Shown here in pieces: positions 1 through 64,000 of a stretch of DNA of 64,000 nt; position 1 is the stretch's first letter; the number at the start of each line of letters is the position of its first letter. A model generated the notes under the pieces. It saw only the letters and a program-made list of their open reading frames with translations. It had not been told where the DNA came from and did no database searches. The stretch lies in NCBI GenBank assembly GCA_013823945.1, contig PNMZ01000001.1, positions 620,001 through 684,000 on the forward strand. Direction: 5' to 3'. Source of the DNA: a bacterium (GTDB lineage: Bacteria; Armatimonadota; Fimbriimonadia; Fimbriimonadales; Fimbriimonadaceae). Position numbers and translations under genes: made by a program.

Positions 1-1502
1 CGCCGCCAAACCCAATTCTGAAAAGAGGCGAACCGCTCTTCAGACCCTGCAACTTCGAGTGGCTCAATACCATTCGCCAAGCAAAATGCCGCCAGCAAGC
101 CCACAGCTTCTCCAATATTCCATTCAATGGGATGCAACCGGTAACACCCGTTGGTAATGTGGGTCACCCCTAAATTCTTACAAGCAGGCAGCAAATTTCG
201 AACTCGCTGGGGAATCAATGAGCCAAGTGGGATCTGGAATGGCAAAGTGCTCGTGTCGATTGTCGGACGACCATTCGCGCTCGGATGCAAGTCAATTCGG
301 TAAGCCCCTATTCCAACCGACATCGGCACTTCTGGAGCGACAACTTCCCCGGGATTTGTGTAAGCTGCAATGTCCTGCTCTCGAATCGTGTGCATTGCCC
401 GAATGCGCCGCGACTCGCGGATATAGGCCGACTTAGCCAACCCATCTTCAGTTCCTGTATGTTCGGGCGCGAATCTCAATCCTTTATATCCATGCTCTGT
501 TTGCATCCAATATAACATCGATTTGGTTAAGTTCTTCGCTGATTCATACCGCTTAGCCGCAGTAGCTGGATCAACATCAATCACCGTGCCTTGATCAAAA
601 TCGTTCATGGGCCAATTCATAATCGTTGCCGCGGCACGCTGATCAGTGTGCAGAGCGGGATCAACAATCTGGCGATAGGTAAACAGGCTGAACCAGTGAT
701 CACTGAACAATGGAAAATCCACCGCTTCACCACGCTGGACATGAAGCATCCTGAAACTTAAGAGCTTATCTGGCCAATTAGGCGGCTGATACTGACTCCA
801 AAAGTCGTATTCCGCTGGCTTTTCGATTGTATGGTCTGCCCCTGGCTCCCAGACAACTGCCGCGCACCAGGTAAACGATTGAACATTCTCAGCCTCACCT
901 TCACCTTCCATGGCGTTCGGTTCGTGTGTTTCCGCTCGCGACTCTGCACCTAGGGCATATTCGGTACCCGTTAACGGCAACAAATCACCCAACTCAGTTG
1001 CATCAAGGAAGAATTTCGCCCGAATAACCGTCCGTTCACCCGTGAACCGATTGAGAACATGAATTGAATCAACACGATCGCCAGTCACTTCTGCGTGAAC
1101 AACAGCCGAATCCAGAAGCATGGTCAAGTTCGGATTTTGACCATCACCCAACATGTCCAACAACACCCGGTGCCCCACTGCCGGCGAGAAACAAAGGTGG
1201 CTCACCCACCCATTCCCTGGATTCAAACGGGGATTCTCTTGTGCCTCAATTGTCAAGTTCTCGTGGAGCCGGTAATGTGCTCGAACCCGATTCCGAAACT
1301 CCCGATAAGAAGCCGTGCAACCCGTCGATTCAATCCAAGGGTTCTCATCCGGTGGTACGGTTTGGGATGTCAACTGCCCTCCAATCCAATCCGTTTCCTC
1401 CGTCAAAACAACTTTGAGATTGTGCTCCGCTAAGGCCAGAGCGGCGGCCGTACCCCCGGTTCCGCCACCAACGATTACCACATCGCACACCAACTCAGTC
1501 AC
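1..1502 (-). CDS. FAD-dependent oxidoreductase (3' end cut by window edge)
   Basis: The frame is open on the minus strand from a GTG at 1502 through the left edge, so about 500 residues are visible and the C-terminus is missing. The N-terminus has a Rossmann dinucleotide-binding motif (VVIVGGGTGG, then an acidic pair in VVLTEE about 30 residues on), as in the FAD_oxidored family (PF12831) of soluble flavoenzymes. Further on come WIGGQ and a DATELGDLLPL segment, both typical of that family. An in-frame TGA lies just upstream of the GTG, so the start is bounded. The substrate cannot be told. It lies 47 bases downstream of the VOC gene on the same strand and may share its transcript. No signal peptide is visible. 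Confidence 0.85.
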   Translation of the reverse strand, partial: MTELVCDVVIVGGGTGGTAAALALAEHNLKVVLTEETDWIGGQLTSQTVPPDENPWIESTGCTASYREFRNRVRAHYRLHENLTIEAQENPRLNPGNGWVSHLCFSPAVGHRVLLDMLGDGQNPNLTMLLDSAVVHAEVTGDRVDSIHVLNRFTGERTVIRAKFFLDATELGDLLPLTGTEYALGAESRAETHEPNAMEGEGEAENVQSFTWCAAVVWEPGADHTIEKPAEYDFWSQYQPPNWPDKLLSFRMLHVQRGEAVDFPLFSDHWFSLFTYRQIVDPALHTDQRAAATIMNWPMNDFDQGTVIDVDPATAAKRYESAKNLTKSMLYWMQTEHGYKGLRFAPEHTGTEDGLAKSAYIRESRRIRAMHTIREQDIAAYTNPGEVVAPEVPMSVGIGAYRIDLHPSANGRPTIDTSTLPFQIPLGSLIPQRVRNLLPACKNLGVTHITNGCYRLHPIEWNIGEAVGLLAAFCLANGIEPLEVAGSEERFASFQNWVWR

Positions 1503-1549
1503 GCCCGCGAGCGTACCTATTGACGACTGGCCTCAGCCGAATTCACGGT

Positions 1550-1936
1550 TCAAAGTGGGGCAAACAGGTCAACGATGTTGCCATCTGGGTCAACGACCTG
1601 CGCATACCGTTGACCCCAAAATGCATCCCAAGGCTCCTTCGAACTCTGGAACCCGGCCGATACGATCTGATCATGAATTGCATCAACATCAACGGGAGAA
1701 TCACAGAGGAACGCCATACCCATTCGGTGACCCGTCGGCACCTGATAATGGGGCATGATCGTTTTCACCAGTTCAACCGTATCCCACATCAAGCGCAGAC
1801 CATTCGGCAAAGTGGCCTCTAAATGATCTTCGTTCGAGTCCAGAACAGGAACCGGAACCCCCAGAAGTGAGTAAAACTTCAAGGACTTCGCCATGTCGGC
1901 GGTTACAATGCCAAGTGCGTCAAATCGAGCAGCCAT
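1550..1936 (-). CDS. VOC (glyoxalase/bleomycin-resistance fold) family protein
   Basis: A 128-residue protein with the two beta-alpha-beta-beta-beta modules of the vicinal oxygen chelate superfamily. The first module starts FDALGIVTADMAKSLKFYS. The second ends in the typical VVDPDGNIVDLF strand. The usual C-terminal metal-ligand Glu of glyoxalases is replaced by Asp-Leu in this segment, so metal-dependent catalysis is uncertain. The size fits single-domain VOC proteins. Members include glyoxalases, dioxygenases and antibiotic-binding proteins, and nothing here picks one of them. The ATG at 1936 follows the divergent upstream gene by about 55 bases. Confidence 0.85.
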   Translation of the reverse strand: MAARFDALGIVTADMAKSLKFYSLLGVPVPVLDSNEDHLEATLPNGLRLMWDTVELVKTIMPHYQVPTGHRMGMAFLCDSPVDVDAIHDQIVSAGFQSSKEPWDAFWGQRYAQVVDPDGNIVDLFAPL

Positions 1937-1990
1937 GCAAACAGTTTACATGAAGAAAGTAGAATTTTGTCTACATAATCGAGGAAATTT

Positions 1991-3256
1991 ATGAAACGCA
2001 TTTGGATTTTTGGCGGAATCGCCCTCGCTCTCATCCTCGCCTTTTGCGGAATCGGGGGCTTTTTCCTCTACCGAGGACTAGTGGATTCTGCCGGAACTCT
2101 TGAACCTGAATTTCGGCGCGCCAAAGAAAACCAAATCCCCCTCGTCTGGGCAGATCTTGAACCACCGCGCGCGCTCGAACCCAACCAAAACGCCGCCTTG
2201 GATTACAAGAAAATTTTTGACTTGTGGCAAACCGAAAGACCAAGGTTCACCGACGAGCGATGGGACAGCTTCATCCGAGGCCAAGGCGTGCCTGATGACC
2301 GAAAACAGATACAAAACGCCCTGAATGGACTCAACCCGCTCTTTAAATCTGCCAGTGCAAAAACAGAAGTTCAGTGGCAGATTGACTACAGTCTACGAGC
2401 CTTCACCTCCTATCCTGGTTTCGCTGCGATCGTCGACGCCAACGAAATCAATCTCCAAAAAAATCAATATCGGACCGCCGTTCGAAGCGTCGACCTCGAT
2501 CAGATCAAAGATGCATTCCGAGTCAGCGACCATATTCTCGCCTCAAACGATCCAGGCAGCCTGCGCGCTTCCGCCCGTATCCGAATGTCCGCTTTAGAGG
2601 CAGCCGGAAGATCGCTCACCGAAACCCCTCGTGTCGCGCAAGACTCGACCAAATACTATCAAGCTCTCCTTTCAATCCTTGAACAAGTCAAACCGATCGA
2701 CCCATTGCCTTTCTGGCGCAGAACTGCGTTTCTCCAATTCATCACGTGGGATGAGTACGAAAAACTAACCGCAGATCAACGCGAACTCTTCGCCGCATCT
2801 CGCCGCGATCATGATCTCATCATCGATTCGGCAACAAGCGAAATTCTAAAATTTTGGAACGACGCTCTAGCCCAAGCCAAAGGAGAAACCCAGCTCGGCC
2901 AACAGCTTCTCCTCGGCGAAAGAGTCCTTCGCATCCGAGACCGTACCGATATCGCCGCACTCCCTCTCCAAAAGCTTTGGACACTCGACTCTGCGACCAA
3001 AGGCGCCGCTTCCATCGACTGGCTCATTGCCGAAGAACAGTTGCAGTTACTCCGACAAGTCCTGGACATATTAAACGCCAACTCCACGGAGTTCCCGGAC
3101 GAGTTCAAGTGCAAACGCAAAAGCGTTATCGGTGAAAAATTCTATGATTACGAGAAAACTGACGCTGGTTTTAGAATCACCGCCACACCAAGCAACCGAC
3201 TCGTACCAGCTTCAGCCCTGGCCCAGAGAAAGCTCACCTACGAGTTCTCCAGGTAA
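1991..3256 (+). CDS. Hypothetical membrane-anchored protein
   Basis: A 421-residue protein of no family I recognise. Residues 5-28 form one strongly hydrophobic segment after MKRIW, with no cleavage or lipobox motif, so it is probably a signal anchor with the rest outside the cytoplasmic membrane. The remainder is polar and probably helical, with many Arg, Glu, Gln and Leu. ATG at 1991 follows an AGGAAATTT element. The 3' end overlaps the convergent HAD phosphatase gene by 19 bases. The third-position C bias matches other plus-strand genes here, so it looks native and expressed. Confidence 0.75.
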   Translation: MKRIWIFGGIALALILAFCGIGGFFLYRGLVDSAGTLEPEFRRAKENQIPLVWADLEPPRALEPNQNAALDYKKIFDLWQTERPRFTDERWDSFIRGQGVPDDRKQIQNALNGLNPLFKSASAKTEVQWQIDYSLRAFTSYPGFAAIVDANEINLQKNQYRTAVRSVDLDQIKDAFRVSDHILASNDPGSLRASARIRMSALEAAGRSLTETPRVAQDSTKYYQALLSILEQVKPIDPLPFWRRTAFLQFITWDEYEKLTADQRELFAASRRDHDLIIDSATSEILKFWNDALAQAKGETQLGQQLLLGERVLRIRDRTDIAALPLQKLWTLDSATKGAASIDWLIAEEQLQLLRQVLDILNANSTEFPDEFKCKRKSVIGEKFYDYEKTDAGFRITATPSNRLVPASALAQRKLTYEFSR

Positions 3257-3993
3257 TCCAATACCCCCGCCAACGTTTCACTCCCCAAAACACCATCAGG
3301 AATCTCGCTACTAACCCCTGTCAGAACAAGCCAAGGCAAACACCCAGCCGCCAGCGCACAATCAAGATCGGTCTCAATTCTATCTCCCACAAAGAGGACT
3401 TCTCGGGGTTCAACCCCCAATTCATCGCAAGCTTGCCAAGCCATCGTAGGCTGCGGTTTTCCCACAACAATCGGGTCGACCCCACTAGCGGCGACAACGG
3501 CTGCAATGAGCGAACCCGCTCCCGGCGCAAATCGTCCACCATCATACGGATAGGTTTTATCGAGATTTGTTGCATAAAAAACTGCCCCGTTCCGAATCGC
3601 ATCGCTCGCTTCTTGCAAAATCGTGAAATCAAACTCAAAACAAAGACCAACTACAACCGCTTCCGCATCACAATATGGAACTATCGTCAACCCGGCTTCG
3701 ATCATTGATTCCATCAGCCCCGGATTCCCAACTACACCAACCTTATGAAAAGAATGAGCAATTTCCTTAGCTGCTGCCATTCCTGATGTCACCACCCAAT
3801 CTGGCTGCGAAGGAACCCCCATTCGAACTAACTTTGCACGAACTGATTCCGGTCTTGCCCCTGAATTGTTCGTGATGTAACGCACCGCGAACCCCCTTCG
3901 AATGAACTCGGCAATTGAATCCGCCGCATCGGGGCAAGCTTCGCTCCCCCGATAAACCGTCCCATCCAAATCGAGGAAAATTGCCCGAATCAT
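3238..3993 (-). CDS. HAD-superfamily sugar/nucleotide phosphatase, NagD-like
   Basis: A 251-residue HAD-IIA hydrolase. Motif I is FLDLDGTVYRG with nucleophile Asp8 and acid/base Asp10. Motif II is ITNNSG. Motif IV is FVGDRIETDLDCA. The capping domain, of the NagD type, lies between them. Such enzymes dephosphorylate small phosphorylated metabolites (nucleotides, 4-nitrophenyl phosphate, glycerol phosphate) in the cytosol using Mg2+. It starts 4 bases after the stop of the polyprenyl synthase gene, so it is probably the last gene of a menG-polyprenyl synthase-HAD operon. A link to dephosphorylation of prenyl phosphates is possible but is only an inference from position. Confidence 0.9.
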   Translation of the reverse strand: MIRAIFLDLDGTVYRGSEACPDAADSIAEFIRRGFAVRYITNNSGARPESVRAKLVRMGVPSQPDWVVTSGMAAAKEIAHSFHKVGVVGNPGLMESMIEAGLTIVPYCDAEAVVVGLCFEFDFTILQEASDAIRNGAVFYATNLDKTYPYDGGRFAPGAGSLIAAVVAASGVDPIVVGKPQPTMAWQACDELGVEPREVLFVGDRIETDLDCALAAGCLPWLVLTGVSSEIPDGVLGSETLAGVLDYLENS

Positions 3994-3997
3994 CAGG

Positions 3998-5026
3998 CTA
4001 ATTCTGACGCCGGGTCACACCAAAAGTAACTCCAGCAAGGAGTCGGCGCTCATCAGACTCTGGCAACCCTTCCAAACTCTCCCGGGCCGTAGAAGCATGC
4101 TCTCGTGCATCTTGATCGGCCCTGGCTAAAGCTTTTCGATCATTCATCCACCCAACAATCATCTTCAAATCTTCTTGTGAAGCCCCATTTCCAAATTTAC
4201 TTCCAACAAAAGTGCGCTCCTCAGCAGAAAGCTCGGTCAACAAATAAATCAATGGCAACGTGGTCTGGCCATCAATAAAGTCCGTCGCAATCGGCTTGCC
4301 CGTCTTGTTCGAATCCCCCCGGAAGTCCAATATGTCGTCCACGATCTGAAACGCCATTCCCAAATGGTGCCCATATTGACCAAGTGCATCCGTTGCCGAT
4401 TCCGAAGATGCCGCCAACATGCCCCCAATACGGCAACAACACTCGATAAAACTTGCCGTTTTCATCCGCAAAACCGACAAATGGTCGTCCAGAGACAAGT
4501 CCAACTGACCCCGAACCGCAATCTCCTGAACCTCACCTTCAGCCAGTTCCACAACCGCCCGGCTCACCATTCGAATAATCCGCAAGTCCCCGTCCTCAGC
4601 CAAAATTTGCATCGCTTTGGCAAGCAAAACATCCCCCCCCAATATGCTTGGTGTGATGCCGTGTACCGAAAACGCCGTAGGCCGTCCTCGACGAGTCGCC
4701 GCATCATCAATCACGTCATCATGGATCAACGTGGCCATATGGATTAATTCCATCGCCGTGCCGAGCTGAGTTGCGCGCGATCTCTCAAACGGGAGCCCCG
4801 TAGCCCTCGCTGCCAAAAAAACCAATGCAGGCCGTAAACGCTTTCCCCCGCCATCCAATGTAATCCGGCCGACTTCTTCAACAAGGGGAATGACCGAATT
4901 CACTTGCAACTGCAATTCACGTTCCACATCCTGGATGTATGCCGTCGTCTCTTCCAACAGTCTTGGACTGATTTTAAGAGCCTCAAATCCCTCACTAAGC
5001 GAGGACAAGAATCCGCTGATTTTCAT
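3998..5026 (-). CDS. Polyprenyl diphosphate synthase (trans-isoprenyl diphosphate synthase)
   Basis: A 342-residue class I prenyltransferase that extends an allylic diphosphate with IPP units. The first aspartate-rich motif is DDVIDD (residues 103-108) and the second is DDILD (230-234). GGGKRLRP near residue 59 binds the IPP diphosphate. The length and motif spacing fit long-chain (C35-C50) synthases such as octaprenyl or heptaprenyl synthase. I chose the ATG at 5026 because it overlaps the menG stop as ATGA and has GGGGAG 7 bases upstream. A start 15 bases further upstream would bury that ribosome site. Its place next to menG suggests it makes the menaquinone side chain. Confidence 0.95.
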   Translation of the reverse strand: MKISGFLSSLSEGFEALKISPRLLEETTAYIQDVERELQLQVNSVIPLVEEVGRITLDGGGKRLRPALVFLAARATGLPFERSRATQLGTAMELIHMATLIHDDVIDDAATRRGRPTAFSVHGITPSILGGDVLLAKAMQILAEDGDLRIIRMVSRAVVELAEGEVQEIAVRGQLDLSLDDHLSVLRMKTASFIECCCRIGGMLAASSESATDALGQYGHHLGMAFQIVDDILDFRGDSNKTGKPIATDFIDGQTTLPLIYLLTELSAEERTFVGSKFGNGASQEDLKMIVGWMNDRKALARADQDAREHASTARESLEGLPESDERRLLAGVTFGVTRRQN

Positions 5027-5745
5027 AACTTCACTCCCCAATGGATCGCAATGTTCCCAAAGAATCGAGTCTTGTACTGAACTTCGGAAAAACCCGCCAA
5101 TTCAAAGGCCCGCTTCAAATCATCCCGGCTTAAAAATTGCTCCGTACTTTTTGGCAAATATGCATATGCCTCTGGCTGGCGCAAAATCCGACCCAGAAGC
5201 GGCACCATAACGTGATAAGCCCACCGACTCAACGGCCCAAGCGGCCCCGCTGGCTGCGACATATCAATGCAAACAAACTTCCCACCAGGCTTGAGGACTC
5301 GCACAACTTCCGCCAAAGTTCGGTTCAAATCCGGAACATTTCTGAGCCCCCAACCGACAGTTACTGCGTCAAATCGCTCCGATTCAAACGGCAAAAAAGT
5401 TGCATCGCCCAAAGTCAGCTGAGTACCCGGCCGAACTTTTCCCGCCGCAACCTCGAGCATCGGCGCGCAGTAATCCAGCCCAATTAGCTGACCCGAATCG
5501 CCAACGTACCTTTCTGCCGAAACTAAGAAATCACCTGTCCCACAACATAAATCCAAGACCGAATCTCCACGCTTCAACCCTATGAGCGCGCAAGCCTCGT
5601 TCCGCCAGCGGTGATGCCCCTTTGCCGACATGATTGAATTCGCCAGATCATAAGTCGGCGCAATTTCCGCAAACATATCGCGAACTGCTTCTCGCTTTTC
5701 ATCGCCCTGAGTCTTCCAAGGCGGAGTCTTTGTGGAGGGAGTCAT
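5023..5745 (-). CDS. menG: Demethylmenaquinone methyltransferase (UbiE/MenG)
   Basis: About 240 residues, a class I SAM-dependent methyltransferase of the UbiE/COQ5 family. The SAM motif is VLDLCCGTGDF. RFDAVTVGWGLRNV is the family signature, and VLKPGG is motif III. The enzyme methylates demethylmenaquinone to menaquinone in the last step of quinone synthesis at the cytoplasmic membrane. No ubiquinone genes are visible, so menG is the better label. ATG at 5745 is preferred; a TTG two codons upstream is possible. The stop overlaps the polyprenyl synthase start by 4 bases, which suggests translational coupling of ring methylation and tail synthesis. Confidence 0.95.
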   Translation of the reverse strand: MTPSTKTPPWKTQGDEKREAVRDMFAEIAPTYDLANSIMSAKGHHRWRNEACALIGLKRGDSVLDLCCGTGDFLVSAERYVGDSGQLIGLDYCAPMLEVAAGKVRPGTQLTLGDATFLPFESERFDAVTVGWGLRNVPDLNRTLAEVVRVLKPGGKFVCIDMSQPAGPLGPLSRWAYHVMVPLLGRILRQPEAYAYLPKSTEQFLSRDDLKRAFELAGFSEVQYKTRFFGNIAIHWGVKL

Positions 5746-5787
5746 GCCCAACTGTCTCTACGCACCATCTTACCAAAACCAATCTCT

Positions 5788-5809
5788 ATTTTCAATAATT
5801 TTTGAAAAT
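5788..5809. repeat. Perfect inverted repeat between menG and the R3H ATPase gene
   Basis: ATTTTCAA (5788-5795) and TTGAAAAT (5802-5809) form 8-base perfect arms around a 6-base spacer. It lies in the 190-base divergent gap between menG and the R3H/AAA gene, about 45 bases upstream of menG. It is AT-rich, with no adjacent U-tract on the menG transcript, so an operator is more likely than a terminator. The bound factor is unknown. Confidence 0.4.
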
Positions 5810-5936
5810 TCAGGAAAAATGGCGACGAGCACCCAGTAAACATGCCAGGTTCTTAACCTTGCCCCAACTCCCCCTGTTAATAAATCCCAGGATTCTGACG
5901 TTAACCGAAGCTTTTCTTCGTCAAAAGAGTTGACGC

Positions 5937-7556
5937 ATGGCAAAGCTCCCTGAGGGACTCCAGCAATTTTTGGAAATTTTGCCTCCCGTAATTCGGGAAA
6001 AGCTTGATTTCCATCCTGACTTAACCCGCCTGGTCGAAGTTGTCATGGACTACGGTCGACCCGCCGAAGCAAGATTTCTCCGCTCCGTCGAACGCTGGCC
6101 CGGCACAATCATCACCGAACAAGACATCGACTTCACCGAAAAAGCCATCGGCGAATTCGGCGGCGACAATCGCGCCGGAATTGAGCGCACTCTGCACCGG
6201 ATTTCCGCCATTCGAAACCGCCACGGTCGCATCATCGGTCTCACTTGCCGCGTTGGCCGCGCCCTCGAAGGCACCATTGACATCATTGATGACATTGTGC
6301 GAAGTGGGCAGTCCATCCTGATCCTCGGACGTCCAGGGGTTGGGAAAACCACCAAGCTTCGCGAAGTCGCCCGTGTCCTCGCTGATGAAGTCAACAAGAG
6401 GGTCGTCATCGTCGACACCAGCAACGAAATTGGCGGCGACGGCGACGTCCCTCACCCCGCAATTGGAAGCTCCCGTCGAATGCAGGTGCCCAACCCTGCC
6501 GATCAACACGGAGTGATGATCGAAGCGGTCGAAAACCACATGCCCGAAGTCATCGTCATCGATGAAATCGGGAACGAAAGTGAAGCCCAAGCCGCTCGTA
6601 CCATCGCCGAACGTGGAGTCCAGCTCATCGCAACGGCTCACGGTCAGTCACTCGAGAACCTTATGCTGAATCCGGCCCTGTGCGACCTCATCGGAGGAAT
6701 TCAGGCCGTCACCCTCAGCGACGACGAAGCCCGCCGCCGAGGATCACAAAAGACCGTTCTCGAACGCAAAGCGCCACCGACATTCGATGTTGTCCTAGAG
6801 CTCCTCGATTTCGACCGCCTCGCTGTCCACCACACCGTCCAAAAAACTGTTGACCTCATGCTCCGAGGCATCGCCCCCCGGCCCGAACTCAGAGTCCGAA
6901 CTGAGCAAGGCGAAGTCGAAGTTGTGCAAAAGGAATTTTCGCCCGAAATCGACGAGCCAGGGTTCAACGAACGGTTCCCCAGCCTCAGCAAAAAGCAAGA
7001 TACTGAGGTACCGGCAGCTCAAATCACTCGCACCAAACATCGCGAGGAAAAATCAAAGCACGAACCCGTCGAGAAGGCTCCTGCCGCCAACAAAACCGTT
7101 CGGATTTATCCGTACGGAATTGCCCGGACGCGACTCGAACGTGCTATCCGAGAACGGCGTGTCCCGGCCTTGATTACCAATGACGTATTCAACGCTGACG
7201 CGGTCATCGCCATCAAATCTGTTCAAGCTCAAAAACCCGGCAAACTCGCACAACTAAAAAAGAACGTGCAGATCGTGTCCGTCAAATCGAACACGTTCAG
7301 CCAAATCTCCGGGGCACTCGATGAAGTCATGCGCCACCATACGGGTCAAGATTCAGGGCTCGACACGGCCCTCGAAGAAGCCGCCGATGCCGTGAAGCAA
7401 GTCCTGATGTCGAACAAACCCGTCGAACTCTCACCCCGAGACGCCCGCCTCCGCAAACACCAACACCAGTTTGTCGAAGGTCAGCGTCTCGCTAGTGAAG
7501 CCGTCGGACAAGAACCTGAACGCCGCATCCGTGTCCTCCCCGTCCAGCTCAAATGA
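5937..7556 (+). CDS. R3H/AAA+ ATPase (Ycf45/SpoIIIAA-like)
   Basis: A 539-residue protein. The central ATPase resembles SpoIIIAA and the cyanobacterial/plastid Ycf45 group, with Walker A LGRPGVGKTT near residues 129-138 and a Walker B region EVIVIDEIGNE near 207. The N-terminal domain of about 110 residues is typical of these proteins. After a charged linker, the C-terminal 45 residues form an R3H single-stranded nucleic-acid-binding domain with the R-x-x-x-H motif (RLRKH). Known members are poorly understood; a role in RNA or DNA handling is inferred from the domains. ATG at 5937 has AAAGAG 7 bases upstream. The gene stands alone and is followed by a repeat-rich gap. Confidence 0.9.
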   Translation: MAKLPEGLQQFLEILPPVIREKLDFHPDLTRLVEVVMDYGRPAEARFLRSVERWPGTIITEQDIDFTEKAIGEFGGDNRAGIERTLHRISAIRNRHGRIIGLTCRVGRALEGTIDIIDDIVRSGQSILILGRPGVGKTTKLREVARVLADEVNKRVVIVDTSNEIGGDGDVPHPAIGSSRRMQVPNPADQHGVMIEAVENHMPEVIVIDEIGNESEAQAARTIAERGVQLIATAHGQSLENLMLNPALCDLIGGIQAVTLSDDEARRRGSQKTVLERKAPPTFDVVLELLDFDRLAVHHTVQKTVDLMLRGIAPRPELRVRTEQGEVEVVQKEFSPEIDEPGFNERFPSLSKKQDTEVPAAQITRTKHREEKSKHEPVEKAPAANKTVRIYPYGIARTRLERAIRERRVPALITNDVFNADAVIAIKSVQAQKPGKLAQLKKNVQIVSVKSNTFSQISGALDEVMRHHTGQDSGLDTALEEAADAVKQVLMSNKPVELSPRDARLRKHQHQFVEGQRLASEAVGQEPERRIRVLPVQLK

Positions 7557-7943
7557 GCCCTGTCATCCCCGCGAAGCCTGCCCCGGGCTTGAACAGGGCA
7601 TGTCATGCAATTCACTTCGTTTAAACCCTCCCCTGATGGGGAGGGGGGATAGAGGAGGGGCAGTAAAAATCTTACGTAGTCATCCCCGCGAAGGCGGGGA
7701 CCCAGCCCGTAAGTTCACAGGCCGAAGGCTCTGCTCTCCGAAGGGGAGAGTCGGCCCTTGGTTTGAACAGTGCATGTCATGCAATTCACCTCGTTTAATC
7801 CCTCCCCTGGCTTGAAATGGGGGGATGGGGTGGGGCAGAACATATCTCGCTTTAAGCAGAAACTGGAAATTAACCCAAAACATACGAGCCGAGAATCTTC
7901 CTCCCCGGATAGAGAAAAGGTGCAACCCTGCCCCACCCAAACA
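7557..7943. repeat. Repeat-rich intergenic region downstream of the R3H ATPase gene
   Basis: This 387-base gap has no gene. It holds two rough copies of a composite unit. Each has a GTCATCCCCGCGAAG element (7562-7576 and 7678-7693), a 36-base element beginning TTGAACAG (7589-7625 and 7763-7798), and a G/C box of the form CCCTCCCC...GGGGTGGGGCAG (7626-7663 and 7800-7840). The second copy has a perfect hairpin, CCCCGC-GAAG-GCGGGG (7684-7699). Related pieces recur at 11131-11272 and 34967-35029. It is likely a non-coding dispersed repeat, and the hairpins may also end transcription between the convergent genes. Confidence 0.75.
7684..7699. repeat. REP-like GC hairpin
   Basis: A perfect 6-base stem CCCCGC/GCGGGG with a GAAG loop. 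It is the core of the dispersed repeat, located between convergent genes. It resembles the short GC-rich palindromes (REP-like) scattered in many bacterial genomes. Confidence 0.6.
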
Positions 7944-10900
7944 TCACTCCGCCAAAAACTCCGCTGCCCGCGCCAAAGCCGCATCCGTCGCTGAAGCATC
8001 CCGGCCCCCCGCCGTCGCAAAATCCGGACGACCGCCTCCGCCTCCACCCGCAACTTTCGCCACCTCACGGACAATATCCCCCGCCTTCGCTCCCGCTTTC
8101 ATCGCTACATCACCGACCTTGCAAACAAAAGTGACTTTCCCATCTGCCACATTCGCAACCAAAGCCACCGCATCCGGAGCACCATCTACCAGCCGATCCG
8201 CCGCCAATTTCGCATCCGCTGCGTCTGCATCCGTCATCTTCTGAACCCGCAATCGAACCGAACCAATCAAGGTCTCCTCAACTGCACTGCCCCCCGCCCC
8301 CTGTTGCGCTAACTTTTCGCGCTTCTTGCGCTCTTCACGCAAAGTCTCAAGCATTTTTTCGACCGCCATCGCCAAGTCGCGTGGTTGAGCCTTGAGCTTC
8401 GTCGCTGCTTCTCCGATCAACTCTTGTTGACTCTGCATCCAATTGAACGCATTAAAACCAGTCACCGCCGTAATTCTTCGAACCCCGCTCGCCGCCGAAG
8501 CCTCGTGCTGAATTTTGAATAGCCCAATTTCTCCAGTTGACCCAACATGAACCCCTCCGCATAACTCCCGGCTAAATGAAGGCTCAATGGAACTCATCCC
8601 TCCGATCTGCACGACCCGAACCCGGTCGGCATACTTCTCACCGAACAAGGCCATCGCCCCCATTGCCCGAGCCTCTTCAATCGGCACATCCGGGTAAGTC
8701 ACCACTGGCTGAGCCATCAAAATCTGCTCGTAAACCCGTTGCTCCACCCGAGCGAGTTCCTCCGCCGACATCGCCGCCCCATGCGTAAAGTCAAACCGCA
8801 AAACCTCATCGTTCACCAACGACCCCGCCTGGGTGACGTGCGTCCCCAGGGTCTCCCGCAACGCCGAATGCATCAAGTGCGTCGCCGTATGGTTCCGAGT
8901 AATCGCCCGACGCCGATCCCCATCCACCACCGCCCGAACAGGTTTGTTGAAGTAAAGCTCATTCAGCCGCCGCACCGCCTCGTCTTGGCCAAGCCCCTTC
9001 GCGCCCTCTCCCATTTCTAGCCGCACCATATGCACAAAAATCCCGTCCTGCTTGGTCACATCCAGCACCCTCAAACGGAACCCATTCCCTTCAATCAATC
9101 CCGTATCCGCGACCTGTCCTCCACTTTCCGCATAGAACGGCGTCGCCCGAAGAGCCACGACGAACTCATCCCCTGCAACATCCTCGTCCATCACCGGATG
9201 CGCTCCGGAAATCTCCGTCGTCGCCTCAGTCATCCCGTAACCCAAAAATTCCGTCGCCTCCAGCTTCGATTCCGTGGCGAACAAGATCACCCCCACCCCG
9301 CCGTAAACCGTGTCCATCCCCCCGCCCGCTCGCGACCGCTCCTGCGCCGCCATCATCGCCTCGCCATACCCTTCGACGTCCACCGTCACCCCTGCTTCCT
9401 CACAAATCTCCTGCGTCACCTCCAGCGGGAAGCCAAATGTATCGTAAAGCTGGAATGCAAAGTCTCCATTCAAACCAACTGCTGACAAAATAGAGTTCCT
9501 TATCTTCAAAAGTGATTGAGTAGGTAATTCTTGTCCTGTTAGTCTTTTTAGCGAATGATCGACAATCGCTAAGCTCGACCATAAGTCATCTGACGCATCC
9601 CGGGATTTGGAGTAAGGCTCAATTCTGGCTATCAGGTCTGTTACGTCATTCTGAGCCTGTAGGCCCGATACCACCTCTTGGATTTTGGATGGCAAATCCT
9701 CGAGTTTTAGTTCGTGATTTTGGACTCCAGCTTTCAAGAATGAGGAGGGTTCTTGAATTCGAGTCTTAAGCCACGCTTCTAACATCTCCGTCCCCGCCTC
9801 CAACGTCCGCCGGAACAACGCCTCCTCGTTCCTCAGCGTCTCCAAAATCATCGCCCGACGATCCGCTAACTCCGCATAATGCCCCCCCATCTGGTCAACC
9901 AAAACCTCCGCCAAGTCATAAAAGAACAACTCCCCAAATCCGAGCGTACGCGCGCCCTTCAAAACCGCCCGCCGAATCAACCGCCGCAGTACATATCCCC
10001 GACCGTTATTCGCCGGCAAAACCCCATCCGCAATGCAGAAACACGCCCCCCGCAAGTGATCGGCAATAATCCGCATCGCCCGCTGAACTTCCGGCGACTC
10101 ATCATAGGCGCGCCCCGAAATCTCCACCAACCGCCGCAAAACCGGCTGAAACGCCTCCGTATCATAAACCGACTTGAGACCTGACAAAACCATCGAAGTC
10201 CGCTCTAAGCCCATCCCCGTATCAATACTCTGGAACGGCAAGTCCGGCATCCCCGACTTTTCGTAACCTTTCTCCGGACGGCTCGCATCCTGGAGTGAAC
10301 CCTGCCACTCGTACTGGATGAACACGTCGTTCCAAATCTCCACCCACTTCTTGGCGTCGTCATCGCGCAACCAATCTTCGCGCGAATAAGCCCCCGTCGG
10401 CACTGGCTCATCGCTTGTCCAAAAGAACATTTCGCTGTTCGGCCCGCACGGCCCCGGAGGCCCCTTACTAAACGCCCCCGCTGGCCAATAATTCGTCTCT
10501 TCGCCCAGCCGGAAAACCCGCGTTTCCGGGTCAATCCCCACCGCCCGCAGGTGCATGGCCCACCGCTCCCACGCTTCGTCATCGGTCTCAAAAACTGTGA
10601 ACGACAACCGCGTCGGATCAAGCCCCAGCCACTCTTTTGAAGTCAAAAACTCCCACGAATAATCAATCGCCTGCGTCTTAAAGTAGTCGCCAAAACTAAA
10701 ATTCCCGAGCATCTCAAAAAACGTGAGGTGGCTATCATCTCCTACTTCTTCAATATCCCCCGTCCGAAAGCACTTCTGGGCCGTCGTCAATCGCTTGTTG
10801 CTCGGTTCCGCCACCCCCCGGAAATAAGGCTTAAACTGAACCATCCCCGCCCCATTGAACAAGAGCGACTCATCCAACCGCCCCGTCACATCGTACGGAA

Positions 10901-10994
10901 TCAGTGATCCGCTGGGATGCTCACTGTGCCCCTTGGAAATGAAAAAATCCAAGTACTTCCGGCGCAATTCATGGGGACTCATAACCAACCCCAA
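7944..10994 (-). CDS. alaS: Alanyl-tRNA synthetase with an internal insertion
   Basis: A 1016-residue class II synthetase that charges tRNA-Ala; bacterial AlaRS is usually about 875. Present in order are the catalytic core (YLDFFISKGH, FFEMLGNFSFGDYFK, a GMGLERTSMV helix), the tRNA-recognition domain (ADHLRGACFCIADGVLP), the editing domain with zinc ligands (HTATHLMHSALRE, ELCGGVHV) and a C-Ala domain with a glycine-rich stretch (GGGGGRPDFATAGG). The extra length comes mainly from about 100 residues (roughly 405-505) between EAGTEMLE and GDFAFQLYDTFGFP, which is AT-richer than the rest. TTG at 10994 is taken as start because GGGAGG lies 6 bases upstream; an ATG four codons later is the alternative. 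Confidence 0.98.
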   Translation of the reverse strand: MGLVMSPHELRRKYLDFFISKGHSEHPSGSLIPYDVTGRLDESLLFNGAGMVQFKPYFRGVAEPSNKRLTTAQKCFRTGDIEEVGDDSHLTFFEMLGNFSFGDYFKTQAIDYSWEFLTSKEWLGLDPTRLSFTVFETDDEAWERWAMHLRAVGIDPETRVFRLGEETNYWPAGAFSKGPPGPCGPNSEMFFWTSDEPVPTGAYSREDWLRDDDAKKWVEIWNDVFIQYEWQGSLQDASRPEKGYEKSGMPDLPFQSIDTGMGLERTSMVLSGLKSVYDTEAFQPVLRRLVEISGRAYDESPEVQRAMRIIADHLRGACFCIADGVLPANNGRGYVLRRLIRRAVLKGARTLGFGELFFYDLAEVLVDQMGGHYAELADRRAMILETLRNEEALFRRTLEAGTEMLEAWLKTRIQEPSSFLKAGVQNHELKLEDLPSKIQEVVSGLQAQNDVTDLIARIEPYSKSRDASDDLWSSLAIVDHSLKRLTGQELPTQSLLKIRNSILSAVGLNGDFAFQLYDTFGFPLEVTQEICEEAGVTVDVEGYGEAMMAAQERSRAGGGMDTVYGGVGVILFATESKLEATEFLGYGMTEATTEISGAHPVMDEDVAGDEFVVALRATPFYAESGGQVADTGLIEGNGFRLRVLDVTKQDGIFVHMVRLEMGEGAKGLGQDEAVRRLNELYFNKPVRAVVDGDRRRAITRNHTATHLMHSALRETLGTHVTQAGSLVNDEVLRFDFTHGAAMSAEELARVEQRVYEQILMAQPVVTYPDVPIEEARAMGAMALFGEKYADRVRVVQIGGMSSIEPSFSRELCGGVHVGSTGEIGLFKIQHEASAASGVRRITAVTGFNAFNWMQSQQELIGEAATKLKAQPRDLAMAVEKMLETLREERKKREKLAQQGAGGSAVEETLIGSVRLRVQKMTDADAADAKLAADRLVDGAPDAVALVANVADGKVTFVCKVGDVAMKAGAKAGDIVREVAKVAGGGGGGRPDFATAGGRDASATDAALARAAEFLAE

Positions 10995-11454
10995 ATGGTA
11001 CCTCCCAGTTCAAAAAAGCCCCCTCTCCTTAAACATTGGAGCATCAGAAACTGGCACCCTTGCAAGCACCTCCCCGAATTTATGTGCGAGAGAAGTGAAA
11101 AGAGCAAGTTCGACTCTTGAGATTCGTGTTACTGCGAAAGCAGGAACCCAGTCCTGACAGAAACCCATGCCGCAGGCTCAACTCAATCGCAATCCCAGTG
11201 AAGCTTGCTCGTTCAGAGAGCGTAAGTCGAGAAAATCCCTCCCCGCGGGGGAGGGGAAGGGGTGGGGCAGAATAGCGCCATCATAGAACTTCCGGAAATT
11301 CGAGGAAGTCAACTTATAAACCCATTCCCCACGAAATTCGGGTTGATTTCGCCCCCATTTCCCTCCCCAAGCCTGCGAAGAGCCGGCTACCGACTAAATC
11401 AAGGGGTGGCCCCAAAGGGGCCGGGAGGGGTTCATTCCAAACTACAATGAAAAC
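10995..11454. repeat. Intergenic region with degraded dispersed repeats
   Basis: A 460-base gap between divergent alaS and the DUF6614-like gene. No gene or tRNA is supported. 11131-11183 resembles the dispersed repeat of 7680-7740 (GCGAAAGCAGGAACCCAG, then TGCCGCAGGCTCAACTC), but with the palindrome worn down. 11237-11272 is a third copy of the CCCTCCCC...GGGGTGGGGCAGAA box. 11392-11435 holds another G/C-rich hairpin-like stretch (GGGGTGGCCCCAAAGGGGCC). Promoters for both flanking genes must lie here but none is clear. Confidence 0.65.
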
Positions 11455-11790
11455 ATGAACCTGTACGAAATCTGGGTTGACCTCGCCCCGGGTGCAAAAG
11501 ACCGCGACCTCGTCACCGCCATCCAAAACTGGCTCGATCACCACGTCCACAACAAGACAATCGAAACCTACCGAATCTCCCGTCGCAAGTTCGGCTTCGG
11601 ATTCGCCCCCCTCGGTGAATTCCACATCACTATCGAAACCCGAGACCTTGCCCAACTCGACGCAGCGTTCTCGCTCACCGCCACCCGCACCGGTGATGCC
11701 GAGCAACTCCACCGCGAGGTTTATTCCCGTGTCACCAACTACCACGCCGCTCTCTACCGCGACTTTCCCGATCCTCAAGACATGAGGTAA
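11455..11790 (+). CDS. DUF6614-like small protein
   Basis: A 111-residue soluble protein without a signal peptide. It contains MNLYEIWVDLAPG, RISRRKFGFGFAPLGEFHI and a C-terminal ALYRDFPDP tail, which I recognise as the pattern of the DUF6614 family, known from Proteobacteria and other phyla. Its fold is probably ferredoxin-like (an alternating beta-alpha pattern), but its function is unknown. The gene lies 40 bases upstream of the Ntn hydrolase gene on the same strand; no functional link can be drawn from sequence. The start ATG is the only one consistent with the family N-terminus. Confidence 0.75.
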   Translation: MNLYEIWVDLAPGAKDRDLVTAIQNWLDHHVHNKTIETYRISRRKFGFGFAPLGEFHITIETRDLAQLDAAFSLTATRTGDAEQLHREVYSRVTNYHAALYRDFPDPQDMR

Positions 11791-11830
11791 GTGAGATAAA
11801 CTTAAATTCGTAAAATTTTGAGAACATTTC

Positions 11831-12655
11831 ATGAATCTAAAACTCCTTGGTCTCGCTTGTCTCGCCACAACCTTTTTCACTCCCCTTGCTTGCGCATGCA
11901 CAATTTTCACGCATGTTTCGGACAATCACGTATGGGTTGGAGCAAACGAAGATGTCGAGAAATTGGACACTTTTGCCGATCAGTGGATTTGGCCCCGACC
12001 TGCAAAGGCAAACAAAAACGGGTACTTCACTCTTGGATTCAAAGCCTATCCACTAGCACCTCAAGCTGGCATCAATGACAAGGGACTCTTCTTTGATTAC
12101 AACGCACTCGCGCCGGTCTCTCCAGAGCCTAACGGAAAGCCAGTCGCACAATTCATGATGGCCGACAAGCTCATGGCTGACTGCTCAACCGTTGAAGATG
12201 CAATCGCCATCTTAGACACATATGATCTGAAAGGCCTTGAAGGCGGCCAAATGTTCCTAGTCGACGCACAAGGCAATTCGGCGATCATCGAGCAGCGTGC
12301 TGTCACGTTTCGTAAAAATCGTGACTTTCAGATTGGCACCAACTTCCGAACGAGCACAACTCCTGAAAAACTAATCACATGTGAAAGGTACAAAACGACT
12401 TACAGTGTCCTTTCCGAAGCAAAAATTGTGACGGAGGAGACTATTCTAAACATCTTGAGGGCAACCGCTCTCAATGAAAAGTTCGTCACCAAATACAGCA
12501 TCGCCACCGACTTAAAATCTGGCCGAATTAAGCTGTTCCTAAATGGCGATCCGAGTACCTTTTCTTGGACCGGAACTGTAAGCGACATTTTGAGCAATGG
12601 CAACACAAGGATAAATCTCAAAGAATTCATCCAGAGCAAAAGTGTTCACCAATAG
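11831..12655 (+). CDS. Secreted Ntn hydrolase, choloylglycine hydrolase-like (linear amide C-N hydrolase)
   Basis: A 274-residue protein with a signal peptide of about 22 residues ending LACA, immediately followed by CTIFTH. The exposed Cys23 is the expected N-terminal nucleophile of the penicillin V acylase/bile salt hydrolase superfamily. GANEDVE matches the conserved G-x-N-x-D segment, and AGINDKGLFFDYN corresponds to the family G-x-N-x-x-G-L motif. Such enzymes split linear amide bonds, for example in N-acyl amino acids or acyl-homoserine lactones. It is about 50 residues shorter than bile salt hydrolases, so the natural substrate is open. The signal peptide indicates export to the periplasm or outside. 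It is preceded by the DUF6614-like gene. Confidence 0.8.
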   Translation: MNLKLLGLACLATTFFTPLACACTIFTHVSDNHVWVGANEDVEKLDTFADQWIWPRPAKANKNGYFTLGFKAYPLAPQAGINDKGLFFDYNALAPVSPEPNGKPVAQFMMADKLMADCSTVEDAIAILDTYDLKGLEGGQMFLVDAQGNSAIIEQRAVTFRKNRDFQIGTNFRTSTTPEKLITCERYKTTYSVLSEAKIVTEETILNILRATALNEKFVTKYSIATDLKSGRIKLFLNGDPSTFSWTGTVSDILSNGNTRINLKEFIQSKSVHQ

Positions 12656-12733
12656 TTCGAGTCGAATTTTTCGACTTAAGCGATGATCCAGCCAACCCAA
12701 GTCAAAACCAAGCCACCCCGGTAAACTACCCTT

Positions 12734-13807
12734 GTGGGAAACCGCGAACCGCTCATTGGCAAAACCACCCCCGAACTTGAACAAATCGCCGTTCAACTCG
12801 GGGAAAAAGCCTTTCGCGGACGCCAACTCGCCAAGTGGATTTACGAAAAAGCCGCCCGCGAATTCGACGACCTCAAAGACCTCCCCAAAGCCTTCCGCGA
12901 CAAGCTCGCCGAAAACCACGTCATCTCCCCCCTCACCGTCACCACCCACCGCACAAGCACCGACGGGGTAGACAAACTCCTCGTCCACAATGGCGACAAC
13001 CAAGTTTATGAATGTGTCCTCCTCCCCTATTCCAAGCGGGTGAGCTGTTGCATCTCTTCGCAAGTTGGATGCCCTATGGGTTGCACCTTCTGCGCCACCG
13101 GAATGGGCGGGTTCGACCGCAACCTCACCGCCAGCGAAATCATCGCCCAATACCTTCTTCTCCAATCCCTCACCGAACGCCGCATCAGCCACGTGGTCTT
13201 CATGGGCATGGGCGAACCCCTCCTCAACGCTGAAAACGTCATTAAAGCGCTCAACATCTTCCACGACGAAATCGGCCTCAGCTACCGCCACCTCACTGTC
13301 AGCACCGTCGGCCTCGTCCCCCAAATCCGAGAACTCGCTACTCACAAGCTCCCGATTCACCTCGCCCTCTCGCTCCACAGTCCCATTGACGAAATTCGCT
13401 CTCGCCTCATGCCCGTCAATAACAAGTGGGATGTCGCCGAAACATGGGCCGCTATGCGCGATTACCACGCCGCCACTGGTCGAAAAGTCACCATCGAATA
13501 CCTCCTCATCTCCGAAGTCAACGACACCCCCGAACAAGCTGAAGCCCTGGCCAAACTCGTCAAAGGCACTCCTTGCGTCGTCAACCTCATCCCCTTCAAC
13601 TGGGTGGACACCGGCAACGGCTTCCAACGCCCCGCTCGTTCCCGAATCAACGCTTTCCGATCGACCCTCGAATACCACCAGATCAACGTGACGGAACGCG
13701 TTGAGCGGGGCCACGATATTGCTGCCGCCTGCGGACAACTCGCCGGTCAGCACAAAGGACAATTCGCACGGAGGACACCATCAAACCCACTACCGCTTGC
13801 GCCCTGA
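12734..13807 (+). CDS. rlmN: Dual-specificity 23S rRNA/tRNA (adenine-2-C) methyltransferase RlmN
   Basis: A 357-residue radical SAM enzyme that methylates C2 of A2503 in 23S rRNA and A37 in some tRNAs. The [4Fe-4S] cysteines are in CPMGCTFC (Cys113, 117, 120). The C-terminal segment ERGHDIAAACGQL holds the second catalytic Cys that forms the protein-RNA adduct. FMGMGEPLLN is the SAM-binding GEP motif. The length matches the family. The start is GTG at 12734. The last 28 bases overlap the lipoprotein gene that follows, making this the first gene of a run leading into the LPS export genes. Confidence 0.97.
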   Translation: MGNREPLIGKTTPELEQIAVQLGEKAFRGRQLAKWIYEKAAREFDDLKDLPKAFRDKLAENHVISPLTVTTHRTSTDGVDKLLVHNGDNQVYECVLLPYSKRVSCCISSQVGCPMGCTFCATGMGGFDRNLTASEIIAQYLLLQSLTERRISHVVFMGMGEPLLNAENVIKALNIFHDEIGLSYRHLTVSTVGLVPQIRELATHKLPIHLALSLHSPIDEIRSRLMPVNNKWDVAETWAAMRDYHAATGRKVTIEYLLISEVNDTPEQAEALAKLVKGTPCVVNLIPFNWVDTGNGFQRPARSRINAFRSTLEYHQINVTERVERGHDIAAACGQLAGQHKGQFARRTPSNPLPLAP

Positions 13808-14340
13808 TCGTCCTTTCACTTAGCCTCTTCGCCTGCTCGGGACCAACACCTAAAAACGCCAACGGAACCCCCGTCCCAGCTGCATCTGAACCAGAAAAAT
13901 CCGACGGCCCCCGCCGCATCATTGAATCAGGCCCCCTCGCCCTTGAAGCCAATAACGAACAAGGCGAACCAACTTGGAAAATCAAAGGCGAAGCCGCCCG
14001 GGCTGGGCTCCAGGAAGACGGAGAAAATGAATTCTTTATCACTGCCGTCACGGGTGAAATCTACTCGGATGGCAAAACAGCCAGCACGTTTACTGCCGAC
14101 TCCGCCAAAGCCGTGACTGAGTCCAAAAAACTTGTCCTCGATAAAAACGTCAAAGTAACGTCACTCAGCCAGAAAATGACCCTCCAAGCCGACAAAATCA
14201 CCTGGATGGATGACAAACAGCTCTTTGCCGCCGTCGGAAACGTCCTGATAGACAGCCCCGATTGGCAACTCGGCAAAATGCCCGAAGTCTGGGCAACCCC
14301 TGACCTTAGTAAAATTGGATCTCCGAGCAAATTCAAATGA
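13780..14340 (+). CDS. lptC: LptC-like LPS export lipoprotein with an AUC start
   Basis: The frame runs from ATC at 13780 to TGA at 14340 (186 residues). No ATG, GTG or TTG occurs in frame before a GTG deep inside the protein at 14113, and a CTG at 13804 would cut the signal peptide. Starting at ATC, GGAGG sits 5 bases upstream and the product begins with Lys2, a hydrophobic stretch and the lipobox LFAC (Cys19), an ideal lipoprotein signal. The rest has the beta-rich repeating pattern of LptC/OstA proteins (ITAVTGEIYSDG, KKLVLDKNVKVTS). LptC joins LptBFG to LptA in the periplasm. It overlaps rlmN by 28 bases and the next gene by 4 (ATGA). Confidence 0.8.
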   Translation: MKPTTACALIVLSLSLFACSGPTPKNANGTPVPAASEPEKSDGPRRIIESGPLALEANNEQGEPTWKIKGEAARAGLQEDGENEFFITAVTGEIYSDGKTASTFTADSAKAVTESKKLVLDKNVKVTSLSQKMTLQADKITWMDDKQLFAAVGNVLIDSPDWQLGKMPEVWATPDLSKIGSPSKFK

Positions 14341-15383
14341 CCATCCGAACCCTCGCCCTATCGCTAACTCTCTGTACTACAGCAACTCTTCTGATCGCCC
14401 AAAATACCACCGGAATTAGCTTCAAATCAAAGTCGGGTGACTTTGAAATCAGCAATATCACCGACCAACTATTTGAAGCTAATCCTCAGACAAACGCCTT
14501 CGATTTCGAATTCACTGGCAAACCGCTCCGAGGCCGATCAAGCACACAAAAAATTGCATTTACCGCTTCGCGCGCAACTGGTCAAATCCGCTCCGGCAAA
14601 GACGGCACCATGTACCTTCTCAAAGCCAATCTGACAGGATCGGTTGACGTCACCCAGAATCCCGGCACCTCCGAAGAAGTCCAAATCACCAGCCCCAGCA
14701 TGACGATCTCCGAAGCCGCGAACCGGTCTTCTGCCACCATCAATTTCCCCGGACCCGTCACCATCCACGCTAAAAGTCCAACTACCAAAATCACCGCCGC
14801 TGGAGGCTCCGCTTCTCTCGACGGCTCGGCAAATACTAACCGCGAACTTCGAAACGTCAAACTGAGCGGAACCGTCAACGCTACGATTACCCAAGATGGC
14901 ACCACCAACCTCATAACGACTGGCCTCGATCTCGACCAAGCCGCAAATTCGTCCTCTTTCACCCTCTCCCGCCCCTTCACTCTCACCAACAACTCCAAAA
15001 ATCCCTCCGGACAACCCCAAAAAGTCATTCTAAAGGCAACAGCCGGAACTATCACCACACCCAATATCACCAAACCAAGTTCTGGCCGCCCCATCACTAC
15101 GGCAAACCTCCGGGGACGGGTCACGATCGACTTCACTGGTACCGATAAAGACGGTTCTCCCGTTGAACTGTCCGCATCCGGTGACCGCTTGACCATGGAT
15201 GCCAAAGGGGAAATCCTCCTCATCGGCAACGTAAAAATCACCGGCAACGGCCTCGACTACCAAAGCGACGGCGAGAGTCAAACGGTTTATATCCTAGTCA
15301 ACGAGCAGATGGAACCCACGCGATACGGTGCCCGAGGCAACCCCACCAAAGTTAACATCAAGCCCGACGGAGGCAAACCATGA
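14337..15383 (+). CDS. lptA: LptA/OstA-like periplasmic LPS transport protein
   Basis: A 348-residue protein with a signal peptide ending about residue 21 (LLIAQ). The body is almost entirely beta-strand pattern, rich in Thr, Ser and Asn, with repeated OstA-like units such as GDRLTMDAKGEILLIGNVKITGNG-type strands near the C-terminus. This fits the beta-jellyroll that carries LPS across the periplasm. It is longer than E. coli LptA (185 residues), so it may have two OstA modules or serve as an extended bridge. It overlaps its neighbours by 4 bases at both ends (ATGA), which supports the lptC-A-B-F operon. Assignment rests on position plus beta-repeat character. Confidence 0.75.
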   Translation: MTIRTLALSLTLCTTATLLIAQNTTGISFKSKSGDFEISNITDQLFEANPQTNAFDFEFTGKPLRGRSSTQKIAFTASRATGQIRSGKDGTMYLLKANLTGSVDVTQNPGTSEEVQITSPSMTISEAANRSSATINFPGPVTIHAKSPTTKITAAGGSASLDGSANTNRELRNVKLSGTVNATITQDGTTNLITTGLDLDQAANSSSFTLSRPFTLTNNSKNPSGQPQKVILKATAGTITTPNITKPSSGRPITTANLRGRVTIDFTGTDKDGSPVELSASGDRLTMDAKGEILLIGNVKITGNGLDYQSDGESQTVYILVNEQMEPTRYGARGNPTKVNIKPDGGKP

Positions 15384-16165
15384 TCGTCAAGGCGACCAAC
15401 CTCGTCAAAGTCTACAAGAAGCGCCGGGTGGTCAACGAAGTCAGCGTCGAATTTAGCACCGGAGAAATCGTCGGACTCCTCGGACCAAACGGTGCCGGAA
15501 AAACGACGACGTTTTACATGATCACCGGCCTGATTCGCCCCACCGCCGGTCAAATCGAACTCGACGGTAAGCCAATCACCCGCTGGCCCATGCACAAACG
15601 AGCCCGCTCCGGCATCGGCTACCTCGCCCAAGAATCCAGCGTCTTCCGCCGCCTTACTGTAGAAGACAACCTTCGGCTCGTTCTCGAGGCCCGCGGCTTC
15701 TCCCGCAAAATCCAAGACGAACGCATTGACCGACTCGCCGAAGAACTCAGCATCAAAAGGATCCTCTCCAGCCTCGGCGGAGTCCTCTCCGGAGGCGAAC
15801 GGCGCCGGGTCGAGATTGCCCGCGCAATGGCCACTGAACCCCACTTCATCCTCCTCGACGAACCGTTCACCGGAATTGACCCCGTCACCATCGAAGAACT
15901 TCAGCACATCATTGACCGACTCGCCAAGCAAGGCATCGGAATCCTGATCACCGATCACAACGTAGACGCCACCCTCAACATCACCGACCGCAACTACATC
16001 CTCGTCGACGGACAAATCATTGCCACTGGCAACCAATCAACCATCCGCGCCAACGATGCTGTTCGCAAAAACTACCTCGGTCAAGGTTACGATCAAATCA
16101 ACAAAGACCGACACTCTCCTCCCAACGATCATCAATCAGAACCAGAAACCAATGAAGAAGATTGA
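15380..16165 (+). CDS. lptB: LPS export ABC transporter ATP-binding protein LptB
   Basis: A 261-residue ABC ATPase that powers extraction of LPS from the inner membrane. Walker A is GPNGAGKTT (residues 35-43). The signature is LSGGERRRVEIARAM. Walker B is FILLDEPFTGIDP, with the GID variant typical of LptB. The switch histidine is in TDHNV. The C-terminus extends about 20 residues past the usual end in a polar tail. The start overlaps lptA by ATGA, and the final bases overlap the permease gene by 14 bases. The sequence matches the LptB subfamily better than branched-chain amino-acid transporters. Confidence 0.95.
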   Translation: MIVKATNLVKVYKKRRVVNEVSVEFSTGEIVGLLGPNGAGKTTTFYMITGLIRPTAGQIELDGKPITRWPMHKRARSGIGYLAQESSVFRRLTVEDNLRLVLEARGFSRKIQDERIDRLAEELSIKRILSSLGGVLSGGERRRVEIARAMATEPHFILLDEPFTGIDPVTIEELQHIIDRLAKQGIGILITDHNVDATLNITDRNYILVDGQIIATGNQSTIRANDAVRKNYLGQGYDQINKDRHSPPNDHQSEPETNEED

Positions 16166-17294
16166 CCGCCTAATCCTCGGTGAAATCATCGGCCCCTGGA
16201 TGTTCGGGGTCGCAATCTTTACCGTCCTCATCATGGCTGGTTCGTTCCTCTTCACTTTCACCCGATTTCTCACTCTCGGCATTCCCATCGGGATGGTCAT
16301 TCAGCTCACTATCCTCCTCCTGCCTGGAATCCTCGCTAAAACCTTCAGTATGGCGATGCTCCTTGGCACCCTTCTCAGCTTTGGCCGTTTGAGTGGAGAC
16401 AGCGAAATTGTTGCCCTCCGCGCTGGCGGAGTCAGCATCATACGAATCATGGCTCCGGTTGCTGCATTCGGACTCTTCGTGTCCGTCCTCACATACTTTT
16501 TTACTGATTACGTGGTCCCCGCCGCCAGTTTCCAAGCTTCCGCAATGCGCCAAAAAGTCGAATCGACCATCGACAGTTCCCAACTCAAAGAAACAAGTCA
16601 GCCCATCCATCAAGACGGCAAACTCAAAGGCTATCTCATCGCCGAGAACTTCAATCTTGCCGATAGAACTCTTTCAGGCGTAAAAATTTACTCTTACGAC
16701 GATACCGGAGCGACCAATTCCATCTTCGAAGTGGAGCGATTGGAGTTTGATGACCTCGAAAAGTGGCGCGCCATCGGTGAAGGTCAAATGATCTTCATCA
16801 ATCCGAGTGAAGCCGATCCAGAAATCCGCCGCGTCTCCGGAAAGCTCACCCTTTTTGAAGGCGCATGGCCGGAAGGTGTTCCTCGCCCCACCGAATCTCC
16901 CGAAGACATGTCGGCTCCCGACCAAGATGATCTTGACGTCTTCTCAAGTCGCGATATCAAACGCATCCTTCGTGAAAAAGCCGATGACGGCACCCTCACC
17001 AAAGCCCAACAGATCAATTTGGAATTCGGCTACTGGAACAAGTTTGCCCTCCCCCTTGCCGCTCTCATCTTCGGCCTCGTCGGTGCCCCCCTTGGTATCC
17101 GCAGTCACCGCGCCGGAAACGCCACGGGATTCTGGCTCAGCGTTATCATCATCTTTGGCTATATGCTCGTCACCAACACCATGAGCATCGCCGCTCAAAA
17201 TGGAGCCATTCCTGCCTGGCTCGCCAGCTTCGGCCCGGTCGCTGTTGGGGGTATCGTCGCCATAGAACTCATCAGGAGGAAAAACCGCCAGTAA
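16152..17294 (+). CDS. LptF/LptG family permease (YjgP/YjgQ)
   Basis: A 380-residue inner-membrane permease of the LPS exporter. MKKIDRLILGEIIGPW is the typical amphipathic N-terminus. Hydrophobic segments near 15-38, 55-75, 100-120 and three near the C-terminus (about 292-312, 325-343, 352-372) flank a periplasmic beta-jellyroll of about 150 residues, the YjgP/YjgQ layout. ATG at 16152 lies inside the end of lptB; an in-frame start further upstream would add 44 residues with no homology and is unlikely. Only one permease gene is present, whereas LptB usually works with an LptF-LptG pair, so it may form a homodimer or find a partner elsewhere. Confidence 0.92.
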   Translation: MKKIDRLILGEIIGPWMFGVAIFTVLIMAGSFLFTFTRFLTLGIPIGMVIQLTILLLPGILAKTFSMAMLLGTLLSFGRLSGDSEIVALRAGGVSIIRIMAPVAAFGLFVSVLTYFFTDYVVPAASFQASAMRQKVESTIDSSQLKETSQPIHQDGKLKGYLIAENFNLADRTLSGVKIYSYDDTGATNSIFEVERLEFDDLEKWRAIGEGQMIFINPSEADPEIRRVSGKLTLFEGAWPEGVPRPTESPEDMSAPDQDDLDVFSSRDIKRILREKADDGTLTKAQQINLEFGYWNKFALPLAALIFGLVGAPLGIRSHRAGNATGFWLSVIIIFGYMLVTNTMSIAAQNGAIPAWLASFGPVAVGGIVAIELIRRKNRQ

Positions 17295-17296
17295 TC

Positions 17297-18829
17297 ATGG
17301 ATCCCACCAGCCTTTGGTTCCTTCTCTTCATGGTTCTCGCCGGCGGAACTGTCGCTTGGTACGGCGACACCCTCGGGAGCAAACTCGGCAAAAAGCGGCT
17401 GACCCTCTTCAAACTCCGCCCGCGTAAGTTCGCCGCAATGATGACCTTTATATTCGGAGCACTTGGCACCTTGCTCACGATCCTCATTCTCTTTTCATTC
17501 TCAGAACCGATCCGTACCTGGATCCTCGAAGGCAATGCTGCTCGCGATCGTCTCGTCCAGACCCGAAGCCAGCTTGACGCAGCTGAAATCAAGCTCACCG
17601 AAGCCAATTCCCGCCTTGCCACCGTTGAGCCAAAACTCACCGAACTCGGTCAAGAAGTCACGGCCAAAACCAACGAACTCATCACCGTCAAGACCCAACA
17701 ACAACTCCTCGCCGATAAAAACGCCAACCTCGGCAACCGAGCCCGGGAGCTATCCGGACGGATCGGGAACCTCACCAGCCAATTTAAATCTGTCAATCTT
17801 CAACTCAACAAAGTTCAAACCGAACGCAAACAACTCGACCAGCAAATCAAGGTCGCACAAGGTGAGAAAGGGCGCCTCACTGGCGACAACGCAGATATTC
17901 AAAACGAGAATTTCCGTCTCACCCAAGAAGCCCTCAAACTAGAACGAGGACTCCGAGATATTCAAAAGGAACTCGAATCTGTCGGGAATGAATACGATCA
18001 ACTCAAAGCTGCCAGCCGCCAAGCCGAAGCAAGTTTTAACGAGCGACTGACCAAATTTCAAACTGACCTTGCTAACGCCGACCGCGAACTCCGCCAAGTT
18101 CGCAACTCACTAAATAGCGAGAGAGCCGCACTGGAGAGATTCCGGCTCGACACTCCTAATTTGCTCTTGAAAAGTGCCATTAGCCGTAAGAACTCAATGA
18201 TCTATGGGGTAGGGGACGAAGTTCATCGTGCCGTAGCACCCACGGGCCTCGAACTCAGCGAAGCACGAGACTTCGTTGCCAAGTTCATGCGCGACACCCG
18301 TAGCCAAGCCCAAAGCCGAGGAGCTGACCGGACTGAAGAAGGTGAATTTGCCGGTCTAGTCATGTCAGTCCTCCAAGGCAAACCCGTGTCCCCCGAAGAT
18401 CAACAACTCGCCTTGATCCAAAACCTCGCCGGACTCACCCGCCCCAAAGTCGTCCGCGCCATCGCCAGCCTCAACACCTTCCAAGACGAATTCGTCCCCA
18501 TCGCCATCGAAGCATACGACAACATTCTCGCCTTCGAAGCGAACGAGGTGATTTTCACAATCCAAGTCGACGGCCGCAAATCGTACGGTGAGATCGCAGA
18601 AACAATCAATAAGGCACTCGAAAACGATCTCCCCGAAGTTCTTGTCAAAAATAATGTCATCCCGGCAACTGGATCTGCTCGCCCATTTGGCGAACTAGAC
18701 TCCAACCGAATCTTCGAAATCATTCTGGAAGTCAAAGAGTACGGACGCCCCGCCCGAATTCAGTTTCTCGCCGCCAAAGACATCTATTCAGTAGACAAAG
18801 TCAGCGTCACATATCGCCTCCGCCCGTAA
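17297..18829 (+). CDS. DUF3084 family coiled-coil membrane protein
   Basis: A 510-residue protein. Two hydrophobic segments (about 7-22 and 45-68) separated by a basic loop are followed by a long coiled coil (about 80-310, rich in Gln, Glu, Lys and Leu heptads), then a folded C-terminal domain of about 190 residues. This layout and the N-terminus (LVLAGGTVAWYGD-like, then RPRKFA) are those of the DUF3084 family, best known from Cyanobacteria. Function is unknown; a scaffold between cytoplasmic membrane and periplasm is an inference. It begins 2 bases after the permease stop and is followed, as in many cyanobacteria, by a RuvC-like gene. Confidence 0.85.
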   Translation: MDPTSLWFLLFMVLAGGTVAWYGDTLGSKLGKKRLTLFKLRPRKFAAMMTFIFGALGTLLTILILFSFSEPIRTWILEGNAARDRLVQTRSQLDAAEIKLTEANSRLATVEPKLTELGQEVTAKTNELITVKTQQQLLADKNANLGNRARELSGRIGNLTSQFKSVNLQLNKVQTERKQLDQQIKVAQGEKGRLTGDNADIQNENFRLTQEALKLERGLRDIQKELESVGNEYDQLKAASRQAEASFNERLTKFQTDLANADRELRQVRNSLNSERAALERFRLDTPNLLLKSAISRKNSMIYGVGDEVHRAVAPTGLELSEARDFVAKFMRDTRSQAQSRGADRTEEGEFAGLVMSVLQGKPVSPEDQQLALIQNLAGLTRPKVVRAIASLNTFQDEFVPIAIEAYDNILAFEANEVIFTIQVDGRKSYGEIAETINKALENDLPEVLVKNNVIPATGSARPFGELDSNRIFEIILEVKEYGRPARIQFLAAKDIYSVDKVSVTYRLRP

Positions 18830-18887
18830 CCGGAATCGTTACCCTAGCAAATCATCCGCAAAATCCGGCAAAATCGGTATCGCAACC

Positions 18888-19304
18888 ATGTTAGGTGAGA
18901 AAACTCTCTTAGCCATCGATCCCGGAAGTGCAAAATGCGGATTGGCCCTCGTCCACCGCGATGAGCACGACGATATCCATATGATTTGGCACGCCATCTT
19001 AGCCCCCGACAAAGTGCCCGCACGCGCGATGGAGCTTCACCAACAGCACAATTTCTCTTTGATCGTTGTCGGCAATGGCACACGGTCGCGATCACTTGTC
19101 GAATCGCTCCGAGAAGAAATGCCAAGCATCGGTATTCTCGTGATCGATGAAAAGGACACCACGATGGAAGCTCGTGAGCGCTATTGGGAGCACAATCCTC
19201 GGAAAGGTCTCCGCAAACTCCTTCCTGCGACTCTACAAGTCCCCCCCGACGCTATCGATGATTACGCAGCGCTAGTCCTGGCGGAGCGAGTTCTTGCTAC
19301 TTAA
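18888..19304 (+). CDS. RuvC-like/YqgF-type resolvase-fold protein
   Basis: A 138-residue protein with an RNase H-like fold. LLAIDPGSAKCGLALV carries the first catalytic Asp of the RuvC/YqgF superfamily, with a DEKDTTMEARERYW region in the middle and a conserved DDYAALVLAERVL at the C-terminus that supplies the last acidic pair. The size fits YqgF (pre-16S rRNA nuclease), but it belongs to the divergent group found beside DUF3084 genes, so the true role (rRNA processing, junction resolution or neither) is unknown. It follows DUF3084 by 58 bases and overlaps the convergent lpxC gene by 4 bases. Confidence 0.8.
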   Translation: MLGEKTLLAIDPGSAKCGLALVHRDEHDDIHMIWHAILAPDKVPARAMELHQQHNFSLIVVGNGTRSRSLVESLREEMPSIGILVIDEKDTTMEARERYWEHNPRKGLRKLLPATLQVPPDAIDDYAALVLAERVLAT

Positions 19305-20116
19305 CTGCGAGAAACTTTAACTGAATCCCGCAGTTTCTTTGCAACCGCAACATTGAGGGTGTGACCCGTGAATTCCGCAACCACATCCAAGTGCGCGACC
19401 GGAACACCCGCCAATGCCAAATCCCCGATCAAATCCAACAGCTTATGTCGGGAAGGCTCATCATCAAACCGCGCCACATTCCCATAGCCTGCTGAACCTA
19501 CCACCAAACACGAAGCCTCATCCAACCCTCGGCCTAATCCCGCTGACTGTGCAAGCGCAAGTTCACTTTCCAAAACAAATGTCCGTGCTGGAGCAACTTC
19601 TTGGGAATACCGCTCTGCTGACCACTGAAACTCGTACTCTTGCCGACCAACAAACTCCTCTTCCCGAACATAAGCTGCCCGCCACCAACCTTCCCCCGTT
19701 CCAACCGCATACTTGGAGGGCAACTCCTGCGAGAAAACCCGTGCAAAGGGCCCTTCTACTTCGATCTGCCCTACATCCTGGAATCGCGCCCCCAAGATCG
19801 CCTGCACAAACGGCTCGGCGCATCCATCCGCCACCGGAAGCTCTCCCCCCGAAACCTCAATGTCCGCATCCGTAATCCCCATTCCGGCCAGTGCGCTCAA
19901 CACATGTTCCACCGTAGAAACATCTCCTAATCGAGTGCAACGGGATGTATCGGTCACATTTTCAGGAATCGCATCAATCCATCCTGAATCGGTCAGAAAG
20001 CGAAAGCCTTGCCGTCCTGCATGGATCCGCACCCGACAAGCTACTCCAGAATGCAAACCGGGCCCTTCCACCTCGGCAACATTCTCAACCGTCAACCTTG
20101 GATAACTACGAACCAT
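19301..20116 (-). CDS. lpxC: UDP-3-O-acyl-N-acetylglucosamine deacetylase
   Basis: A 271-residue zinc amidase catalysing the committed step of lipid A synthesis. Zinc ligands are visible as His71 (EHVLSAL), His224 and Asp228 (SRHKLLDLIGD). His252 (GHTLN) is the general acid. Glu70 is next to the first ligand as in other LpxC proteins. It is about 30 residues shorter than E. coli LpxC, mostly in loops. The start overlaps lpxD by 11 bases, with GAGGAG 7 bases upstream of the ATG. It is the last gene of the tamB-bamA-skp-lpxD-lpxC run. Confidence 0.97.
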   Translation of the reverse strand: MVRSYPRLTVENVAEVEGPGLHSGVACRVRIHAGRQGFRFLTDSGWIDAIPENVTDTSRCTRLGDVSTVEHVLSALAGMGITDADIEVSGGELPVADGCAEPFVQAILGARFQDVGQIEVEGPFARVFSQELPSKYAVGTGEGWWRAAYVREEEFVGRQEYEFQWSAERYSQEVAPARTFVLESELALAQSAGLGRGLDEASCLVVGSAGYGNVARFDDEPSRHKLLDLIGDLALAGVPVAHLDVVAEFTGHTLNVAVAKKLRDSVKVSRS

Positions 20117-21143
20117 TTTTCAACTCCTCAATTTGCCGCTCCATTTCGCGCATTCGTTTGTAAAGTTCAGGCAATCGAGCCTGCAAAGCCATCACGCGCA
20201 TCGCCGTCGAAAGCGGGACCGGTGGCAATCCAAAATATTCCCCTGGTTGATCCATATCCCCGATCACGCCGGAGCGACCGCCGAAGATCATATTGTCCCC
20301 AGTTGTGACATGATCACTCAAAGCCGCTTGCCCACCAAAGACATTCTTCTCTCCAATCGTTACACTGCCTGAAGTTCCAACCTGTGCCGCCATTACCGTA
20401 TGAGATCCGACCACCGTGTTGTGCCCAATCTGAACCAAGTTATCAAGCTTCACCCCGTCTTGAATGATCGTATCGCCACACGTCGCTCGATCAATACAAG
20501 TATGCGCACCAATTTCTACATTTTTCCCGACAATTACCCCTCCTACTTGAGGCACTTTTTGCTGTCTCGAACCATCCCAATAAAAGCCAAATCCGTCCGC
20601 CCCCAAAACCGCTCCCGCATGGATACGGCACCCCTCCCCAACCTGAACATCTTGTACCAATGTGACATGAGAAAAGATCATACAGTTCGCACCAACATGG
20701 CAATCTGGGCCGATGTAGGCATGAGCCAAGATGTTCGTTCCCGCTCCGATCGTTGCCCCATCTTCGACTACCGCGTATGCCCCGATGCTCGCGGTCGGAT
20801 CAACATTCGCGGAATCTGAAACAACTGCCGTCGGATCGATCCCCCTGGCCGGCATCGGCTTTGCAAATGCATGAAGCACCATCCCAAAAGCCAAACGAGG
20901 ACTTGCCACTCGAATCAAAGGTTTAAGAGATGAGCCTGTCTCCGCTGGGACAATCACCGCTCCCACCGATCCCGCTAAAGCCTTTCCCAGATACTTCTCA
21001 CTTTCGGCAAATGTAACCCCCGAAGGGTCATCGGAGTGAGCTGGCACGGGTCGGGTTATAAGGAAATCTTCGGGACCTTCTAGCTCGCCCCCTACCATTT
21101 CTGCCAACTGTTTCAGCGTGTAGCCAAGGTTCGATTCAGCCAT
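20106..21143 (-). CDS. lpxD: UDP-3-O-(3-hydroxyacyl)glucosamine N-acyltransferase
   Basis: A 345-residue trimeric acyltransferase, the third step of lipid A synthesis. An N-terminal uridine-binding domain (residues 1-105) is followed by many hexapeptide repeats of the left-handed beta helix (GAYAVVEDGATIGAGT and similar). The catalytic His is in the QIGHNTVVG segment. A C-terminal helix (LYKRMREMERQIEELKN) completes the family layout. ATG at 21143 lies within the end of the preceding lipoprotein gene (31-base overlap) and has AAGGAG 8 bases upstream. It lies directly before lpxC. Confidence 0.97.
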   Translation of the reverse strand: MAESNLGYTLKQLAEMVGGELEGPEDFLITRPVPAHSDDPSGVTFAESEKYLGKALAGSVGAVIVPAETGSSLKPLIRVASPRLAFGMVLHAFAKPMPARGIDPTAVVSDSANVDPTASIGAYAVVEDGATIGAGTNILAHAYIGPDCHVGANCMIFSHVTLVQDVQVGEGCRIHAGAVLGADGFGFYWDGSRQQKVPQVGGVIVGKNVEIGAHTCIDRATCGDTIIQDGVKLDNLVQIGHNTVVGSHTVMAAQVGTSGSVTIGEKNVFGGQAALSDHVTTGDNMIFGGRSGVIGDMDQPGEYFGLPPVPLSTAMRVMALQARLPELYKRMREMERQIEELKNGS

Positions 21144-22102
21144 TCTCCAAACTCCTTCGTAACGTCAACCGCATTGGCACTTTCCGATAGCTCATAGCCA
21201 CGCGACTTCAAAAAGACCATGGCATATTTTTCCAACTCCTCCCGGCTCAGTCCCTCTTCCCATTGCGCTTCCTCGCGAACTGGATTGACTTCAACCGGTC
21301 GTTTCCCTGAGATTGATTCCGCCGGCAAAGCGTCTAGCCGTTTTAAGAGCTGAGGAATCGTCGCATCCACCTGGCCAATAACTGATCGTATCGCCGCATT
21401 GGCTTCGGCTTCAGCACGTCCAATCGCTGCCAAATCCCCCGCCAAGTCAAGTTCGGCCAGTTCAGCTGCTCGACGGACAACTCCCGACCGGTAATCGGCT
21501 AAAACATCTCCGACTTTTTTCTGAAACTCTACGTCAATCTCTGACAATCGCTTCCGAAGATCAGCGACCTTTTTTTCGCGCATCTCAAAATAAACATCCG
21601 CTCCCGAACGCTTCTGAACTTTCTGTCCCCGATCCGGAAAGCCAATAATCCCCGCCAAATCCGCAGATAACTCCGTCTTTTCCCCCGCGAACTGCTCCAT
21701 CAACACCCGCACTCGCTCTAATGCGGTCGCCCATTCAGCATCATTGCGGATCTTTGCCTCCCGCTCCTTGGCAATTGCCTCCGCCCGAGATTCGCCCAGA
21801 TACTTCCGTTCCAAATCCGCCCGCAACCGCTCCAGACTCTTCGCCCGATTCTCCGCCAGCGTCAATTTCGCTTTTTCCCACAGGGCAAGCCCCTCCCGCT
21901 CTTCCAACAATCGAGAAGCCCGACCGGGTAAGGTTGCCCGCAAATCTTGGCGAACCGAAACCACACTCGCCGAAAGCTGAACTGACTGGGCAACAACCCC
22001 AGTATCAAATAGTTCCAAATCTATACGCACAAGTTTGGGGGCTGGCGCACAGCCCCCAAACCCGAAAATGATCAGCAAGCCAAGTGGATTACGGAGTTTC
22101 AT
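21113..22102 (-). CDS. Hypothetical coiled-coil lipoprotein in the OM-biogenesis operon
   Basis: About 329 residues from the ATG at 22102. The N-terminus is a lipoprotein signal with a GFGGC box (Cys18). The rest is highly charged (Arg, Glu, Ala, Leu) and predicted coiled coil across about residues 60-250. No family is recognised. An upstream start would add 14 residues before the signal peptide and is less likely. The ATG overlaps the skp-like stop by 14 bases and the 3' end overlaps lpxD by 31 bases, so it is cotranslated with them. A periplasmic chaperone or OM-assembly accessory role is an inference from context and Skp-like character. Confidence 0.75.
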   Translation of the reverse strand: MKLRNPLGLLIIFGFGGCAPAPKLVRIDLELFDTGVVAQSVQLSASVVSVRQDLRATLPGRASRLLEEREGLALWEKAKLTLAENRAKSLERLRADLERKYLGESRAEAIAKEREAKIRNDAEWATALERVRVLMEQFAGEKTELSADLAGIIGFPDRGQKVQKRSGADVYFEMREKKVADLRKRLSEIDVEFQKKVGDVLADYRSGVVRRAAELAELDLAGDLAAIGRAEAEANAAIRSVIGQVDATIPQLLKRLDALPAESISGKRPVEVNPVREEAQWEEGLSREELEKYAMVFLKSRGYELSESANAVDVTKEFGEWLNRTLATR

Positions 22103-22724
22103 CAACGGCCTTGATTGCCGCATCCGTGATGTCGTTCGCCGCATAGACCGCCACTGTTGTCGGGAAAATGATCGTATAGCCTTCTTTCTTACCGACCGCA
22201 GTCACCGCTGCCCGTGACTTCTGCAAAACCGAAGCAAGCTTCTCTTCACGCATATTTGTGATGTCTTGCGAAAACTCGTTGCTCCACTGTTGAAGCAAGT
22301 TGTCCGTGTTCTGCCGTCGGCTGTTCATTTCATTAAATGAAGCCCGTTCCGCATCCGTCAAGGTCGCTTTAACCATAAGATCATTAAACTTCTTGTTCTC
22401 AGCCCGAATGTCCGATTTCAATTTCTCTGCCGCGTCTTTGTCTGCCTGAGTCGCCCCTGGCTTGAGAGTCAAAGTGCGCAATTGAGTCGCCTGATCCGCG
22501 GAGACAATCTTATTGGTATTCAGAAATTCCAACAAGCCCTGACGCAAATTGACTTCATTCGTTAAGTCATCAAAGACCTTCTTGCCCGCGCGAGACTCAT
22601 CGAGAATGCGCTGCATATCAACCGTCGCCATCTTGCTCCCATTCGCCTGAAAGCCACTAAACATCATGGTCACCGCAAGCGCACCTGCTGCAACCCAACC
22701 CAATTTGTTCAACTTGTTGTTCAT
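22089..22724 (-). CDS. OmpH/Skp family periplasmic chaperone
   Basis: A 211-residue protein with an N-terminal signal peptide (about 1-29), then ATVDMQRILDESRAGK, which matches the start of mature OmpH/Skp proteins (V-D-x-x-x-I-x-x-S-x-x-G-K). The centre is helical and charged, and the C-terminus TAVGKKEGYTIIF is the conserved strand that closes the Skp body. Skp carries unfolded outer-membrane proteins across the periplasm to BamA. The gene directly follows bamA (19-base gap), the classic arrangement. Confidence 0.92.
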   Translation of the reverse strand: MNNKLNKLGWVAAGALAVTMMFSGFQANGSKMATVDMQRILDESRAGKKVFDDLTNEVNLRQGLLEFLNTNKIVSADQATQLRTLTLKPGATQADKDAAEKLKSDIRAENKKFNDLMVKATLTDAERASFNEMNSRRQNTDNLLQQWSNEFSQDITNMREEKLASVLQKSRAAVTAVGKKEGYTIIFPTTVAVYAANDITDAAIKAVDETP

Positions 22725-22743
22725 TTTCTTACTCTCAACTCAC

Positions 22744-24552
22744 CTAGAAACTCGTGCCCACCGTAAAGTGAGTTCGTCCCTTGCCTTTGTCATCAAAGGC
22801 GAATTCAATCCGGATCGGACCAAGCGGTGTCCGGAAACCAAGTCCGACCCCATAACCCAATCTCAAATCCGCGTTCTGCGTTTGTTCAAAATCTCGGAGC
22901 TGACCGTAACCGCCCCAAGCTCCACCGTAGTCCACAAATCCAACGAGGTTGAAAGACTTCTGGATCGGATAGCGATATTCCAGAGTTGTAACAAAAGAGT
23001 TACTTCCCCAGAACCGTTGGTTCGGATAACCCCGCAACGAATTAGTACCACCAACAAACAGCTGCTCGAAGAATGGAACCGTCCCTGTGATGTATCCATA
23101 CTCAGCTTTGAAAGCCAGAACCGGCCGCGGTTTAGATAACCCTATTTCAACTGTTTCGTCTGGCGCCAATTCCGGCTGATCTGACCAATATTTGCGGAAG
23201 GAAACCGTACTCCGCAGGAATGTGGAACTTCCCAAAGTATCGGAGAACTTTGCGACGTTTCCACCAATCTTTGTGATGTTACTGTAGCCCGGCTCTAACG
23301 TCAGCCTCAGCGATTGGCCCTGAACAGGCTCAACCGACGGGGCCGCCGTCGTGATCTCGCCGCTCAGATTCAACATGATCAAGTCGCCATCTTGTTGAAC
23401 AAAGTCTTCGGTCGTCGTCGTGCGTAGTGTAATGGTCTTGGTTGATTTAGCCGTCAAACCAACCGACGCTCGAGTAGTTTCCGTTAATTCTCGACCAAAA
23501 CGAAGCTCAAATCCCGTTTGTCGCTCGTCAAAAGAATCTTCCGTGTCGCCGCTCGATCCCAAGAACCCGTTACCCGTAAAGTTGTATACAACTCGACTGT
23601 AAATACTCGCCGACATCGATGTTCCGATTGCGTCCATAAAACGATTGGAGAATGCAATCCGGGCACTCGGACCGCCGCCGACTGTTGCCATTTCAAGTTC
23701 CAGACCAAGTGTTTGACCCATGCCCCGGAAGTTGTTTTCAGTGAAGCTGGCCGTCCCCACCAAACGACTCTGAGGATCAAGGGCAACCCCCGCGTTCAAA
23801 ATTGCCGTTCGTGCCTCTTTAAAGTTGAGCGTCAGATCAACTACCTCGGGACGAGCACCAACATCCTGACGTCCTCCGACATCCTCAAACCAATAAGTGT
23901 AATAAAGCTCCTCCATATCGCGAGTGATTTTCTGAATGTTAAACGGCTCTCCTGGCCTCGTTTTCATCACCCGTCGAATAGTTTCCGGCTTAGTTCGGCT
24001 CAATCCATTCAGGGTGATGTCGCCTACTACTGATTCGAGAATCTTCACGTTCAGGGTGCCTTCCGACTCCGCCAATGGCCCGAACTGCTCAAAGTTGATG
24101 ATGTACCCCTTATCTGAGTACTTTTTCCGAATGGCGGTCGTGATGACTTGCGCTTTGTTGTTGTTCCAAATCTGACCCAATTCTTGCTGTTCTTCAATCA
24201 ATGGCAACAAATCTTCATCCTTGAAGATCGTATTACCCTCGATTCGAATTTCCTTGATCAGCGGATACTCTTTGACTTGAACAACCAAGTCCGCCTCTGT
24301 GTCCCCTACATCCCGGCGCAAAATCTGGACTGAGCTAAAGAATCCGAGATTGAAAATTTCTTCTTCATCGCGGACAATTGCCGCCTGGTCTACCGGCTGG
24401 CCCGCCTTCAGCCGCATCACCCCTTGGATGCCAATATCGTTTACGTTTTTCAACCCCTCAATCGTAACGGTGCGCACCGTCCTCGTGGTCTGCGCCATCG
24501 CTGCCCCTGCCAGCGCAACCAATGCTATTAGTGAAATGAATCTTTGCGTCAA
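22744..24552 (-). CDS. bamA: Outer membrane protein assembly factor BamA
   Basis: A 602-residue outer-membrane protein. A signal peptide ends in AMAQ (about residue 21). POTRA domains cover about 22-255, probably three rather than the five of E. coli. The C-terminal beta-barrel holds the family signatures SLRGYPNQRFWGS (the L6 V-R-G-[FY] motif, here L-R-G-Y) and ends in the GKGRTHFTVGTSF beta-signal. BamA inserts beta-barrels into the outer membrane. The start is TTG at 24552 with AGAGG 6 bases upstream. A 90-base gap separates it from tamB. Confidence 0.96.
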   Translation of the reverse strand: MTQRFISLIALVALAGAAMAQTTRTVRTVTIEGLKNVNDIGIQGVMRLKAGQPVDQAAIVRDEEEIFNLGFFSSVQILRRDVGDTEADLVVQVKEYPLIKEIRIEGNTIFKDEDLLPLIEEQQELGQIWNNNKAQVITTAIRKKYSDKGYIINFEQFGPLAESEGTLNVKILESVVGDITLNGLSRTKPETIRRVMKTRPGEPFNIQKITRDMEELYYTYWFEDVGGRQDVGARPEVVDLTLNFKEARTAILNAGVALDPQSRLVGTASFTENNFRGMGQTLGLELEMATVGGGPSARIAFSNRFMDAIGTSMSASIYSRVVYNFTGNGFLGSSGDTEDSFDERQTGFELRFGRELTETTRASVGLTAKSTKTITLRTTTTEDFVQQDGDLIMLNLSGEITTAAPSVEPVQGQSLRLTLEPGYSNITKIGGNVAKFSDTLGSSTFLRSTVSFRKYWSDQPELAPDETVEIGLSKPRPVLAFKAEYGYITGTVPFFEQLFVGGTNSLRGYPNQRFWGSNSFVTTLEYRYPIQKSFNLVGFVDYGGAWGGYGQLRDFEQTQNADLRLGYGVGLGFRTPLGPIRIEFAFDDKGKGRTHFTVGTSF

Positions 24553-24642
24553 GTGTGCCCTCTACCTGTTCTGATTGCTAGTTTAGACGGATGTGTCTCC
24601 ATGGCGTTATATCGGAGTAGGGACTTATCAACAAACCTTCCC

Positions 24643-27600
24643 CTAAAATCGGGTTGTCCAGGTCACGCCCACTTTCCAAGGCAGTGTTTCCGTCGTTGAA
24701 ATATTGAACCGCGCCCGCGATAAAAAGGGATCGCGCGAAGGTGGACGATAGCTCAGCCTAAGCTCAAATTTAAGCGGATCATTCCCCTGTTGCGTGATCT
24801 GGCGCGAAGCTTCTAAATACAACCCACGCGACATTTCACGTCCCCCTCGCGCAATCGCACCATCGAACGGATTGTAATCCAATGCCAAATAGTCCAAATC
24901 CAAAGCCCGCGCCAAGCTGGTTGTCCACCCTTGCGTCAGTGTCGGAATCGCCAACGAGAAAATGCTGCCTGTGAGCTGACTGCGATCCGTACCCAAGGCC
25001 GAACCGATCAATGACTCGATGAAATCGCGCTGACCAACGATGGCTCGAATTTCTTCGATTGACAAATCTGGCGGATCAGAAGTGCCGTTGATTCGTACAC
25101 CCTCTGGATTCAACAAGTTACCCTGAACTTGCAAATTCAACCGATATGTCTGATACTCTCCACCCGATCTTCTCGCCGTAACGACCGTCCAGCCCGACAA
25201 GTCAATTTCCGCCCTTGCCTCGCCGCCAAAACCAGATGTGACCAAAACTGTCCCCTCTTCCAAAGTAACTCGACTCGAAGGCAATGTCAAACTTCCTGAA
25301 TCAACTGTGAAAGGTGCCCGAATTTCTAGAGCCGAAAGCGACCCATTCAAGACTGTCGCGCCATTCAAACGCATATTCACAAGCGAAACATTGAGCTGAG
25401 AACCAGGAAGTGCCTCGAGCCTAAAGTTATCAAAACGGGGATTAATCGCGAGCTCACCTCCGCCACCGCCCTGCGGAAAAGCGGGGGGCAATGTGACATT
25501 CAAGTTTCGTCCTGTCAATCCGCCTTGAATCACAGGTTCACCAACACTACCAGCTAGTCGCACTTCCCCGTTCAATGTTCCCGTGGATGGGCTGGTTGCT
25601 TCAAAGAATGCTGGCTCACCCGGCCGCGCCGCTGGGTTCGCCAATCGGATTTTCTCTGAAAATGCAAATCGGTCAAATTTCAACGACGTCCCATCAAATG
25701 AGGCATCCATCAGAGCATCTAACGTAAAGTCTCCCTGCAAAAACTTCTGCAAATTGAGGTCAGCGACAACGGCGATTGTTCCCCCGAGCGATCCATCTGC
25801 CGAACCAGAAACCTTAACCGCTGAGTCTGTCAACTCGACCGCCATCTTGGCATTCTGTAAAGCCAATTCTGTTCCATCAAAGGCCAACCGACCACCCCCT
25901 CCCTCAGGCCCCACAAAGCCTGCAGAACCAGAAAGCCTAAACCCATTTCGATCTCCCGCCACTCCAAATCGCCCGGAAACTACTCCCTCGCTCCGATCCA
26001 GATTAACCCCCGTTAAATACTCCGAAAACAACTTGAGATCTCGGCGTCCTAAATTCAAATCAGCCGTTGCCTGACCAGAAGGATTCTCGGCTAAAGCGGA
26101 GAGGGGGATCCTTGCCGCCAAATCTCCTTCAATCCCACGAAACCTCAATTTCCCCAAAATGTCAAACTGGTCGTTCGCAAATTCAATCCCACTCAGATTA
26201 GCTTCTATAGGCAAGTCAATAAGCCTCCCCTCCTCCCCTCTAATCTGCACCCCTGAAACCTCCGCACTCGCTTGACCAACGAGATTCTTGGTGTCCCCCT
26301 CAACAATAAAGTCAGCATTCACGCTGGCATGAAATTCCGGTGCGTCCTCCGCCAAAAGTGAAAGTACATAGGGATCAAATTCTACAAATCGTCCAGACAT
26401 CGAGACGAAATCTGAGTCTGCATTTCTCTTCCAGTTTCCCTTTAACGTAGCAAGCGATTCCTGCCCGTCTTCTTCCGCCGGAATACGCCATTCCAATTTT
26501 GCCACGGTCACTTCGTTTGCCGACCCCACCCCCTGCAACTCAATGTTCCCCAACTGCCTTCCGAGCGACTCAAATTTCTGCCCGACCAAACTGCGCACAT
26601 CAACCCGCCAATCTTCGCCAGATTTGTTGAAAGCAATTTCTGCCGAAACCAATCCTTCCAAATCTCGCACGACGCGCTCACTTTGAATGTCCGGCAATCG
26701 AATCTGGCGACTCGCCGCCCGCAACACCCCAGCAACCTCCAAATTTGTGACCCAAAGCTCGCCTTTCAGGTCTCCAGATTCCAAAGCGTATGTTGTTTCC
26801 GGCACCTCAACCAACCCTTGCAAAGAGCTCAAGCCGCCACTCAGCGTAACTATGCCGTCGCGAATCCCAACTTGCAAAACACCCGAACCAGCATCAAAGT
26901 CATTGATCTCAGTCCCCTCAAATCGGAGAGTTGAACTGCCCACCCATGCCCCAGCTGAATCAGTTTCAAAGACCCCCGACCCATCCACCTGCCCCGCAAT
27001 CTCAACCAACTCCTGATCAACGGGCAACTTGTCAAGCGGCAAATTCTCGATTGCAAACTCCACCCTCCCATCACCCGAAGTAATTCCAACCGAGCCGTTT
27101 GCGGAAACCGTCCCCTCTCCTATTTGAGCAACTGCGTTCTCAAACTGCACCTCACTTCCGCTCACCCTGAGATCCGCGACAACCCCTGCAAGCTCAACCC
27201 CTTCAATCAGAATGTCTGAACCAGTTACCCTGCCCGAGAGCATCGGTTCGGATATCGTCCCCGACAATAACACTTCTTCAGCCCCAACTTTTCCGATAAG
27301 TGGTAACTGAGGCACCAAATCAGCTACAAACAGATCATTGCCACGAAAAACACCAGTGAGTCGTTGGCTATCCAACTCGAGCTGGACATCTCCCGTAATC
27401 GCCCCTAGACCATAAGCGACATTCAAATCGCTCGCTGTCACCTGATTGCCCAAATACGTCACAGTTGCAGTACCTTTCGGAATCGATATTTCCCCTACTG
27501 AAACATCCAAAACCGTCGAATCAATTCGGACAACTGGTTCGGCCACCTTTCCTGTGATCCGTCCCGATCCATAGCCAACTCCCCGGACTTGATCTTGCCA

Positions 27601-29232
27601 AGCCGACAAGTCCATTCCCGCTAGATCCACTTCCAAGTCAATCGTCTGAGTATCTGTCAAGATTCGGCCCGATAGACTCGCAGTACCTGTCGGTCCACTC
27701 AAGATGCCTCGCTCTATTTGGGCGACATTGTTCTTCCAAAGCACCCGCCCATCAACATCTCCCAGCAAAACATCTCGATCAGGCAGATTCAGATTCGCAA
27801 CTCCCGTCAAATCAACCATCACTTCCGGTTTCGCTGGCGTACCCGATATCAAAGCCTGGCTTCGCCCGGCAACGACGACTTTGCCGGATTCAAATGGAAA
27901 TTCCAACCGCACCAGCCGATCACCGTCCGTCCGCAGAATTCCTGTTACAAAGTTCCTCCGAAAATTCTCGGTCACCCACCCACTCACCGGAGTCCCTCGC
28001 CAGACCGCTTTGTCCACGACCACGCTTACGACTTCCGAATTGGCGATCACGTTGCCACTCAACTTTTGCGCCGATTCCCCCGCAAATCGCAAATCCCCTA
28101 ATGTCCAGTTCCCGTTCACCGAGAACTTCTCGTTCTGGATCGATGCCGATCCGTCAAACACGCCCCGTTCAAACCCCAAGCCTCTAGGGATCGCCTTCCG
28201 TACAACCGGCCACAACGTCGCTGGACGGCTCACTTCGACCCGCAATTTCCCAGAAGCCGCAAATTTGTCTTTCCAACTGATCGGCCCTTCCCAAATCAAA
28301 CTCTGACCAACCCCGACAACTCTTCCTGACAACTCCATTGCCCCTGGATAAAGCTCGATTTTTGCCGTGATCGCAGAGGGATCAAAAAAATCCGAGTGTC
28401 TTATCCCCGCACCCGAGACCGCCAAGCTTCCTCGATATTCTTCGAGTCCTTTCTCATCGCCCGACACCGTCAAATTTCCCTCGGCACTGAGCGACTCTGC
28501 CTGCCACGGCTTCAATTCAGTTACAAGCTCGGCTGGTAACCATCGTTCCAACGTCGGTCGCGCTTGCCGCAGGTTTAGCCGCATCTCTGTCAAGTCAACT
28601 CGATACCGATTTTCTAAATCGAATTGCCCGCCCATTCTGGAAACTAGCGTATCGCCCCATTCCAGATCCGAGGCAATCACATTCAGCTTTCCGTCGGTCG
28701 AAAAATCAACATTCTTCAACACAAATTCATCGACCAATTGCGGTTTCCGACTTTCATCAATCAGCCTGACTCGTGCTTGGTTCAGAGTCACGAATATCGG
28801 TTGTGGCACCGCATTAGGGTCATCTGGCGGGAGCAAGTCAAACGCCGTAAATGATCCATCCGTTCGTCGTCGAATCGTTGCATCCACATCTAAGAGCTGA
28901 ACCTGAATTGTTCCCGCAAGTCTCTGAACCCGGACCTTTTTAACCCGTCCAATTTCCTCTCCATTCAGCCCCAGAACCGCAACTTCGTACGCCTCTCCGC
29001 TTTGGGTGACCGGATCAATGGAGTAACTTTCCGACTTCAGACGCACTGCACCGTTTCGACCCATATAGGTGAAATCAAAGCCCGTCCCCGGTGCCGCCAG
29101 AACCTCCAAGCAATTAAACAGATAAAGCCCGGACATGAAGAGCAATATCAGTGCAGGGATCCAGGCAACCAAAAGCCGCCCCAATCCCAAAAATCCGCGC
29201 CAAACCGCGTCTTTGACTCGCTTTAAACTCAA
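24643..29232 (-). CDS. tamB: TamB-like translocation/assembly module protein
   Basis: A 1529-residue protein. One N-terminal transmembrane anchor (about 12-38) is followed by over 1100 residues of repetitive beta-strand character (AsmA/TamB-like, many G-x-[VL]-x-[VL] units) and a C-terminal DUF490 (TamB) domain ending in SARFNISTTETLPWKVGVTW. Such proteins form a hydrophobic groove bridging the inner and outer membranes and move phospholipids or help BamA-family proteins. The length exceeds that of E. coli TamB (1259). The start is TTG at 29232. The gene lies upstream of bamA in the same orientation, a common pairing. Confidence 0.92.
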   Translation of the reverse strand: MSLKRVKDAVWRGFLGLGRLLVAWIPALILLFMSGLYLFNCLEVLAAPGTGFDFTYMGRNGAVRLKSESYSIDPVTQSGEAYEVAVLGLNGEEIGRVKKVRVQRLAGTIQVQLLDVDATIRRRTDGSFTAFDLLPPDDPNAVPQPIFVTLNQARVRLIDESRKPQLVDEFVLKNVDFSTDGKLNVIASDLEWGDTLVSRMGGQFDLENRYRVDLTEMRLNLRQARPTLERWLPAELVTELKPWQAESLSAEGNLTVSGDEKGLEEYRGSLAVSGAGIRHSDFFDPSAITAKIELYPGAMELSGRVVGVGQSLIWEGPISWKDKFAASGKLRVEVSRPATLWPVVRKAIPRGLGFERGVFDGSASIQNEKFSVNGNWTLGDLRFAGESAQKLSGNVIANSEVVSVVVDKAVWRGTPVSGWVTENFRRNFVTGILRTDGDRLVRLEFPFESGKVVVAGRSQALISGTPAKPEVMVDLTGVANLNLPDRDVLLGDVDGRVLWKNNVAQIERGILSGPTGTASLSGRILTDTQTIDLEVDLAGMDLSAWQDQVRGVGYGSGRITGKVAEPVVRIDSTVLDVSVGEISIPKGTATVTYLGNQVTASDLNVAYGLGAITGDVQLELDSQRLTGVFRGNDLFVADLVPQLPLIGKVGAEEVLLSGTISEPMLSGRVTGSDILIEGVELAGVVADLRVSGSEVQFENAVAQIGEGTVSANGSVGITSGDGRVEFAIENLPLDKLPVDQELVEIAGQVDGSGVFETDSAGAWVGSSTLRFEGTEINDFDAGSGVLQVGIRDGIVTLSGGLSSLQGLVEVPETTYALESGDLKGELWVTNLEVAGVLRAASRQIRLPDIQSERVVRDLEGLVSAEIAFNKSGEDWRVDVRSLVGQKFESLGRQLGNIELQGVGSANEVTVAKLEWRIPAEEDGQESLATLKGNWKRNADSDFVSMSGRFVEFDPYVLSLLAEDAPEFHASVNADFIVEGDTKNLVGQASAEVSGVQIRGEEGRLIDLPIEANLSGIEFANDQFDILGKLRFRGIEGDLAARIPLSALAENPSGQATADLNLGRRDLKLFSEYLTGVNLDRSEGVVSGRFGVAGDRNGFRLSGSAGFVGPEGGGGRLAFDGTELALQNAKMAVELTDSAVKVSGSADGSLGGTIAVVADLNLQKFLQGDFTLDALMDASFDGTSLKFDRFAFSEKIRLANPAARPGEPAFFEATSPSTGTLNGEVRLAGSVGEPVIQGGLTGRNLNVTLPPAFPQGGGGGELAINPRFDNFRLEALPGSQLNVSLVNMRLNGATVLNGSLSALEIRAPFTVDSGSLTLPSSRVTLEEGTVLVTSGFGGEARAEIDLSGWTVVTARRSGGEYQTYRLNLQVQGNLLNPEGVRINGTSDPPDLSIEEIRAIVGQRDFIESLIGSALGTDRSQLTGSIFSLAIPTLTQGWTTSLARALDLDYLALDYNPFDGAIARGGREMSRGLYLEASRQITQQGNDPLKFELRLSYRPPSRDPFLSRARFNISTTETLPWKVGVTWTTRF

Positions 29233-29251
29233 AATCTAAACCTAAGACGCG

Positions 29252-29725
29252 TTAACCCTCTTTATCAGTCCCCGAACCAACCAAGTATTGTGAGAAATGT
29301 TCAACGTGGTAACTGTCGTGCCCCACTAAAATCATACACAGATCACCTACCGTGAGATCACCAATTTGTGGGTGATTTACTGGCACAGTGAAATCCTCGA
29401 TCTCTTTGATCAAATCCACTGTGATACGCCGCTCTTCCGAAAATTTTTGAGCTTCTTCGAACGGATCGCTTGAGGCATAGTTCATCTCGATCGCTCTGGC
29501 TTCTTCATCCAGCGGCGTGATCGTTGCCCCTGGTTCCCGGAGAGCAAGCTCAATTCGCCCCCGCATGATCGGCTCCCAATCTGCCATGTGAGCGACAGCT
29601 TCCCGAAAACTAAACCGATCCTCATCCGTGACGCGATCCCAATCTGATGGATCAACCGCCATGACGATTCGCTCAATTGTCTGAGGCGACGCTTCTAGTG
29701 CCGGAATCAAATAAGGGTTCGTCAT
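29252..29725 (-). CDS. DinB-family protein
   Basis: A 157-residue four-helix DinB-like protein. The three metal-binding histidines can be placed: one in AVAHMADWE and two in GHDSYHVEH. DinB/YfiT folds bind a divalent metal and include thiol-dependent transferases (bacillithiol, mycothiol), but the substrate here is unknown. The start overlaps the upstream MFS transporter stop by 4 bases, so the two genes are probably cotranslated; a shared detoxification role is only a guess. Confidence 0.85.
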   Translation of the reverse strand: MTNPYLIPALEASPQTIERIVMAVDPSDWDRVTDEDRFSFREAVAHMADWEPIMRGRIELALREPGATITPLDEEARAIEMNYASSDPFEEAQKFSEERRITVDLIKEIEDFTVPVNHPQIGDLTVGDLCMILVGHDSYHVEHFSQYLVGSGTDKEG

Positions 29726-30912
29726 AGCTCCAGTTTAGCCGCCCTAGGCAGGGCCAGCGGAGCCATGAATGCAACCAAAACACAAATACCACCGGCAAAC
29801 AAATACGGCAACGGCGACCAAAAATCGAAAAGGGCTCCTCCAACAAGCGGCCCAAGCATAAACCCAACACTCCTTGCCGATTGAATAACCCCAAAAACCT
29901 CCCCTTGCCGATCATCGCTCACCGCCTTGCTGCATAACCCGTTTACGGTCGGATTAGCCACGCTCGTCCCCACCGCATAAAGAAAACTCGCCAAAAACAA
30001 TCCCGCTAAGCCCGGCGCAAACGGGGTCATAGCCAAACCGATACCCTGAAGCAAATATGAACCAACCAACAAAACCGGATCCTTAACATATTTGATAACC
30101 ACCCCCAAAACAACCGCTTGAATCACTAATCCAACCACTGCTTCAAAACTAAAGAGCATTCCAAATTCTCTCTGTCCATAACCCCACGTCTGGTTCAAGA
30201 GCCGAGCAAATGTCCCTTCCAGAGCAGATAAGGAAAACCAAGCCGCACCCGCCAAAACAATCAGCGGCAACAACCTCGGAAACTCCCGAACCAGAGGGCC
30301 GAATCCGAACTTCCGACGAATCCCTACTTCTGCCGCGCGGCCAAAGTGACCAAACTGCCACACCAAAAAAGCCCCCGTTAAGGACATTCCCATACCAATC
30401 CAACCCACCCATTGAGACCCCAAATACTCCGCCACAAAGCCACCAATTGCCGGCCCACAAATTAGGCCCACGCTCTGAGCCGCACTCATCTTCCCCAAAG
30501 CTGCCGTCCTGACCTCCTCACTTGAACCATCCGCAATGCTCGCTTGGGCAACCGCAACATTCGCGCCTCCCAAACCTGCAAGGACACGGCTCAGAAGCAA
30601 AATCGGGCTCGACCAAGCAATTGCATAAACTCCCATACTCAGTGCGCTCAGTAACGTACAGCCCAAAAACACCCGCTTTCGACCCCAAACATCACTCTTT
30701 GCTCCCCATATCGGACTGACAAAAAACTGCACGATGAACATGCTCGACAAGATAAACCCAATCAAAACCCCAACCGACAAGAACGGCGGCAACTGCCAAT
30801 TTTCCCGCTCCAAAAATGCCTCCGCCCGGAGCTGAATATCCGGAATGATCATCGTGAAACCCGCCAGATCCAATCCCACCGCAACGATGAGTGGCCAAGT
30901 TCCCCGATTCAT
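29722..30912 (-). CDS. Major facilitator superfamily transporter
   Basis: A 396-residue inner-membrane transporter with 12 hydrophobic segments. The loop 2-3 motif is GAKSDVWGRKRVFL (the MFS motif A pattern G-x-x-x-D-x-x-G-R-[KR]). RVLAGLGGANVAVAQASIAD and GPAIGGF resemble the drug:H+ antiporter-1 (TetA-like) branch. The substrate is unknown; efflux of a small hydrophobic compound is the likeliest role. It is the first gene of a pair with the DinB-like gene. Confidence 0.92.
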   Translation of the reverse strand: MNRGTWPLIVAVGLDLAGFTMIIPDIQLRAEAFLERENWQLPPFLSVGVLIGFILSSMFIVQFFVSPIWGAKSDVWGRKRVFLGCTLLSALSMGVYAIAWSSPILLLSRVLAGLGGANVAVAQASIADGSSEEVRTAALGKMSAAQSVGLICGPAIGGFVAEYLGSQWVGWIGMGMSLTGAFLVWQFGHFGRAAEVGIRRKFGFGPLVREFPRLLPLIVLAGAAWFSLSALEGTFARLLNQTWGYGQREFGMLFSFEAVVGLVIQAVVLGVVIKYVKDPVLLVGSYLLQGIGLAMTPFAPGLAGLFLASFLYAVGTSVANPTVNGLCSKAVSDDRQGEVFGVIQSARSVGFMLGPLVGGALFDFWSPLPYLFAGGICVLVAFMAPLALPRAAKLEL

Positions 30913-30967
30913 CGGGCAAGTCTAACCCAACACGCCAATCCCTAGTTCAACCCCGTTGCACTAAAGT

Positions 30968-31657
30968 TCACCAAGCTGGCTTATCCGTTCCCACTGGCTG
31001 GAAGAAGAAACACCCACTCGTCATTTTCTCTGGCACCATCTTGTAATCCGTTGGCTCAGATTCTTTCCCCGTCATATCGCTCAAGAGTTGGTTCAGCTCG
31101 CTCAGCATCGCCCTGTTGTAACCCGGCCAAACCTTCTGAATCACGCCATCACGATCAAAGAGATATATATAAACGGATTGCTTCGCCCCAAATGCTCGAA
31201 ATACTTTGTCATCCGTACTCGAAAGGATCGGATATGGCACCATAAAGTCCGTCTTGAACTTCTTCCCCCCTTTTGAATCAACATCTATGATCCCAAAGAA
31301 CTTCACCGCTGGCCCGTAATACAGCGACATGCTCGTCCAGTAGGGTTGAGATTCAATTGAACAAGGACATCCATCTTTAGTCATCACCAAAACCGATGGT
31401 TGACCCCCTATCAAAGCTTCTGCTGTCGCCTTCTCCCCTTCACTATCAACCAAAGAAAACTCTGGCCCTATTTTTCCCACAAAGGACTCCGCATTGACCT
31501 CCATTTCTTTAGTAACCGGATGCCGTGGAACCTCTTGAATATTGTAAGAACTACTCTCAACCCCGACCGCCATCGGTTCGCGATTCATCATCACAAATGA
31601 AACCCCTACCAAGCCAATCGTCAATACTCCAACAACAATCGGAAGAGGCTTCACCAT
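30968..31657 (-). CDS. Membrane-anchored thioredoxin-fold (redoxin) protein
   Basis: A 229-residue protein. An N-terminal hydrophobic anchor (about 5-24) is followed by an AhpC/TSA- or TlpA-like domain beginning IGPEFSLVDSEG. The active-site region reads VMTKDGCPCSIES, a C-x-C pair (Cys97, Cys99) rather than the usual C-x-x-C. IYLFDRDGVIQKVWPGYN matches the later strand of the fold. It probably acts in thiol redox chemistry on the outer face of the cytoplasmic membrane. It is divergent from the selenoprotein gene with 61 bases between them; shared regulation and redox function are plausible. Confidence 0.75.
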   Translation of the reverse strand: MVKPLPIVVGVLTIGLVGVSFVMMNREPMAVGVESSSYNIQEVPRHPVTKEMEVNAESFVGKIGPEFSLVDSEGEKATAEALIGGQPSVLVMTKDGCPCSIESQPYWTSMSLYYGPAVKFFGIIDVDSKGGKKFKTDFMVPYPILSSTDDKVFRAFGAKQSVYIYLFDRDGVIQKVWPGYNRAMLSELNQLLSDMTGKESEPTDYKMVPEKMTSGCFFFQPVGTDKPAW

Positions 31658-31718
31658 ATCCTAATTCTACGTGGCTTTCTCGACTCGCAATGGGGATGAA
31701 ACCTGCCAAAATAGGGCC

Positions 31719-31955
31719 ATGAAGAAACTCACCATCGAATATTGCGTTCGCTGAAACTATATGCCCCACGCCGCCAGGTTGGCGGAACTCTTTCTAGCCG
31801 AATTCAATCTCGAAACCGAATACATCAAAGGCGATCACGGAATCCTTGAAGTCAAACATGGCGATGACATCGTCTACACCAATCGGCAAAATCTCGGCTA
31901 CAAACCCACAAATGAAGAGGCCCGAGCCGCGATGCAAGCCCACCTCAATAGGTAA
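31719..31955 (+). CDS. SelW/Rdx-family selenoprotein (in-frame UGA read as selenocysteine)
   Basis: Read through the TGA at 31752-31754, the frame from ATG 31719 to TAA 31955 encodes 78 residues. It matches the Rdx (SelW/SelT/SelH, PF10262) layout: TIEYC-V-R-U at residues 5-12 gives the C-x-x-U redox motif (Cys9, Sec12), then a helix AARLAELFLAEF, then GILEVKHGD corresponding to the conserved G-x-[FL]-E-V strand and turn. Many bacterial relatives have Cys at the UGA position. A SECIS-like hairpin follows the UGA. The family folds like thioredoxin and acts in thiol redox reactions, though substrates are unknown. An ordinary gene caller would report only the piece after the UGA, from 31761. Confidence 0.85.
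31755..31790 (+). promoter_or_regulatory. Bacterial SECIS-like hairpin
   Basis: CCGCC (31771-31775) and GGCGG (31781-31785) form a perfect 5-base GC stem around the loop AGGTT. The loop lies 21 bases after the UGA, within the 16-37 base window known for bacterial SECIS elements. It contains G-G-U, as does the AGGUCU loop of E. coli fdhF that SelB recognises. The stem lies inside the coding sequence, as expected for bacteria. Confidence 0.65.
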
Positions 31956-32029
31956 CAAAGCCCCGGTATCAAAAAAACCTGACACCCAATCCCTACCTAA
32001 ACGTAATCATTCTTAGGGCACCTATCACC

Positions 32030-33181
32030 ATGAAAGCCGGAAGCGTCATCCTCGTCGGTCTCGGATTGTTCGGCACTGTTTTTGCCGCCAGTCTCCTAGC
32101 ATTTAATTTTGCCAATCTGGGTGCAGTCAATTCCAAAGCTCCCATCATCGTCAACACCAATTCTGCCCCCACCCTCGCCGCCCAAAACGCCGCCAAATCA
32201 CTCCCCGACTTCACCGCCGCTGCGGAGCAAATCCTCCCGAGCATTGTCAGTATCACGACTCTCGCGGAAGGAGAAAACTGGTTTGGCGAGCGGTTTGTCC
32301 AGCCCTCGGGCTCCGGCTCGGGAGTCGTTTTGAGCAAATCTGGACATATCGTCACAAACAATCACGTCGTCACCTCCGGTGGGCGCAGAATGGCCGATCG
32401 CATCATTGTCAAGTTCAGCGACGGCGAAACGTCTGAAGCCAAAATCATCGGCACTGACCCCCGTTCTGATATCGCAGTTCTCAAAGTCGAACGAAAGGAT
32501 CTCACCCCAATCGCGGTAGGAGATTCGGAGGCACTCAAAGTCGGTCAATGGGTCGTCGCAGCCGGAAATCCTCTCGGATTTGAACAAACCATCAGCGTCG
32601 GAATTGTCTCCAGCAAGGGCCGACCACTCAAAACCGACGACTACGCCATATTTGTTGACGGCATCCAAACTGACGCTGCCATCAACCAAGGCAACTCCGG
32701 TGGTGCCCTCTGCGACGCCCAAGGTCGCCTCGTTGGAATCAACACCATGATCGCATCTACCGACCAAGGAAGTATCGGGATCGGATTCGCAATCCCCGTC
32801 AACCGAGTCCAAGAAGTCGTAGATGAAATTCTAAAATTTGGAGCCGCGCGATACGGACGAATCGGAATCGCGGTTCGGTCAGACTCCAGCATCCTTGGTC
32901 TGAGCCAAATCCGAGACCGCCTTCGCCGCCAAGTGGGTGCCGAAAAAGAACCTCCCAGCCAAGGTGTTATCGTGAGTCAGGTCTATCAGGGCCCCGCTGC
33001 TGAAGCCGGAATTAGACCCCTCGATGTCATCACCAAAATCGACGGCAAACTGATGACTTCGACCGAAGACTACCAAGTCTTCATGGCCGACAAAAAGCCC
33101 GGGCAAACCCTGAAAATTGAATACTGGTCACGCGGTGAAACCCGATCAGCGAATCTCACCCTCGTCGACGCTCAGCTCTAA
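32030..33181 (+). CDS. HtrA/DegP-like trypsin-type serine protease with one PDZ domain
   Basis: A 383-residue envelope protease. An N-terminal hydrophobic segment (5-29) probably anchors it in the inner membrane. The S1C catalytic triad is His112 (TNNHVV), Asp147 (RSDIAVLKV) and Ser223 (GNSGGAL). Residues about 285-378 form a single PDZ domain (GPAAEAGIRPLDVITKIDG). This DegS-like layout (one anchor, one PDZ) fits a stress-sensing or quality-control protease for outer-membrane proteins. It is a single gene, with the small lipoprotein following in the same direction. Confidence 0.95.
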   Translation: MKAGSVILVGLGLFGTVFAASLLAFNFANLGAVNSKAPIIVNTNSAPTLAAQNAAKSLPDFTAAAEQILPSIVSITTLAEGENWFGERFVQPSGSGSGVVLSKSGHIVTNNHVVTSGGRRMADRIIVKFSDGETSEAKIIGTDPRSDIAVLKVERKDLTPIAVGDSEALKVGQWVVAAGNPLGFEQTISVGIVSSKGRPLKTDDYAIFVDGIQTDAAINQGNSGGALCDAQGRLVGINTMIASTDQGSIGIGFAIPVNRVQEVVDEILKFGAARYGRIGIAVRSDSSILGLSQIRDRLRRQVGAEKEPPSQGVIVSQVYQGPAAEAGIRPLDVITKIDGKLMTSTEDYQVFMADKKPGQTLKIEYWSRGETRSANLTLVDAQL

Positions 33182-33219
33182 CTCGACACTTGGCCCGCTT
33201 TTTGCCTTAAACTACTGGT

Positions 33220-33357
33220 ATGAAGCGCACCATTCTCCTTCTCACGATGAGTGCCATCGTGTTTATTCTCGCTGGTTGTGGCGGCAATGACCCTATGAAA
33301 ACAAGCATCGACCCTGGTCACACAACCACTACCACCACCCATCACGCCAATAATTGA
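33220..33357 (+). CDS. Small lipoprotein, 45 residues
   Basis: A short frame with a clear lipoprotein signal: MKRT, a hydrophobic core, then ILAGC (Cys20 lipidated). The mature part is only 26 residues, with a Thr/His tail (HTTTTTTHHANN) that might bind metal. No family is recognised. It begins 38 bases after htrA in the same direction and overlaps the convergent sirtuin gene by 16 bases. The strong signal peptide argues that it is real despite its size. Confidence 0.65.
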   Translation: MKRTILLLTMSAIVFILAGCGGNDPMKTSIDPGHTTTTTTHHANN

Positions 33358-34070
33358 GCAAGTTGCGGCAAGATCACCTCACTCGGGCCCGTCCAGTTCA
33401 CTAACCCCTTCCCGCCCCGGGCTTCCTGATTCACTCGGATCACTCCACACCCTCGCCAGGCTGCTTGCTCCGTGAACCCATAACTCACCACTCCACTTGT
33501 TCCAACCTCCACAAAAAGCTCGTCTCCTGCTAAATTTTCAATCACTTCGAAAGGAGCACGCCACGGATATTCCCCAAACCAAACAACATTTGGACGCGCA
33601 AGTTCTCCACTTTCCAGCCTCGGCAGTGTCTCAAAGTCAAACTCTTCGGGCCACTCCAGATCATTCACTTCGCAAACCTCTCCCGACTCCACGCCCTTCA
33701 TTTCCAAAATATTCCCATGCAACCGCAAAGCAGCAACCCCAACCCGATCCAATAGATCATCGACATTGCTGGTCAAAACCACTCCTCTCAGATCAGCCAG
33801 TGCCCGATGACCATCATTGGGTTCGGCCCCTCTCACCGCTCTGATTCGCATGGCGTACCAATTCCATACTAAAACCGGATTACTCGCAAACCCTTCTCGC
33901 GTTGCCAAACTCGCTGCATCTTGACCTTGATAGTAGCCCCCTGCCCCCCGGAATGTCGGAATTCCACTCGCCGCACTCAGCCCCGCTCCCGCCAAGACCA
34001 CAACTTTCGACCAATTTCGGCTCGAAATCAGGCGTAGAACTGCATCAGGCACCATCTCCTCAGGATACAC
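33342..34070 (-). CDS. Sir2-family NAD-dependent deacylase lacking the zinc cysteines
   Basis: A protein of up to 242 residues with the sirtuin motifs: GAGLSAASGIPTFRG (NAD binding), TSNVDDL (in place of T-Q-N-I-D), LHGN with the catalytic His, PNVVWFGE, and VGTSGVV. The zinc-binding tetracysteine region is degenerate: only one Cys is present between LHGN and PNVVWFGE, so no zinc ribbon can form. Sirtuins remove acyl groups from lysines with NAD or transfer ADP-ribose. Start choice is uncertain: GTG 34070, ATG 34055 or GTG 34052; GAGGAG just before 34055 favours one of the later ones. It is divergent from the GYF_2-like gene. Confidence 0.85.
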   Translation of the reverse strand: MYPEEMVPDAVLRLISSRNWSKVVVLAGAGLSAASGIPTFRGAGGYYQGQDAASLATREGFASNPVLVWNWYAMRIRAVRGAEPNDGHRALADLRGVVLTSNVDDLLDRVGVAALRLHGNILEMKGVESGEVCEVNDLEWPEEFDFETLPRLESGELARPNVVWFGEYPWRAPFEVIENLAGDELFVEVGTSGVVSYGFTEQAAWRGCGVIRVNQEARGGKGLVNWTGPSEVILPQLAQLLA

Positions 34071-34086
34071 TCACCCCAACCAAAAC

Positions 34087-34884
34087 GTGTTCTATCTCCA
34101 ACGCTCCGGATCGCAAGATCAAGAAGGCCCTTACAGTTTTGAATACCTCCGTGATCGAGTACGCGAAGGAGCAATTTTTGCCGAAGACCTCCTCATCCCC
34201 GCTGAAGGCGGCACACCGTTCCCTGTCCGCGATGTTTTCGAGTGGCGAGATTTCACCCAATCTGCACCTCAGTCCACCCAGACCGAATCATCCCCCTATC
34301 AACCCCCGAACACCCCACCCCTCGTTGGGCCAAAATCTCCCAATACTGGAGTCTCAAAAGGCAGTATCGCGATTATCGCGACCATCATCCTGATCTCCCT
34401 CTGCTGCGTACCAGGCCTCATCGTGAGCCGTGGCCTGGGCTCCAGTCTTCGCGGGGGCGGCACTCAGTCCACGGTTATGACTGGGGTCGATAGCGTTGAT
34501 GCCATCGCCGTTCTCCGCCGAATCTCCAACGCCAGCATCCTTTACAGCAATGACTGGGACGGGTTCTATCCTGATAAATTCGACGACGGAACGCTCTGGC
34601 AATCTCAAATCCGGGGTTACCTCGAACCCGGAACTCCATTTGAACTCGGCCCCGGCAAAGCCGTTGAAGCCAATCCAAATCTCGCCGAAATACGCCGAGG
34701 ATCGATCATCGATCCCAACCAAACTCTCCTCCATTTCATCCGCGAACCTATTCTCGGCGACCAGTCCGCTGTCTCCAATTCCGATGGCCGCGCAGGCTAT
34801 GTCGATTCACAAAAACTGTCTGAGTCAATCACCCGCAACATCTACAACGTCCCTATCGACGGCGGCTACCGCCGTCGACGATAA
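34087..34884 (+). CDS. GYF_2-like domain membrane protein, hypothetical
   Basis: A 265-residue protein starting at GTG 34087. Residues 1-55 (FYLQRSGSQDQEGPYSFEYLRDRV) resemble the GYF_2 domain that precedes membrane segments in many planctomycete-type proteins. A Pro/Ser/Thr-rich linker leads to one transmembrane helix (about 98-120). The outer domain (about 140-265) includes ISNASILYSNDWDGFYPD, a pattern seen in the secreted halves of prepilin-like/DUF1559-type proteins. Function is unknown. No good ribosome site is visible upstream of the GTG. Confidence 0.65.
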   Translation: MFYLQRSGSQDQEGPYSFEYLRDRVREGAIFAEDLLIPAEGGTPFPVRDVFEWRDFTQSAPQSTQTESSPYQPPNTPPLVGPKSPNTGVSKGSIAIIATIILISLCCVPGLIVSRGLGSSLRGGGTQSTVMTGVDSVDAIAVLRRISNASILYSNDWDGFYPDKFDDGTLWQSQIRGYLEPGTPFELGPGKAVEANPNLAEIRRGSIIDPNQTLLHFIREPILGDQSAVSNSDGRAGYVDSQKLSESITRNIYNVPIDGGYRRRR

Positions 34885-34966
34885 ATACTCCACCCTCATC
34901 CAATACTTGAAAATCACGATTCTCATATTATCAAGATATTGGCTCAAAAATTGTCCGTCTCTCGTC

Positions 34967-35029
34967 TTCCTCGCGAATGCGGGGATCCAGCGAACGAAAA
35001 CATTGTGCCGAAGGCTCATCTCTCCACCT
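34967..35029. repeat. Dispersed repeat copy, intergenic
   Basis: This 63-base segment matches the repeat at 7680-7740: both have CGCGAA-x-GCGGGGA-x-CCAG followed 17-20 bases later by TGCCGAAGGCTC-x-TCTCTCC or a close form. It sits between the convergent GYF_2-like gene and priA. The rest of this 199-base gap holds no visible gene. Confidence 0.65.
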
Positions 35030-35083
35030 AATAAAACTCGATTCAAACCTCATCATTTTTTTTAGATAACAGTTGCGATATTC

Positions 35084-37486
35084 TTAAACCAAACTATTCG
35101 GGTCAACATCAATCAATATCCGCATCTCCGCCGTACCCAATCCCGCCAAGGCTTCCGCCACCGGCCCAACATCCGCCCCCGGTGCCAGCTTCACCAAAAC
35201 GTGCCGCCGATACAAATTACTCAACTTAGACAAAGGACAATCCACTGGCCCCAAAACCTCCCCGTCTGTCAAAACCCTGCGCAGCTTTTGCCCCCCCACT
35301 GCCGAAAGTTCATAAACCGCCCGCTCATCTGGCCCTGTAAACACCACGTTCACCAACCGCCGGAACGGCGGATAGCCCGCCTTCTCCCGCTCCAGAATCA
35401 AAGTCGAATAAAACCCCTCAAAGTCGTGTGACTGCGCCATCACCACCGCCGGATGGTCGGGGGAAAGCGTCTGAATGACAACCTGACCCGCTCGCGCTCC
35501 CCGACCCGCCCGACCCGCCACCTGACTCAACAACTGGAACGTTCGCTCACTCGCTCGAAAATCCGGAATAGACAAACTAATATCCGCCGCAATCACCCCC
35601 ACCAGCGTCACATTCGGGAAATCCAGCCCCTTCGCCACCATCTGCGTCCCGACCAGAACGTTCAGTTCACCCGTTCGGAACCGGGCAATTGTATCCTCCA
35701 AAACCCCCTTCCTCCGCGCTATGTCCCGATCGAGTCGCGCCACCCTCGCCCCCTCAAAATCCGTCCCCACCGACTCCTCAACTCGCTCTGCTCCAATACC
35801 GAATGCCTTCACTCGCTCGCCCCCACAACTATCACACACGTCCGGTGCGGGCATCGAAAAATCACAGTGATGACATCGCAATTTTTTGTCCTTCCGGTGC
35901 AACGCCAAAGCTACGGCACAGTGCGGGCACTCATACCGCTTCCCACAATCCCGGCACACCACAAACGGCGCAAATGCCCGCCGATTCAAGAAGAGAATCA
36001 CCTGCTCGTCCCGCCCTAGAGCCCGCTCAATCCCTTCCCGGAGCCGTGGCGAAAAAACCCCCGCCGACCGATCCTTGTACCCTTCTCGCAAATCCTCAAT
36101 AAACACTTCCGGCAACTGAGCACTCGCCGCCCGCACCGGCAACCGCAGCAACCGCATTCCCCCGTTCAATGCCGCATAAAAACTCTCCACGCTCGGCGTT
36201 GCACTCCCCATCACAACCGGACAACCGAACCGCTCCGCCAAAAACACCGCAAGCTGTTTAGTGTGATACCTTGGCGCATTTTCTTGCTTATAACTCGCTT
36301 CATGCTCTTCATCCACCACGATCAACCCCAAGTTCGATAGCGGCGCAAAGAGGGCACTCCTTGGCCCCAAAACCACCGGAGCCTCCCCACTCGCCACCCG
36401 CATCCAATTGTCCATCCGCTCTCTCGACGATAAGTTACTGTGGAGCACCGCTACCCGATCCCCAAACCGATCCCGCAACTGCGCAACGACCTGCGCCGTC
36501 AGGGCAATCTCTGGCACCAAGTAAAGCACCTGTTTCCCCCGACCCAAAGCCTCTTCCGCGCACCGCAAAAACACTTCCGTCTTCCCCGACCCCGTGATCC
36601 CGTACAGCAAAAACTGCTCCGATTTCTCCCCTCGAATCGCTTCCTGGATCAAGTCAATTGCCGCTTGCTGATGCTCATTCGGGGTCGGCGGAGTCTTGAT
36701 CTTGTGTGCCCCCGCCTCCGGCTCAACCAACAGCCCTTCGTTTACAAGAGCCTTGAGTGTCGCATCACTCACTTGCCCCAACATTTTGATCTCCTCTTTG
36801 CTCAGCGCAACCCCCTCCGAACCCTGTAATCGCATCAAGGTCACAACCTGCGCCGGACGCTTTTTTGCGTGCTTTCGAATGTAAGCATCGACCTGAGCAC
36901 TGTCCGCCGTTAGCTGGAACCGCCCCCCGGATTCTCCCCGCCCTGTTTCCATTTTCACTCGGGTCACCAGTTCAACTGCCCCCCGCTTCCGCAATGCCTT
37001 CAGCGAGTTCATCGTCCCTTGCGGAATCGGACGCGTCTTGCTCTCCTCCAGCGGCCCTCCGGCCAGCGACCGCATGATCTCCTCCTGCGCCGTGTTGAGG
37101 TCATCCCACTCTTTGCCCTCGACGATGCGCCACTCCTTGACCAACCGGTCCTTGATCCCCGGCGGCGTTGCCAAACTCAAACACGTCGGCACAGTGCTCA
37201 GGGTCTGCTTCGCCGTTTCATGCACCAAATCCACCACTGCTTCTGGCAACGACAAATTCCCCACCTTCGCACCTAATCCTTTGAGGGATGCCACCGGAAA
37301 CCCAAGCTCTAAGTCAAAAATCTCCTTAATTGCCAGCACATAGCCGACCGTCTGCCTCGGCCCCAACGGCACCATGTACGCCTCCCCAACGCGCACCCCC
37401 TGCGTCGCACGATAGGTATAAACAGCCTCCGCCCCCGCCATCCGCGAGTCGAGCCCCACCTCCGCAATCAGTATCCGCTCCGCCAT
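35084..37486 (-). CDS. priA: Primosomal protein N', replication restart helicase PriA
   Basis: An 800-residue superfamily 2 helicase. The N-terminal 3'-OH-binding domain and winged helix are followed by Walker A GITGSGKTEV (296-305), DEEH (Walker B), the zinc-binding cysteines (CRDCGKRYECPHC, CHHCDF, CDSCGG) inserted in the helicase core, and the C-terminal domain. PriA recognises stalled forks and reloads the replisome. The length is near that of other bacterial PriA proteins (about 730-800). It stands alone; downstream lies a dispersed repeat and upstream the AT-rich hypothetical island. Confidence 0.97.
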   Translation of the reverse strand: MAERILIAEVGLDSRMAGAEAVYTYRATQGVRVGEAYMVPLGPRQTVGYVLAIKEIFDLELGFPVASLKGLGAKVGNLSLPEAVVDLVHETAKQTLSTVPTCLSLATPPGIKDRLVKEWRIVEGKEWDDLNTAQEEIMRSLAGGPLEESKTRPIPQGTMNSLKALRKRGAVELVTRVKMETGRGESGGRFQLTADSAQVDAYIRKHAKKRPAQVVTLMRLQGSEGVALSKEEIKMLGQVSDATLKALVNEGLLVEPEAGAHKIKTPPTPNEHQQAAIDLIQEAIRGEKSEQFLLYGITGSGKTEVFLRCAEEALGRGKQVLYLVPEIALTAQVVAQLRDRFGDRVAVLHSNLSSRERMDNWMRVASGEAPVVLGPRSALFAPLSNLGLIVVDEEHEASYKQENAPRYHTKQLAVFLAERFGCPVVMGSATPSVESFYAALNGGMRLLRLPVRAASAQLPEVFIEDLREGYKDRSAGVFSPRLREGIERALGRDEQVILFLNRRAFAPFVVCRDCGKRYECPHCAVALALHRKDKKLRCHHCDFSMPAPDVCDSCGGERVKAFGIGAERVEESVGTDFEGARVARLDRDIARRKGVLEDTIARFRTGELNVLVGTQMVAKGLDFPNVTLVGVIAADISLSIPDFRASERTFQLLSQVAGRAGRGARAGQVVIQTLSPDHPAVVMAQSHDFEGFYSTLILEREKAGYPPFRRLVNVVFTGPDERAVYELSAVGGQKLRRVLTDGEVLGPVDCPLSKLSNLYRRHVLVKLAPGADVGPVAEALAGLGTAEMRILIDVDPNSLV

Positions 37487-37551
37487 CCTAGACCCTCAAC
37501 TGTACTTCCATTGATCAAAATCGCTCCGGCGCATTTCCCCCAAATTTCCCT

Positions 37552-38052
37552 CTAACGAGATGGACGATCAGCCCGTCGCGAACTCTCTTTCACCTGAAAC
37601 CATAGAGCCGAGATCAATACCAAAACCGTCGAAGAACCGAGCCAAAGAACGAGTGATTCATAGTCATTGCCGTTACTCCCGCTTATATGGAGCAGAAAGC
37701 CAGCCAGATATCCAAGGATGCAGATTCCAAATGACATCGCCCTCCATCTCAGGCACCACAAGACAACTACGATAGTCGATAACACAGTCATGCCGAAACT
37801 CAAAACCACTGCAAAAAGCGGAACAAAAGCTTCGTTCTCCGCAAATGAAATCGACCCAAGCCGTTGTAGGTTCACCAACTTCAGGTAAGCATGAGCAAGG
37901 TAAAAATTCGCCAGTAGAGAGACAAATAAATGCAAACCCACGACAATAGCCCTCGAGCGGAATCGTACAATAGATCCTTCATCTGCATTCGCTTCGCTTT
38001 GCCGCTTCACAGTGTTTATTCTACGCTCCTTTGGCCTAACCGAATGATTCAT
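37552..38052 (-). CDS. Hypothetical four-helix membrane protein
   Basis: About 166 residues from ATG 38052. Four hydrophobic segments are visible (about 32-52, 72-94, 100-120, 132-150). No family is recognised. The gene starts inside the end of the upstream lipoprotein gene region (27-base overlap), so the two are probably cotranscribed. The coding sequence is AT-richer than priA next to it. An ATG 16 codons earlier is possible but lies within the previous gene. Confidence 0.6.
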   Translation of the reverse strand: MNHSVRPKERRINTVKRQSEANADEGSIVRFRSRAIVVGLHLFVSLLANFYLAHAYLKLVNLQRLGSISFAENEAFVPLFAVVLSFGMTVLSTIVVVLWCLRWRAMSFGICILGYLAGFLLHISGSNGNDYESLVLWLGSSTVLVLISALWFQVKESSRRADRPSR

Positions 38053-38078
38053 GCAATTACGCAAAAAGTGATCGAATG

Positions 38079-38684
38079 TTAAAATCCATAGTTGCGGCAA
38101 GTCTCTAACAAAATGGATTCAGTTGTTGTCTTGCAAACTTCCCGTGCAAGTGTCTTTATAGATTCATCGTTTCCTCTCCCTGCATATGTAATTCCATGGT
38201 CTGTGGCAACAGTGTCACGTCTCGGATTCTCTAAAATATCAACAAAAGTTTCCATTGCTTCTTGTCCATCTACAAGCATCAGCAACTGTAACACATTATA
38301 TCGATAGCTATTGTCCTCGTCACTTCCCTGATTTTCGTAAGAGCCACCAGAGTTCTTGACCAAATTTTCATAATGACTTGCTGCGAATTCTTCAATTTCG
38401 CTCTCGTTGGCTTTCAAGTCTTCAAGAGCTTTGGAGAGTATCTCTGGATCGGTAGACAATAAATTTCCATGAAGTGCCACAAGCCAGTCGAGTGAAACGG
38501 GAGATTTCATTTCCGGTTGCTTGCTTTTTTCTGAGGCAATAGAAACTGCTGAAGGATTTTCCGATCGATGCTTCACCTCGGCTTCAGAATCACAGGAAGC
38601 GAGGAGTACTACCGCCATCACCGTCAAAGCAATGCAAAAACTTCGGCCAAAACCCGGGCAAGTCTTTTCTAGATTCAGATTCAT
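38079..38684 (-). CDS. Hypothetical lipoprotein
   Basis: A 201-residue protein with a lipoprotein signal: a hydrophobic stretch ending LLASC (Cys31). The mature protein is acidic and appears helical, with ESILLETCRNYGF at the end. A HEAT-like or TPR-like helical repeat is possible (LQLLMLVDGQEAMETFVDIL), but I cannot assign a family. Codon use and GC are lower than in flanking genes (a 60-base sample at 38281 has 23 G+C), consistent with acquired DNA. Confidence 0.6.
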   Translation of the reverse strand: MNLNLEKTCPGFGRSFCIALTVMAVVLLASCDSEAEVKHRSENPSAVSIASEKSKQPEMKSPVSLDWLVALHGNLLSTDPEILSKALEDLKANESEIEEFAASHYENLVKNSGGSYENQGSDEDNSYRYNVLQLLMLVDGQEAMETFVDILENPRRDTVATDHGITYAGRGNDESIKTLAREVCKTTTESILLETCRNYGF

Positions 38685-38799
38685 AGCTCTTTATGTGTTA
38701 ACTCCCCAACTCCTGCAATGAACAGCCTAACCCTGGCCCGATGTGACTGCCGACTACTCAAATCAACTTTGGATCTATAAAAAATCAGTCTCAAGTTCA

Positions 38800-39372
38800 T
38801 CACTTCCTCGCAACCAGCGACCTTAAACGATCAAAATCAAAGAAATATCGAAGTTCAGGGTCAGGAAAAAATTCTAAAAAATCAGGGTCGAATTCGCCAC
38901 CGCAAGAGGTAATCCAATCGTCAGATGGCAGAAAGAGCTTCTCAAGCAAACAGACCATGCCAAATGTAGGTTTTTCCAATGAAACAAAGTGAAGCCCATT
39001 TAACAGTACTGCCAACCATTTCACGGTATCTGGTTCGCATTGTTCTGCATCTTGCATTGCATAGTATCGAAGGTAGCATCCTATACTCCATCCAAAAGTA
39101 CACCACTCATATTCAACGCCTGAGCAAAAAAGTTTCAGTGCCCCAACATACCAATAGAGTCTTGTACTCGGTTCCTGTCTCCAAAATCCATCAAAATCAT
39201 CATCATCAAAATCGTCTCCAATTCCAGACCAATCTGAAGCAAAGTGCTTCTTGCAGGCTACTTCAAAAAGTATGTCCTGATCAATGGGCACCTTAATCGG
39301 AGCGCGTTCCATATTCTCGAAGTACTGAAAACCTCGCTCAAGAAATACATTCGTCTGTTTCATTTCTAACAT
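38800..39372 (-). CDS. Hypothetical acidic protein
   Basis: A 190-residue soluble, strongly acidic and aromatic-rich protein (DDFDDDDFDGFW, many Phe, Trp and Tyr). No signal peptide or family is recognised. The composition resembles small immunity proteins of contact-dependent toxin systems, but no toxin is seen beside it, so this is a weak guess. It is AT-rich like its two neighbours. A start a few codons in (MKQTNV) is also possible. Confidence 0.5.
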   Translation of the reverse strand: MLEMKQTNVFLERGFQYFENMERAPIKVPIDQDILFEVACKKHFASDWSGIGDDFDDDDFDGFWRQEPSTRLYWYVGALKLFCSGVEYEWCTFGWSIGCYLRYYAMQDAEQCEPDTVKWLAVLLNGLHFVSLEKPTFGMVCLLEKLFLPSDDWITSCGGEFDPDFLEFFPDPELRYFFDFDRLRSLVARK

Positions 39373-39445
39373 TCCCCATGTCAGCTGTTGCCGAACAACT
39401 GCCCCGGTTCATATTCAATTCTACAGCAAAAATGACCCACATCCC

Positions 39446-41866
39446 CTACTTACTCGCTGCCGCCGTGAACTTCATCCGAGTCAAATGCTTGATCTGGATC
39501 ATCGTAAACCCAATCAAAATTGCCCCCAAAACCCATGCCGCCGCCGTCGCATAACCAAATTTCAAGAACATAAACGCGTTCTCCCAAACTTCCAGCCCGA
39601 TCACCCGTGTAGCCCGGTTTGGCCCGCCTCCCGTCAAAATAAAGATGTTCTCCATCGCCTTGAAGCCGGCGATGAACACCCCTAGGAAGTTAATCAGCAT
39701 CAACGCCTTAAGCCCCGGGAACGTGATGTACCGAATCTTGTGCCACCAGCTCGCCCCGTCCAAATCCGCCGCCTCGTACCGCTCATCCGGAATGTTCTTC
39801 AATGCCGCCAAATATAGGATCGAGCCCGGCCCGGCCCCCGCCCAAATCCCCGGAATCACCACCGCCAGCATCGCTAGTTCCGGCGATCCCAGCCAATCCA
39901 AAGCCAGCGGCACATGCTCAATTCCCTTGATCGCCGAAACCCACTCCAAAGGAATGTTTAAAAGTGAGTTCAAAACACCCACTTCCGATTTGTCATAAAT
40001 CTGTCGCCACAAAAAAGCAATCACAATCGGACTCGTCATCGCTGGCAAGTAAAACACTGTCCGGAACAGCAACTTGAAGCGAGGGATTTCATTCAGCGCA
40101 ATCGCCAGGAATATCGGCAAAAAGAACCCAATCCCAATCGTCAGCCCCACATAGATAAAGCTGTTCATCAAAGACTTCCAAAAAATCGGCTGAGTGAAGA
40201 CATCTATGAAATTGTCGAGCCCAACAAAACTCGCCCCTTGCAAAACCCGGTAATCCTGGAACGCAATCACCAATCCCTTAAGGAGCGGATAGTAGGCCCA
40301 TACAAGCAAACTCACCACCGCTGGCGCAAGACACCACCCAATAAATCGAAGCGCCCTCGCCCGATCTGCCCCCTTGGGAAGCCGATCGTCCACCATTTCC
40401 AACTCTTTCGCCGCATTCTTAAACGCGCGAAAGACCAAAAATCCTCCGATGAGCGTCACCGCAATCAGGATCCCCAACGCCCAGGTGCGCCGGACTTGCA
40501 TCACTTCTTTGGGCGTGTAGCCCAGCAAAACCTGATCCATTTCCCCTTGAACTTGCCGCAAAATATCAATCGTCGGTCGATCTGGCTCCACCCTCGCCAA
40601 ATCCATCGCCGTGTCCAACACTGTGTAGACCTGAGCGCAGTTTCGGCCGTATGGCTCCGGCTTCCCACTCGAAAACAGTTTCTTATTCGCCTCGATGTAG
40701 CCAGGGTCAACCGTCGCCACCAACTTTTCATAACCGAATTTCTGCAGCAAATCGGGATTGACCAAATTCGCCATCCCAAAGTCCACAAACTTATCCGTCG
40801 AAATCTTTGCTGCCTTCTGGCTTACAAAAAACTCAATAAACTTCCAACACGCCTCCAGCTTTTTGGGGTCTTTGACGTTGGCATTGATCGCCCACATCCC
40901 CGCATTGATCTCATTAAAACTTCCCGCTGGCCCTGCGGGCATTGGCGCAATCCCGATCAAGCTCGGCGGAATCGAACTCGTACTCAGCACCGTATCCTGC
41001 GAGTAACTGAACCACATGCTCACTTTCCCCGCCGCAATATCTTGCGAGTAAGTTGTCACCACACTCGCCATCGGCCCGAACGACTTGCCGTCCTTTTGCC
41101 ACTTTTCCGTGGTCAATTTCCGATAAAAATCAAGGGCCGTCGCCCCTTCTGGCGTTGCGACCGTTGCCCGCCAAACCCCACTGTCCGTCGGCTGAACAAC
41201 CTCACCCCCCGCTTGCCACAGCAAGTTTATCCAATGGTACGCCTGCCCCTGAGGGTTCCCACTAAACGCAAAACCAGACCGCCCCGGAGCTGACTCCGTG
41301 AGCCTTTGCCCATATTCATAAAACTCCGCCCAAGTCTTGGGGGGCTTTCTCGGGTCAAGCCCTGCTTCCACAAAGTGATCCTTACGGTAATAGAGCCCCT
41401 GTGCGACCTGGAAGAATGGCAGAGAATAAATCTTCCCGTCGTAGCTCTTAATGATGTCCAGAATCGTCGGATTCACCAACGTCATCACGGAGGGATCCTT
41501 TGCGATTAAATCATCGAGCGGCCGACAAAACCCTTGGTCGATGTAATTGTAATACTGCCGGAAGTTAACATAAAAAACATCCGGAGCCGTGTCCCCCGCC
41601 ATCGACATCAAGAAGTTACTTTCGGCTTTCTCACCTGGCAGTTCCAAGCCGCCAGCGTTAACAACTCGGACTTCCGGATGCATTCGGTGGAATTCGTCAA
41701 AAACTGCTCGTCGCGCTAGCGACCTGGGATCGGTTGCATTGGGTGGAGGCAAACCCAAGGTTGCTGCCATCATCCGAATGGTCGTCGGCTTTCCCTCGCC
41801 CGCATCCCCTTGGGCCATGCACAGTGACGCCAGTCCGATCAACAGCAGACCAATCCACTTGCGCAT
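39446..41866 (-). CDS. Fused sugar-ABC solute-binding protein and permease
   Basis: An 806-residue protein joining two usually separate subunits. Residues 1-18 are a signal peptide (LASLCMAQ). Residues about 25-445 form a family 1 extracellular solute-binding protein (DTAPDVFYVNF, a hallmark of MalE-like proteins). After a hydrophobic helix at about 460-480, residues 495-806 form a MalF-type permease with six membrane segments and the EAA loop (AALKNIPDERYEAADLDGASWWHKI) that contacts the ATPase. It would bind and import a sugar or oligosaccharide. Neither a second permease nor the ATPase is in the window. The start ATG is well placed before the signal peptide. Confidence 0.93.
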   Translation of the reverse strand: MRKWIGLLLIGLASLCMAQGDAGEGKPTTIRMMAATLGLPPPNATDPRSLARRAVFDEFHRMHPEVRVVNAGGLELPGEKAESNFLMSMAGDTAPDVFYVNFRQYYNYIDQGFCRPLDDLIAKDPSVMTLVNPTILDIIKSYDGKIYSLPFFQVAQGLYYRKDHFVEAGLDPRKPPKTWAEFYEYGQRLTESAPGRSGFAFSGNPQGQAYHWINLLWQAGGEVVQPTDSGVWRATVATPEGATALDFYRKLTTEKWQKDGKSFGPMASVVTTYSQDIAAGKVSMWFSYSQDTVLSTSSIPPSLIGIAPMPAGPAGSFNEINAGMWAINANVKDPKKLEACWKFIEFFVSQKAAKISTDKFVDFGMANLVNPDLLQKFGYEKLVATVDPGYIEANKKLFSSGKPEPYGRNCAQVYTVLDTAMDLARVEPDRPTIDILRQVQGEMDQVLLGYTPKEVMQVRRTWALGILIAVTLIGGFLVFRAFKNAAKELEMVDDRLPKGADRARALRFIGWCLAPAVVSLLVWAYYPLLKGLVIAFQDYRVLQGASFVGLDNFIDVFTQPIFWKSLMNSFIYVGLTIGIGFFLPIFLAIALNEIPRFKLLFRTVFYLPAMTSPIVIAFLWRQIYDKSEVGVLNSLLNIPLEWVSAIKGIEHVPLALDWLGSPELAMLAVVIPGIWAGAGPGSILYLAALKNIPDERYEAADLDGASWWHKIRYITFPGLKALMLINFLGVFIAGFKAMENIFILTGGGPNRATRVIGLEVWENAFMFLKFGYATAAAWVLGAILIGFTMIQIKHLTRMKFTAAASK

Positions 41867-41893
41867 AGGAATTGATTATACGCCCCAAACATG

Positions 41894-41929
41894 AAAACCC
41901 CCCCGAATCGACCAACATCAATTCGGGGG
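41894..41929 (-). terminator. Rho-independent terminator after the first PEP-CTERM gene
   Basis: CCCCCGAAT (41900-41908) pairs perfectly with ATTCGGGGG (41921-41929). On the minus strand the stem is followed by GG and then TTTT (41894-41897). It lies 23 bases past the stop of the 41952-42566 gene and just upstream of the ABC fusion gene, insulating the two. Confidence 0.8.
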
Positions 41930-41951
41930 AGATTCAAGGATGCAATTTGCT

Positions 41952-42566
41952 TTAGCGTCGGCTGCGTCGCCGCGCGACGGCTGCCGCTACAAGTCCAAGA
42001 ACAGCCATGGTTGCCGGCTCTGGAACAACTTCAGCCGAGGTGGTCATACTCGCCGTGTAGCTAGATACTCCACCCGTTATCGACGGGTTCGCAAAGGAGT
42101 AGTTGACAACTTCTGAGGTCAACAATCCCGCATAGGCAGCAATTGCCGAACCACTAAAGCTCACGTTATTTGCCGTAAAATCAGACGCCGAGGCAGCTAC
42201 CGGCTCAATCACCGATGCTGATCCAAAGTTGATTTGGAACAACGGATTGTTGAAGTCGGAATCGTAGTATCGAATCTCGCCCGCGCCAAGGGTATGAATC
42301 GTGAACAATCCTACAGTGTTAGTACTTAGAATGGCGACTGGTGACATCGCCATAAAAACGTTTGAGTACGTTCCTGATGCAATCGGGACAGAGAGTGTCA
42401 GGCCCGGATTAGTCCATCCTGCATTCACGACACTATTTGCAACGTCAATGGAAAAGACGGTCGGAGAACCCGATGATGGATCCTGGTGGGTTGCAATCGT
42501 GACCGCTTGGGCCGACGACACAAAAACAACTGCGCTGGCTAATACCAGCATGTGCTTTAACTTCAT
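41952..42566 (-). CDS. PEP-CTERM sorting domain protein (first of two)
   Basis: About 204 residues from ATG 42566, which has GGAG 4 bases upstream. A signal peptide (MLVLASAVVFVSSAQA) leads into a Ser/Thr/Asn/Ala-rich beta-type body. The C-terminus is the PEP-CTERM signal: VVPEPATMAV, a hydrophobic helix, and RRRSRR. Such proteins are processed by an exosortase and reach the cell surface or extracellular matrix. It is a paralogue of the next gene, with the same order of elements. It ends at a strong terminator. Confidence 0.9.
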   Translation of the reverse strand: MKLKHMLVLASAVVFVSSAQAVTIATHQDPSSGSPTVFSIDVANSVVNAGWTNPGLTLSVPIASGTYSNVFMAMSPVAILSTNTVGLFTIHTLGAGEIRYYDSDFNNPLFQINFGSASVIEPVAASASDFTANNVSFSGSAIAAYAGLLTSEVVNYSFANPSITGGVSSYTASMTTSAEVVPEPATMAVLGLVAAAVARRRSRR

Positions 42567-42681
42567 TTTGCTCCTCTCTTTCTTTGGCCCGGTCAAGAAA
42601 CCGGAAACCAACAGCATCACTCTATCAGGTCCATGAACATTCGTCAACTCAAATCAGGCCAACTGCACGATCCTTAACGAA

Positions 42682-42716
42682 AAAGCCAGCAGAAATACCT
42701 GATTCCTGCTGGCTTT
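42682..42716 (-). terminator. Rho-independent terminator after the second PEP-CTERM gene
   Basis: AAAGCCAGCAG (42682-42692) and CTGCTGGCTTT (42706-42716) form a perfect 11-base stem with a 13-base loop, running into TTTTT on the minus strand. It lies 26 bases past the stop at 42743. The A/T ends of the stem would make it work in both directions. Confidence 0.85.
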
Positions 42717-42742
42717 GGTGCTCACTACGAGCATCAACTAGC

Positions 42743-43324
42743 TCAATTTCGCTTTCGTCGGGCAAATGCCGCAAGGCCAAGGCCGATCACTGCCATGGTC
42801 GCTGGCTCGGGAACCACTTCTGCCGAGGATGTAAAGGAGGCCGTGTAACTCACGCCGTCGTTGCCGAAGGAAACCGGATTTGCAAAGCTAAATGCGAATT
42901 GCTCGTTGTCGAACACATACCCCGCAACCGCTGAACCCGAGAACGTCACATTCTGACCGGAAACAAAGCTGCCTCCGAATCCGAAAGGTGCGAAAATGGA
43001 AGCCGAATTGAAGTCCACTTGGAAGATGGGATTTGCAATGCTCGAGGTGTAGAACTTCACCGTACCGCTATTCAAGACGCCGGGACTTGCTGCTGTAACA
43101 AGCGCCATGTCCATCTTCACATCATTGAAAGTCAAACCAGCAACCGGAACCTGAAGAGTCAACCCGGTTCCTGTCCAGCTCCCAGAAACCGATGTGCTCG
43201 GGTTAACGAAGAAGAGGGGAGTCGAGCCATTCATGGCGGGGTCGGAGTGAGTAGCAATAGTAACCGCTTGAGCCGAAGCCATAACACCGGTCAAAACGAC
43301 GACGACGAGAGCATTTTTGAGCAT
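42743..43324 (-). CDS. PEP-CTERM sorting domain protein (second of two)
   Basis: About 193 residues from ATG 43324, preceded by AAGGAAAA. A signal peptide ends at MASAQA. The body contains VTIATHSDPAMNGS, nearly the same as VTIATHQDPSSGS in the neighbouring paralogue, and both carry FQVDF/FQINF-NSAS/GSAS and NVSFSGSA-type segments. The C-terminus is VVPEPATMAV, a hydrophobic helix and RRKRN. The two genes look like a tandem duplication, each with its own terminator. Surface location by an exosortase is established for the family; the function of this pair is unknown. G and C are about equal on the plus strand here. Confidence 0.9.
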   Translation of the reverse strand: MLKNALVVVVLTGVMASAQAVTIATHSDPAMNGSTPLFFVNPSTSVSGSWTGTGLTLQVPVAGLTFNDVKMDMALVTAASPGVLNSGTVKFYTSSIANPIFQVDFNSASIFAPFGFGGSFVSGQNVTFSGSAVAGYVFDNEQFAFSFANPVSFGNDGVSYTASFTSSAEVVPEPATMAVIGLGLAAFARRKRN

Positions 43325-43438
43325 GATTTTCCTTTCCGTAAAGATTCGCCAGAGCGAAAAGTCTCGATTCACCAATGTGAACCATCCTCAATATATCAGG
43401 AAACAGCTTCCAAATGGTGCATGAATAGGCAGATGTGA

Positions 43439-43482
43439 GCTCAATTGAGCAAAATTTAACGTCAAAGCAAGTAAAATTGCTT
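43439..43482. promoter_or_regulatory. Two palindromes in the recA upstream region
   Basis: GCTCAATTGAGC (43439-43450) is a perfect 12-base palindrome. AAGCAA (43465-43470) and TTGCTT (43477-43482) are perfect arms with a 6-base spacer. They lie in the 230-base divergent gap between a PEP-CTERM gene and recA. An SOS-type or other operator is plausible, but neither matches the known LexA boxes of E. coli or B. subtilis. Confidence 0.4.
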
Positions 43483-43521
43483 AAATTAAATTTCTCGTCT
43501 ACATTTTCTACACAGCTTTAT

Positions 43522-43537
43522 GTATACTGATGTTTAC
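43522..43537 (+). promoter_or_regulatory. Possible recA promoter element and imperfect operator
   Basis: TATACT (43523-43528) is a good -10 candidate 29 bases before the recA GTG. It is overlapped by GTATAC-TGAT-GTTTAC (43522-43537), an inverted repeat with one mismatch. The position over a promoter is right for a repressor site such as LexA, but this is inference. Confidence 0.35.
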
Positions 43538-43556
43538 CACAAAGGAGAAAATTCAA

Positions 43557-44615
43557 GTGCCCCCAGAAAAGAATCCAAACGCTGACCGAGAAAAAGCTCT
43601 CGAACTCGCCCTTCAACAGATTGAGAAATCCTTCGGGAAAGGCTCCGTTATGCAACTTGGCGGTCAAAAGGCCGACAAAATCGCCGCCATTCCGACCGGA
43701 TCACTCGCTCTCGATGTCGCACTTGGCATAGGTGGAATTCCCCGCTCCCGAATCATCGAGATCTACGGAGCAGAATCCAGTGGAAAAACCACCGTCTCCC
43801 TTCAAATAATTGCTGAAGCCCAAAAGCTTGGTGGTATGGCGCTTTTCATCGATGCTGAGCATGCCCTCGATCTCGAATATGCCAAAGTCCTAGGCGTTGA
43901 TACTGACCGCCTTTACGTATCCCAACCAAATACGGGTGAAGAAGCTCTTGAAATTATGGAGGGCATGATCCGTAGCGGTGCAATGGATATCGTCGTTCTC
44001 GACTCCGTCGCGGCCCTCGTCCCCAAAGCTGAAATCGAAGGCGATATGGGTGACTCCCACGTTGGCCTCCAAGCCCGAATGATGTCGCAAGCTATGCGAA
44101 AAATTGGTGGCATCGTCAACAAAACAAAAACCTCTGTTGTCTTCATCAACCAGATCCGCGAAAAGATTGGCGTCATGTTCGGAAATCCCGAAACAACCCC
44201 CGGTGGACGAGCCCTAAAATTCTGGGCCAGTTGCCGACTCGAAGTCCGACGTGGCGAATTCTTGAAAAACGGAACAGAAGCCTATGGTGCGCGGACAAAA
44301 GTCAAAGTTGTGAAAAACAAAGTCGCTCCCCCCTTCCGCCAAGCCGAGTTTGACATCATCTTTGGTAAAGGCATCAGTACTGCGGGAGACATCCTCGACC
44401 TCGCAGTCCAAAACGAAATCGTAAACCGAGCAGGAACTTATTACAACTACGGTGAAACCCGGCTCGGTCAAGGTCGCGACAATGCCAAGAATTTCCTTGA
44501 AGAGAACCCAACCCTTATGACCGAAATAGACCAGAAAGTAAGAGGACACCTTGGTCTCCCAACAACCCCAATCGCGCCGGTCGAGTTTGAGGCCCTAGTC
44601 TCAATCGAAGAATAA
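43557..44615 (+). CDS. recA: Recombinase RecA
   Basis: About 352 residues. GTG at 43557 is chosen as start because AAAGGAG lies 9 bases upstream; an in-frame ATG nine codons earlier has no ribosome site. The Walker A motif GAESSGKTT, Walker B region [22 protein letters not shown], loop L2 ([17 protein letters not shown]) and the C-terminal domain are all intact. RecA forms filaments on single-stranded DNA for recombination and SOS induction. The gene is followed directly by recX. Confidence 0.99.
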
Positions 44616-44624
44616 ATTAACTCC

Positions 44625-45068
44625 ATGAAAGAGCAAAGGTCAGCCTGGGAAACCGCCCTCAAATGGCTCGAACGGGCTGACCGCTCTGAAGCAGAACTAT
44701 CCAAATATCTCGCTTCAAAAGGCTATTCAGAAGCAAAAGTTCATGAAGTTATCGTTAAGGTCAAGAACTTCAATTACATCAACGACCAAAATCTCAAATC
44801 ACGTCTAGAAAACACTCTGAGTAGTCAACTCGCTGGGCCTCTCAAAATTCAAGAACACTTTACCAAACGAGGGCTAGATGCAGAACTAGAGAGTCCGCCA
44901 GGATCACATCAAGCACTTCAACTCCTCAGGAAAAAGTACATGTCAATTCAATTGACGCAAAACCCCAAAGATATTGCTCGGGTCGCACGATTTCTAGCCG
45001 CTAAAGGATACACAGAAGAAGACATTGAGCAAGCTATCCAAACCTTTTTCTCCCAAACAGATTGGTAA
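44625..45068 (+). CDS. recX: Regulatory protein RecX
   Basis: A 147-residue helical protein of three similar three-helix units (ETALKWLERADRSEAELSKYLASKGYSEAKVHEVI, then a variant, then a C-terminal FLAAKGYTEEDIEQAI). RecX binds within the RecA filament groove and limits its activity. It begins 9 bases after recA, the common arrangement, so the two are cotranscribed. Confidence 0.92.
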   Translation: MKEQRSAWETALKWLERADRSEAELSKYLASKGYSEAKVHEVIVKVKNFNYINDQNLKSRLENTLSSQLAGPLKIQEHFTKRGLDAELESPPGSHQALQLLRKKYMSIQLTQNPKDIARVARFLAAKGYTEEDIEQAIQTFFSQTDW

Positions 45069-45088
45069 ATCCGAGTACCATCACCGCC

Positions 45089-45862
45089 GTGGAGCAATAC
45101 CGCATCCTCTTTCTTGGTGACATTGTCGGAAAACCCGGCCGAGACGCCGTACTCCAAGAACTCCCCCTCCTCAAACAAGAGCTTCAACCTACATTTCTTA
45201 TCGTCAATGGCGAAAACAGCGCTGCCGGGGTCGGAATAACCCCCAAGATCGCCGATGAACTTTTCAAAGCTGGAGTTGATTGCATCACCCTCGGAAACCA
45301 CGCATTCAACAAACGAGAAATCATTCCCTATCTTGAACAGAACTCAAAAATTATCCGACCTATCAATTACCCCGATTCAACTCCCGGAAAGGGATTGTGT
45401 TATTTACAACATAAAGGCATAGAACTCGCTGTTATCAATATCGGAGGGCGTGTTTTCATGGATGGATTCGATGACCCATTTGCTGAGTTCGACCGTCTCG
45501 ACAAACAAATTCAAACCCCCCATCGCTTCTTCGACTTCCACGCCGAAGCAACCAGCGAAAAGGTCGCTTTTGGATTTCACGCCGATGGTCGAGCCACCGC
45601 TGTGGTCGGAACCCACACCCATATCCAAACTGCTGACGAGAAAATTCTCCCTGGTGGAACTGCGTACATTACCGATGTCGGAATGTGTGGGCCATTCCCA
45701 AGCGTCATTGGGATGGACCATCGCATCATTCTCCAAAAATTCAGGACATCAATGCCAACTCGATTTGAAGTTGCTGATCAACCTGGTGTAATCTGTGGGG
45801 TGGTAGTAGACGTCAAAGTCTCTGATGGTCAAGCCGTGAGGATTGAACGTATCCAACGCTAA
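45089..45862 (+). CDS. YmdB-family metallophosphoesterase
   Basis: About 257 residues from GTG 45089; a TTG nine codons earlier that overlaps recX is the alternative. Family members begin close to RILFLGDIVGKPGR, which supports the later start. Metal-binding motifs are GDIVGKPGR, NGENSAAG, GNHAFN and THTHIQTAD. The protein matches the YmdB/TIGR00282 calcineurin-like phosphoesterases, some of which hydrolyse cyclic nucleotides and affect biofilm formation. It follows recX with little space, so it is probably in the same transcript. Confidence 0.92.
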   Translation: MEQYRILFLGDIVGKPGRDAVLQELPLLKQELQPTFLIVNGENSAAGVGITPKIADELFKAGVDCITLGNHAFNKREIIPYLEQNSKIIRPINYPDSTPGKGLCYLQHKGIELAVINIGGRVFMDGFDDPFAEFDRLDKQIQTPHRFFDFHAEATSEKVAFGFHADGRATAVVGTHTHIQTADEKILPGGTAYITDVGMCGPFPSVIGMDHRIILQKFRTSMPTRFEVADQPGVICGVVVDVKVSDGQAVRIERIQR

Positions 45863-45890
45863 CCAACAAATCCAAGGTGACAACAAGCGA

Positions 45891-46838
45891 ATGAAAAAAC
45901 AACTCCTTGCTATCGCGATCAGCGGACTCGCTGCTTTTGCGTCGGCTCAGTCAATTTATGAACCCACCCGTTCTGCAGAAGCCCAGGGCATGTCGCTCGT
46001 TGGCTGGGGAAGTGGAACCATTGCCGAATCCGACGAAGTCGTTCAAGAGGGAGGTAACTCCATCCGAATTTCAAGTCGAAACTTCTTCCAAGGTGGAAAG
46101 ATAATGTTCACGAATCCCGTTGATTTGAGCGGTGCCGTTACCCAAAAAGAAAATTTGATTCGATTCTCCATTAATATTCCCGATGGTTCGGCATCTGCCA
46201 GCGGAGGAGCAGGAGGTCGAGGTGGTGCCCAAGGTGGAGAAGGCGAAGGCGGAGGCGCAATGGGTGGCCTGGGTGCACCAGGTTCCGGAGGAAGATCGGG
46301 TGGGGGACAAGCTGGACCAGCACTCCAATCTATCGCCGCAACAAAGATTCGAGTCGTTATCACCACCACCGATGGCAAACATGCTGAAGCCTATCTTGAC
46401 TTAACAACATCGCTCAAGGATCCCAGTGGGTGGATGAATGTAGGCATCCCTCTTGTCGCCATCAACGGATTCGCGGCCTCCAACCAGCAGGTCAAATCGA
46501 TCGCGATCAGCAGCGACAGCACCGCAACGATTTACCTCGGCGGAGCAAATGTGATCAAAGACGGCACTCCGGTATTTGCTGAACCCAACGTCCGCGAGCT
46601 TAACCTCGCATTCGGAGACGAATTCACGTTCGCCGCCGCAGGTTCGGCCGGAGCCACACCCGTCAAATTCCTTTGGGATTTTGATGCTGCCGATGGCATT
46701 TCCGCCGATGCAGAAGGCCAGACCGTCAAGCGAAGATTCCGCAAAGACGGAACCTTCACCGTGACCTTGACTGCCGTTGACATCTACGGACTCAAACAAC
46801 CGTATCGAACAACAATCCAAGTCATCGTTAATCCATAA
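45891..46838 (+). CDS. Secreted protein with Gly-rich linker and PKD domain
   Basis: A 315-residue protein. A signal peptide ends at FASAQ (about residue 19). The next 80 residues look beta-rich (a possible carbohydrate-binding-like sandwich). A glycine-rich, low-complexity stretch (about 98-145) separates this from a middle beta domain. Residues about 240-312 form a PKD-like fold (PVKFLWDFDAADG, FRKDGTFTVTLTAVD). It is probably exported or surface-exposed; function is unknown. ATG at 45891 is chosen over an upstream TTG because the signal peptide starts there. Confidence 0.75.
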   Translation: MKKQLLAIAISGLAAFASAQSIYEPTRSAEAQGMSLVGWGSGTIAESDEVVQEGGNSIRISSRNFFQGGKIMFTNPVDLSGAVTQKENLIRFSINIPDGSASASGGAGGRGGAQGGEGEGGGAMGGLGAPGSGGRSGGGQAGPALQSIAATKIRVVITTTDGKHAEAYLDLTTSLKDPSGWMNVGIPLVAINGFAASNQQVKSIAISSDSTATIYLGGANVIKDGTPVFAEPNVRELNLAFGDEFTFAAAGSAGATPVKFLWDFDAADGISADAEGQTVKRRFRKDGTFTVTLTAVDIYGLKQPYRTTIQVIVNP

Positions 46839-46845
46839 TCTCCCA

Positions 46846-47730
46846 ATGTCATTCGCTGGCGACCCGCACCCTTCTACGGATCAGGCGCGGGTCGCTCCAC
46901 CAGAATCTAATCTACGAAAGCGCGTCAGAACCGCCCTGGTTGGTGGAACTCTCACTTTAGCAGTCATTCTTGCCAGTAGCGAAATACCACTGTACATCCT
47001 CGTATTCGCGATCATTTACGTCGCCGCATCCGAGATCACTGCACTGTTTGGCGGAACCAAACCAATCATCGCCATAAGCGCACTGTTTGCCGCAACTGCC
47101 CTGACCCTTACCGCCGGAATTGTGATCCCGATCCCTCTGGCAGCCCTTATCGCCGTTTTAATCGGCACAGCCGGCATCCTCATCAGACTCAATAAGAAGT
47201 TCCCTAGCCGCACGGATGCCCTTGCCCTTGGTTGGCTCGCTGGCCCGATCGCCTGTGCGATCTGGCTTCACTCAGAATCGGCTGACGCTACCCGCTTCTT
47301 TTCACCAAACCTCCTAGTTCTCGTCGCTCTCCCTATTTGGCTCGGTGACACCGCCGCGTATTTCGTCGGAAAAGCCATTGGCAAAACTCCACTTGCTCCC
47401 AAAATCAGCCCAAAAAAAACCATGGAAGGAGCCGCCGCCAACTTGATCACTTGTATAGCTAGCTCTTACTTGATTGGGCTAATCCTCAACCAAAACCTGC
47501 CGAACCCGATTCCACAGACTGCCATCCTCGGCGTTGGATTGGTCACAGGAACACTAGGACAAGCAGGCGACCTCCTCCAAAGCGCCCTCAAGCGAAGCTC
47601 TGGCATTAAAGATTCCGGCAACTTTTTACCAGGACATGGTGGCATCCTCGACCGACTCGATTCTTTCCTCTTTGCCTGCGTTCCAGCCAGCATCATCCTC
47701 TGGATTTATGCTTCGAAAAGTTTCACGTGA
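46846..47730 (+). CDS. cdsA: Phosphatidate cytidylyltransferase
   Basis: A 294-residue integral membrane enzyme making CDP-diacylglycerol from phosphatidate and CTP, the branch point of phospholipid synthesis. About eight hydrophobic segments are visible. GDTAAYFVGKAIGKTPLAPKISPKKTMEG and the C-terminal signature LKRSSGIKDSGNFLPGHGGILDRLDS are diagnostic. ATG at 46846 is taken as start because it follows the PKD gene stop by 7 bases. The stop codon lies inside the first parS palindrome. Confidence 0.96.
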   Translation: MSFAGDPHPSTDQARVAPPESNLRKRVRTALVGGTLTLAVILASSEIPLYILVFAIIYVAASEITALFGGTKPIIAISALFAATALTLTAGIVIPIPLAALIAVLIGTAGILIRLNKKFPSRTDALALGWLAGPIACAIWLHSESADATRFFSPNLLVLVALPIWLGDTAAYFVGKAIGKTPLAPKISPKKTMEGAAANLITCIASSYLIGLILNQNLPNPIPQTAILGVGLVTGTLGQAGDLLQSALKRSSGIKDSGNFLPGHGGILDRLDSFLFACVPASIILWIYASKSFT

Positions 47731-47733
47731 AAC
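47720..47733. other. parS chromosome-partitioning site 1
   Basis: GTTTCACGTGAAAC is an exact 14-base palindrome matching the core of the ParB-binding parS site (consensus TGTTTCACGTGAAACA). The flanks here are A and A, so 15 of the 16 consensus positions match. It overlaps the end of cdsA. Confidence 0.88.
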
Positions 47734-47784
47734 ACTTAGCCCAGGTCCACCTCATGGTGGGACCAAGAAGCAACCTGTCCGACC

Positions 47785-47800
47785 TGTTTCACGTGAAACA
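47785..47800. other. parS chromosome-partitioning site 2
   Basis: TGTTTCACGTGAAACA matches the 16-base parS consensus at every position. It is 52 bases after site 1 and 48 bases before valS. ParB nucleates here and spreads to organise the origin region; such sites are usually close to oriC. Confidence 0.92.
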
Positions 47801-47848
47801 TCCTCGGTAAACTGGCTTCGTCTACACGACAGGTAGGCGGAGCACAAT

Positions 47849-50440
47849 ATGACAGATCAAAAGGGCTACAGCCCCCAGGGCGTAGAATCAAAGTGGTACG
47901 AGTCGTGGCGCAAGGCCGGACTCTTCAAACCAAACGGTGGGACCAAAAACTACTGCATCACGATCCCTCCCCCGAATATAACCGGCTCCCTCCATATGGG
48001 GCATGCCCTTTGCTACAGCGTCCAAGACCTCCTTGGTCGGTACCACCGGATGCTCGGAGAGCAGGTTCTCATCCTGCCGGGTCAAGACCATGCCGGGATC
48101 GCCACTCAGAGTGTTGTTGCTAAGAACCTCAAGAGGTCCGGAGTGAATCCCCACTCGCTCAGCCGGGAAGAGTTCATCGCGAAGGTCTGGGAGTGGCGCG
48201 AAGAAAGTGGAAACCAAATCCTCAAGCAGTCGGAAGCCTTGGGGAGTGCATTTGATTGGTCCCGCACCCGCTTCACCCTTGACCCGGAATATGCGGACGC
48301 GGTTCTCAAAGTCTTCATCGAGTGGTTCGATAAAGGCTTGATCTATAAAGGTCTTCGGGTGGTCAATTGGGATTCAGCCCTCCAAACGAGTGTCAGCGAC
48401 ATCGAAACTGAGCGCGAGGAGATCAACGGCAAGCTCTACCACATTCGCTATCCATTCTCAGATGGCAGCGGAAGCATCACCATCGCCACAACGCGGCCCG
48501 AAACAATGCTTGCCGACGTAGCCGTAGCCGTGCATCCAGATGACAAGCGCTACCACGGTCTCGTCGGAAAGATGATCAAGTTGCCCCTGTCTGGTCGTGA
48601 GATCCCCCTGATTGCGGATGAATATCCCGATCCCGAATTTGGTACGGGTGCCGTCAAAATCACTCCGGCTCACGACGCAAACGACTTCGAAGTGGGTCAA
48701 AGGCACAACCTGCCCATTCCGATTATGCTGACCCCTGACGGAAAGGTCAGCGAAATTGGGGGCAAGTACGCCGGACTCACTCGACAAGACGCCCGGAAGG
48801 CAATCATTGCTGACCTCGAATCCGAAGGATCACTCCTAAAGATTGAAGATCATAAGATCGCAGTTCAAATCAGTCAACGAAGCGGGGAGGTGATTGAGCC
48901 CCTTGCAAGTGAGCAGTGGTTTGTTGATCAAAAATCTCTCGCCGCAGATGCCATTCGAGTCGTTGAATCAGGCGAAATCACATTCCACCCCCCTCGCTAC
49001 AAAGATGTTTACTTGGAGTGGATGAACAATATCCGCGACTGGTGCATCTCCCGCCAACTCATGTGGGGTCACCGCATACCGATCTACTACACAGATTCAG
49101 GCCGAGCTATCGCCGCCATGAGCCAGAAAGAGGCAGAGGTCAAAGCGGGCGAACCCATCGTCAAGCAAGAGGAAGATGTCCTCGATACATGGTTCAGTAG
49201 CGGACTATGGCCGTTCGTCACCCTCGGTTGGCCTGAAGAAACGGAAGACCTCAAGCAGTTCTTCCCGACTTCTGTTCTCATCACCGCTCGAGACATCATC
49301 TTTCTCTGGGTGAGCCGCATGATCATGATGTCGCTATACTTTAAGCAGGTTATTCCATTTAAAGATGTCTATATCCATGCAACCGTACTGAATGAAAAGG
49401 GGCAAAGGATGAGCAAGAGCCTCGGTACCGGGGTTGATCCCATGGACGTAATTGACTCAAAAGGGGCCGATGCGCTTAGGTTCACACTTCTCAGTCAGTC
49501 TGGCTACAACCAAGACATCCGCTATTCAGACCGAAAGACCGAAGACGCCCGTAACTTCTGCAACAAGATATTCAACGCCAGCAAGTTCATTGTTATGAAT
49601 CTGGATGGTTTCGACCAAAAGGCAGAAGTTCAACTTACGGTTCTGGACAAATGGCTCCTCAGTCGACTCGCACGGTGCGAACAGACCGTTCGAAGAGCCT
49701 ATGAATCCTACGACATCCAGTCCGGGATGCATGCTCTTTACCAGTTCTTCTGGAGCGAGCTGTGTGACTGGTATATCGAGCAGTCGAAAGTACGGCTTCA
49801 GGATCCAGATCAGCGGCAGACTCCTCAATGGGTACTCAGTCAAGCACTTTCAACATTTCTGAAGATTCTCCATCCCGCAATGCCATTCATAACCGAAGAG
49901 GTATATGCCACGCTCCCCACTGAGAATAAAAGGCCCCACCTCATGGAGGAACCCTGGCCAAAAATACCATCCGATTGGTTGGACCAAGATTCAGAAAGTC
50001 TCGTTGAAAACTGGATCGATATGACCCGTTCCGTTCGAGCATTGCGAGCCGACGCCGGATACGGACCAATCAAGCAGCTTCCTAAACTTTATGTCCAGGG
50101 AAATCTAGGAGCTGGCGAGGATCTGATTCGAGCCCAATCTTGGTTTGCCGCAATTGAGCAGGGGACACCACGCGAAACCCATGTGACGACCACTGTTTAT
50201 GGGGTTGATTTCCATATCCCGCTCGACGGTGTTGATGTCGAAAAGGAGCTCGCTCGGACAGAAAGGGAGCTTGAAAAGTCAATTGCAGAACTCGAAAAAC
50301 TTGAGGCTCGACTAAGCAACCCAAGCTTCACCGAGCGGGCAAAACCCGAGATCGTTGAACGAGAGAGAGAGACTGCTACTAATCTTCGCCTAACGGTTGA
50401 AAAGCTCGAGCAGAGAAGAGCTCTGCTCACCAAGAAGTAA
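47849..50440 (+). CDS. valS: Valyl-tRNA synthetase
   Basis: An 863-residue class I synthetase that attaches valine to tRNA-Val and edits threonine. The HIGH motif is HMGH (residues 49-52) in PPPNITGSLHMGHA. KMSKS appears as RMSKS (about 519-523). The editing domain has TTRPETMLADVAVAVHP. A C-terminal coiled coil (KELARTERELEKSIAELEKLEARL) is typical of ValRS. G and C are balanced on the plus strand here (18 each in bases 48061-48120), unlike nearby genes where C is about twice G, suggesting transfer or a distinct history. The 3' end overlaps the convergent MBL gene by 51 bases. Confidence 0.98.
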   Translation: MTDQKGYSPQGVESKWYESWRKAGLFKPNGGTKNYCITIPPPNITGSLHMGHALCYSVQDLLGRYHRMLGEQVLILPGQDHAGIATQSVVAKNLKRSGVNPHSLSREEFIAKVWEWREESGNQILKQSEALGSAFDWSRTRFTLDPEYADAVLKVFIEWFDKGLIYKGLRVVNWDSALQTSVSDIETEREEINGKLYHIRYPFSDGSGSITIATTRPETMLADVAVAVHPDDKRYHGLVGKMIKLPLSGREIPLIADEYPDPEFGTGAVKITPAHDANDFEVGQRHNLPIPIMLTPDGKVSEIGGKYAGLTRQDARKAIIADLESEGSLLKIEDHKIAVQISQRSGEVIEPLASEQWFVDQKSLAADAIRVVESGEITFHPPRYKDVYLEWMNNIRDWCISRQLMWGHRIPIYYTDSGRAIAAMSQKEAEVKAGEPIVKQEEDVLDTWFSSGLWPFVTLGWPEETEDLKQFFPTSVLITARDIIFLWVSRMIMMSLYFKQVIPFKDVYIHATVLNEKGQRMSKSLGTGVDPMDVIDSKGADALRFTLLSQSGYNQDIRYSDRKTEDARNFCNKIFNASKFIVMNLDGFDQKAEVQLTVLDKWLLSRLARCEQTVRRAYESYDIQSGMHALYQFFWSELCDWYIEQSKVRLQDPDQRQTPQWVLSQALSTFLKILHPAMPFITEEVYATLPTENKRPHLMEEPWPKIPSDWLDQDSESLVENWIDMTRSVRALRADAGYGPIKQLPKLYVQGNLGAGEDLIRAQSWFAAIEQGTPRETHVTTTVYGVDFHIPLDGVDVEKELARTERELEKSIAELEKLEARLSNPSFTERAKPEIVERERETATNLRLTVEKLEQRRALLTKK

Positions 50441-51262
50441 CTCAACTTGACCGGCCTTTTTGGGACGGAACGACACAATTCCGTCCCAATCTGTCCTAAG
50501 AATTCTCGCTCCAATTGCTTCGCTCCTCGCAACTACCGATGCATCCGGATGACCCCAAATATTATTGCGTCCGCAACTAACCACTACGTGCTTCGGTTGG
50601 TGATAGCTTAACCAAGGGGCCGATGTAGAATCACTACTGCCGTGGTGTCCAGCCTTCAGAATCGTCGCCAAAGGTACACGATCTTGCATCCATCGAGCCT
50701 CCAGGGAGCTTGGTGCATCTCCGGAAAATCCAAACACCTCCCCAAAAACTGCAACAGCAATGTAAGGGGATCCCAAGTTATCATCACCACCTAGGCCAGG
50801 TGTAACATCGAGTTCCACAGAGCCAATTGTGAGGCTCTCTGAATCCAGAATGACCTCCAATTGGTCTTGTCTGAATCCTAAAGATGTGTAATAGCTCTTT
50901 TCTGCATCACTCAGACCAAATGGTCGGACCAAGATCAGTCGATCAATCGGAGTTCGCTTTAAAACCGACTCCAATCCACCGTAGTGGTCACGATCAAAAT
51001 GGGTTATCACTACGGCATCCAGGTGTCGCACTCCACGCCGCCACAATGCAGGCCAAATGAGCCTCTCTCCCGCATCTAAGAACTCGTTCTTAGGGCCAGC
51101 ATCAATCAGAATGGAAGTGCCAGCTTGAACAATTAAAGTTGAGTCACCTTGTCCTACTTGCAGAAAATCCACTCGCTCAACCACTCGGTGGGACCAGAGA
51201 TCAAGTCCTAACACAACAGCGAATCCAAAGCCCAAAATCCACCTCAAGTTCACTTTTTCCAT
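50390..51262 (-). CDS. MBL-fold hydrolase, ComEC C-terminal domain as a separate gene
   Basis: A 290-residue metallo-beta-lactamase-fold protein. An N-terminal hydrophobic segment (about 7-24) is followed by FLQVGQGDSTLI, THFDRDHYGG (the H-x-[HD]-x-D-H metal site, with Phe-Asp for the second His), GDAPSSLEA and LKAGHHGSSDSTS. These are the marks of the ComEC/Rec2 C-terminal nuclease domain, which is normally fused to the channel. Here it overlaps the end of the channel gene by 13 bases in another frame. It may degrade the non-entering DNA strand during uptake. The 3' end overlaps valS. Confidence 0.88.
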   Translation of the reverse strand: MEKVNLRWILGFGFAVVLGLDLWSHRVVERVDFLQVGQGDSTLIVQAGTSILIDAGPKNEFLDAGERLIWPALWRRGVRHLDAVVITHFDRDHYGGLESVLKRTPIDRLILVRPFGLSDAEKSYYTSLGFRQDQLEVILDSESLTIGSVELDVTPGLGGDDNLGSPYIAVAVFGEVFGFSGDAPSSLEARWMQDRVPLATILKAGHHGSSDSTSAPWLSYHQPKHVVVSCGRNNIWGHPDASVVARSEAIGARILRTDWDGIVSFRPKKAGQVELLLGEQSSSLLELFNR

Positions 51263-52584
51263 CCTCCAATTGCGAGAATTAATCCATAAAGCCCCACCAC
51301 TCCTGCAACCGAATATGCCGGAAGAACAAGCTCAGGCCCCGGTGTAGAACCTCCAATTTCTACAATTCGGTTGACGACACTAGCAAGACCATCTATTCCC
51401 ATCCAAAGAGTAGAACCAACTGGTGGGACCAGCGATTCAACAGCCCAAGCCAATAAACTGAATACAACCAGCAAGCCAACAAGAGGAGCCGCCACAATGT
51501 TCCCGATAATCCCTACCCAGCTGACAACTCCAAAGACAGAGCCCAGCAGCGGATAACTCGCACAAGTTGCAATGATTGTTGGCGCAACAAGCCTTGCGCC
51601 CCAATTCCATCCATCCCATCGCTGAGGGGTTATGACCCAGACAAGTCCGAACGTTGTCAACATCGAAAGTTGAAATCCTAAATCCACCATGACCGTTGGA
51701 TCCAACATCAAGTTCACGACGCCAGCTAAAGAAACTGCCGAAACGCCATCTGCCTCCCGGCGGAGAGCATAAGCTGGCAACGCGATACCGGCCATCAAGA
51801 CCGCCCGCAAAATCGGTGGGCGGAAACCTGCTGCTGCCGCAAACAGACATAAGACCCCCAAAACAAGCCCAATTTGCACTAGTCTTGGCATCGGGAACAG
51901 CGAGAACAACCCCAAGAGCATCCCCGCAACGACCACAACGTGGAACCCGCTCGCACTAAGGAGGTGAATCACCCCAAATCGACGATATGCGGCCCAGTCT
52001 TCCTGATCAAGCCCGTCTGTCTGGTTAAAGCAAACTCCTCGCACAATCGCCGCAGAACGCGCACTCAGCCCCTCTGTAGACGATTCTCGAAAGCTCGCTG
52101 CAATCTGATCTCCCCACCGCCACAAAAAGAAGCCTTCATCTTTCAACTCAAATCGTTCGACCTTGATCACCCCGACTGACCCCCGGGAATAACCTGCGAC
52201 CTCACTTAGTGCGCGAATTTCTCCAGAAAAGCTGCCTCGATCTCCTCGATGAATCCCTCCTAAATCCGGCAAAATCAGCCGATACCGCTTCCCCTCATAT
52301 TCACCCCAAGCCAACCTCGCTTCCTGACCATATTCCGGTACCGTCGAAACCAACAGGTTTCCCGAAACCCCTCTCCGCTCCCTCTCAAGCTCCGGAACAG
52401 CCGGCATCAACACGAACCCGATCAAGAATCCTGCGACCCCAAATCCCAAAAACTTCCATCTCCATACCAATAAACACAGGAACGGAAAGCCAATCCAGGG
52501 CCAATTCCCAAAGGCCAGCCCACTCCCGCAAATCATCCCGAACAGAAGCGCAAGCATCGGTCGCTGAGCCAACTGCTCCCGCAT
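51250..52584 (-). CDS. comEC: ComEC/Rec2-family DNA-uptake channel protein
   Basis: A 444-residue membrane protein. Several N-terminal hydrophobic segments are followed by an OB-like outer domain and the competence domain (YRRFGVIHLLSASGFHVVVVAG, then GFRPPILRAVLMAG), diagnostic of the ComEC/Rec2 channel that passes single-stranded DNA through the inner membrane. The usual C-terminal MBL domain is encoded by the next gene. It follows dciA by 12 bases in the recF-dciA-comEC-MBL cluster. No pilus genes for competence are in the window. Confidence 0.93.
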   Translation of the reverse strand: MREQLAQRPMLALLFGMICGSGLAFGNWPWIGFPFLCLLVWRWKFLGFGVAGFLIGFVLMPAVPELERERRGVSGNLLVSTVPEYGQEARLAWGEYEGKRYRLILPDLGGIHRGDRGSFSGEIRALSEVAGYSRGSVGVIKVERFELKDEGFFLWRWGDQIAASFRESSTEGLSARSAAIVRGVCFNQTDGLDQEDWAAYRRFGVIHLLSASGFHVVVVAGMLLGLFSLFPMPRLVQIGLVLGVLCLFAAAAGFRPPILRAVLMAGIALPAYALRREADGVSAVSLAGVVNLMLDPTVMVDLGFQLSMLTTFGLVWVITPQRWDGWNWGARLVAPTIIATCASYPLLGSVFGVVSWVGIIGNIVAAPLVGLLVVFSLLAWAVESLVPPVGSTLWMGIDGLASVVNRIVEIGGSTPGPELVLPAYSVAGVVGLYGLILAIGGWKK

Positions 52585-52596
52585 AACTTCCTCACA

Positions 52597-52902
52597 CTAT
52601 CGTAACATTTCTGGCTTTCGCGATCGGTGCAAAACTCGAATTTCTCGAAAGAGCTGCTCGCCTGCCATTTCATTCAAACGTTCAAGAATCGCCCCTTGCG
52701 ACATTCGAATCTCTTGAGCCCACGCCGAACCACTCGCCTCCACCCACAAAACCCCGTGGTCGTACCGATCCGCAATCGAATGCTGACCTAAAATCTCACC
52801 CACTGCCGTCGGCCATTGGCGCATCACCATATTTGCGCGAGCCGCATTGGGCACGTCACCATCCGCGAAAACCGTTCCCAGAACATCCGACAATCGCTTC
52901 AT
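52597..52902 (-). CDS. dciA: DciA/DUF721 family replication protein
   Basis: A 101-residue DciA-like protein (DUF721). MVMRQWPTAVGEILGQHS resembles the conserved W-x-x-x-V-G-x-x-x-x-x-H motif, and VEASGSAWAQEIRMSQGAILERLN is the KH-like half. DciA helps load the replicative helicase in the many bacteria that lack DnaC or DnaI. The start overlaps the recF stop as ATGA; the recF-dciA order is common near dnaA and gyrB. Confidence 0.88.
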   Translation of the reverse strand: MKRLSDVLGTVFADGDVPNAARANMVMRQWPTAVGEILGQHSIADRYDHGVLWVEASGSAWAQEIRMSQGAILERLNEMAGEQLFREIRVLHRSRKPEMLR

Positions 52903-53978
52903 TCTTCCTCGACCTGCCCCGACTGTACCCGGAACACTTTCGCTGCACCAATCAAAGAATCCCCAGCTTGTTCACTTTCTGTACAAGTAATAAAAACTTG
53001 CCCTCCAGCCCCCATTGCAAGCTCAACGAGTGCCTTTCTGCGCTCCTGGTCAAGGTCACTGAAGATATCATCGAGCAAGAGTAATGGTGGAAAACCTAAT
53101 GTCGCTTGAGCCGCGTGCATGACAGCAATCTTGAGCGAAATGACCGCCGTCCGCTGCTGACCTTGGCTCCCAAAAAGCCGCACTGACCGACCATCAATTG
53201 TCAATTCCAGATCATCCCGATGTGGCCCAAAGAGCGTTGATCCCCGTGCAATTTCACGCCGACGCTCCATCGCAAACTGAATTGCCAAATCACCCGGTTC
53301 TTTGGTGATATATTCCAAACCCAAAGCCTCCGATCTCCCCATCGCCGCGTGAGTCTCAACCGCAAACGGGCGAAGAGTCTCTAGCCAGCTCCCTCTAATT
53401 TGCCGCATTTGTTCACCAGAAGCCACCATTTGCACTTCCCAACTCTCAAAAACTTCGTCGGCAACGAACCGCTCCTTGGCCATTTTTAGCAACGCGTTCC
53501 GCTGTTGCAAAGCCCGTTTGAAAGCTGAAAATGCTTTCAAATAAGCCGGAAAAATCTGGCTTAACTCCGTATCCAGCATCAATCGGCGCGCCGCCGGGTC
53601 ACCGGTTGCCAAAGTCAAATCCCCCGACCAAAAAACCACGCTCGGCAATCGACCAATCAAATCGCTCGCTCTCGGCAAACCTGACGAGTTGATCAGTGCC
53701 TTCTTACGCTTTCCATGCCCTAGGTCAACCCCCAATTCTGTTCCCATCGGCGCAACCTCACCCCTCACCTGTGCCGATTCCACGCCATCCTGAATCGCCT
53801 CCCCGTCGCGTGATCCTCTCAAGACTTGGCTCGATGAAAGCAAATAGATTGACTCCAACAAACTTGTCTTACCTTGAGCATTCTTCCCCGAAAAAACGTT
53901 GATACCCGGAGCAAATTCAAGCCGCATTGTTGCCAAGTTGCGATACCCCTCAACCCCCAGGCTCTCCAGCCAAATCAC
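52899..53978 (-). CDS. recF: DNA replication and repair protein RecF
   Basis: A 359-residue SMC-like ATPase. Walker A is GKNAQGKTS (about 33-41). The signature motif is FGSQGQQRTAVISLKIA, and Walker B is LLLLDDIFSDLD. RecF helps load RecA at gaps. The start is GTG at 53978 with GGGG about 9 bases upstream. In many genomes recF follows dnaA and dnaN, but here the upstream neighbour is an RDD protein, so the origin cluster is rearranged. It probably heads the recF-dciA-comEC-MBL transcript. Confidence 0.96.
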   Translation of the reverse strand: MIWLESLGVEGYRNLATMRLEFAPGINVFSGKNAQGKTSLLESIYLLSSSQVLRGSRDGEAIQDGVESAQVRGEVAPMGTELGVDLGHGKRKKALINSSGLPRASDLIGRLPSVVFWSGDLTLATGDPAARRLMLDTELSQIFPAYLKAFSAFKRALQQRNALLKMAKERFVADEVFESWEVQMVASGEQMRQIRGSWLETLRPFAVETHAAMGRSEALGLEYITKEPGDLAIQFAMERRREIARGSTLFGPHRDDLELTIDGRSVRLFGSQGQQRTAVISLKIAVMHAAQATLGFPPLLLLDDIFSDLDQERRKALVELAMGAGGQVFITCTESEQAGDSLIGAAKVFRVQSGQVEEE

Positions 53979-54016
53979 TGGGCTTTCCCCATCCTTGTCT
54001 TAAAACAACTTACTTG

Positions 54017-54040
54017 ATAACAAAATAAACTAATTGTTAT
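54017..54040. promoter_or_regulatory. Inverted repeat upstream of recF
   Basis: ATAACAA (54017-54023) and TTGTTAT (54034-54040) form perfect 7-base arms around a 10-base spacer, 40-60 bases upstream of the recF start. The surrounding 237-base gap is locally AT-rich and otherwise shows only one weak DnaA-box-like TTTTACACA near 54213. A repressor or activator site is possible. Confidence 0.35.
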
Positions 54041-54215
54041 AGAGGGTGGAAATTGGCGTAAAACTCTTGCAAGCCACTTTATGTTTTGAACCCAAATGAA
54101 CCGATAACCGATGGGTCGATTCACCTCGAAAAACCCTGGTGAAAAAGCGGGGAAAAACCTGGCTCTTTTCCCCGATCCACTTCCTCCCCCGTCATTCCCC
54201 ATCTTTTCTCCAGTT

Positions 54216-54971
54216 TTACACAAGGTTTTTCATCCGACCAAATTTCATTACTACCGCCTCCATTTGGTAGATCGGATGCACATTCGGCAACGGAGAAATG
54301 TGCTGTCGCTCTCGGAACGGTTCCCAAATTGAAACAATGCTTTTGTGCTGTTCATCAATTGGCAAAAACGGAAAACGATCGCAAAGCCGCTTGATCGCCT
54401 GATACTCCGGAACGGTCATTCCTGCCAATTCACCTACTGAATACTCCAGGGGATGAACTCCTACCTTATACGGGGCAGGAGTGAAACCCTGAAGCACTTC
54501 ATTCGCCTGAACGACCACAGTCCCAGAGATAATGTCTCCCAACCGCTGGGATCGCTCGTTCAAAAACATCGTAACAAACCCCACTCCATAAAACCCCGGT
54601 ACGAAATCCGCGACCCGTAGGATGTTGCGGAAAAACGCAGCCCTCCATCCCACCGGAGTTCCATCAACGTGGACAACCTGAATTTTTACCATCCGTTTGC
54701 CCAATGTCTGACCCTGCCAAAGAGCCTCACATATGATGAAGTAGGCAAAGATTCCAAATGTAAAAAAAACCGCGGCTACGAGAGCAATCAATCCAGGAGT
54801 GATAATCATGCCCGCAATCCCAATGAGCAACCCAAAGACCATATAGGTCACCCCAACGATGAGCAGGTCTACAAGGTGTGCCCCAATCCGTGCCCCATAT
54901 CCCGCGTGCTGATATGAAATCACGACCTTTTCCGGCGTCAGCACCAAATACCGATCATTCACAAGTATCAT
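54216..54971 (-). CDS. RDD-family membrane protein
   Basis: About 251 residues from ATG 54971. The RDD signature is YGARIGAHLVDLLIVG (R-x-x-A-x-x-[IV]-D), followed by hydrophobic segments (about 35-57, 63-90) and the conserved GQTLGKRMVKIQVV and RSQRLGDIISGTVVV. The last 80 residues are soluble and unlike most RDD proteins. Function is unknown; some family members affect ion tolerance. An upstream start would overlap the divergent DUF58 gene and is less likely. The 19-base gap to that gene suggests a shared regulatory region or overlapping promoters. Confidence 0.85.
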   Translation of the reverse strand: MILVNDRYLVLTPEKVVISYQHAGYGARIGAHLVDLLIVGVTYMVFGLLIGIAGMIITPGLIALVAAVFFTFGIFAYFIICEALWQGQTLGKRMVKIQVVHVDGTPVGWRAAFFRNILRVADFVPGFYGVGFVTMFLNERSQRLGDIISGTVVVQANEVLQGFTPAPYKVGVHPLEYSVGELAGMTVPEYQAIKRLCDRFPFLPIDEQHKSIVSIWEPFRERQHISPLPNVHPIYQMEAVVMKFGRMKNLV

Positions 54972-54990
54972 CGTACCTGGCAGACCCCCG

Positions 54991-56301
54991 ATGATCCTCC
55001 CGACCAACCGCCTCTGGATCGCATTTGGCCTGGGCATTCTCATTGCTCTCGGTGGAATGGTTGTGCCTGGTTTAGAGCAATTTGTCCTTCCCTACAATAT
55101 CTTTCTTTTGATCTTGTGGTACCTCACCGGACGCCTCGCCCAAAAGTGGGATGTCGTCCGAATTACACGTCAAACTGATCCCGTCCTGAGTGTTCGAGTC
55201 AAAAACACAATTACTCTCAAAGTCGAAAGCAATCTTCAAATTCCCATCACGATCCATATCCGCGATGAAGTCCCAGAGAATTCAATTGCTGAAGGCAACG
55301 AGTTCCGATTGAAACTCTCCGCGCGGAGCACGAAATCCCACTCCTATAAACTCACCCCGACCTCCCGTGGGGAGTGGGAATTCCGAGGCACCTACATTCG
55401 CTACCCGGCCCTCCTTGGGCTCGCACAGATAGAAAAGCAGCTACTTCCTCCCAACCCCGTACGCATCTATCCCAATGTTAAAGCAATCGAAGAATTTGAG
55501 CTTCTCAAACAATCCGGTCACCTCAATCACCTGGGAATGCGCCAATCCCGTCAAAAAGGACTCGGAATGGAGTTCGAATCACTACGTGATTATAACGACG
55601 ATGACTTCCGAAAAATTGACTGGAAGGCATCTGCCCGTCGGAACAAACTTGTCGTTCGCAATTTCGAGCAAGAAACAAACCAAGGTGTTGTGGTCTGCGT
55701 TGATGTCGGTCGTCATATGCTGGGCGAAGTGGAAGGAGTCCGCAAGCTGGACCACTGCCTCGATACCGCTCTCCTATTCATCCACGCCGCGCAACGCGCG
55801 GGTGACCAAGTCGGGTTGATGCTTTTTGATGACTCCGTACAAAACTATATCGCCCCTCGGCGCGGAAAAGCTCAAGTCGCCCGAGTTCTGGAAGCCCTTT
55901 ACGACGCTCAGGCTCAACCCGTTCAACCAAACTACAACGCCGCTTTTAGCTTCCTCGCCACCCGTTGGAAAAAGCGATCACTTGTCGTTATTTTTACCGA
56001 TGCCGAAAATGCCGACCAAGCTACTGTACTGACTACCGCATTGGCCCAGATTCGTCGTCGCCATCTCGTCTACGTTGTCCGTGTCTCCGATCCCAAACTC
56101 CGAGAATTCCTCAATGCCGAAGTCACGGGTGAGCAAGAACTGTTCGATCAAGCCGCTGCCCTCTGGTATATCGGCGACCGCAAACGAGCCGAAATCGCCC
56201 TCCGCAACGCAGGAATCAACAGCCTCGAGGCCGAACCCCAAGATCTGGCACGTCAACTTGTGACCGCCTATCTCCGGGTCAAGCGACTGAGCTTGATCTG
56301 A
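54991..56301 (+). CDS. DUF58 domain protein (vWA-like)
   Basis: A 436-residue protein. Two N-terminal hydrophobic segments (about 8-24 and 29-46) precede a beta domain and the DUF58 core with LRDYNDDDFRKIDWKASAR. Next comes a von Willebrand A-like fold whose metal-site start reads VCVDVGRHML, not the full D-x-S-x-S. Such proteins usually accompany a MoxR AAA ATPase and a transglutaminase or membrane partner, but none is seen here. The divergent RDD gene is a common companion in related genomes, so a joint membrane role is plausible. Confidence 0.9.
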   Translation: MILPTNRLWIAFGLGILIALGGMVVPGLEQFVLPYNIFLLILWYLTGRLAQKWDVVRITRQTDPVLSVRVKNTITLKVESNLQIPITIHIRDEVPENSIAEGNEFRLKLSARSTKSHSYKLTPTSRGEWEFRGTYIRYPALLGLAQIEKQLLPPNPVRIYPNVKAIEEFELLKQSGHLNHLGMRQSRQKGLGMEFESLRDYNDDDFRKIDWKASARRNKLVVRNFEQETNQGVVVCVDVGRHMLGEVEGVRKLDHCLDTALLFIHAAQRAGDQVGLMLFDDSVQNYIAPRRGKAQVARVLEALYDAQAQPVQPNYNAAFSFLATRWKKRSLVVIFTDAENADQATVLTTALAQIRRRHLVYVVRVSDPKLREFLNAEVTGEQELFDQAAALWYIGDRKRAEIALRNAGINSLEAEPQDLARQLVTAYLRVKRLSLI

Positions 56302-56304
56302 TCT

Positions 56305-57570
56305 TTACTCCCACTGATCAGGCCCATATGCCGTTACATCGGGGTGCCGAATGATGATTCCGACCGACAACCCTTGGCGCATCAAATCGCGCATCGCAAA
56401 GTGATTTTCTATCGCGGCTTGATTCGGTGTTTGGTGCTCGCCGTGTCCAGCCTGGCTACACCGACTTGGCAACTCTCCTTTCAGCTCAACAACTTGGATA
56501 CCCATTCGTTTCCAGTTAGCGAGCACATTTTGCCGCCAGAACACCCCCGCAAACGAGTGCCAACAAACCGGCGATCCCGACCCCCCAACGCGATCGGCAA
56601 GCTCACCCGGAATATCTCCTAAGTCAACCTCGGCACCAAGGACAAGGCCAGACTTCTTAGCCGCTTCCGCAACCAATCGAACTGCATCAAAGTCAACTTG
56701 TTCAGGAACCGACCAAGGAATCTTTGATTCAGTTGGAATCAGGATCACCTCACCGCGTTTCAGCTTCAACCCGTTCACATTTTTTGTGTCCACCGGCCAA
56801 CTCCCAAGAGCCTGTCCCTTTAAAACCGACCACGGCATAAGGGAGTTCAAAGCTTGCTTTCGACCTGACACAACCAGTTTTCCCTGGCCATCCAATCGAA
56901 ACCAACCATCCGGTAACTCAACCACTCGGTTGGGTCGCAAAGTCCAATTGAGTTGATCTCCCGTGAAGACACCACTCGGATAACCCGAATCACCTTGGTG
57001 GATTGATGAGATTCGGACTGGGAAATTGCTACCGTTTCTAACCGTGACCTTTTGGCTAACCAGTGGTTCACGATCGACCATTTGGTAAGTCATTTCAACC
57101 ATCAAGCCAGAATAGTCGCGGCTTGCCCACATAAACCGCACACCCATTCCCCGAGGGGGCCAAACATAATTTGTTTGCGGAATCTGCCGCACATCAAATG
57201 GTTTGGAAAAAAGTTGGCCTCTCGCCCCAACTCGTACCCAACGGGGGTTTTCTCCGCCAACGACAAACAGCTCACCATTCAAAACAAGCGATAGCGCGGG
57301 CAAAACAACCCCTCCATTTCCGTCAGTCTTCCTCTGCAAAAAAATTGGCTTACCAAAGTCCTGCAGACTCATCCGAAATTGGACTACTCCATTGTCCAAC
57401 GCAACTTCGTTGTCAGTGCTCCCGCGAAAAACTTTGGCGAGAGATTTAGCTTTCAGGGAGTCTGCGTCCGCCTGACTAATCATCGGTGCCGTGCTAATGG
57501 CTGGATAAAGTTCAAACGACTTCGCGAAATCTTGCCCAATCATCCCCAAAACCAAAAAAACTGGAACCAT
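56305..57570 (-). CDS. Hypothetical secreted protein
   Basis: About 421 residues from ATG 57570 (GGAGG two bases upstream, unusually close). A short hydrophobic leader ending near AKSFE suggests export. The body has beta-rich stretches (VVQFRMSLQDFGKPIFLQRK; YVWPPRGMGVRFMWASRDYSG) and ends in a region with SVGIIIRHPDVTAYGPDQWE that might be the edge of a TIM-barrel-like fold. It faintly resembles the N-terminal sandwich of glycoside hydrolases such as alpha-galactosidases, but no catalytic motif is seen. The convergent DUF58 gene ends 4 bases away. Confidence 0.6.
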   Translation of the reverse strand: MVPVFLVLGMIGQDFAKSFELYPAISTAPMISQADADSLKAKSLAKVFRGSTDNEVALDNGVVQFRMSLQDFGKPIFLQRKTDGNGGVVLPALSLVLNGELFVVGGENPRWVRVGARGQLFSKPFDVRQIPQTNYVWPPRGMGVRFMWASRDYSGLMVEMTYQMVDREPLVSQKVTVRNGSNFPVRISSIHQGDSGYPSGVFTGDQLNWTLRPNRVVELPDGWFRLDGQGKLVVSGRKQALNSLMPWSVLKGQALGSWPVDTKNVNGLKLKRGEVILIPTESKIPWSVPEQVDFDAVRLVAEAAKKSGLVLGAEVDLGDIPGELADRVGGSGSPVCWHSFAGVFWRQNVLANWKRMGIQVVELKGELPSRCSQAGHGEHQTPNQAAIENHFAMRDLMRQGLSVGIIIRHPDVTAYGPDQWE

Positions 57571-57673
57571 CGCCTCCTTTGACGCACGAACTCCCCCAAT
57601 CGTCAATCAATCCACAAATTTTTGTCTTACCTGGCACCATAAGCTTAGCCAAACCGTACAATAACGAAAGTTT

Positions 57674-59395
57674 ATGTCCAACATTCAACCGGCAAAGTCG
57701 CTGGCGGCCCAACTTCAACTCTCCGTCCAGAATTTCCCATCCAAGGTAAGCCACATGGTGCCAAACGGCAAGGAGTTCAAGTCGTACTCCTACACAGAAT
57801 TTGAACAGCTTGTTTTTGAACGGGCTCAAGCCATTCAGGCCCTTGGGGCCGAGCGAGGTGACCGGGTCGCAATCATCGGAGAAACATCCTTTGATTGGGC
57901 TCTCGCCGATTGGGCATGCCAAATGCTTGGAATCACCAGCGTCCCCATCTACCCAACGCTGCCTCCCGACCAAGCTCAGTACATCGCCAATGACGCCGAG
58001 GTTAAGTTTGCCTTGTGCAGTGATAAGAAGCAAGCTAGCAAGCTCGAATGTCCAACCTATGTTTGGAATAAAGGAGAAGGAGACTTTTATCCCGCATATG
58101 CCACCGGAAGTACTTTGACTCGCGAGCAAATCACCCAGCTCGCGGAGGATATTCAACCATCAGATCTGGCTACTTTGATCTACACAAGCGGCACAACTGG
58201 CCAACCGAAAGGTGTCATGTTGACTCAACTCAACTTCACCCACATGAATGCTCATGTCACCGAATCGCTCCCGCTAAGCGAGACCGACATATTTCTCAGC
58301 TGGCTACCTCTCGCCCACGTATTCGAGCGGTACGCCGGACATTTTGTCCCTGTGAGTCTGGGCGCAACCATCGCTTATGCGAATGGCCTCACCACCATCG
58401 GCAGTGACATGGGAAAAGTCAAGCCCACTGTCGTTCTCTGTGTCCCTCGATTCCTCGAGAGCATGCGGGCGAAAATCCTCGATGGCGTCGCCAAAGCCCC
58501 CCCAATCCGCCAAAAACTGTTCCACCTCGCCCTAAGTCAAGGCACAGCCAAAAATCAAGGGAAACCAGCTCCCCTCGCCGGAATACTCGACAAAATCGTC
58601 GGTTCGAAAATCCGTGAGCGAACGGGTGGAAGTCTGAGATTTTTTGTAAGCGGAGGTGCCGCCCTTCCCCCTCACACGAGTGAGTTTTTCAGAGCTCTCA
58701 ATGTTGAAGTCCTCCAAGGATACGGACTCACGGAAACCACGGCTGCCAGTTCCGTCAACCTTCCCGGCGCAAATAAACCATGGACAGTCGGTCGCCCCAT
58801 CTCGGGTGTGGAAATGACGATTGCAAATGACGGCGAAATCCTTATTCGGGGGAATTCCGTTATGGCTGGGTATTACAACCTTCCTGAAGCTACCAAGGAG
58901 GCAATCGACGCCGAAGGCTGGTTCCATACCGGCGATATCGGTGAGTGGGAGGGAGAATTTATCAAGATCACGGATCGAAAAAAAGATCTTCTTGTCCTCG
59001 GCAATGGCAAAAACGTCGCCCCCCAACCCGTAGAGAACAAACTCAAAGAGAGCGAATTCATAGCGGAAGCCATGCTCCTAGGAGATGGGATGGAGCACTG
59101 CGTGGCTCTCATTATTCCAGAATTTGATCGCATTCAAACCTGGCTTAAATCACAGGGCGTCACCGAGACCGACACCGCCAAGATTGTCGAGCGGGAAGAT
59201 GTCCGCAACCTCATCCGGGCCGAAATTGAAAAAACAAACAAGACCGTCGCCGACTACGAACGTGTTCGCCGACACGTGCTCGTGCCAAAAGCGTTTAGCG
59301 TAGACGACGGCGAACTCACCCCGAGTATGAAGGTCCGCCGAAAAGTCGTCAAAGAAAAGTACGCTGACCTCATCGACTCGATGCGGAAAAAATAA
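57674..59395 (+). CDS. Long-chain acyl-CoA synthetase (AMP-dependent ligase)
   Basis: A 573-residue ANL-family enzyme. The P-loop is LIYTSGTTGQPKGVMLT, followed by the A5 motif QGYGLTETTA, the A7 region GWFHTGDIGEWEGEFIKITDR and the A8 KKDLLVLGNGKNVAP hinge. The C-terminal catalytic Lys is in LTPSMKVRR. These match FadD/AAE15-type long-chain fatty acyl-CoA or acyl-ACP ligases. It activates fatty acids for lipid synthesis or degradation. No fatty-acid oxidation genes are adjacent; the fab/pls genes lie 2 kb away on the other strand. Confidence 0.93.
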   Translation: MSNIQPAKSLAAQLQLSVQNFPSKVSHMVPNGKEFKSYSYTEFEQLVFERAQAIQALGAERGDRVAIIGETSFDWALADWACQMLGITSVPIYPTLPPDQAQYIANDAEVKFALCSDKKQASKLECPTYVWNKGEGDFYPAYATGSTLTREQITQLAEDIQPSDLATLIYTSGTTGQPKGVMLTQLNFTHMNAHVTESLPLSETDIFLSWLPLAHVFERYAGHFVPVSLGATIAYANGLTTIGSDMGKVKPTVVLCVPRFLESMRAKILDGVAKAPPIRQKLFHLALSQGTAKNQGKPAPLAGILDKIVGSKIRERTGGSLRFFVSGGAALPPHTSEFFRALNVEVLQGYGLTETTAASSVNLPGANKPWTVGRPISGVEMTIANDGEILIRGNSVMAGYYNLPEATKEAIDAEGWFHTGDIGEWEGEFIKITDRKKDLLVLGNGKNVAPQPVENKLKESEFIAEAMLLGDGMEHCVALIIPEFDRIQTWLKSQGVTETDTAKIVEREDVRNLIRAEIEKTNKTVADYERVRRHVLVPKAFSVDDGELTPSMKVRRKVVKEKYADLIDSMRKK

Positions 59396-59396
59396 C

Positions 59397-59975
59397 TCAG
59401 CCTCGGGCACTAAGGAGTTTTTCCACGTGCTTGGCTAACACGTCAAATTCAACGTTCACTTTTGAGCCCACCGAAAGAGAACCTAGCGTTGTCACATCAA
59501 ACGTGTGAGGGATAACCGCAACATCAAACTGTCCCGACTGCGGTGAAACCACCGTCAAAGAAACGCCCTGAATCGTCACCGAGCCTTTGTCAATCAAATA
59601 ACGGTCGCCAACATTCCCCACATCAAAGCGAAATGTCCAACTCCCCTCCAACTTTTCAATTCCAATTACCAACCCCACTTGATCAACATGCCCTTGAACA
59701 ATATGCCCTCCAAAACGATCCATCGGTCGCATCGCGCGTTCCCAATTGACCCGGTCTCCGGCCACTAGAACACCCAAAGAAGTTCGGGCAAAAGTCTCCT
59801 CCGAAACATCGAATCCGAAGGTATCTCCGAGTGAAATGACTGTCAAACACACACCGTTAATCGCAACACTTTCCCCCATTTCTAATGGACTGTCAAGCTC
59901 CGGGACTGACACCATGAGCCGCATCCCTTCACGACCCACAACTTTTGGGCACGCCTGAACCAATCCCGTAAACAT
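59397..59975 (-). CDS. ribE: Riboflavin synthase alpha chain
   Basis: A 192-residue enzyme of two similar lumazine-binding barrels that dismutates two lumazines into riboflavin. MFTGLV at the start is the family N-terminus. GVCLTV and GVSLTV are the repeated motifs of the two halves, and GHIVQGHVDQ marks the second barrel. ATG at 59975 has AGGAG only 2 bases upstream, yet the MFTG start is nearly invariant. No other rib genes are in the window, and no FMN riboswitch is seen upstream. Confidence 0.96.
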   Translation of the reverse strand: MFTGLVQACPKVVGREGMRLMVSVPELDSPLEMGESVAINGVCLTVISLGDTFGFDVSEETFARTSLGVLVAGDRVNWERAMRPMDRFGGHIVQGHVDQVGLVIGIEKLEGSWTFRFDVGNVGDRYLIDKGSVTIQGVSLTVVSPQSGQFDVAVIPHTFDVTTLGSLSVGSKVNVEFDVLAKHVEKLLSARG

Positions 59976-60108
59976 CGCTCCTATTCTAACGACAATTTCT
60001 TCCGTGCCAATCCGATCATCTCCAAAAATCCTAGCAACTGTTCGGATAACCCCCCGCAAGTTTCGGGCCAATCATCATCCCCAGGCCCCCAGGAAGGGGA
60101 GACGAATC

Positions 60109-61494
60109 ATGCGTAACGGACTACGACAAAGCACTGGCACCCGGCAAAGCCAAACCCAAAGGGTTGACCCCAAGGTCGTCCTGGGGAGCCATATGCTCCA
60201 ACTTTCGGGAATTGAACTCGAACAACTAATCCAATCCGAACTCATGGAAAACCCAGCCCTGGAACGATTGGATGACTTTGAGGACTCGATCAGCATTGAA
60301 GAAATCCTGCAGTCAGTGGCCCCGCAAGAACTGAAACCTGGAAGCACTGACCGCGAAGTGCAGCGGAGTCTCCCTAATGATTCTCCTGATGTCGATTGGC
60401 TTGATCTCGCTTCGTCCAACGATTCTCTCTGGGATCACCTCCTTGGTCAAATGCGGGTCCAAGTCGAAGAACATCAGCAGGACTTGGTGACCTACTTTGT
60501 TGGTTCCGTTAACGATAGAGGCTATCTCACCTGCACTGTCGAAGACGCCGCTCTCGATTGCCAAACAAGCCTCGAAGAAGCTGAAGCCGTCCTCGAAAAG
60601 CTCCGCACTTGCGAGCCCGCTGGAGTTGGTGCTCTTGATTTGCGTGACTGTCTCACTCTACAACTCCGTTCCGCCGACACTGACGCCGAACGCCTCGCCC
60701 GAATCATTCTAAAAAAGAACTGGGAAGAACTAGTAGCCCGCGACAAAAGAGCCATCTGCCGCATCTACAGCATCGACGAGGACACAGCTGAAGACGCCTT
60801 CGAGGTTATTCTCGGACTCAATCCATTTCCGGGCGAGTCATTCTCTCGCAACAGCTCCACGGGTATTTCAAAGCATAAGACAATTCCCGCCCAGCCCGAC
60901 ATCATCATCACGCTTGAAGAAGCTGGATACCTTATCGAAGTACCGGGAGCATCTCCAATCCACCTCCGGGTCAATCCAGAATATGAAAAGCGACAATCCA
61001 AGCTCAAGAAAGTTCGACGGGCCGATCCTGCCGAAGTGCGCCATCTCAACGAATTTGTTGATCGCGCCCACCGATTCATCGATGCTCTGACGCAACGTCG
61101 TCAGCAACTCGCCCGGATCGGCAAATATCTCGTCGAAAATCAAGGCGGCTTCGTCCGAACCGGTGAGTATCGATTCCTTGTCCCCCTCACCCGGAGCCAA
61201 GTCGCCAAAGATCTTAATGTCCACGAAAGCACCATCAGCCGGGCAACCGCTGGCAAGTTCGTTCAAATCGTCAACGGTGATACGGTGAACTTCGAAGTCT
61301 TCTTCAAGCCAGCCCTTCGCATCCAAAAAATGATCGAAGAAATTCTGGAATCCGAGAACCCATCAAGCCCTCTCAGTGATGAGCGCATCGCTCAAATGCT
61401 GGAAGACAAAGGGGTATCAGTGGCCCGGCGAACGGTTAACAAATACCGCGACCGTACAAAGCTCCTGAGTAGCCGTCTTCGCCGATCGGGGTAA
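60109..61494 (+). CDS. rpoN: RNA polymerase sigma-54 factor
   Basis: About 461 residues from ATG 60109, with GGGGAG 7 bases upstream. The Gln/Leu-rich region I (HMLQLSGIELEQLIQSELMENPALE) contacts activators. The core-binding region follows, then the helix-turn-helix (SQVAKDLNVHESTISRAT). The RpoN box is ARRTVNKYR (about 440-448), which reads the -24 promoter element. This factor needs enhancer-binding ATPases, none of which are in the window. In-frame starts further upstream would add residues without homology. Confidence 0.97.
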   Translation: MRNGLRQSTGTRQSQTQRVDPKVVLGSHMLQLSGIELEQLIQSELMENPALERLDDFEDSISIEEILQSVAPQELKPGSTDREVQRSLPNDSPDVDWLDLASSNDSLWDHLLGQMRVQVEEHQQDLVTYFVGSVNDRGYLTCTVEDAALDCQTSLEEAEAVLEKLRTCEPAGVGALDLRDCLTLQLRSADTDAERLARIILKKNWEELVARDKRAICRIYSIDEDTAEDAFEVILGLNPFPGESFSRNSSTGISKHKTIPAQPDIIITLEEAGYLIEVPGASPIHLRVNPEYEKRQSKLKKVRRADPAEVRHLNEFVDRAHRFIDALTQRRQQLARIGKYLVENQGGFVRTGEYRFLVPLTRSQVAKDLNVHESTISRATAGKFVQIVNGDTVNFEVFFKPALRIQKMIEEILESENPSSPLSDERIAQMLEDKGVSVARRTVNKYRDRTKLLSSRLRRSG

Positions 61495-61509
61495 GAACGT
61501 TTGGGGTGT

Positions 61510-62490
61510 TTACCACCGAATCAAGTTTGCACCCCAAACCAATCCTGCTCCAAAGCCTACTGTCAATACGATATCGCCGGGCTTCAACCGCCCGTCCCGC
61601 TCCGCTTCAAACAAAGCCAACGGGATCGAGCCCGCCGAAGTATTTCCATACTTTTCAATGTTCAAGAAAATCTTGTCCGAATCGAGCCCGATCTTTTTCG
61701 CCGCACTTTCAATAATCCGCACGTTCGCTTGGTGTGGAACAAAAAGTGAAACATCTGCCGCGGTCATTCCGGCCTTTTCAAGCACCTTGCTACACGCATC
61801 ACCCAAGGCATTCACAGCGAAGCGATAAGTCTCGCTCCCGTTCATGTAAAGGTAAGGTGACTCCTGTTCTTCAAGCGGCATAAAGGGGGGATATTTCGTC
61901 CGTCCGCTCAACATTGAAATATGGAATCCTCCCGAACCATCGCTGAAAAGAACGGTTTCTAAAACGCCTCGATCAGTGTCCTCGGTTGCCGAAATTACGG
62001 CCGCCCCCGCGGCATCGCCAAACAGAACGCACGTCGACCGATCCGACCAATCAACGTACTTAGTCAAGGTATCCACTCCGACCACCAAAATATGCTTCGC
62101 CTGGCCTGACCGAATCAATCCGTCCGCGACGGAGAGACTGTAAATAAATCCCGCACAGGCTGCACCAAGGTCAAATGCCGCGCATTGAGCCCCAATTTTG
62201 TCTTGAACCAAACACGCAACCGATGGGAAAACAAAGTCACCACTCACTGTCGCTACAATGACGAAATCGAGATCAGCCGCCGTAATTCCGGCCGCCGCAA
62301 TCGCTTCGTTCGCCGCTTTGATCGAAAGGTCAGACGCCAATTCGTCTTCTGCGCAGACCCGACGCTCTCTGATCCCCGTTCGAGAATGAATCCACTCATC
62401 ATTCGTTTCAACGATCTTTTCCAGATCGAAGTTGGTCATGATTTTGTCGGGCACCCCATGCCCGGTGCCCGTTATTACCGATCGAATCAT
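61510..62490 (-). CDS. fabH: Beta-ketoacyl-ACP synthase III
   Basis: A 326-residue enzyme that starts fatty acid synthesis by condensing acetyl-CoA with malonyl-ACP. The catalytic triad is Cys112 (GAACAGF), His253 (VPHQAN) and Asn283 (YGNTSAGS). GFGAGLVWGA near the end is the family glycine-rich signature. The start overlaps the plsX stop by 4 bases (ATGA). It is the last gene of yceD-plsX-fabH and is convergent with rpoN. Confidence 0.97.
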   Translation of the reverse strand: MIRSVITGTGHGVPDKIMTNFDLEKIVETNDEWIHSRTGIRERRVCAEDELASDLSIKAANEAIAAAGITAADLDFVIVATVSGDFVFPSVACLVQDKIGAQCAAFDLGAACAGFIYSLSVADGLIRSGQAKHILVVGVDTLTKYVDWSDRSTCVLFGDAAGAAVISATEDTDRGVLETVLFSDGSGGFHISMLSGRTKYPPFMPLEEQESPYLYMNGSETYRFAVNALGDACSKVLEKAGMTAADVSLFVPHQANVRIIESAAKKIGLDSDKIFLNIEKYGNTSAGSIPLALFEAERDGRLKPGDIVLTVGFGAGLVWGANLIRW

Positions 62491-63485
62491 TCTGCGTTTG
62501 TTCCTGCCAATTGACGCGCAACCCGTTCACGAGTTGTACCAACTACGTCCGCATCGACGCACTTGGCTGCATTCATGAGCGCATTATGAATCGCTTTTGC
62601 ATTACTGCGCCCATGACTAATAATGCACACTCCATTAAGACCAAGGAGTGGCGAACCCCCATACTCCGCATAGTCCATCTTATCTTTGAGTGGGCGCAAG
62701 GCGTTTTTCATAGGCAGAAAGAGTGCCTTTGCGGGCCCCTGGGGCACTGCTGCCCGGATTTCGTCCATGATGAACTCGGCGACACCCTCACATGCTTTCA
62801 GCAAGATGTTCCCAACAAATGCATCACAAACCACGACGTCAACTGGTTTCTTAAAAATATCTTTCCCCTCAATATTTCCTGCAAACCAAGCGTGCTCTTT
62901 TAGAAGGCCATAAGCTGCTTTGGCAAAGGCGTTCCCTTTAGCTGGCTCCTCCCCTATGTTTAAGAGGTGCGCCGTAGCCTGCTTGCGCCCCATCACCTGT
63001 TCAGCATAGGCTCTGCCCATAATCGCAAATTCCACCATGTGCTCCGGGTCAACGTCCGGTGACGCCCCGGCATCTAGCAGTAAAAATCGCCCGTGCTGGC
63101 ACGGGAAAACCGTTGCAATTGCCGGCCGATGAATCCCTTCAATTTGCCGCCATGCTAGCAAAGCTGCCGCTGTGCAAGCCCCTGTATTCCCCGCCGAAAC
63201 CATCGCATCCGCTTCTCCTTCTTTTACTAGCCGAGCCGAAACAGCAATCGAAGAATCCTTCTTCTGGCGCAACGCCGTTGTTGGCGTTTCGTCCATGTCA
63301 ATAACTTGGCTTGCCGGGATCACTCGGATATTCTTCGGCACCGATCCAGGCAAGAACTTGTTGATTTCTTCGGGAATTCCGACGAGCAGAATCTCACCAT
63401 CAATTAATGGAGCCGCCGATACAGCCCCCGCGACAATGGGTTCGGGTGCATGGTCGCCACCCATGGCATCAAGCGCAATTCTCAC
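62487..63485 (-). CDS. plsX: Phosphate acyltransferase PlsX
   Basis: A 332-residue enzyme making acyl-phosphate from acyl-ACP for phospholipid synthesis. MRIALDAMGGDHAPEPIV is the diagnostic N-terminus, and SAGNTGAC with FVGNILLKACEG are further family motifs. The start is GTG at 63485, overlapping the yceD stop as GTGA. It works with PlsY, which is not in the window. With fabH it links chain initiation to membrane lipid synthesis. Confidence 0.97.
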   Translation of the reverse strand: MRIALDAMGGDHAPEPIVAGAVSAAPLIDGEILLVGIPEEINKFLPGSVPKNIRVIPASQVIDMDETPTTALRQKKDSSIAVSARLVKEGEADAMVSAGNTGACTAAALLAWRQIEGIHRPAIATVFPCQHGRFLLLDAGASPDVDPEHMVEFAIMGRAYAEQVMGRKQATAHLLNIGEEPAKGNAFAKAAYGLLKEHAWFAGNIEGKDIFKKPVDVVVCDAFVGNILLKACEGVAEFIMDEIRAAVPQGPAKALFLPMKNALRPLKDKMDYAEYGGSPLLGLNGVCIISHGRSNAKAIHNALMNAAKCVDADVVGTTRERVARQLAGTNAE

Positions 63486-64000
63486 TCTTGTGTACTCCGG
63501 AACTGTTCTAGGACTTGCATCGCTGGGTGCCCTCCTTTTGATTCCAATGAATCATTTGTGACAGACTTTGGACATGGAGTATCCCAACTTCCGCTGCAAA
63601 GTGGCTGGGTCGGATAATTCACTAGCAAACCCTGCCGGCAGTATGCGTCCAGCATCAGTCCGTTCTTGTCAAACAACGGATATGCCTCGTCGCACACAAC
63701 CTCTGCGTACCCATCTGAAGCGTAACAGCTTGGAATCCCTTTGACAGGAAAATCGTCGTCCATGCGGAACTCAACATCATATTCCAACGGTTCTCCGCAT
63801 CGGGCACATTCCACCACAACCCTCGTTTTGAATTCTGCTTCAACAATTAGTGCATTACCAGTACTGACAGCTTCAATCCAGCCTGCCAGCGGTGCCAATA
63901 AATCAATATCTTCCTCTTCGTCCAAATCCGTTTCAATATCAAACGCCAATCGCTTGCCCGGATTTTGAACCGCCTCGTTCAAATCTACCAAACCGTGACG
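63482..64000 (-). CDS. YceD/DUF177 family protein (5' end may lie past the window)
   Basis: At least 169 residues. The paired cysteines in VVECARCGEPLEYDVEF are the DUF177/YceD mark, followed by a second C-x-x-x-G region (YCRQGLLVNYPTQPLC). A TTG at 63991 could be the start, but the frame stays open to the window edge and the likely N-terminus (as in family members that begin a few residues before L-x-E-x-x-x-x-P-G) may lie beyond. YceD homologues act in 23S rRNA accumulation and plastid ribosome biogenesis. In most genomes rpmF (L32) follows yceD, but here plsX follows at once. Confidence 0.85.
   Translation of the reverse strand, partial: RHGLVDLNEAVQNPGKRLAFDIETDLDEEEDIDLLAPLAGWIEAVSTGNALIVEAEFKTRVVVECARCGEPLEYDVEFRMDDDFPVKGIPSCYASDGYAEVVCDEAYPLFDKNGLMLDAYCRQGLLVNYPTQPLCSGSWDTPCPKSVTNDSLESKGGHPAMQVLEQFRSTQE

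Follow-up and report, generated by a model that had tools for sequence, protein, structure and literature searches.

The window, by which we mean the whole 64,000-nucleotide stretch of DNA that was analysed, contains a short gene of the Rdx family with a TGA codon in its reading frame, lying between genes for a redoxin and a serine protease.

30968–31657, minus strand: divergent AhpC/TSA-Redoxin-type protein with a GCPC motif; the neighbour is conserved in the genus and the Cys residues are kept.
31719–31955, plus strand: predicted rdx/selW-like selenoprotein gene, 78 amino acids, stop codon TAA; based on the read-through translation, PF10262 and homologues from 37 other Armatimonadota genomes, in which the TGA is also present.
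31752–31754, plus strand: TGA within the reading frame, the predicted codon for selenocysteine at residue 12 (CVRU); TGA in 23 of 23 family homologues and 38 of 39 phylum homologues.
31761–31955, plus strand: spurious shortened open reading frame of 64 amino acids, expected from a table-11 gene caller, without the CxxU motif.
31771–31785, plus strand: putative bacterial SECIS-type hairpin, CCGCC AGGTT GGCGG, inside the coding sequence; based on folding and on covariation across 37 homologues.
32030–33181, plus strand: HtrA/DegP-type serine protease with a PDZ domain, 74 bases downstream of rdx on the same strand.

Translating the frame at 31719–31955 (plus strand) through the TGA, written as U, gives MKKLTIEYCVRUNYMPHAARLAELFLAEFNLETEYIKGDHGILEVKHGDDIVYTNRQNLGYKPTNEEARAAMQAHLNR, in which the Cys of the C-x-x-U motif is codon 9 and the TGA is codon 12 (CVRU at residues 9–12). 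The original prediction of a complete 78-residue Rdx-family protein read through the TGA at 31752 holds for the open reading frame, the TGA, the CxxU motif and the length. Pfam Rdx (PF10262) matches residues 3–61, a span that includes the TGA, with 39 bits against a curated cut-off of 22.6, and the CxxC/CxxU motif is present after the first strand. Translation table 11 leaves only a 64-residue open reading frame from the ATG at 31761, in which the CxxU motif is lost; a standard gene caller would shorten the gene, as had been anticipated, and the finding corrects this error of automatic annotation.

The best NCBIfam match is NF041051 (SelTWH_Campy; 54.5 bits, E = 1e-14). As this equivalog has a curated cut-off of 88 bits, the gene is not filed under it; it scores 30.4 bits against CXXU_selWTH (TIGR02174), under the curated cut-off of 34.2. 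Because Pfam Rdx is passed but both SelW-type NCBIfam models fall under their cut-offs, we name the gene SelW-like and regard it, from its sequence, as a relative rather than a certified member of the CXXU_selWTH model. The low NCBIfam scores are probably owed to the short, divergent form carried by the genus, which has 76–79 amino acids and lacks the ∼10-residue extension of most other family members. Two Rdx forms occur in the phylum. The short one is that of the window's genus, L023, L085 and L089, and most of these genes have TNR near the C-terminal third; the other (L052–L066) has ∼10 extra residues and FSK. The profile also matches the solved Rdx proteins with PDB codes 3dex (SAV_2001), 2fa8 (Atu0228) and 2p0g (selenoprotein W-related) across the domain, and the aligned sequences of 3dex and 2fa8 have a Cys at the position of the TGA.

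SelW-like bacterial selenoproteins are an already known kind (PMC1088965, PMC1794560, PMC9312934), and the gene in the window resembles them in its Rdx domain (pfam10262), its CxxU motif, its in-frame UGA and the hairpin immediately downstream, with a conserved G in a small loop. It also resembles Campylobacter SelW, the protein of NF041051, in its length of ∼80 amino acids and its UGA that is read through; in C. jejuni, where SelW is encoded on CJnc60, translation through the UGA has been shown by Ribo-seq and proteomics (PMC11955535). The function of the SelW/Rdx family in bacteria has been described as unclear (PMC1088965). What is new here is the lineage, Armatimonadota, together with the almost exclusive use of selenocysteine. 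Our literature search found no paper on selenoproteins in Armatimonadota, although it was not exhaustive and so is no proof of absence.

The source genome (3.16 Mb in 19 contigs, 99.8% complete) has Armatimonadetes bacterium Uphvl-Ar1 as its closest named relative (95% identity in a protein scan), and related metagenome-assembled genomes are labelled Fimbriimonadaceae. A peptide-pattern scan of contigs for relatives found only six, the patterns probably being narrow. The note that pointed to the locus had implied selenocysteine machinery in this lineage, and all four components are present in the source genome above their curated cut-offs: tRNA-Sec with anticodon UCA (selC; 73.2 bits, cut-off 47), SelB (349.6 bits, cut-off 242), SelD (354.8 bits, cut-off 125) and SelA (433.1 bits, cut-off 268). 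The absence of selB, selC or selD, which the note had named as a way to refute it, is thus not borne out. The complete selenocysteine trait is thereby documented for this genome, and tRNA-Sec was found in 48 of the 85 sampled genomes of its family.

Further in-frame TGA codons with similar hairpins behind them occur elsewhere in the genome. SelD itself (L043, contig 1, 818864–819790, plus strand) is a predicted selenoprotein, its gene having an in-frame TGA (CAGU) followed by two tandem hairpins, the hairpin behind the TGA being strong with a GTT triloop; the SelD TGA is found in seven of eight genomes of the genus and is absent from SelD of G084. An AhpC/TSA-type redoxin on contig 10 (L090, 28438–28794, minus strand) has a UxxC motif (WAFWUSSC), and its TGA is followed by a 7-bp hairpin with a GGT triloop (GGAGCTC-GGT-GAGCTCC); this redoxin, too, is probably a selenoprotein. 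Judged by the TGA codons and hairpins of rdx, selD and the L090 redoxin, at least three genes here therefore probably make use of selenocysteine. TGA-bearing PF00578 matches were also seen in G078, G079 and G083. A scan of the window for CxxU or UxxC read-through frames gave nine, the eight other than rdx having no evident family resemblance by eye.

An Rdx gene is present in 23 of the 85 family genomes, and each of the 23 has exactly one in-frame TGA. Its presence follows that of tRNA-Sec, which was detected in 22 of the 23 genomes with Rdx compared with 26 of the 62 that lack it (p = 3.9e-6 in a Fisher test that ignores kinship among genomes). The sole genome with Rdx and no detected tRNA-Sec is G032, which does have SelB and whose completeness is 88%. 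In G083, which belongs to the window's genus, tRNA-Sec, SelB and SelD are present and no Rdx gene was detected. Across the phylum, the codon at the CxxC/CxxU position is TGA in 38 of 39 Rdx genes; the single exception, L083, has TGC (Cys) at the same codon and CVPC in place of CxxU, so that the in-frame TGA aligns with either TGA or a Cys codon throughout. This distribution supports a published comment that Cys forms of SelW-like genes are few or absent in organisms that use selenocysteine (PMC1794560). We tentatively suggest that nearly all SelW-like Rdx genes kept in Armatimonadota may be of the selenocysteine form, with a conserved SECIS whose triloop begins with G; such genes would be tied to selenocysteine decoding, in contrast to the drift to Cys in many bacterial selenoprotein families.

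The hairpin behind the TGA was claimed to be a perfect CCGCC/GGCGG stem with the loop AGGTT lying 21 bases downstream. Stem and loop are present as described; the distance needs correction: counted from the TGA, the stem starts at 16 nt, and the figure of 21 nt belongs to the start of the five-base loop. The MFE fold of 31771–31785 extends the stem to 6 bp (CCGCCA/TGGCGG) and closes it with the triloop GGT, which places a G in a small apical loop just 3' of the UGA. Taken alone, this hairpin is statistically ordinary: when the amino acids are kept and their codons exchanged for synonymous ones, 12% of the recoded sequences fold equally well or better and a comparable stem arises in 22%, such a stem by the same loose rule lies behind 281 of the 2469 TGA trinucleotides in the window, and dinucleotide shuffling gives a z-score of −0.46. 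No Rfam family matched the window at gathering scores, and a loose threshold applied to the gene returned only two irrelevant weak matches. As the recoding and shuffle tests gave no significance, single-sequence folding was dropped as an argument for a SECIS element in favour of covariation.

For this, hairpin columns were counted from the TGA in a fixed register and compared among 37 of the 38 TGA genes (all except G153). Columns 21 and 33 pair in all 37 sequences through six pair types (CG 27, GC 3, UA 3, AU 2, UG 1 and GU 1), and in most rows each of the two is the third base of an alanine codon; the pairing is therefore not required by the protein. Further two-sided changes occur at columns 22–32 and 23–31 (GC to UA and CG to UA; L079 and L077, L081, L082, L087), and all 37 loops start with G. 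None of 20000 shuffles was as good as the observed pair 21–33, and in a 31-sequence alignment 95.7% of cells are paired, a share that none of 500 shuffles reached (90.4% paired after shuffling); these tests ignore kinship, but the departures from C–G are spread among several families and genera. Sliding the register of the 31-sequence alignment leaves 21–57% of cells paired, and the Cys homologue L083 lacks this stem. From these alignments, chance is no explanation for the conservation and compensatory change of the hairpin across the 37 homologues, and the SECIS assignment, weak from one sequence, gains its support from them.

Since one base change separates TGC, TGT or TGG from TGA, and since L083 does have TGC at this codon, the TGA might be a mutated or misread Cys codon in a pseudogene or a faulty sequence. 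The conservation of the TGA in independent assemblies of 38 genomes of the phylum refutes this: TGA instead of TGC or TGT as a read error, which the original prediction had named as its possible undoing, is ruled out by the homologues in 37 other genomes, and the downstream reading frame and its wobble-position pattern are kept, leaving this explanation next to no probability. Both upstream and downstream of the TGA, differences between relatives favour the third codon position, which also bears on whether translation truly starts at ATG 31761 with the upstream part non-coding. The intact 64-residue frame under table 11 would allow such a start, but its product would lack the CxxU motif and the first strand, differences upstream of the TGA fall mostly at third positions (44/33/90 by codon position) and Ile6, Tyr8 and Cys9 are invariant in an alignment of the eight closest genes; we regard a start at this ATG as extremely improbable.

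An open frame across a TGA does not itself name the residue inserted, and the UGA could be read as another amino acid through a code change or be leaky without selenocysteine. Neighbouring genes, however, terminate normally at TGA, as normal genes do in this genome, which therefore uses the standard code; the genome has the complete selenocysteine machinery, and the TGA occupies a position known for Sec/Cys exchange and is followed by a hairpin that covaries. Such a reading is very unlikely. With the gene, its conserved TGA, the machinery and the covarying hairpin all found by sequence comparison, we are highly confident in predicting a SelW-like (Rdx family) selenoprotein gene with SelB-mediated insertion of selenocysteine at UGA 31752. 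SelB with Sec-tRNA(UCA) would bind the hairpin just 3' of the UGA and selenocysteine would be inserted at residue 12; the resulting protein would have a CxxU redox site and, because of the Pfam and PDB matches, a predicted thioredoxin fold. By analogy with SelW, the product may be a small cytoplasmic thiol/selenol oxidoreductase that would cycle between a reduced Cys/Sec pair and a Cys–Sec bond, a redox role suggested by the SelW/Rdx family.

The gene had also been described as divergent from a redoxin with a C-x-C pair, and the GCPC redoxin at 30968–31657 (minus strand) fits this description. A redoxin lies near rdx in six of the seven related loci compared, with CPC kept and not replaced by selenocysteine, and the HtrA gene adjoins rdx in five of the seven. 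In three relatives (L047, L048 and L049), the redoxin and rdx are separated by a serine beta-lactamase-like gene (near 1900–2950).
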